Made by a program: the position numbers and the translations under genes. A DNA stretch of 24,145 bases from a virus, in the IMG/VR virus record IMGVR_UViG_3300035438_000093, positions 1 through 24,145 of that record. The stretch is one strand, 5' to 3'. The notes under the pieces were generated by a model that was not told the DNA's origin, made no database searches, and saw only the letters and a list, made by a program, of their open reading frames with translations. Of this stretch, positions 1 through 24,145 are shown in pieces; within the stretch, counting starts at the first letter, position 1; the number at the start of each line of letters is the position of its first letter.

Positions 1-13
1 ATAAATTATAAAT

Positions 14-283
14 ATGACAACAACACCAACAAACGGAGTAGCTATTGAACCAGTAGTCTACCCACTTAACGAAGGTACGGCAACACGAATGACCGTACTT
101 GTTTTGAACTTCGAAACAACTGCAACGACTTGCACAACGTATTGGCAATTACTAACCGAAGACGGAAAGAAATTAGCTGACGACAACTACACGCTAACAC
201 CTGAGCAATTCGCAGCGTGGGGATTGGACAACAACGTAGTCAACGAGTACGTAGCTGATGCTATCGGAGTAACAATTTTGTAA
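14..283 (+). CDS. small hypothetical phage protein, 89 aa
   Basis: I do not recognise a family. The protein opens with a Thr-rich stretch, is acidic overall, has one Cys-containing segment (TTCTTYWQLL) and no membrane segment or signal peptide. The ATG at 14 follows an AT-rich leader, as is normal for Bacteroidota genes that lack Shine-Dalgarno sites. It is the first gene of the tail-gene run and sits directly upstream of a 44-aa ORF and the HK97-gp10-like gene, so a small virion or tail-assembly role is the best guess by position. The window begins 13 bases upstream, so its promoter cannot be seen. Confidence 0.7.
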   Translation: MTTTPTNGVAIEPVVYPLNEGTATRMTVLVLNFETTATTCTTYWQLLTEDGKKLADDNYTLTPEQFAAWGLDNNVVNEYVADAIGVTIL

Positions 284-294
284 AAACACGAAAG

Positions 295-429
295 ATGATA
301 ACGTTAAATGAAGAACAAGTAAAACAGTTAGAAGCAATCCTAGCAGAAATGCCTATGAAATTTGGAGTGCCTGTATTAAACATTTTGAACGCTGCTGCTA
401 AAGCGGAAAACACGGATGCAAAAGACTGA
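295..429 (+). CDS. short hypothetical protein, 44 aa
   Basis: A 44-codon ORF starting MITLNEEQVKQLEAILAE. It fills the space between the 89-aa gene and the gp10-like gene and overlaps the latter's start by 14 bases, which suggests translational coupling. It is predicted to be helical with an amphipathic N-terminal half and an Ala-rich C-terminus; no known domain is recognised. Support is positional (same strand, fills a gap, overlap) plus ordinary codon use (TTA, GAA, AAA). A short shadow frame cannot be excluded. Confidence 0.55.
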   Translation: MITLNEEQVKQLEAILAEMPMKFGVPVLNILNAAAKAENTDAKD

Positions 430-943
430 AGTACAAAAGGAGTTAGAACGCTTTAGAGACTATGTAATTGAAGCCTCAAAGAAAAACCTTGTAAGGTTAA
501 AGAAATCTGACGGCAAGTTATACAAGTCACTAAAAGGAAAAGTAAAGACGATGCCAAATAGTATCTCCATCGAATTTATGATGGAGGACTATGGCATTTA
601 TCAAGATGCAGGGGTCAACGGACTAAAGCAAAAGAGAGGCTCAAAGTATAGCTATAGAAAAGGAGTGCCAAATGCTAAGATGTTAAAGTCTTTAGATGTT
701 TGGCTAAGACGCAAAGGCTTATCACCAAGAGACAAATCAGGTAAGTTTGTTAAGCGAACAAGTATGAAGTTTGCACTTGCACGGAGCATCTTTAACAAAG
801 GACTAAAAAAGAGTTTGTTTTTCACTAAGCCATTTGAGTCAGCTTACAAAAGATTACCGGAAGAGCTGGTTGAAAAGTACGGATTGGATGCACTCAAGTT
901 ATTTAATCAACAAGTAGACAAAATAATACAACAAAATGGCTAA
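416..943 (+). CDS. HK97-gp10-like tail/neck protein
   Basis: A 175-aa, strongly basic protein. An N-terminal helix (about 1-25) is followed by a segment ending in MEDYGIYQDAGVNG near residues 55-70, then a basic middle with KSLDVWLRRKG, and near 135-148 the sequence SLFFTKPFESAYKRL. The pattern 'YGIYQDAG ... FFTKPFE' is typical of the HK97 gp10 / minor tail protein family as it appears in Bacteroidota phages. That family acts at the head-tail joint or tail terminus. It overlaps the next gene by 8 bases and lies just before the tail-tip and tape-measure genes. The family call comes from recognising the motif and from context, not from a search. Confidence 0.6.
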   Translation: MQKTEVQKELERFRDYVIEASKKNLVRLKKSDGKLYKSLKGKVKTMPNSISIEFMMEDYGIYQDAGVNGLKQKRGSKYSYRKGVPNAKMLKSLDVWLRRKGLSPRDKSGKFVKRTSMKFALARSIFNKGLKKSLFFTKPFESAYKRLPEELVEKYGLDALKLFNQQVDKIIQQNG

Positions 944-1985
944 CATAAATGCAAGGAGTCCATACATCGTAACGATAAACGAGGCTTCACAAATAGAAAC
1001 CAAATTAGAAATCTTCCTTTGGAATGGTACAGGCTCAATACCTGCTTCACCTGAATACACGCTTTCTAAGCTCATTCCGTCTTCAAATAGTCCTGCAACC
1101 TACTACGATGTTTCTCCGTACATTAGAGAGTATATTTCACACGCTACACTTCAGTCCATCACAACCGTAATTACCGCAACACCGAGTGTGCAATGGTGCA
1201 ACATCGGCTTAAAGTTGTATAAGAAAATCAGCACGTCATTCATTCAGGTAGGTTCTACGCAAACACATTTTGGTTTAGATGGCTACGGATTCTATTTAGA
1301 CGGAGCGAATCCTGCTCTTGGAAACTACCTACTTAGCCAATCAACGTACACTTACAATTACGACTTAGGTGGAGAGTATGGTTGGTTGACGTTATACACC
1401 GGCTCAGGTAATTCAGTCAAGTACACGAACCTATCAACGGGAGCAACCAACACGACAGGATTGACTAATAACGTGTGGCGAGATATTCCAAGAGTTTACT
1501 CTCCGTATGCTGCGGTTGGCAACAAGTTAGAAATCATCACAGGAGCAGGAGCAGTCTTATTTACTGCTACGTTTGTACCTAAAGAAGAATGTAAATACAC
1601 ACCAGTTCAAATTGACTTTGTAAATAAATTCGGAGCGTGGCAACGTGAATGGTTCTTCAAAGCATCTTACAACGGATTGAGCGTTGAAAACACGGAGTAT
1701 AATTTGATGCCTTTAACTTATCCGTCTTACGATATCAAAGAAGGTCAGAGAAAGGTCTTTAACGCTAACGGCAAGGAAACCATCCGAGTAAACACCGATT
1801 GGGTGTCTGAGAGCTTTAAAGACGTTATTAAGCAAATGATGTTGAGCGAGCGAATCCTGATTGATAAGAAAGCTGCCAAGATAAACACGAAAACTGTAGA
1901 CCTAAAGAAATCTATCAACTCATCTTTAATAAGCTACGAGATGGAGTTTGAATTTGCATTTGATACCATCAACTCAGTTTCGTAA
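936..1985 (+). CDS. putative tail-tip / distal tail protein
   Basis: A 349-aa protein rich in Thr, Ser, Tyr and Asn, predicted almost entirely beta, with no signal peptide or membrane segment. Notable segments are YYDVSPYIREYISHATL near 50-65 and a C-terminal part reading EGQRKVFNANGKETIRVNTDW followed by a Lys-rich stretch. It overlaps the gp10-like gene by 8 bases and the next gene by 1 base (TAATG), and is followed by the 758-aa tail protein and the tape measure. A distal-tail or baseplate role is inferred from composition and this neighbourhood; no catalytic motif is visible. Confidence 0.5.
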   Translation: MANINARSPYIVTINEASQIETKLEIFLWNGTGSIPASPEYTLSKLIPSSNSPATYYDVSPYIREYISHATLQSITTVITATPSVQWCNIGLKLYKKISTSFIQVGSTQTHFGLDGYGFYLDGANPALGNYLLSQSTYTYNYDLGGEYGWLTLYTGSGNSVKYTNLSTGATNTTGLTNNVWRDIPRVYSPYAAVGNKLEIITGAGAVLFTATFVPKEECKYTPVQIDFVNKFGAWQREWFFKASYNGLSVENTEYNLMPLTYPSYDIKEGQRKVFNANGKETIRVNTDWVSESFKDVIKQMMLSERILIDKKAAKINTKTVDLKKSINSSLISYEMEFEFAFDTINSVS

Positions 1986-4261
1986 TGAATAGAGCAATCA
2001 CAATTTACATAGAGGGTCAAAGAATTGAACTCTTTAACGATGAGACTATCAACGTCACTTCGTCTATTCAAAACGTCAAAGATTTATCCTTGACTTATAC
2101 GGACTTTTCGCAGAACTTTACTGTGCCTGCCAGCTCTTACAATAACGCAATCTTTGAGCATTGGTATCAATCAGATGTCAACGCAACTACTGACCCGAAC
2201 CTACGCAAAGACGGATTTATAGAAATAGACTTAACTACATTCCGAAAAGGCAAGATACAACTTGACGGAGCAGTAATCACCAACGGCAAACCAAGCGCAT
2301 ACAAAATCACTTTCTTTGGAGAGGGAGTTACGCTTAAAGATTTATTCGGTGAGGACTTACTGTCGGATTTGGACTATACTTCACTATCTCACAATTATAC
2401 CTCTGCTCAAGTTATACTAAGAATACAAGACAACACCAACGCTTACGATGTAAAGTACCCGCTAATCACTTCAAATCGCATTTGGGAGTATCAGAGTACA
2501 CCTGTAAACGTACCTTTTCCAAATTGGCTTGTAAACGTCTTAACGCAAAACGATATTCATACAAATGCAGGAGCGATAACAAAAGACGAATTATTCCCTG
2601 CAGTTAGAGTCACAAAGATTCTTGATGCTATTGAAGCAAAATACGGAATCACATTCAACGGAACATTCTTAACGGATGATAGATTCACTAAATTGTTCTT
2701 GTGGTTTAAGGGTAAGGAAACGCTTGTCAAAACTTCTTACGGGTATAGCTTGGTATCAAGTTCAGTAGTGCCAACTTTTACTACTTACGACCTTACGCAG
2801 ACTTACACATCAGCAACTAACACAGTACACGTTCAAGAAATTGCAGGAGTATTTTTACACAACCTAAAATACAACGTGACATCTGCGTCAACCGCTGCTG
2901 AGTATTACATTGACGTTTACCAAAACGGAAACTTATTCAACACAGTTGTAGGTTCAGGAACTGGTACTTACATTATTGATACATTGCCTCAAACCATTGG
3001 ATTGGATGTGTTGTACACTATAAAAATACGAACTAACGGAAGTAACACAATAGCATCAAACTTAGTTTATGAGGTAAGCTATTTAAACTCAACTTTTACA
3101 GGAGTTTTAATTGACTATCTCACGGTGACTTATTCGTCTTTGGCTATGACTTTACAAATAGACCTATCAGCTAACGCTCCAAATATGAAAGTAGGCGACT
3201 TCCTAAAAGGAATTATGCTGATGTTCAATATGACAATCTACTCAATTAAGGACACGGAGTATTGGCTTGAACCGTTAGATGATTGGTATTCTAAAGGCGC
3301 AGTTGTGGATATCTCGCAATACACGGATGTCACTTCCATTGAGATGGATAGGATGCCGCTATACAAAAAGATTCAATTCAAGTTTCAAGATTCCGAGTGC
3401 TTCTTAAACAAGAACTTCTCGCAGACCTACAACCGCAACTACGGAGACACGACATACCAGTACAACTACGACGGTGGTGAGTTTACTATTGAAGTACCTT
3501 TTGAGAACCTACTACAAAGCAAGTATACAGGCACGCACGACATTCAATTAGGTTACTCGCTTAACGGTGAGTTTTCTCCATACATACCAAAGCCAGTTCT
3601 TCTCTATCAGTACGATAACCAAGCAACAAGTTTTAAGATACACAACGATGGCGGTGGTCACGCTACGATTTCAACTTACACACCATTCGGGCAAGACCTC
3701 GAATTTAATAGCTCAGACATTACGCTCAACTTTGCACCTGAAACATCAACGCTTTTAAACTACCCAATCCAAAACACGCAGTTCAGTCAATACTATTTCA
3801 GCTACCTCTACAATCTTTACAACCTAAAGCAACGCATTGTCAAGGTAAAGACGAACTTGCCTACAAGTTTAATTACAGGTCTTCAGTTAAACGATAGATT
3901 AGTTATCAGGGATAAGCGTTACATAATTAATGAAATGCAATCTAACCTAAACACAGGAGACGTAAACTTTGAGTTGCTTTTGGATTTTAGACCCGTAGTA
4001 AATTCTACTATTCCAATTCCAAAGACGGCAACTGAAGGAGGCAACGTAAACTATCCGGTAAACTTACCCAATGGAGCTTTGCAAGCATCGTTAACGTGTA
4101 CGGATACTGATGTAACATTCTCGGTAAATCCTGTACTTAGCTCGCAGATAATTCAAATAGGTATTCCGGCAGGTTCAGCAGGCACGGTTTATACAATTCG
4201 CATTGACTATAGTTATATAGATGGAACTACATCAACTGAATTTTTTAACATATTCCAATGA
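1985..4261 (+). CDS. large tail-tip/baseplate protein, putative hub
   Basis: A 758-aa protein, the largest in the window. It begins with IYIEGQRIELFNDETINV and continues into SLTYTDFSQNFTVPAS near 35-50, a N-terminal pattern I associate with large tail proteins of Bacteroidota phages. The body is beta-rich. The last 65 residues (about 695-758) look like a separate small beta-sandwich after a linker. There are no membrane segments or lytic motifs. It starts one base inside the previous stop and ends in an ATGA overlap with a 53-aa ORF. Its position between a distal-tail candidate and the tape measure suggests a baseplate hub or receptor-contact protein; this is inference. Confidence 0.5.
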   Translation: MNRAITIYIEGQRIELFNDETINVTSSIQNVKDLSLTYTDFSQNFTVPASSYNNAIFEHWYQSDVNATTDPNLRKDGFIEIDLTTFRKGKIQLDGAVITNGKPSAYKITFFGEGVTLKDLFGEDLLSDLDYTSLSHNYTSAQVILRIQDNTNAYDVKYPLITSNRIWEYQSTPVNVPFPNWLVNVLTQNDIHTNAGAITKDELFPAVRVTKILDAIEAKYGITFNGTFLTDDRFTKLFLWFKGKETLVKTSYGYSLVSSSVVPTFTTYDLTQTYTSATNTVHVQEIAGVFLHNLKYNVTSASTAAEYYIDVYQNGNLFNTVVGSGTGTYIIDTLPQTIGLDVLYTIKIRTNGSNTIASNLVYEVSYLNSTFTGVLIDYLTVTYSSLAMTLQIDLSANAPNMKVGDFLKGIMLMFNMTIYSIKDTEYWLEPLDDWYSKGAVVDISQYTDVTSIEMDRMPLYKKIQFKFQDSECFLNKNFSQTYNRNYGDTTYQYNYDGGEFTIEVPFENLLQSKYTGTHDIQLGYSLNGEFSPYIPKPVLLYQYDNQATSFKIHNDGGGHATISTYTPFGQDLEFNSSDITLNFAPETSTLLNYPIQNTQFSQYYFSYLYNLYNLKQRIVKVKTNLPTSLITGLQLNDRLVIRDKRYIINEMQSNLNTGDVNFELLLDFRPVVNSTIPIPKTATEGGNVNYPVNLPNGALQASLTCTDTDVTFSVNPVLSSQIIQIGIPAGSAGTVYTIRIDYSYIDGTTSTEFFNIFQ

Positions 4262-4419
4262 TACAAAACATAATCACAATGCTGCAGTTAGATGATTTCT
4301 ACGGAAACTCGGAAGCCATTGACATTGCCAAAGGAAAATACAAGCTCCAAACGTCTCTGAAGAAAGCGATAAAACAATCAAAACGTGAACTAACAAACAA
4401 GCGCAATGGCAGAGGTTAA
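4258..4419 (+). CDS. short hypothetical protein before the tape measure, 53 aa
   Basis: A 53-codon ORF joined to the 758-aa gene by an ATGA overlap and overlapping the tape measure start by 14 bases. It starts MIQNIITMLQLDDFYG and ends in a very basic tail (TSLKKAIKQSKRELTNKRNG). Small genes directly upstream of tape measures often encode tail-assembly chaperones, but this one is far shorter than the lambda gpG/GT type and shows no frameshift signal, so that role is only a possibility. Support comes from overlaps on both sides. Confidence 0.5.
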   Translation: MIQNIITMLQLDDFYGNSEAIDIAKGKYKLQTSLKKAIKQSKRELTNKRNGRG

Positions 4420-6415
4420 AAATGTAAAAATAAATGTAGACACTAAGCAGGCAGTTGATGCAATGGAGAACCTCTCCAAAGCTACCAACGATGTTTCTAA
4501 AAGTTTTGAAGAAGTTTACGGAGACTTGCAACCGCTTACAACTCGTATGGGTGAAGCGGAAGACCGCTTGTATGAGTTAGCCAACGCAGGTAAAACCGCA
4601 ACGCAAGAGTATCAGGATTTACTAACAACTGTTGGTAATTATCGAAAAGTACAAATCCAAACGGATATGGCAGTTGATGCCGCTGCCGGAACGTTGTCTA
4701 CAAAGCTAGGCGGTGCATTAGGTGGAGCAACCGCAGGATTCCAACTTGTACAGGGTGCTATGGGTGCTTTCGGTAGTGAGTCTGCCAAAGTAGAGGAGGC
4801 GTTACTCAAAGTGCAGTCAGCAATGGCTATTGCGGATGGTGTGCGTGGATTCCGTGAGGCTATTCCATCAATTAAGTCTTTCGGTGCGGCAATGAAAGCT
4901 GCTATCGGTTCAACTGGTATTGGTTTACTTGTTGTTGCGTTAGGAACTCTCGTAGCTTATTGGGATGACATTAAAGCTGCAGTTGGTGGAGTAAGCGAAG
5001 AGCAAGATAAGCTCAACGCAAAGACGGACGCTAACGTACTAGCGCAACAAGCTAAATACGATACCATTTCAGGTCAAGATAATATCTTAAAACTACAAGG
5101 GAAGTCAGAGCAGGATATTTTAAAAATTAAAAAAGCTCAAATTAATGCCGTAATTACTGCTACGGAAGCTCAATTAGTTCAGCAAGAATCTACCAAGAAA
5201 GCACAGGTTGCAGCAGCTAAAAGAAACAATGAAATCTTACAAGGCATCATTACTTTCCTTACTGCTCCTTTGCAATTATTATTGAAGACGGTTGATATGG
5301 TCGGTTCTGCATTAGGTAAGGACTTTGGGCTTCAAAAAGGATTTACTAAAGGTTTGGCTAATCTTGTGTTTGACCCTGAAGAAACGGCAGCGGAAGCAGA
5401 CAAAACAATAGATGAAACTAAAAAGAAATTAGCTACTTTAAAAAACGAAGCTGCAGGATTTGAAATTGCTTTACAACAACAATCAGACAAGTCATCTAAA
5501 ACGGCAAAAGACAAAACTGAATCTAATAATGATTCAATTGGTAAAGCAAATGCAGAAGCTAAAAAACTTGCATTAGAACAACAACAACAACTTGATGCTA
5601 AATTAGAAGAGATAGCCGAACAAAACTATTTAAAAACCCTTTCAGACCAAGAAAAAGAACTTTTAGCAGTACAGGATAAATACTTTGAATTAGAAACTTT
5701 AGCTAAAGGCAACGCTGATGCTTTAAATGATATTGAGATAGCCAAACTCAATGAGCAAAACGACATTAACTTAAAGTATCAAAATATAGCTTATGAGCAA
5801 GATAAAGCAGCTAAAGCAAAACAAAAGGAGGCAGATGACAAGGCAGCTAAAGACAAAGAAGATGCGGAAAAAACATTAGTTGCAACTCTTGCTGCAATTA
5901 GAGAATCTGATTTTAATAACATTAGCGCAGGTATTAATTTAGTTAAAAACCTATTTGAAAACAATAAGAAAATACAAGCTGCAGCATTGATTGCTGAAAA
6001 CGCAGTAGGAATTGCAAAAACAATTATATCTACCAAAGCGGCAAACCAAGCGGCAAGGGCGCAAGGAACTGCGTTAGCTATTGCAACAGGTGGTGCATCT
6101 GCTTTAGCAGCAGAGGCATTAGTATTAAGAAATAACATTGGAGCAGGTATCTCAATTGCTGCACAAATAGCTGCTACTGCAAAAGGTGTTTCGGCTTTAG
6201 GTGGCGGTGGTGGTGCATCTCCATCAGGTGGAGGCAGTTTATCAGAAGGTGGTGGCGCAGGAGGTATAACTCCAAACTTCAACGTCGTAGGTAACTCAGG
6301 AATGAATCAGCTTGCACAAATTCAGCAAACACCAGTTCAGGCTTATGTCGTTTCAGGCGAGGTAACATCTGCTCAGGCACTTGATAGAAACCGAATCAAA
6401 AACGCAACATTGTAA
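4406..6415 (+). CDS. tape measure protein
   Basis: A 669-aa protein. The N-terminal 85 residues are helical coiled coil; residues about 90-195 are Gly/Ala-rich and hydrophobic (GGALGGATAGFQLVQGAMGA; STGIGLLVVALGTLVAYWDD); a long charged helical Lys/Glu/Gln region follows (about 200-500); a second Ala-rich hydrophobic region (about 525-590) precedes a Gly-rich linker and the C-terminus. This is the standard layout of a phage tail tape measure protein, which sets tail length and exits during DNA injection. About 670 residues implies a tail of roughly 100 nm by the usual 1.5 angstrom-per-residue rule. No lytic domain is visible. Confidence 0.85.
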   Translation: MAEVKNVKINVDTKQAVDAMENLSKATNDVSKSFEEVYGDLQPLTTRMGEAEDRLYELANAGKTATQEYQDLLTTVGNYRKVQIQTDMAVDAAAGTLSTKLGGALGGATAGFQLVQGAMGAFGSESAKVEEALLKVQSAMAIADGVRGFREAIPSIKSFGAAMKAAIGSTGIGLLVVALGTLVAYWDDIKAAVGGVSEEQDKLNAKTDANVLAQQAKYDTISGQDNILKLQGKSEQDILKIKKAQINAVITATEAQLVQQESTKKAQVAAAKRNNEILQGIITFLTAPLQLLLKTVDMVGSALGKDFGLQKGFTKGLANLVFDPEETAAEADKTIDETKKKLATLKNEAAGFEIALQQQSDKSSKTAKDKTESNNDSIGKANAEAKKLALEQQQQLDAKLEEIAEQNYLKTLSDQEKELLAVQDKYFELETLAKGNADALNDIEIAKLNEQNDINLKYQNIAYEQDKAAKAKQKEADDKAAKDKEDAEKTLVATLAAIRESDFNNISAGINLVKNLFENNKKIQAAALIAENAVGIAKTIISTKAANQAARAQGTALAIATGGASALAAEALVLRNNIGAGISIAAQIAATAKGVSALGGGGGASPSGGGSLSEGGGAGGITPNFNVVGNSGMNQLAQIQQTPVQAYVVSGEVTSAQALDRNRIKNATL

Positions 6416-6435
6416 CAATTAAAAGTTGAATAGAT

Positions 6436-7020
6436 ATGAATATCATCGAACTAATCATTGACGAAAAAGATTTACAAAGCGGGGTTGACGCAGTAAGCGT
6501 GGTAGAATCTCCTGCCATTGAGGAGAATTTCATCCATCTATCAAAACACGAAGTAGAACTCAAAGAGGTAGATAAAGAGAAGCGTATCTTAATGGGTGCT
6601 GCTTTGATACCTAACAAGAAAATCTATCGTGTAAACGCAAAGAAAGAAGAATACTACATCTACTTCTCGGAGGATACAGTACGTCAAGCAATGGAGTTGT
6701 TCTTCAAGAACGGAAACCAATCCAACGCAACATACGAACACAAGGAAGCAATCAAAGGAATGACGGTTGTAGAATCTTGGTTAATTGATGACCCTAAATC
6801 GGATAAATCCCAATTATACGGATTCAGTTTACCAAAAGGTACTTGGATGATTTCTATGAAAGTTGACAACGATGAGGTTTGGAATGATGTCAAAGCTGGC
6901 AAGGTTAAAGGCTTCTCGATTGAAGGTTACTTTGCTGACAAGTTAGAAATGTCATTAGAGCAACAAAAGAGAAATGAAATTATTGAACAACTTAAAAACC
7001 TACTTGATGAGCAAATTTAA
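6436..7020 (+). CDS. XkdF-like prohead serine protease
   Basis: A 194-aa protein that opens with an IIELIID strand and a DAVSVVESPAIEENFI segment, as in the XkdF-like putative serine protease family. Candidate catalytic residues are His102 (in NATYEHKE) and Ser161 (in VKGFSIEGYF); the ESWLIDDP segment near 113-120 is also typical. The family matures the procapsid by cleaving the scaffold. The C-terminal 25 residues form a charged helix. Residues 35-42 read LSKHEVEL, a peptide also present in the 116-aa protein downstream and, in part, in the portal. It sits between the tape measure and the scaffold/capsid genes and overlaps the next gene by 14 bases. Confidence 0.8.
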   Translation: MNIIELIIDEKDLQSGVDAVSVVESPAIEENFIHLSKHEVELKEVDKEKRILMGAALIPNKKIYRVNAKKEEYYIYFSEDTVRQAMELFFKNGNQSNATYEHKEAIKGMTVVESWLIDDPKSDKSQLYGFSLPKGTWMISMKVDNDEVWNDVKAGKVKGFSIEGYFADKLEMSLEQQKRNEIIEQLKNLLDEQI

Positions 7021-7213
7021 AACACCAAGCAAGTCAAGTCCAAGAGCTGGTAGCAAAAGAGGCTGCCTATGTGAAGACGAAACATACTCAACCAAGTGTT
7101 GTGATGGCAGTTTACAAGCTCAGGGCATAGGTAAAACGGCTACTGTTAACGAGCCTGCTCCTACTCAAACTGAGGTCAGCGGAGTAAGGACCATCATACG
7201 TCAAAACGGATAA
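7007..7213 (+). CDS. small cysteine-rich protein, 68 aa
   Basis: The start is placed at the ATG at 7007 (MSKFKTPSKSSPRAG) rather than an in-frame ATG at 6974, which would lengthen the overlap with the protease gene without adding recognisable sequence. The protein has a basic N-terminus followed by GCLCEDETYSTKCCDGSLQA, with four Cys arranged C-x-C and C-C. This could be a small metal-binding or disulfide knot. I recall similar Cys blocks in Bacteroidota phage structural regions but cannot name a function. A structural or assembly role is suggested by its place between protease and scaffold. Confidence 0.65.
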   Translation: MSKFKTPSKSSPRAGSKRGCLCEDETYSTKCCDGSLQAQGIGKTATVNEPAPTQTEVSGVRTIIRQNG

Positions 7214-7250
7214 AAATAAAACAAATATAAACACAGTTAATTTATTAAGT

Positions 7251-7601
7251 ATGAATACTACAAAATCAGTATACAACAAATTGTTTTCGGAAGACAAAAC
7301 CGAGTTGAGTAAACACGAAGTAGAGTTAGCTTTATTAGATGATTTGTTAAATCTAAATAGAGAAGCAGGTTCATTGTTAGTTTTGCAAAAATTTCAATCG
7401 GGAGCATATACTCAACTTGAAAAATCACTTGAACTAAACAAAAAAGGTTTGGCACAAGCAGAAAAAGGTTTAAAAGCTGCTCAAGATTTAGGTGTTCAAG
7501 ATGGCATTGATACGTTTAAAAGATGGATAAAAAGTTTTACTGATGATATCAAACGTGCCGAAAAAGGACAAAAAATAATTGCTGAATTATCAAACATATA
7601 A
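7251..7601 (+). CDS. head-region helical protein with LSKHEVEL motif, 116 aa
   Basis: An almost entirely helical, charged protein with Ala/Lys-rich heptad-like stretches (KGLAQAEKGLKAAQDLG near 64-80). Residues 19-26 are LSKHEVEL, identical to residues 35-42 of the prohead protease and sharing LSKHE with the portal linker. No known family is recognised. It lies between the protease/Cys-rich genes and the predicted scaffold, so an internal procapsid component or scaffold partner is plausible. It is preceded by a 37-base AT-rich gap without a promoter match. Confidence 0.65.
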   Translation: MNTTKSVYNKLFSEDKTELSKHEVELALLDDLLNLNREAGSLLVLQKFQSGAYTQLEKSLELNKKGLAQAEKGLKAAQDLGVQDGIDTFKRWIKSFTDDIKRAEKGQKIIAELSNI

Positions 7602-7611
7602 CCAAAAACAA

Positions 7612-8205
7612 ATGAACGAAAAATCAATCTTAAACAAAGTCCGCACACTTCTAGGTTTAGAAGTGAAGTTGGAAACTATGATGCTTTCAGACGGAGTATC
7701 AATGCTCGAAGCCGATGCTTTTGAAGCTGGTCAACCTGTATTTATCCTAACGGAAGACGAACAACGTATCCCACTACCAATTGGAGAGTACGAATTAGAG
7801 GATATGCGTATCCTTGTAGTTATCGAAGAAGGCATTATTGCTGACGTTCGTGAAGCTGCAGAGCCTGAAGTTGAAGTAGAAGTAGAAGCTCCTGAAGTAG
7901 AAGAGGAAGTTGTTGCATCTACCGAGACTGCGCCACAAGCTAAAAAAACAATCGAATCTATCGTTAAAGAAACTTTCTTCAGCGAAATCGAAGCACTTAA
8001 AAAAGAGAACGAAGAATTGAAAGCACAAATTGCTTTATCTACTGTAGCCGCAGAAGAAGTTGCGCCTGTAGAATTAAGCGAAGAGCCTAAGCCTATTTCT
8101 TTCAATCCTGAGAACTCAACTGCTACCGACATATTCAAGTTTGCGACTAAAAGAAACGCAACCACTATGGATAGCGTATTAAACCGAATTTCTAACATTA
8201 AATAA
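7612..8205 (+). CDS. putative head scaffolding protein
   Basis: A 197-aa acidic protein. The start is placed at the ATG at 7612 (MNEKSILNKVRTLLG), which follows an A-rich leader; the earlier ATG at 7579 lies inside the previous gene. A compact N-terminal domain (about 1-75) is followed by a Glu/Val-rich low-complexity stretch (about 78-115), a predicted coiled coil (ETFFSEIEALKKENEELKAQ, about 122-141) and a flexible tail. Acidic, coiled-coil proteins placed between the prohead protease and the major capsid gene are typical scaffolds. No sequence family is recognised with certainty. Confidence 0.6.
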   Translation: MNEKSILNKVRTLLGLEVKLETMMLSDGVSMLEADAFEAGQPVFILTEDEQRIPLPIGEYELEDMRILVVIEEGIIADVREAAEPEVEVEVEAPEVEEEVVASTETAPQAKKTIESIVKETFFSEIEALKKENEELKAQIALSTVAAEEVAPVELSEEPKPISFNPENSTATDIFKFATKRNATTMDSVLNRISNIK

Positions 8206-8213
8206 CTAAAAAA

Positions 8214-8636
8214 ATGAGTACAACTTTAGTATCAATTTCAAATGACGATTTACGTCAAGTATTGCAAACGCAAGTAATCAGTTCAGCTACTACTTTAAGC
8301 GGAGCAGATTCAGGTAAATTATTCTCTTTGAATGCAGCAGCAGGCGCACAAATTACTTTGCCTGCAGTAGCAACTTCAGCGGGTTACAATTTCCGATTTA
8401 CAGTACAGGCTTTATTTGCCACAACTGCTTGGACAATTGTAGCAGCAACAGCTGTTATTCAAGGTGGAGCAATTGTTAATTCCGTTAACGTAGCTTCAGC
8501 TAATAGAAACACAATTACTTTCGCACACGCTGCTGACACAATTGGCGATTTCGTTCAATTGCATTGTGATGGTGTTAACTGGTATGTTTCAGGAGTAGGA
8601 ACAACAGCAGCCGCAATTACATTTACAACAGTCTAA
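8214..8636 (+). CDS. putative capsid decoration or head-fibre protein
   Basis: A 140-aa protein, mostly beta, rich in Ala, Thr, Ser and Val. The pattern GKLFSLNAAAGAQITLPA, then YNFRFTVQ, then GDFVQLHCDGVNWYVSG resembles small repeated-strand domains of phage decoration and fibre proteins. It starts after ACTAAAAAAATG, the same A-tract start context as the major capsid gene, and lies 19 bases upstream of that gene. This suggests high expression and a capsid-surface role. The function is inferred; no catalytic residues are seen. Confidence 0.55.
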   Translation: MSTTLVSISNDDLRQVLQTQVISSATTLSGADSGKLFSLNAAAGAQITLPAVATSAGYNFRFTVQALFATTAWTIVAATAVIQGGAIVNSVNVASANRNTITFAHAADTIGDFVQLHCDGVNWYVSGVGTTAAAITFTTV

Positions 8637-8655
8637 TCGTATAAAAATTAAAAAA

Positions 8656-9621
8656 ATGAGCAAATTAAATTTATCTACTACCCAAAGCATCAGCACAACA
8701 TACGCAGGTGAGTTTGCAGGTAAGTACATTGCTGCAGCTTTATTGTCTGCACCAACTCTTGACAAAGGCGGTATCACAATTATGCCTAACGTCAAATACA
8801 AGCAAGTTATCAAGCGTGTTGCTACCGATGGTATCATCAAGAACGCAACTTGTGACTTTGACCCTACGTCTACAATCACTCTAACTGAGCGTATTCTTCA
8901 ACCTGAGTCTTTCCAAGTAAACTTACAATTGTGTAAGACTGATTTTCGCAGCGATTTTGATGCCATTCAAATGGGTTACTCTGCATTCGACGTTCTTCCT
9001 AAATCTTTCGCTGACTTCTTAATCGCACACGCTGCTGAGAAAGTTGCTGCCGGTATGGAGACTTCAATTTGGTCAGGTGTTAACGCAACTGCAGGAGAGT
9101 TCGCAGGTATTATGACTCAGTTAACTACTGACGCAGCTTTACCAGCTGCACAAGAAATTGCAGGTACTACTGTTGATGCTTCTAACGTAATTGCTGAATT
9201 AGGTAAAATTGTTGACGCTTGTCCTGCTGCTATCTACGGTAAAGAAGACTTAACATTGTATGTATCTAACAACATCTATCGTGCTTATGTTCGTGCATTG
9301 GGTGGCTTTGCTGCTTCAGGTGTAGGTGCTAACGGTTACGACAACAAAGGTACAAACCAAACTTTAGGTGACTTGTACTTTGATGGTGTTCGTGTATTTA
9401 TGGCTAATGGTCTTGCTTCTAACAAAGCTTTACTTGCTCAGAAGTCTAACTTGTACTTCGCAACTGGTTTGTTGAATGATATGAACGAAGTTCGTGTTAT
9501 TGATATGGCTGAAAACGATGGTTCACAAAATGTTCGTGTAGTTATGCGTTTCACCGCAGATGCTAAATACGGATTTGCTTCTGACGTAGTTACTTACGGA
9601 ATCACAAACTCTGCTAACTAA
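8656..9621 (+). CDS. major capsid protein
   Basis: A 321-aa soluble alpha/beta protein. Position (after protease and scaffold), size and features fit a major capsid protein: an N-terminal segment MSKLNLSTTQSISTTYAGEF, a middle helix with KSFADFLIAHAAEKVAAGME, and a C-terminal VRVVMRFTADAKYGFASDVV. Codon use shifts toward GCT, CGT, GGT and TCT compared with neighbours, consistent with very high expression. The start follows ATTAAAAAAATG, and a strong terminator lies directly downstream. I infer the HK97 fold from phage type and context only; no clear protease cleavage site is assigned. Confidence 0.8.
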   Translation: MSKLNLSTTQSISTTYAGEFAGKYIAAALLSAPTLDKGGITIMPNVKYKQVIKRVATDGIIKNATCDFDPTSTITLTERILQPESFQVNLQLCKTDFRSDFDAIQMGYSAFDVLPKSFADFLIAHAAEKVAAGMETSIWSGVNATAGEFAGIMTQLTTDAALPAAQEIAGTTVDASNVIAELGKIVDACPAAIYGKEDLTLYVSNNIYRAYVRALGGFAASGVGANGYDNKGTNQTLGDLYFDGVRVFMANGLASNKALLAQKSNLYFATGLLNDMNEVRVIDMAENDGSQNVRVVMRFTADAKYGFASDVVTYGITNSAN

Positions 9622-9644
9622 TCTTAGCTGAATTTAACTAATCG

Positions 9645-9672
9645 GGGAGGGGTTAACGCTCCTCCCTTTTTT
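9645..9672 (+). terminator. Rho-independent terminator after the major capsid gene
   Basis: GGGAGG (9645-9650) pairs with CCTCCC (9661-9666). The stem extends inward by one G-T and one G-C pair around a TTAACG loop and is followed by six T. It lies 23 bases after the capsid stop codon. The gene order continues on the same strand without a visible new promoter, so it probably reduces rather than stops read-through. Confidence 0.85.
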
Positions 9673-9694
9673 ATAACATTTAAAAACTAAAAAT

Positions 9695-10258
9695 ATGTCT
9701 TGTGATTTAGCAAATGGACGCTTGGAAGTATGTAAAGATGCCGTTGGTGGTATCGAAACAGTTTACTTCATTAACTACGGAGACTTCAATCCTGAAGTTG
9801 ACGTTACCTATTCAGTTGGCACTGATACTATCGCTACTATTGCCAACGTAACTTCTCTATACAAATACGAACTCAAAGGAACAAACTCTTTCGAGCAAGT
9901 TGTAACATCTTCACGTGAGAACGGAACTACATTCGTTGAGCAAACATTAACAATGACTTTGAAGAAGCAAGACCCTACTACACACAAGTCGGTTAAATTG
10001 CTTGCTTACGGACGTCCACAAATTGTAGTACGCAACCGCAACAACCAGTTCTTCCTTATGGGTCTTGAACACGGTGCTGAGTTGACTACTGCAAACGTGT
10101 CAAATGGTACTGCAATGGGTGACCTTAACGGCTACACTTTGACTTTTGTAGCGACTGAGACTTTGCTTGCCAATCTTTTGAACTGTTCTACTGAGGCAGC
10201 TCTTACAGGTTCAGCAGGTGATGTATTCGGAGCAACGACTACTATCGTAACTGCATAA
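9695..10258 (+). CDS. putative major tail (tube) protein
   Basis: A 187-aa beta-rich protein starting MSCDLANGRLEVCKDAVGGI. It contains KGTNSFEQVVTSSRENGTTF near 66-85, and near 128-155 HGAELTTANVSNGTAMGDLN followed by GYTLTFVATE. The last segment (GDLNGYTLTF, then a glutamate) is a pattern common in siphophage major tail proteins. Codon use resembles the capsid gene, and terminators stand on both sides, as expected for an abundant virion protein. It could instead be another abundant head protein. The start context (ACTAAAAATATG) is A-rich, as in the capsid and decoration genes. Confidence 0.55.
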   Translation: MSCDLANGRLEVCKDAVGGIETVYFINYGDFNPEVDVTYSVGTDTIATIANVTSLYKYELKGTNSFEQVVTSSRENGTTFVEQTLTMTLKKQDPTTHKSVKLLAYGRPQIVVRNRNNQFFLMGLEHGAELTTANVSNGTAMGDLNGYTLTFVATETLLANLLNCSTEAALTGSAGDVFGATTTIVTA

Positions 10259-10265
10259 TCGTTTT

Positions 10266-10306
10266 CTTCATAGCGTGTGAGAAGGGTGGCATTAGCTGCC
10301 CTTTTT
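10266..10306 (+). ncRNA. candidate 3'UTR small RNA with anti-start seed (copy 1)
   Basis: CTTCATAGCGT (10266-10276) begins 8 bases after the tail-protein stop and is followed by GTGAG and a terminator hairpin. TCATAGCGT is the exact reverse complement of ACGCTATGA, which spans four early start codons. Bases 10264-10276 are complementary over 13 nt to 22532-22544 at the ERF gene start. The seed-plus-terminator layout matches copy 2 at 16923. No promoter match is seen here, so it would have to come from the late mRNA's 3' end. Confidence 0.3.
10282..10306 (+). terminator. Rho-independent terminator after the tail-tube gene
   Basis: AAGGGTGGC (10282-10290) and GCTGCCCTT (10295-10303) form a 9-bp stem with two wobble pairs around an ATTA loop, with a T run to 10306. 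It excludes the GTG at 10277 as a real start for the downstream gene. Confidence 0.85.
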
Positions 10307-10345
10307 GCATTTAAAACAAATCGATATCACATTAGTTACTTTATT

Positions 10346-10675
10346 ATGATTGTACTAACGACATCAACATCAGCTCAGACGTTCTCATTTATTCCAAGAG
10401 ACACACCTACCTCAATGGTAATTACTGACGACCAAACAAACTCTCCGGTAACTGTAACAATAGTATCTCAAACATCAGGTAACTACGTCAACACAATTAC
10501 GGCAGCTTTTGCTTTAAAAGAAGGTCACTTTTATGACTTGGTTTTATACAAAAACTCGGACATCGTTTATAAGGATAGAATCTTTTGTACTGACCAAAAC
10601 ATCGTTTCATTCTCCGTAAATAGTGGAGAGTACACATCTAACACAACTGCAAATACATACATAGTATATGAGTAA
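10346..10675 (+). CDS. small beta-rich virion-region protein, 109 aa
   Basis: The start is set at the ATG at 10346 (MIVLTTSTSAQTFSF) because the longer frame from the GTG at 10277 would run through the terminator. The protein is predicted all beta, with segments TPTSMVITDDQTNSPVTVTI and GHFYDLVLYKNSDIVYKDRI and a Thr/Asn-rich end. I know no function. It overlaps the portal start by 8 bases, so coupled translation is likely. It could be a minor head, neck or tail protein. Confidence 0.6.
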   Translation: MIVLTTSTSAQTFSFIPRDTPTSMVITDDQTNSPVTVTIVSQTSGNYVNTITAAFALKEGHFYDLVLYKNSDIVYKDRIFCTDQNIVSFSVNSGEYTSNTTANTYIVYE

Positions 10676-12443
10676 CAATGTACACGTTCTAAATCTATCA
10701 TCTTACACTACTCCCGTTATTCAGGAGAGCAAGCGTGAGGCTTGGGTAGATTACGGAGAGGACAATAACTACTACCAATTTCTATTGGATAGATACACGA
10801 ACTCCACAACAAACAACGCAATTATCAATAATATCTCACGTTTGGTTTACGGACGTGGTATATCTGCTGTAGATGCTTCTCGTAAGCCAAATGAGTACGC
10901 ACAAGCAATGGCTCTTTTCAATAAGGATTGTTTGCGTAAGATTGCGATAGATAGAAAGATGCTCGGTCAGTTTGCTATTCAGGTACACTACAACGATAAG
11001 CACGATAGAATCCTAAAGGCTTTCCATATGCCGGTGAATCTTCTTAGAGCTGAAAAGTGTAACAAAGACGGAGAAATCGAAGCCTACTACTACTCGGATG
11101 ATTGGACTGACGTAAAGAAATATCCACCTACAAGAATACCAGCTTACGGATATTCTAAAGATAAGATTGAGATTCTATTCTCTAAGCCTTACGCTGTTGG
11201 AATGAAGTATTATGCTTATCCTGACTATCAAGGCGCAGTACCTTACGCACTATTGGAAGAAGAGATAGCTGATTACCTGATAAACGAGGTTCAAAACGGA
11301 TTTTCGGGACGTGTCGTGGTTAATTTTAACAACGGAACTCCGACGGAAGAGCAGCAGTCTATCATTACAAATAAGGTCTTAAGTAAACTCACAGGCTCTA
11401 AAGGTCAGAAAGTAATCGTAGCCTTTAACGATAATATGGACACAAGAACAACGGTAGATGACTTTCCTTTGAATGATGCTCCTGAACACTACACATACTT
11501 ATCTGACGAGTGTTTGCGTAAGATTATGCTTGGACACAACGTAACATCACCACTACTTTTCGGTATTGCAGGCGCAAACGGATTCTCTTCCAATGCTGAT
11601 GAGCTTCAAAACTCGTTTATCTTATTTAACAATATGGTGATTAAACCGCTTCAGGACGAAATACTTGAAGCCTTAGACACTATTTTATCATTTAACGGTA
11701 TATCCCTCAACTTATTCTTTAAGACGCTTAAACCGCTTGAATTTACGGATTTAGAAAACGCACAAAACCAAGAGCAAGTAGCTGAGGAAACTGGTACGGA
11801 GTTAAGCAAACACGAACAATTGGAGAATGAGGTTGCTGAGTCACTTATTGCACTCGGAGAAGACCCATCAGAAAATTGGCTTTTAATAGACGAATTTGCT
11901 GTTGACTATGATTCGGACGACTCAGAGAACGAAATGCTCTCTAAAGAGCCTAAAACGTCTTTACTAAGCAAGGTGTACAACTTTGTAAGTACAGGCGATG
12001 CACGTCCAAACCTACGAGACAAACAAGATAAGGTAATTGACGGAGTTAAGTTTGTTACTCGCTACGTTTATGCAGGTTCAGAACCAAGTGATAAATCAAG
12101 ACCATTCTGCAATGCAATGATGCGTGCTAAAAAGATTTATAGAAAAGAGGATATTTTAAAAATGGGCGGTCAAGCAGTCAACAAAGGATGGGGTCCTAAA
12201 GGAGCTGATACTTATTCAATTTGGTTTTACAAAGGTGGCGGCAATTGTCACCATAGATGGAACAAACAAGTTTACGCAGCTTTTGAAGGCAAGGCTTTAG
12301 ACATCCCTAACGCTAGACAAATCGCACAAGCGAAAGCAGCTAAGTTTGGCTATACAATCAAGAACGAAGCGTTAGTATCGCAACGTCCTGTTGATATGCC
12401 TTACAATGGCTTTTTACCTACTAACCCAACATACGGCAAATAA
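10668..12443 (+). CDS. portal protein with MuF-like C-terminal domain
   Basis: A 591-aa protein. Residues about 1-370 look like a phage portal: an N-terminal AWVDYGEDNNYYQFLLDRY, NNAIINNISRLVYGRG, a central helical region, and NVTSPLLFGIAGANGFSSNA leading into a long helix. A charged linker (about 370-440) contains LSKHE (379-383). The C-terminal 150 residues carry RYVYAGSEPSDKSRPFC (about 464-480), an EDI...M helix and GGGNCHHRW (523-531). That is the pattern of the SPP1 gp7 / Mu gpF head morphogenesis domain, usually encoded by a separate gene. The portal is the DNA channel and packaging motor dock. The fusion is read directly from one uninterrupted frame. Confidence 0.75.
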   Translation: MSNNVHVLNLSSYTTPVIQESKREAWVDYGEDNNYYQFLLDRYTNSTTNNAIINNISRLVYGRGISAVDASRKPNEYAQAMALFNKDCLRKIAIDRKMLGQFAIQVHYNDKHDRILKAFHMPVNLLRAEKCNKDGEIEAYYYSDDWTDVKKYPPTRIPAYGYSKDKIEILFSKPYAVGMKYYAYPDYQGAVPYALLEEEIADYLINEVQNGFSGRVVVNFNNGTPTEEQQSIITNKVLSKLTGSKGQKVIVAFNDNMDTRTTVDDFPLNDAPEHYTYLSDECLRKIMLGHNVTSPLLFGIAGANGFSSNADELQNSFILFNNMVIKPLQDEILEALDTILSFNGISLNLFFKTLKPLEFTDLENAQNQEQVAEETGTELSKHEQLENEVAESLIALGEDPSENWLLIDEFAVDYDSDDSENEMLSKEPKTSLLSKVYNFVSTGDARPNLRDKQDKVIDGVKFVTRYVYAGSEPSDKSRPFCNAMMRAKKIYRKEDILKMGGQAVNKGWGPKGADTYSIWFYKGGGNCHHRWNKQVYAAFEGKALDIPNARQIAQAKAAKFGYTIKNEALVSQRPVDMPYNGFLPTNPTYGK

Positions 12444-12943
12444 TGGCAACTGCACTACTCATAACAAGAGACGATTTGGTTCGTTTTACTGCGGTAAACG
12501 GGAATGTTGACACGGACAAATTTATCCAGTTCATTAAAATCGCTCAGGACATTCACATACAAAATTACTTAGGTACTAAGCTACTTCAGAAGATACAAAC
12601 GGATATCACCGCAGGTACTTTAGCCGGTAACTACGCTACTTTGGTAAACACTTATGTAAAGCCGATGCTGATTCATTGGGCAATGGTTGAATACTTACCT
12701 TTTGCGGCATACACAATTGCTAATAAGGGAGTCTATAAACACTCATCTGAGAACTCTGAGAACGTAGATAAAAACGAAGTAGACTTCTTGATTGAAAAGG
12801 AACGTCAAATTGCTCAACACTACACGGAGAGATTTATTGATTACATTGTATTTAGAAACAACTTGTTTCCTGAGTACACTACAAATAGCAACGGTGATAT
12901 GTACCCTGATAGTGCAAATAATTACACAGGCTGGTATATATGA
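12443..12943 (+). CDS. head-tail connector (adaptor) protein
   Basis: A 166-aa mostly helical protein beginning ALLITRDDLVRFTAVNGNVD. It continues with FIQFIKIAQDIHIQNYLGTK, a central helix KPMLIHWAMVEYLPF and a C-terminal helix ending near FRNNLFPEYTT. This 'I..DL......NVD..KF...I..AQ...IQ..LG' pattern is characteristic of small Bacteroidota phage connector-type proteins, which resemble the gp6/gp15-like adaptors that seat on the portal. It overlaps the portal stop by one base and is linked to the next small ORF by ATGA. Confidence 0.65.
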   Translation: MATALLITRDDLVRFTAVNGNVDTDKFIQFIKIAQDIHIQNYLGTKLLQKIQTDITAGTLAGNYATLVNTYVKPMLIHWAMVEYLPFAAYTIANKGVYKHSSENSENVDKNEVDFLIEKERQIAQHYTERFIDYIVFRNNLFPEYTTNSNGDMYPDSANNYTGWYI

Positions 12944-13038
12944 GAACACGAACTAAGGTAGGAACATACAAACCAAAAGAAGAAAACATTGAGAAACTTC
13001 GTGTTTTTCTAACTAAACTTATAAAAGATGGCAAATAG
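12940..13038 (+). CDS. very short basic protein, 32 aa
   Basis: A 32-codon ORF (MRTRTKVGTYKPKEEN...) joined to the connector gene by ATGA and overlapping the fibre gene start by 11 bases. It is highly basic and predicted helical in its second half. Tight overlaps on both sides support translation. No function can be assigned, and it may mainly serve to couple translation of the fibre gene. Confidence 0.45.
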   Translation: MRTRTKVGTYKPKEENIEKLRVFLTKLIKDGK

Positions 13039-13927
13039 CAACGGATGGGGAGACGGCGCAGCAAACAACTCAATAGGTTGGGGTCAAGGCGCAAACAATA
13101 ACATCGGATGGGGAAGCTCTCACGCTACTTCTTGGGCAGGCTTAACTGATATTGTAGGACTTACTACTGATGCAGACGCACAAGCGTTTATTACTGCTGC
13201 TGCTATAACTGACCCGACGCAACAGACTGCAATCAACAACCTTGTTAAAGGTATGAAAGCGGACGGCATTTGGACTAAAATGAAAGCCATTTACCCTTTC
13301 GTTGGTGGTACTGCGTCAACTCACAAGTGGAACTTAAAAGACCCTAGAGATTTAGACGCTGCCTTTAGATTAGTATTCAACGGAGGATGGACGCATTCAA
13401 GTAATGGTGCTACTCCTAATGGAACTAATGGATATGCTGATACTAAGTTTAACGCAAATACAAATCAAAGCGTAAATAATTTTGCTCTAAGTGTGTATCT
13501 TAGGACTGCCAATACTAATGCACTTGTTGATATGGGTGCTGCAAACTCGCCTACATATTTACCGTTAACATCTATTGAAGGAAGTGCAATTGGCAGAACT
13601 CAATACTGTTGGGATTTTACAACAAGTAAAGTTGATATTGCAACTACTGATTCAAGAGGTATGTGGGGAGTTTCAAGAACGGGTGCAACAACTTGGCAAT
13701 CTTTTCAAAGAAATACAGCAGTTGCTAAAACAACCACAACTTCACAAACAACTTTACCAAATCTAAACATTTATGTTGGAGCAAGTAATTTAAATACAGG
13801 AGCTAGTGCATTCTCAAACCGTGAAGTATCTTTTGCACAACTTAGCAATGGACTGACAAACGCAGAATTTAATAACCTATACACACGAGTGCAAGCATTC
13901 CAAACCTCATTATCTCGCCAAGTATGA
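13028..13927 (+). CDS. putative tail fibre / adhesin-like protein
   Basis: A 299-aa protein. The N-terminus has three imperfect Trp-Gly repeats (NGWGDGAANN, IGWGQGANNN, IGWGSS) that look like an attachment or collagen-like flexible segment. Residues about 45-85 (ITDPTQQTAINNLVKGMKAD) are helical; then YPFVGGTASTHKWNLKDPRD leads into a beta-rich C-terminal domain with NGTNGYADTKF, which resembles concanavalin/LamG-like carbohydrate-binding folds. A receptor-binding or decoration role is inferred. It is followed by an overlapping 85-aa gene that may be a partner or chaperone. Confidence 0.55.
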   Translation: MANSNGWGDGAANNSIGWGQGANNNIGWGSSHATSWAGLTDIVGLTTDADAQAFITAAAITDPTQQTAINNLVKGMKADGIWTKMKAIYPFVGGTASTHKWNLKDPRDLDAAFRLVFNGGWTHSSNGATPNGTNGYADTKFNANTNQSVNNFALSVYLRTANTNALVDMGAANSPTYLPLTSIEGSAIGRTQYCWDFTTSKVDIATTDSRGMWGVSRTGATTWQSFQRNTAVAKTTTTSQTTLPNLNIYVGASNLNTGASAFSNREVSFAQLSNGLTNAEFNNLYTRVQAFQTSLSRQV

Positions 13928-14181
13928 TAACTTACAACACAAAAGATTTAACTGACATTGATGTAACAACCTTAGTGGGTTTGTTGACTGAGGTACAAAA
14001 AGACGAACTAATCGGAGTAGCTTATGCTCCTGATTCGTTTTACAATCCTATTCAAGACCTTAACGACAATTGGATAATTTCAGTAGAGGAGATTGCAAAC
14101 ACTATCAATCCTGCAACTGAGTGGGTAAAAGATTTGCCTTTGACTATCTACATTCCTAAACCTACACCAAGTCCGTTCTAA
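13924..14181 (+). CDS. hypothetical protein after the fibre gene, 85 aa
   Basis: Begins MITYNTKDLTDIDVTTLVGL, with the start overlapping the fibre stop (ATGA). It is acidic, with a Pro-rich C-terminus (LPLTIYIPKPTPSPF) and no signal peptide or membrane segment. Small genes directly after a phage fibre gene often encode fibre assembly chaperones or tip subunits. That is only a positional suggestion here. Confidence 0.6.
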   Translation: MITYNTKDLTDIDVTTLVGLLTEVQKDELIGVAYAPDSFYNPIQDLNDNWIISVEEIANTINPATEWVKDLPLTIYIPKPTPSPF

Positions 14182-14339
14182 TGAGACATAAAGACGCAAT
14201 AGGTTCAATGTACTTCGTGTTAGGTTACGCAACCTGCATTGCTCTAATCTTTGAAGGTGAACATCTATACCAAAAATTCTTAGCTGCTACCTATGGCTTT
14301 TATTTAACGTGGCACATCGTAAATCAATATGAAAACTAA
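14181..14339 (+). CDS. short membrane protein next to the holin, 52 aa
   Basis: A 52-codon ORF starting one base inside the previous stop and overlapping the holin start by 11 bases. Two hydrophobic segments are visible, SMYFVLGYATCIALIF (about 9-24) and FLAATYGFYLTWHIV (about 33-47), with short charged ends. The size and position suggest a small lysis-associated membrane protein, perhaps an antiholin or second holin. No family is recognised. Confidence 0.55.
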   Translation: MRHKDAIGSMYFVLGYATCIALIFEGEHLYQKFLAATYGFYLTWHIVNQYEN

Positions 14340-14751
14340 ATCTCTTCTTCTTATTTCTATGGTGTCCGTGTTAGCACCCGTCAAACCGATGGTCTTAATG
14401 GCTATTGCAACAATTATTCTTGATATGTTCTTTGGCATTTGGCGCAGCGTACAAAAACACGGATGGACTTCAATCCGCTCCCGTAGGCTATCTAACACGA
14501 TTTCTAAGAGCCTTTTGTATAGTGGTGCGATAGTATTTATATTCTTGCTTGAAAAGTTTGTCTTAGCCGATTTATTAGGCTACTTCATTTCGGTTGATTT
14601 GCTAATGACAAAAGCGTTTACTGCGTTCTGCGTATTCACGGAAGTTAAATCAATTAACGAAAGCTACTTCTCAGTAACTGGTGTGAATGTTTGGGATAAG
14701 TTTATTGCCTTTGTTAAGCGTGGCAAAGAGCAAGTCGAAGAATTAAAATGA
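14329..14751 (+). CDS. holin (phage_holin_4-like)
   Basis: A 140-aa membrane protein. Hydrophobic segments lie at about 8-37, 58-80 and 83-104. Residues 32-41 (DMFFGIWRSV) followed by basic RSRRL, then a SLLYSGAIVFIF helix and an E-x-x-S-INE motif (FTEVKSINESYF, 103-114), fit the Bacteroidota/Firmicutes holin family 4 pattern. Holins permeabilise the inner membrane to release endolysin. The gene is followed by a hairpin and then by the endolysin and spanin genes, making a compact lysis cassette. Confidence 0.8.
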   Translation: MKTKSLLLISMVSVLAPVKPMVLMAIATIILDMFFGIWRSVQKHGWTSIRSRRLSNTISKSLLYSGAIVFIFLLEKFVLADLLGYFISVDLLMTKAFTAFCVFTEVKSINESYFSVTGVNVWDKFIAFVKRGKEQVEELK

Positions 14752-14790
14752 CTCCACTCGACTGCTTGCCATAGGTAAACACCGAGAATC

Positions 14791-14820
14791 CCCCGATGAT
14801 ACTGTTGTCGGGGTTATTTA
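14791..14820 (+). terminator. hairpin between holin and endolysin genes
   Basis: CCCCGATGA (14791-14799) pairs with TTGTCGGGG (14805-14813), including two wobble pairs, around a five-base loop. Outer bases GTAAA (about 14775-14779) and TTTAC (14817-14821) could add a second helix. It is followed by TTATTTA rather than a clean T run, so it may be a weak terminator or an mRNA-processing structure that tunes lysis gene levels. Confidence 0.5.
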
Positions 14821-14849
14821 CTTAATTGAGGTGAAAAACACTTAAAAAA

Positions 14850-15425
14850 ATGGTAAAATCATACACCGACAAACAACTACTTGACAAGGTTCAGAGCCTT
14901 GCGTCTTTTGGTAAAATTCCTGCAGGATATTGGCTACTTGGAATCCGCTCACAAGATGATTTGCCTAATCGCTTTGATGATAAAATCTACCTCTTTAAAG
15001 GCGAGGAGTTTGTCTTGGTAACTTCAGCAACTACAAATCCCGGAACACCAACACTTCGCCAGTTTGAGAAAGTAAACAAAGACGGAGCTGCAATCTTAAA
15101 AGCGGATGAGTGGTATTACAATGTTTGGAAGTTTGGTAAGCACAACGGCAAGGTTGAAGGACTATTGCAGTTAGGCAACAAAGTCAAAGTCTACCGAGAC
15201 ACGGATAAAGATGATAACTCTGAAGAGCAAGGAGTGTTACAAGAAGGATACTTCGGAATCAACTTCCATCCTAACACCTACGACTTAAGCAAACCTTCAG
15301 GAACTACTATCGGATGGTGGTCAGCAGGATGTCAAGTAGTAAACAATATCTCTAATTACAAACTGATGATTCAACTGCTGAAGCGTGAGAAGCTGGTAAC
15401 CTATTGCCTGATAAACGAATTTTAA
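14850..15425 (+). CDS. probable endolysin, L,D-transpeptidase-like SAGC motif
   Basis: A 191-aa protein in the endolysin position between holin and spanin. His140 in GINFHPNTYD and the segment WWSAGCQVV (156-164) with Cys161 match the H...S-x-G-C signature of YkuD-type L,D-transpeptidases, which act on peptidoglycan peptides. The N-terminal 60 residues form a separate domain. No signal peptide is visible, so release would be holin-dependent. The start follows CACTTAAAAAAATG, the A-tract context of other late genes. Whether it cleaves or exchanges cross-links is unknown. Confidence 0.65.
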   Translation: MVKSYTDKQLLDKVQSLASFGKIPAGYWLLGIRSQDDLPNRFDDKIYLFKGEEFVLVTSATTNPGTPTLRQFEKVNKDGAAILKADEWYYNVWKFGKHNGKVEGLLQLGNKVKVYRDTDKDDNSEEQGVLQEGYFGINFHPNTYDLSKPSGTTIGWWSAGCQVVNNISNYKLMIQLLKREKLVTYCLINEF

Positions 15426-15443
15426 ACCTATAACTTGATAAAA

Positions 15444-15884
15444 ATGAAGAAACTTTCAACCTATAGCCTGATTTTGTCGCTAATTTTGGCAATATTTGCG
15501 ACAGGCTGCTCGGCTAACTATCACTTACGCAGAGCAATAAAGAAAGGATTTAGCGTAGGGGAGTCCGCTGATACAATCCGCATTTCTACAATAGACTCAA
15601 TTCCATACGTTTTAAGAGACTCAATTTATTGGGAGAAGATAATAGTCCAAAAAGATACAATAGTGCGTTACAAACGCTTAGAAGTGCCTAAAACACGCTT
15701 TGAGACCCGTATTGAATATAAGTTAAAACGAGATACCTTACGAATGATTGAAAAAGTAGAGGTTGTTAAGTATAAAACTGAGAAACATAAAAACAGGAAA
15801 CCTAATCTTTGGTTGTTTATCATAGGCTTTGTTGCAGGATTCGTAGCAAAGTACCTAATGAAATTCGCTAAATACACTTTATGA
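15444..15884 (+). CDS. predicted u-spanin (lipoprotein with C-terminal TM)
   Basis: A 146-aa protein. The ATG at 15444 is preferred over an upstream TTG at 15435 because it gives a clean signal peptide: MKK, a hydrophobic core, and a lipobox-like FATGC with Cys22. The middle (about 40-110) is a charged, beta-prone periplasmic region. Residues 122-138 (LWLFIIGFVAGFVAKYL) form a single C-terminal membrane segment with basic flanks. A lipid anchor at one end and an inner-membrane anchor at the other is the topology of unimolecular spanins such as T1 gp11, which fuse outer and inner membranes at lysis. It follows the holin and endolysin genes. The lipobox is not perfect (A at -3). Confidence 0.65.
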   Translation: MKKLSTYSLILSLILAIFATGCSANYHLRRAIKKGFSVGESADTIRISTIDSIPYVLRDSIYWEKIIVQKDTIVRYKRLEVPKTRFETRIEYKLKRDTLRMIEKVEVVKYKTEKHKNRKPNLWLFIIGFVAGFVAKYLMKFAKYTL

Positions 15885-16912
15885 AGTTTAGACCAAGAAT
15901 AACAAGAGAAGAATTTGAGATAGTAGCACAATTCAGAGCAATACAAAAAGAGTCAAACGACTTAGGACTAAACGATGCTGACGTAAAGCACGGATGGCTT
16001 AAGTCTAAGAAGGCTTCGCTTTTTTTTAAGAACCCAAACTTTAAGGAATCAGAAGAGCAGAACTACGAGCTTATCCGAGAATCCATAATCAAAGAAATTA
16101 AAGAACACTCACCAGTTTATCCTACAATAACACGGAATCCATCAACGGACGGTCACTTATTAGTCATAGACCCTGCTGACATCCACATAGGTAAGCTCTG
16201 CGATGCTTTTGAAGTAGGAGAGGTATATAACAACCAAATCGCAGTACAAAGAGTCTTAGAAGGAGTGCAAGGTATTTTAGACAAAGCAAGCGGATTCCAC
16301 ATTGACAGGATTCTTTTTATAGGCGGCAACGATATCTTGCACATTGATACTCCAAAACGAACTACCACGGCAGGCACTTCTCAGGACACCGATGGAATGT
16401 GGTACAGTAACTTTTTAATCGCAAAAAAACTATATGTTGAGATTCTCGAACAACTTATCAGCGTGGCTGACGTACATTTTACTTTCAATCCCTCTAATCA
16501 CGATTATACACACGGTTTCTTTCTTGCTGATGTTATTCAGACTTGGTTTAAAGATTGCAAGAACATTTCTTTTGACTGCTCTATTGCACATCGAAAAGGC
16601 TTCCAATACGGAAAGAACCTTATCGGCACGACTCACGGAGATGGAGCGAAACAACAAGATTTACCTATATTAATGGCTACTGAATTTCCGGTTGAATGGA
16701 GTGAAACAAAACACAGGTATGTTTACACGCATCACGTTCACCATAAATCCTCAAAAGATTACATTGGGGTCACCGTAGAGTCACTCAGGTCACCGTCCGG
16801 TACTGATAGCTGGCATCATCGCAACGGCTATGCACACGTTCCTAAAGCAGTTGAAGGTTTTATCCACCATAAAGAGTTTGGGCAGTGCTGCCGAATTACT
16901 CACAATTTTTAA
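15881..16912 (+). CDS. calcineurin-like metallophosphoesterase
   Basis: A 343-aa protein with the full set of metallophosphoesterase motifs in order: DIHIGK (100-105), GGND (148-151), NHD (206-208), THGD (251-254) and HVHH (285-288). These supply the two-metal site. The N-terminal 80 residues are charged and helical and probably form an accessory domain. The family includes nucleases, phosphodiesterases and protein phosphatases, so the substrate is unknown; similarity to SbcD/Mre11-type nucleases is possible. It starts by ATGA overlap with the spanin gene and is the last gene of the late block. Confidence 0.8.
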   Translation: MKFRPRITREEFEIVAQFRAIQKESNDLGLNDADVKHGWLKSKKASLFFKNPNFKESEEQNYELIRESIIKEIKEHSPVYPTITRNPSTDGHLLVIDPADIHIGKLCDAFEVGEVYNNQIAVQRVLEGVQGILDKASGFHIDRILFIGGNDILHIDTPKRTTTAGTSQDTDGMWYSNFLIAKKLYVEILEQLISVADVHFTFNPSNHDYTHGFFLADVIQTWFKDCKNISFDCSIAHRKGFQYGKNLIGTTHGDGAKQQDLPILMATEFPVEWSETKHRYVYTHHVHHKSSKDYIGVTVESLRSPSGTDSWHHRNGYAHVPKAVEGFIHHKEFGQCCRITHNF

Positions 16913-16920
16913 TATATTTG
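16913..16920 (+). promoter_or_regulatory. -7-like promoter box after the phosphoesterase gene
   Basis: TATATTTG matches the Bacteroidota -7 consensus TAnnTTTG and starts right after the stop codon. No good -33 TTG is found at the right distance (only CTG at 16888). If used, transcription would begin near 16925, at the CTTCATAGCGT word, and end at the terminator after about 37 bases. Confidence 0.3.
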
Positions 16921-16922
16921 TA

Positions 16923-16961
16923 CTTCATAGCGTAAGAGCCTCCTTAATCGGGGGCTTTTTT
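16923..16961 (+). ncRNA. candidate small RNA with anti-start seed (copy 2)
   Basis: CTTCATAGCGTAA (16923-16935) is followed by GAG and a terminator hairpin. It is perfectly complementary over 13 nt to 22530-22542, across the ERF start codon. Over 10 nt it matches the starts at 17324 and 17505, and over 9 nt the start at 21319. It lies 11 bases after a late-gene stop and just downstream of a TATATTTG box. It shares CTTCATAGCGT and the following GAG with copy 1. Expression is not proven. Confidence 0.35.
16937..16961 (+). terminator. Rho-independent terminator ending the late block
   Basis: AGCCTCC (16937-16943) pairs with GGGGGCT (16950-16956), with one T-G wobble, around a TTAATC loop, followed by a five-T run to 16961. 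It separates the late genes from the early control region. Confidence 0.88.
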
Positions 16962-17257
16962 CGTATCATACTATGATTTTTGTATAGTATATTATACCTA
17001 ATTGGCTATATTCCGACTAAAGTCACATTATATTATACTTTTTGGGGTGTAGTGCCGATAATTCAAAATATACTTTCCGGTAATTGAACAAATTAAACAC
17101 TCATTTACCCTTACTATATGACATAAGTCCTAATAATTACCACTTACTTTGTTACAAAATGTAAAGTGAATATAAAAAATGTTCAAAAACTTTGCGCCTG
17201 AAAGCCTTGTAAAATAAAGGAAACTGAAAAAACTTTAAAAAAAATGCAACTTTTTTG
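16962..17257 (+). other. AT-rich non-coding control region upstream of the early promoter
   Basis: About 300 bases with no convincing gene. It holds ATACTAT/ATAGTAT inverted arms around 16968-16990, a 10-base direct repeat TATATTATAC (16988 and 17029), three copies of GGTAATT in both orientations (17079, 17135 reversed, 17260 within the promoter), and a dyad-like ACTTT...AAAGT with inner TTAC...GTAA (about 17145-17166). Such clustering suggests repressor or activator binding, and the AT-richness could also serve DNA unwinding. No specific regulator gene is recognised in the window. Confidence 0.55.
16988..17038 (+). repeat. 10-bp direct repeat TATATTATAC, two copies
   Basis: Exact copies at 16988-16997 and 17029-17038, start-to-start 41 bases, close to four helical turns. 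The AT-rich composition raises the chance of coincidence, but both lie in the non-coding control region. Confidence 0.5.
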
Positions 17258-17287
17258 TTGGTAATTACGAAAGAGTATCTATATTTG
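17258..17287 (+). promoter_or_regulatory. early promoter, TTG-N19-TATATTTG
   Basis: TTG at 17258-17260, 19 bases, then TATATTTG at 17280-17287 matches the Bacteroidota housekeeping consensus (-33 TTG, -7 TAnnTTTG). It would give a leader of about 32 bases before the ATG at 17324 and probably drives the early operon. A GGTAATT word at 17260-17266 overlaps the spacer, so a repressor could sit on the promoter. Confidence 0.75.
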
Positions 17288-17323
17288 TATATAATTAATT
17301 CACAAACACAAAAAATAAACGCT

Positions 17324-17500
17324 ATGAAAACAATGATTTACAAAGGTTTTAAAGTAACCGAAACAATGCAAGAAGGTGGCGCAACAACAGCAGTTGCTTA
17401 TTTAAATGGTCAAGTGATGTTTGGTACATTCAGTCACGTTGATACGCTTACTGCATTTGAAAAAATGATTGTAAAAATTAACAGCTTTTTAAATAAATAA
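17324..17500 (+). CDS. small early protein, 58 aa
   Basis: First gene after the early promoter. The start at 17324 (MKTMIYKGFKVTETMQ) is chosen because it follows the promoter's expected start of transcription; the longer frame from 17255 would overlap the promoter itself. It is a compact alpha/beta protein with a C-terminal helix. No family is recognised. Its start codon lies in ACGCTATGAA (17319-17328), complementary over 10 nt to the CTTCATAGCGT elements. First genes of phage early operons often counter host functions, but nothing here shows that directly. Confidence 0.7.
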   Translation: MKTMIYKGFKVTETMQEGGATTAVAYLNGQVMFGTFSHVDTLTAFEKMIVKINSFLNK

Positions 17501-17504
17501 CGCT

Positions 17505-17687
17505 ATGAACAAAGAACAACTTTTAGAACTTATCCGCAACGAAGAAGCGGAGCTTTACTTTCAGCTCTTAGAGCAACGAGACGCATTTGGTGCTAATGAT
17601 AGAGGCACAATGCATACGGCAGCGCAATGGTTTGCAATAACAACATTAATTGATAAAATTGAAGAAAATGAAGAACTTAGTAAATAA
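17505..17687 (+). CDS. small early protein, 60 aa
   Basis: Starts 5 bases after the previous stop, again in ACGCTATGAA (17500-17509). It is helical, acidic at both ends (MNKEQLLELIRNEEAELYFQ and IEENEELSK), with a central TMHTAAQWFAITTLID segment. No family is recognised. It overlaps the next gene by 20 bases. Confidence 0.65.
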   Translation: MNKEQLLELIRNEEAELYFQLLEQRDAFGANDRGTMHTAAQWFAITTLIDKIEENEELSK

Positions 17688-17919
17688 ATACGGATTCTTG
17701 TTTCAAGACTTGAATCAGGACGAACGCCAAATTTTAGGCGGTGGCATAGTTGCCGTCTTAGGCTTTAGCTTTTTGATTTGGTTGGCAAGTACAAACACTC
17801 TGCCAGTTCTAGATGCCAAAACACGAAACGAACAAACCTACCAAAAGAAGACCTACAAATTAAACAAGAATTTTAACAAATATGTAAACCGAATCTACAA
17901 TGAAAAATACGGAAAATAA
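17668..17919 (+). CDS. small single-span membrane protein, 83 aa
   Basis: The start is taken at the ATG at 17668 (MKNLVNKYGFLFQ) rather than a TTG at 17650. One membrane segment (GGGIVAVLGFSFLIWLA, about 24-40) follows a short charged N-terminus; the C-terminal 40 residues are very basic (Lys, Asn, Tyr). No function is known. An early phage membrane protein of this kind could act in superinfection exclusion or in membrane attachment of replication, but there is no direct evidence for either. Confidence 0.6.
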   Translation: MKNLVNKYGFLFQDLNQDERQILGGGIVAVLGFSFLIWLASTNTLPVLDAKTRNEQTYQKKTYKLNKNFNKYVNRIYNEKYGK

Positions 17920-18211
17920 ATTTTGGTTTGCTGCGACCTCGCAGAACATCAGCTCACAATTATTACAGGTAGAATGCTACGACCTAAACACGGACGAAAA
18001 AGTAGCTACAATAGAACTAAAATACACATACGATGAGACATCAGAACAATGGACTGTGGAGCATACTGAGTTCCATACCAACCCTACTATCAAAGAAATC
18101 AGCGAGCTTACCGAAGAGCTGCTTGAAAGAGCAAGCAATGAGTTTCACGACTTCTGCTACCAATGCTCAATGTACGAGGAGTATGATGATGAGGAATGGT
18201 GGTGTATTTAG
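17900..18211 (+). CDS. acidic hypothetical protein, 103 aa
   Basis: Overlaps the previous gene by 20 bases. A beta-rich first half (QLLQVECYDLNTDEKVATIE) leads into an amphipathic helix (SELTEELLERASNEFHDF), and the protein ends in a strongly acidic, Trp/Cys-containing tail (CSMYEEYDDEEWWCI). It is small and highly negative, as in many phage host-takeover or DNA-mimic proteins, but the charge alone is not diagnostic. Confidence 0.65.
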   Translation: MKNTENKFWFAATSQNISSQLLQVECYDLNTDEKVATIELKYTYDETSEQWTVEHTEFHTNPTIKEISELTEELLERASNEFHDFCYQCSMYEEYDDEEWWCI

Positions 18212-18296
18212 CCGCCAGCAATATGAGCATTTTTGGACAAACTTTAATTACGATTTATATAACCGCATCTGCGAAATCAAATACTCTGAGCTATGA
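18183..18296 (+). CDS. short hypothetical protein, 37 aa
   Basis: A 37-codon ORF in the +1 frame of the preceding gene's end. Its tail, SRQQYEHFWTNFNYDLYNRI, has a natural-looking aromatic and charged composition. Its stop is embedded in the next gene's start (GCTATGA at 18290). Three consecutive ATG codons (18183-18191) make the exact start uncertain. The open frame extends further upstream, but that part reads as a shadow of the 103-aa gene. Confidence 0.45.
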   Translation: MMMRNGGVFSRQQYEHFWTNFNYDLYNRICEIKYSEL

Positions 18297-18508
18297 AATA
18301 CTTTTGGAAAATGAGAAACGGACAACTGATAGACGTTGACCAAATGAGCGAAACGCATTTAAGAAACTCGCTTAAAATGATGATTAGAAATACTCAGGTA
18401 AAAGCAGCTACAAGAAAACCAATTGGCAATATCGAAGCTAATTTCTTTGAGGCTCAAAATAACGAATACTTAGAAGACGAATTAGCAAATCAATTTTACG
18501 GATTATGA
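18293..18508 (+). CDS. hypothetical protein, 71 aa
   Basis: Starts MKYFWKMRNGQLIDVDQMSE and continues with THLRNSLKMMIRN, a pattern I have the impression of seeing in other phage early regions but cannot name. It is helical and charged, with no membrane segment. The start lies in GCTATGAA, giving 8 nt of complementarity to the CTTCATAGCGT elements, and ends in an ATGA overlap. Confidence 0.65.
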   Translation: MKYFWKMRNGQLIDVDQMSETHLRNSLKMMIRNTQVKAATRKPIGNIEANFFEAQNNEYLEDELANQFYGL

Positions 18509-18651
18509 GATTTAAACTGACATACAAAATAGGACTTGCAATTGTCCAAGAGTGGATATTCACCTCAAAAGGTTTAGCTTACTGGAAAAAAAGAGACCTG
18601 ATTGAGACAGGAAGATTTAATGATGGAAAATTTTTAATAACACCAATATGA
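18505..18651 (+). CDS. short basic protein, 48 aa
   Basis: A 48-codon ORF joined by ATGA overlaps to both neighbours. It is basic (MRFKLTYKIGLAIVQEWIFT ... KKRDLIETGRF) with a mixed alpha/beta pattern. Its linkage directly before the DnaA-like gene suggests a replication-related accessory, but nothing specific is visible. Confidence 0.5.
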   Translation: MRFKLTYKIGLAIVQEWIFTSKGLAYWKKRDLIETGRFNDGKFLITPI

Positions 18652-19100
18652 ACTTTGAACAAGTATTAGAATACATTAAACAAGAAGATTTAGGTTGTAA
18701 GTCAAGAGAGCAGTTTTATGTTTTTAGACGTTTCTATTTAATCAATGCAATTTATCAAACACGCCAATTTACGTTAGCGCAGATAGGTTCGTTTTTCAAT
18801 AGAGACCATTCAACTGTCTTGCACTCCGTCCGGAAGCATCAGGATTTAAAACGTGATAAGTTGTATCAACACATCAACGAAGGTTGCGCTAAATTATTGT
18901 GTGAGCCAATTACGTTCAGTAAACAAAGACGGAATATCTTTGATGATTTAGAAAAAGCAAACAATGTAAGTATGCTAAAACGAATAAAGAGATACTACAA
19001 AGCTGGCTACTACGAGCTGAGTCCAAAGCCAAGCAAGGAGAATTGGGAAAAGATTGGACAACACGTTAAAAATAATTTTCCACAAGACGAACAAAATTAG
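18648..19100 (+). CDS. DnaA domain-IV-like DNA-binding protein
   Basis: A 150-aa protein. Residues 22-66 match the C-terminal DNA-binding domain of DnaA: an N-terminal helix, LAQIGSFF (43-50) and the signature NRDHSTVLHSVRK (51-63), compared with bacterial G-x-RDHTTVLHA-x-RK. No AAA+ domain is present. It may bind DnaA-box-like sites at the phage origin or compete with host DnaA. The C-terminal 80 residues are basic and unknown. It is the first replication-type gene of the operon and precedes the initiator gene. Confidence 0.75.
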   Translation: MNFEQVLEYIKQEDLGCKSREQFYVFRRFYLINAIYQTRQFTLAQIGSFFNRDHSTVLHSVRKHQDLKRDKLYQHINEGCAKLLCEPITFSKQRRNIFDDLEKANNVSMLKRIKRYYKAGYYELSPKPSKENWEKIGQHVKNNFPQDEQN

Positions 19101-19111
19101 ACTTTATTAGT

Positions 19112-19119
19112 TATATTTG
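19112..19119 (+). promoter_or_regulatory. -7-like box before the initiator gene
   Basis: TATATTTG fits TAnnTTTG, and lies in the 121-base gap after the DnaA-like gene. No clear TTG is found 17-23 bases upstream. If active, it would start RNA near 19125, giving a leader of about 95 bases before the ATG at 19222. Confidence 0.35.
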
Positions 19120-19187
19120 TTGATGGGTAAGCAGACCCTAAAAAGACATTTATTTAAACCTCATTTGGCTAGTAGTGCTGCTTCACG

Positions 19188-19207
19188 AAAACCGAATGGG
19201 GTTTTTT
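19188..19207 (+). terminator. weak terminator/attenuator-like hairpin in the initiator leader
   Basis: AAAACC (19188-19193) pairs with GGTTTT (19200-19205) around GAATGG, followed immediately by T. The stem has only two G-C pairs, so the call is tentative. It sits between a -7-like box and the initiator start, a place where attenuation would control replication. Confidence 0.35.
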
Positions 19208-19221
19208 CATTTAAGCAGAAA

Positions 19222-19812
19222 ATGAGCGAAAGAAAAGCAGTAAAATTTTATAGGAGCTATTGGGAGGTAGCTATGCAACTAAACGACAAGGATAGACTTG
19301 CGTTTTACGATGCGCTGATGTTACGTCAGTTTACAGGACAAGAGCCAACTTTAACAGGTATGGCTAACTTTGCCTACATTAGTCAAAAACATTCTATAGA
19401 CGCTCAGGTTAAAGGCTTTGAGGATAAGACTAAGATACCTTTGCAAGGGGGTACGCAAGGGGGTACGAAAGCCCCTTTGGTACAAGTACAAGAGAAAGAA
19501 GAAGAGAAAGAAGAATACACTATAGATTATCAAGCGTTGCTTGACTTCGTGAATACTACTTTTGGACGGAAGATTAAAACTATCAATGATAAGGCTAAAC
19601 GTAATTACAGGAAACTACTCAAAGACGGCTACAAGAAAGAGGACATCCTGAACGCAATGAAGAACTGCAAAGAGAACCAATACCATAAAGATAACAACTA
19701 TCAGTATTGCACTCCGGAGTTTTTTAGTAGAGCTGAGACAATAGATAAATACGCTGACTTGACAATTGTTAATGAAAGTGATAGTATCTTAGCCCACCTA
19801 AATAAACATTAA
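19222..19812 (+). CDS. phage replication initiator (DnaD/Phg_2220_C-like)
   Basis: A 196-aa protein. The start is set at the ATG at 19222 (MSERKAVKFYRSYW). An in-frame ATG at 19123 lies just before the likely start of transcription and adds an unrelated basic tail. The N-terminal domain (about 5-70, FYRSYWEVAMQLNDKDRLAF) resembles the DUF6291-type phage replication domain. A low-complexity linker (75-98, Gly/Glu-rich) follows. The C-terminal domain (100-180, IDYQALLDFVNTTFGRKIKT, KLLKDGYKKEDILNAM) matches the Phg_2220_C domain of initiators that load helicases. The helicase-type ATPase gene follows 1 base later. Confidence 0.7.
   Translation: MSERKAVKFYRSYWEVAMQLNDKDRLAFYDALMLRQFTGQEPTLTGMANFAYISQKHSIDAQVKGFEDKTKIPLQGGTQGGTKAPLVQVQEKEEEKEEYTIDYQALLDFVNTTFGRKIKTINDKAKRNYRKLLKDGYKKEDILNAMKNCKENQYHKDNNYQYCTPEFFSRAETIDKYADLTIVNESDSILAHLNKH
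19443..19483 (+). repeat. tandem 12-mer with inverted half-site inside the initiator gene
   Basis: GCAAGGGGGTAC occurs twice in tandem (19443-19454, 19455-19466). It is followed by CCCCTTTGGTAC (19472-19483), whose first half is the inverted form of AAGGGG. It lies in the linker between the initiator's two domains and is followed by a purine-rich stretch and ATACACTATAGATTATC. The layout resembles iterons of phage origins placed inside the initiator gene, as in lambda O. Confidence 0.45.
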
Positions 19813-19813
19813 T

Positions 19814-20752
19814 ATGCTACTTAAACACGGAGACTCACTTCAGTATTTACTTGATGTAAGAGATGGTAAGATAAAACAAGGTCTTGGACTTGACTGCTTC
19901 TTGGATGAGCATTTAAGATTTAAGCCAAAGCAACTAAACATTATTCTCGGACACGACAATGTCGGAAAAACGTATTGGATAAACTGGTACTTCTTAACCT
20001 TAGCACTTAAACACAATCTCACATTTTGCATTTGGTCAGGCGAGAATCAAAAAGGACAAATCCTTAGAGATATGATTCAGATGTATAGAGGCAAGCACTT
20101 CAGTAAACTTAGCCATTCACAAATCAGCGGAGACCTTGCGTACTTGGAGCAGTTCTTTACATTCATTGATAATGCCAAACTTTACAAACCTGATGAGGTA
20201 CTTGAACTATTTAAGAAAAGCGGAGCTGATGTAGGATTGATAGACCCGTTCACCGGACTTGACCGAGAAATGAGCTTTGCAGGCAATTACGAGTTTATGA
20301 ACCGAGCAAGACAATTTGCTAATCAAACCGGAATGACAATCTATATAAACACGCATCCAAATACGGAGAGTGGTAGAAGCGGAAATTTATATACTGAAGG
20401 AGATTTAAAAGGGCATCTTAAAGCACCTTTGAAAGACCATATTGAAGGCGGTAAGGCTTTTTTAAATCGTTGTGATGATATGATTGTTGTACACCGATTG
20501 ATTAAGCATCCTGAGCATAAATACAAAACTTGGATTCAGGTTGAGAAAGTTAAAGATATGGAAACAGGCGGCAAGCACACGGCAATTGACTCACCAGTTG
20601 TTTGCGACTTTAACAACGGCATTGGCTTTGCAATAAATGGAGTAGACCCTTTAAAGAAGCATCGTCCTAAAGAAGTGCAAAAGCAGATACAAGACGGTAT
20701 TATATCAACATCGGAGAAACTCCGTAATTTAGCCAAACAAAATCCTTTCTAA
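19814..20752 (+). CDS. RecA-fold replicative ATPase, DnaB-helicase-like
   Basis: A 312-aa protein with Walker A GHDNVGKT (46-53), the SGENQ strand (75-79), Walker B VGLIDP (140-145) and INTHPN (178-183), followed by GGKAFLNRCDDMIVVHR (212-228). This is the core of a DnaB/RecA-like hexameric ATPase without the DnaB N-terminal domain or a primase domain. It is the likely replicative helicase, loaded by the initiator encoded directly upstream. The C-terminal 50 residues are basic. The gene ends by TAATG overlap with the next one. Confidence 0.75.
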   Translation: MLLKHGDSLQYLLDVRDGKIKQGLGLDCFLDEHLRFKPKQLNIILGHDNVGKTYWINWYFLTLALKHNLTFCIWSGENQKGQILRDMIQMYRGKHFSKLSHSQISGDLAYLEQFFTFIDNAKLYKPDEVLELFKKSGADVGLIDPFTGLDREMSFAGNYEFMNRARQFANQTGMTIYINTHPNTESGRSGNLYTEGDLKGHLKAPLKDHIEGGKAFLNRCDDMIVVHRLIKHPEHKYKTWIQVEKVKDMETGGKHTAIDSPVVCDFNNGIGFAINGVDPLKKHRPKEVQKQIQDGIISTSEKLRNLAKQNPF

Positions 20753-21054
20753 TGGACATCGGACTCCTACTTATAAAAACACGGACCAATTTATGGTCTA
20801 TTCAGCAAAGAATCAAAACCGCACGGTTGCAAATACTAAAAACAAGACCTGATGCAACTGACTACATCAAAGGCGCAGAACAATCAGAAGAGGAGTTATT
20901 AGAGGCTATCAGCTTTCTTACGAACCTTTACGAACACGCAGTATCAATAAGTCGAGAAAATACAATTCTCGCTACTCGAAACATTGAGCTGAGTAGACAA
21001 AAACACGAACTTGAGCAACAAATTAAATTTAATAATATACACGAACAACTATGA
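20752..21054 (+). CDS. coiled-coil hypothetical protein, 100 aa
   Basis: An all-helical protein with two probable coiled-coil stretches (RTNLWSIQQRIKTARLQI near 11-28, and RNIELSRQKHELEQQIKF near 76-93). No enzyme motif, membrane segment or signal peptide. It overlaps the ATPase gene by one base and the next by ATGA, so it is probably a replication accessory or a structural adaptor. Confidence 0.65.
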   Translation: MDIGLLLIKTRTNLWSIQQRIKTARLQILKTRPDATDYIKGAEQSEEELLEAISFLTNLYEHAVSISRENTILATRNIELSRQKHELEQQIKFNNIHEQL

Positions 21055-21305
21055 AAAAAGAACAAAAGTTAGTCGCACTTTGTGCAGTATTACCAGTCTT
21101 AGCAGACTTCATTGAAGACTTAAACGACAACGGAGTATTTCGCCAAACTCTAAAGAACAAAGCAACGATGTTAATGAAAGAAATTGAAAAGGTAGATAGA
21201 GCCGTTTTAAGAATAGACGAAGCCAATGCCGAGCAGATTTGGAACGACCAAATAAAACTGCAACAATCTTTCAGGAATTGGATTGAAGAAACAATTAAAC
21301 TATAA
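21051..21305 (+). CDS. hypothetical helical protein, 84 aa
   Basis: Starts MKKEQKLVALCAVLPVLADF and continues with RQTLKNKATMLMKEIEKVDR. It is charged, helical and mildly acidic. The pattern is one I loosely associate with small Bacteroidota phage proteins, with no known function. It is joined by ATGA to the coiled-coil gene and followed 13 bases later by the methyltransferase gene. Confidence 0.65.
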   Translation: MKKEQKLVALCAVLPVLADFIEDLNDNGVFRQTLKNKATMLMKEIEKVDRAVLRIDEANAEQIWNDQIKLQQSFRNWIEETIKL

Positions 21306-21318
21306 AAACAAGAACGCT

Positions 21319-21996
21319 ATGAGAGTTTTAATAGCTTGTGAAGAAAGCCAGGCAGTCACAAAAAAGTTTAGGGAGTTAGGACACGAAGCGTTTAGTTGTG
21401 ACATACTACCTTGCAGCGGTGGTCATCCTGAATGGCATTACCAACAGGACGTGTTTAAGGTAATTAATATGGGGTGGGATTTAATGATAGCTCACCCGCC
21501 TTGCACATACCTGGCAGTCAGCGGAGCAGGTTGGATGTATAATAAAGACGGTACTCGAAATGAAGAGAGATACCAAAACCAAATGGATGGTCTTGAGTTT
21601 GTCCACAAATTAATGGATGCACCAATTGCAAGAATAGCCATTGAGAATCCTATTTCAGTTATATCAACATACATTCGAGAGCCTGACCAAATTGTTCATC
21701 CGTGGCAGTTTGGTGATGAAGCGGAGAAATCAACTTGTTTGTGGCTTAAAAATTTACCAATGCTTGTACCTACAAAAATAGTTGGCAAGGGTGAAATGTA
21801 TGAGTGGATTGATGGTAAGACCGGTAAGAAAAAAAGACAGCCTCTTTGGTATTACCAGGCATTAAGTAAATCAAAGACACCTGCTGAAAGACGAACATTA
21901 AGAAGTAAGACATTTGAAGGTATAGCAAGAGCAATGGCATACCAATGGAGTGATGTTAAAATAGGAATACAAAAAACTATTTTTGATGAGGTGTAA
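21319..21996 (+). CDS. C5-cytosine methyltransferase-like protein
   Basis: A 225-aa protein. The start at 21319 (MRVLIACEESQAV) is chosen because an earlier frame start at 21283 lies in the previous gene. It shows an altered motif I (ACEESQAVTKKFRELGHEA), a DIxP segment, motif IV HPPC (59-62, catalytic Cys62) and motif VI ENP (109-111). It is shorter than typical Dcm enzymes and lacks a clear target-recognition region, as is common in this phage family. It could protect phage DNA from restriction. Its ATG lies in ACGCTATGA (21314-21322). Confidence 0.72.
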   Translation: MRVLIACEESQAVTKKFRELGHEAFSCDILPCSGGHPEWHYQQDVFKVINMGWDLMIAHPPCTYLAVSGAGWMYNKDGTRNEERYQNQMDGLEFVHKLMDAPIARIAIENPISVISTYIREPDQIVHPWQFGDEAEKSTCLWLKNLPMLVPTKIVGKGEMYEWIDGKTGKKKRQPLWYYQALSKSKTPAERRTLRSKTFEGIARAMAYQWSDVKIGIQKTIFDEV

Positions 21997-22501
21997 GAAC
22001 TGCAAGGATAAGTTTGAGCCTGTTCGGTTTAATGCAAAATACTGCCTCAAAGAAGAATGCATCCGTGCTTTTGTAGCCGAAACAAAAGAGAAGCAATGGA
22101 AGCATACGAAAACACGAATGAAAGCAGATTTAGAGACAGTTCAAGACGTTGTTAAAGCAGCTCAGATAGTATTCAATAAATACATCAGGGAGCGAGATAA
22201 AGCTCAACCTTGCATCAGTTGTGGCTCACAACCAAAAAAAGAAAACGCTGGACATTTTTTTAACGCTAACAATCATTGGAATGTTCGCTTTGATGAGGAT
22301 AATGTTCACCTGCAATGCGAGAGGTGCAACAGCTTCTTATCAGGCAACTTGATTGAGTATAGAGCAAACCTAATATCTAAGATAGGACAGGAGAGATTCG
22401 AGCAACTTGAATCAAGAGCAAGGGTAACACGAAAATTTACAAAAGACGAACTAAAAGAAATTATAAAAAAATATAAAAAAAAGATTAATGAATTGAATTA
22501 A
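21986..22501 (+). CDS. NinG-like recombination nuclease
   Basis: A 171-aa protein. An N-terminal zinc-binding set (Cys3, Cys6, Cys20, Cys25) is followed by a basic helix. Then come CISCG (76-80), AGH (88-90), WNVRFDEDNVHLQCERC (98-114) and NSFLSGNLIEYR, matching the lambda NinG/Rap family, which acts on recombination intermediates. The ATG at 21986 overlaps the methyltransferase end by 11 bases and is preferred to the TTG one codon earlier. It lies just before the ERF and exonuclease genes. Confidence 0.8.
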   Translation: MRCKNCKDKFEPVRFNAKYCLKEECIRAFVAETKEKQWKHTKTRMKADLETVQDVVKAAQIVFNKYIRERDKAQPCISCGSQPKKENAGHFFNANNHWNVRFDEDNVHLQCERCNSFLSGNLIEYRANLISKIGQERFEQLESRARVTRKFTKDELKEIIKKYKKKINELN

Positions 22502-22505
22502 TTTA

Positions 22506-22513
22506 TATCTTTG
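22506..22513 (+). promoter_or_regulatory. -7-like box before the ERF gene
   Basis: TATCTTTG fits TAnnTTTG and lies in the 35-base gap after the NinG gene. A TTG at 22493 is only 10 bases upstream, too close for the usual -33, so an incomplete or regulated promoter is possible. The leader that follows (AATTAATTTTT, then ACGCTATGAAG) resembles the early promoter's leader. Confidence 0.4.
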
Positions 22514-22536
22514 TCTAAACAATTAATTTTTACGCT

Positions 22537-23064
22537 ATGAAGAATTTATTTAAATCGTTGGCTTTATTCCAACAAGAAGTGCCTGTCATTCACAAGGCAA
22601 CACAAGGCTACGGCTACTCCTACGCTGACTTGCCTAAAATCTTTGAAGTAATCAACCCGCTGCTAAAGAAACACGGACTTGGATTTACTCAAACCTTACA
22701 CACAAAGGAAGGTGTTAACTACATTGCTACAATGGTGTTTCACGTTGAGACTGGCGAGAACATCGAAAGCCTTGTTGCTATTCCTTACGTTCAGTTGAAA
22801 GGTATGAACGACTATCAAGGTTTTGGTTCAGGAGTTACTTACTTCAGACGTTATGCACTCAGCTCTGCACTTGGTTTAGTAACCGACAAAGACACGGATG
22901 CATCAGGCGAGCAAGTTAAAACTGAGAAGAAACTGCCTGCTATTGACCAAAAGCGTTTCAGCGCAGCAGTACAAGCCATTGCAAAAGGCGAATACACTCG
23001 TGAGAAGCTCGAAGCATCGTTTGCATTAACTGAAGGTCAAACCGATATGCTCAACGCATTATGA
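22537..23064 (+). CDS. ERF-family single-strand annealing protein
   Basis: A 175-aa protein. GYGYSYADLPKIFEVINPLL (24-43), then KHGLGFTQTL, and GSGVTYFRRYALSSALGL (97-114) followed by DKDTDASG (117-124) match the ERF recombinase core. It anneals single strands in phage recombination and probably works with the adjacent exonuclease. Its start codon sits in TTACGCTATGAAGAA (22530-22544), which is complementary over 13 nt to each of the two CTTCATAGCGT elements, the strongest match of any gene here. Confidence 0.85.
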   Translation: MKNLFKSLALFQQEVPVIHKATQGYGYSYADLPKIFEVINPLLKKHGLGFTQTLHTKEGVNYIATMVFHVETGENIESLVAIPYVQLKGMNDYQGFGSGVTYFRRYALSSALGLVTDKDTDASGEQVKTEKKLPAIDQKRFSAAVQAIAKGEYTREKLEASFALTEGQTDMLNAL

Positions 23065-23741
23065 AGGCTCTCAAAATTAGGTGTTCTGCCATTGGTAAAA
23101 TAATGGCAACACCTCGCTCAAAAACTGAATTTCTAAGCCAAACGGCAAAGAGTTACATTCACGAATTAGTTATCCAAGAGAAATACGGCATCAGAAAGGA
23201 GTTTTCAAGCCGTTACACGGACAAAGGCAACGCAGTTGAAGATGATTCTATCTCGTTAGTTAATGATGTCTTAGACGTAAAGTTTATTTACAAGAATGAG
23301 GAGTATTTTGAGAACGATTTTATCACAGGAACACCTGACGTAAACACGGAAGATGTATTGCTTGACGTAAAATCTAGTTGGGATGCTACAACCTTTCCTT
23401 TCTTTGAGACTGAAATTCCTACAAAAGATTATTATTACCAGCTTCAGGGATATATGTGGCTCACCGGAAAGCAAGAAGCAATGCTTTGTTACTGTCTTGT
23501 TGATACTCCGATTGAAATGGTAGAGGATGAGATTCGTAGAGCGCATTGGAAATTGCATAAACTTGAAGAGGATTTGGATTTGCGTGAAGAGGTAGAAACC
23601 AAACACCAGTTCTCACACATACCAAAGAACCGCAGAGTCAAAGTTTTCTTTGTACAAAAAGACGAAGCAGTTATTGAGCAGATAAAAGCTAGAATTGAAG
23701 ACTGCCGATTGTATTACAATGCCTTAATGGAAATGCTATGA
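23061..23741 (+). CDS. PD-(D/E)XK (YqaJ/lambda-exonuclease-like) exonuclease
   Basis: A 226-aa protein. Glu60 in KGNAVED, Asp93 in GTPDV, the LDVKSS core (101-106, catalytic D102 and K104) and QLQGYMWL (127-134) match the active-site order of YqaJ/lambda-type exonucleases. It is expected to degrade one DNA strand so that ERF can anneal the rest. It is linked to the ERF gene by ATGA and to the next gene by ATGA, giving the two-protein recombination pair. Confidence 0.8.
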   Translation: MKALKIRCSAIGKIMATPRSKTEFLSQTAKSYIHELVIQEKYGIRKEFSSRYTDKGNAVEDDSISLVNDVLDVKFIYKNEEYFENDFITGTPDVNTEDVLLDVKSSWDATTFPFFETEIPTKDYYYQLQGYMWLTGKQEAMLCYCLVDTPIEMVEDEIRRAHWKLHKLEEDLDLREEVETKHQFSHIPKNRRVKVFFVQKDEAVIEQIKARIEDCRLYYNALMEML

Positions 23742-24061
23742 ACCAAGAAGTAAAAGACCAAGTAGTTTTAGCCGTGATGGCGAAGTATGCCGAACGCTCA
23801 GCAACTGGGCTAAAGAAATACGGAGTAACATTAGACCGAGAAGACCTAACTATCTATGATTGGATAAATCACGCTCAGGAGGAGGCTATGGATTTCACTT
23901 TGTACCTTGAAAGAATCCGTAAAGAGATAAGTCTTGAAAAAGTTAAGAGCTTCAGCGAAGGCTACCGAGAAGCGTTAGGAAATTACCGCGAAACTTTACT
24001 AACAAAAAAAGGCTGCGCGTGCTATGGCAGTAACGCAATGCACGAATGTAATTGTAAATAA
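23738..24061 (+). CDS. possible MazG-like NTP pyrophosphohydrolase, 107 aa
   Basis: An all-helical protein. ERSATGLKKYGVTLDREDLT leads to DWINHAQEEAMDFTLYLERI (41-60), where EE-x-x-D resembles the metal site of all-alpha NTP pyrophosphatases (MazG-type). The assignment is by pattern only and the usual second acidic pair is not clear. The C-terminal tail has CACYGSNAMHECNC (about 93-106), a possible metal-binding Cys cluster. It overlaps the exonuclease gene and its start sits in TGCTATGAA. Confidence 0.5.
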   Translation: MNQEVKDQVVLAVMAKYAERSATGLKKYGVTLDREDLTIYDWINHAQEEAMDFTLYLERIRKEISLEKVKSFSEGYREALGNYRETLLTKKGCACYGSNAMHECNCK

Positions 24062-24072
24062 ATCAGAATAAG

Positions 24073-24145
24073 ATGAAGTTTAAGCACAAACTTATTTTAG
24101 TTTTCTTTACTGCAATTATATTAGAAGCAAACAGCATTGCAGGTT
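24073..24145 (+). CDS. partial gene, probable secreted or membrane protein
   Basis: Begins MKFKHKLILVFFTAIILE and runs off the end of the window after 24 codons. The basic N-terminus with a hydrophobic core looks like a signal peptide or a membrane anchor. No function can be given from this fragment. Confidence 0.5.
   Translation, partial: MKFKHKLILVFFTAIILEANSIAG

Follow-up and report, generated by a model that had tools for sequence, protein, structure and literature searches.

The window analysed here is the whole of IMG/VR virus record IMGVR_UViG_3300035438_000093, a stretch of 24,145 bases. All of its genes lie on one strand and run from the structural-region genes to an exonuclease gene (stop at 16912), across a 411-bp gap, and on into replication-type genes from 17324, which comprise small orphan genes and those for a DnaA-C-domain protein, a helicase-like protein, a methyltransferase, an ERF recombinase and an exonuclease. 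The labels "late" and "early" used for these genes were inferred from gene functions. The phages that carry the elements described below are a family of uncultured Bacteroidota phages, and the nearest exonuclease among named phages is that of Flavobacterium phage lillamy. The portal-like protein was nearest to Nonlabens phages (34.5%). Two elements, designated E1 and E2, contain a word antisense to early-gene starts, and the features of the window are as follows.

10266..10306, + strand: E1, with the antisense word CTTCATAGCGT at 10266-10276 and a terminator hairpin and T-run at 10282-10306
16913..16920, + strand: E2 promoter box TATATTTG (TAnnTTTG), predicted -7 element, directly 3' of the exonuclease stop
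16925..16961, + strand: E2, predicted 37-nt small RNA UCAUAGCGUAAGAGCCUCCUUAAUCGGGGGCUUUUUU, with the antisense word at its 5' end and the terminator at 16936-16961
17279..17303, + strand: leader promoter box TATATTTG of the early operon and start of the 5'UTR, by sequence match
17319..17327, + strand: target word over the start of early gene 17324-17500 (58 aa, function unknown), E2 duplex -14.8 kcal/mol
17500..17508, + strand: target word over the start of early gene 17505-17687 (60 aa, function unknown), E2 duplex -17.4 kcal/mol
18290..18297, + strand: partial target GCTATGAA at the start of gene 18293-18508, duplex -16.3 kcal/mol
21314..21322, + strand: target word over the start of the DNA methyltransferase gene 21319-21996, duplex -14.5 kcal/mol
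22502..22515, + strand: promoter-like box TATCTTTG, seen in the sequence directly upstream of the Erf gene
22532..22544, + strand: target word over the start of the ERF recombinase gene 22537-23064, duplex -21.8 kcal/mol

We found that the word ACGCTATGA occurs six times on the two strands of the record, with no further copies. Four copies are on the + strand (17319, 17500, 21314 and 22532) and span the ATGs at 17324, 17505, 21319 and 22537, while two are on the - strand, antisense, at 10268 and 16925; the longer CTTCATAGCGT was found at 10266 and 16923. Both antisense copies lie just 3' of a stop codon (10258 and 16912), and a hairpin with a T-run comes next (10282-10306 and 16936-16961). The first-pass annotation had listed four start-codon and two antisense sites, and every position was confirmed. 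Its estimate of about 0.2 copies by chance agrees with dinucleotide shuffles, which gave 0.16 (sd 0.47) with 0 of 100 shuffles reaching six, and the pairing lengths that it gave match the sequence (13 nt for Erf, 10 nt for 17324 and 17505, 9 nt for 21319, 8 nt for 18293 and 23738). Considering that the 9-mer was picked post hoc, this count is by itself weak proof, and the weight is carried by the comparative tests. The same annotation had assigned both antisense copies the layout of 3'UTR-type small RNAs. A stop codon upstream and a terminator downstream are indeed present at both, but the copy at 16923 also has the promoter-like box TATATTTG at 16913-16920.

Gene 9695-10258, a late gene of unknown function (phrog_19091), ends just upstream of E1. 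The layout of E1 is retained behind the same gene in nearly every group-A relative, and other clades have related words; the words are CATAGCGTG in group A, CATAGTTT, AATAGCTTAA and CATAGTGA in group B, and CATAGCGTGAT in group C. No promoter box accompanies E1 in the relatives, and the local fold pairs part of its seed. Bacteria have 3'UTR-derived small RNAs of the CpxQ and OppZ type, and E1 resembles them in lying between a stop codon and an intrinsic terminator; its layout fits such an RNA, which would be released with the 3' end of the late mRNA. Unlike RNAs of that type, E1 and E2 would act on phage genes and are not assumed to need Hfq, and E2 has a promoter of its own.

TAnnTTTG, the -7 box of the primary sigma factor in flavobacteria, covers positions -12 to -5 (PMC9723704), so that the E2 RNA, with its first base inferred from the position of the box, should run from 16925 to 16961 (37 nt). 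The box was accordingly read as a predicted promoter of host type, on a consensus that is flavobacterial. Bacterial genomes and MAGs yielded 14 distant relatives of the exonuclease, none of which had E2, and so none pointed to a host. E2 was also absent in phage lillamy. In the predicted fold, the 5' CAUAGCGU of the predicted E2 RNA is unpaired, leaving the seed accessible. In a first round of the search, 80 relatives were collected via the exonuclease, and 65 loci contained the box (TATATTTG, TACATTTG or a near variant), then 5-20 nt, a CATAG-type word and a terminator, usually directly 3' of the exonuclease stop. A first pattern scan with CTTCATAGCGTNNGAG was swamped by other contigs. An exact scan with CATAGCGTAAGAGCC was clean and matched 69 stretches; the matches with a box were 3' of the exonuclease wherever the contig was long enough, and most had several CGCTATG starts, which occurred in 0 of the 8 chance matches without a box. 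Overall, the succession of box, antisense word and terminator was present in more than 100 related loci. Across 19 distinct variants, CATAGCG and the AGAGCC stem base hardly change, while the spacer, the terminator loop and all downstream DNA vary. In three loci (L022, L053 and L079) a GIY-YIG-like gene separates E2 from the exonuclease, and both E2 and its box are retained. TTG or TTTG is found about 21-24 nt 5' of the box in many loci and may be a weak -33 box. Thus a promoter, a short RNA and an intrinsic terminator, all predicted from sequence, form a discrete transcription unit, and E2 is best read as a putative small-RNA gene in its own right, with a promoter of host type, and not merely as a 3'UTR product. 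A cmscan of the window against Rfam returned a single unrelated match below threshold and no C4 antisense RNA, and E1 and E2 are not members of the C4 or sar families.

The matches might instead be relics without present function, left by recombination that copied minus-strand starts or pieces of a leader. The words do resemble gene starts when read on the minus strand. Nevertheless, the minus-strand ORFs have only 9 and 10 codons, on which grounds minus-strand gene starts were rejected as the source of the antisense words; moreover, the seed is kept in more than 60 loci despite varying spacer lengths, and seeds and targets change together. We therefore give this explanation hardly any credence.

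The sense word is a property of early genes. Among the de-duplicated starts of group-A relatives bearing E2, with gene starts taken as longest-ORF calls, CGCTATG was present at 17.5% of the 268 early starts and at none of the 163 late starts (Fisher p = 6e-11), and 97 of 112 copies in group-A loci were at ORF starts. In group B, [GA]CTATG was found at 16% of early versus 1.9% of late starts. Most group-A homologues of gene 17505-17687 share its start word. Within the window, the strongest target is Erf, with 16 contiguous pairs including G-U, counting two bases 5' of the predicted E2 RNA start. Local structure in the four tagged leaders is weak (-0.6 to -8.0 kcal/mol over 80 nt). This bears on the view that the RNAs pair with early starts to protect or activate the early mRNAs, by stabilisation or altered structure. 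The pairing evidence is neutral as to direction, and the host-type promoter of E2 could give an early RNA; but the AUG itself is covered by the pairing, and leaders so weakly structured have little inhibitory structure to relieve, which makes such a role improbable.

The words of E2 differ by clade (CATAGCG, CATAGTT, CATTAGCG and CTCGTTAAATTAG), with the best pairing to the start regions of their own phages. Strict covariation, with identical 8-mers in every clade, was rejected because CGCTATG leader starts occur in several phages whose element has CATAGTT or CATAGCT, and an energy-based test of own against swapped elements was therefore used. Each element of 70 non-redundant relatives was paired with the early start regions of each phage, and row and column means were removed. 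The own-element duplex residual was -0.81 kcal/mol relative to swapped elements (permutation sd 0.13; 0 of 5,000 permutations), and for E1 likewise 0 of 5,000 permutations were as good. After collapsing to 15 element types the result was 0 of 20,000, with p = 0.002 for the non-A types alone and p = 0.005 without the rare D and X types; these permutation values overstate certainty, as the relatives are non-independent. Shuffling the seed core worsened pairing in 64 of 64 phages, so the complementarity of the seed to initiation regions exceeds the control. Seed and target thus covary statistically, and the coupling between clades is loose: the TTGG, TGAA and CTAA element types paired with their own phages no better than average. 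A single-gene test of co-change on the leader gene of the window was abandoned, its homology being too patchy.

Clearly independent co-changes are few, about three. The rare variants are the most informative. The E2 of L071, L083 and L321 contains one T more (CATTAGCGTGTG), and each of these loci has an early gene, located by an Erf query, with ACACGCTAA(T) just upstream of its start; at another early start of L071, CACACGC-AAA-AATGAATT pairs with E2 at -19.6 kcal/mol. In L345 and L302, E2 lacks CATAG (CTCGTTAAATTAG) and the leader start lacks CTATG (TAATTTAACAACG-ATG), and 9 contiguous pairs are retained just upstream of the AUG. In L306, pairing is in two halves around a 3-nt mRNA bulge (-14.3 kcal/mol). 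Independent change of the start-site word and the terminator-linked word in related phages, which had been named beforehand as evidence against antisense pairing, was not seen overall; own pairing was better, and the rare variants changed on both sides. Since both sides change together between phages, the elements probably turn off the early genes of their own phage.

These variants also bear on whether ACGCTATG is bound by a phage protein, as a DNA operator or a translational repressor site, with the antisense copies as extra sites near terminators. A short conserved word found at many loci in both orientations would suit such a site. However, the sense word is locked to the ATG and not to promoters, the antisense copies are fixed in place, with a promoter box or late stop on one side and a terminator on the other, the base-pairing across a bulge in variant clades is not predicted, and pairing is specific to own over swapped elements. 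We regard a protein site as very unlikely. It had been offered in the first-pass annotation together with a shared leader origin of the words, and neither predicts own-phage pairing, two-sided variants or a word confined to early genes.

Initiation in Flavobacterium uses no Shine-Dalgarno sequence and is tuned by the bases just before the AUG and the openness of that region (PMC6847099), so that covering the AUG and the preceding bases should block it. From the words, their layout and conservation, their early-versus-late specificity and their co-change between clades, all established computationally, we infer that the RNAs exist, act in trans and repress, and at what time. It is likely, in our judgement, that trans-acting antisense RNAs, from the E2 small-RNA gene and from E1, occlude early start codons and shut off early genes as late transcripts accumulate. 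Host RNA polymerase would transcribe E2 from its own TAnnTTTG promoter, and the intrinsic terminator would end the RNA at once (~37 nt). Its single-stranded 5' end, UCAUAGCGUA, would pair in trans with the tag over the starts of the leader genes, the methyltransferase and Erf, and E1 would present a second copy of the anti-start word on the 3' end of a late transcript. The pairing would cover the AUG and the bases just before it, which make up much of the start signal where hosts lack Shine-Dalgarno sequences, and so block 30S binding, and the early genes would shut down as late transcripts build up. The initial proposal that late transcripts could switch off early genes is supported by own-phage pairing, the early-not-late word and the rare co-variants, but E2 is not only a 3'UTR product and the coupling is loose; the switch-off and its late timing stay conditional.

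Because its promoter is of host type, E2 may be transcribed as soon as infection begins, and not only late. An early or constitutive RNA could then serve superinfection control, blocking early translation of a second, related genome, and the element words differ by clade in the manner of immunity specificities. On the other hand, integrase was found in 0 of 13 relatives of ~30 kb and the repressor-type domain HTH_3 in 1 of 13 (records that may be incomplete), so that lysogeny is unlikely and a lytic early-off switch is likelier than lysogenic immunity; in addition, E1 is located in a late transcript. Superinfection control is thus a possibility that we consider rather unlikely. We lean slightly towards a wider version of the early-off switch, a phage-wide regulon with a start-codon barcode, in which early genes are tagged over the AUG and late genes are not, one or two RNAs of ~37 nt would switch the early programme off, and the tags, specific to clades, would co-evolve with them in a temporal switch made of RNA only, which would suit hosts whose translation starts without a Shine-Dalgarno sequence.

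Phage antisense RNAs that pair around the translation start of a phage gene and block initiation are known from C4 (phages P1 and P7) and sar (P22), and OOP and aQ of phage lambda are short phage RNAs that lower phage regulators by antisense pairing (PMC12197685). The elements resemble C4 and sar in start occlusion by a phage-encoded antisense RNA, here predicted from sequence. However, C4 and sar come from temperate phages and target a single antirepressor gene, whereas here one word is common to several early genes and has two source loci; lysogeny control of that type does not fit relatives without integrase, nor targets that are leader genes, a methyltransferase and Erf. OOP and aQ are encoded in cis opposite their target, whereas E1 and E2 are ~0.4-12 kb from theirs and would act in trans; each of the four RNAs was described with one target, in contrast to the several early genes here. 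Trans-acting base-pairing small RNAs of prophages include PreS (lambda), svsR and AgvB/AsxR (PMC12197685, PMC12803456, PMC4104026), but their described targets are host mRNAs, host small RNAs or effects on incoming phages. In the open-access literature on phage small RNAs we found reviews, and no equivalent tag shared by a phage's own early start codons.

The timing of phage gene expression is usually credited to sigma factors, antiterminators and repressor proteins. If the interpretation is true, a minimal RNA that reads a tag on many early starts would be a different way of ending the early phase, and it would provide a clear natural example of start-codon occlusion in Bacteroidota, on mRNAs without a Shine-Dalgarno sequence. 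The pairs of seed and start word, differing by clade, would then amount to a simple, testable code and may offer a compact gene-repression tool for such hosts.

The spacer between the promoter box of E2, the predicted antisense small RNA gene at 16925..16961 (+), and its seed, the antisense word complementary to the tag over early-gene start codons, was bimodal among relatives (5-7 nt versus 16-20 nt). The short form was found in the clades outside group A (the relatives in which CGCTATG marks early starts) and in a few group-A relatives, while most group-A relatives had the long form, in which CCTAACCACTACT was recurrent. An additional role is possible for the long form. In three relative loci (L022, L053, and L079), genes called GIY-YIG-like by eye from their N-terminal sequence lay directly 3' of the exonuclease gene, before an undisturbed E2 that kept its promoter box. 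This post-exonuclease position resembles an insertion site for homing endonucleases.

Three further features lie in the late/early gap and the early region:

16993-17021, imperfect inverted repeat TATACCTAAT.GG.TATATTCCGACTA, conserved non-coding block
17194-17222, GCGCCTGAAAGCCTTGTAAAATAAAGGAA block, conserved, non-coding
18648-19100, early protein of 150 aa that contains the C-terminal DNA-binding domain of DnaA (PF08299, E 5e-9)

Among the relative loci compared, the inverted repeat was present in 12 and the GCGCCTGAAAGCCTTGTAAAATAAAGGAA block in 15; both are candidate operator, origin, or leader elements. The 150-aa protein, from which the ATPase domain is absent, is possibly a phage replication initiator.

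In another relative locus, L010, opposite-strand genes at the far contig end seemingly start with ACGCTATG (positions 1190 and 1345, minus strand), so that tagged starts may extend beyond the main early operon.
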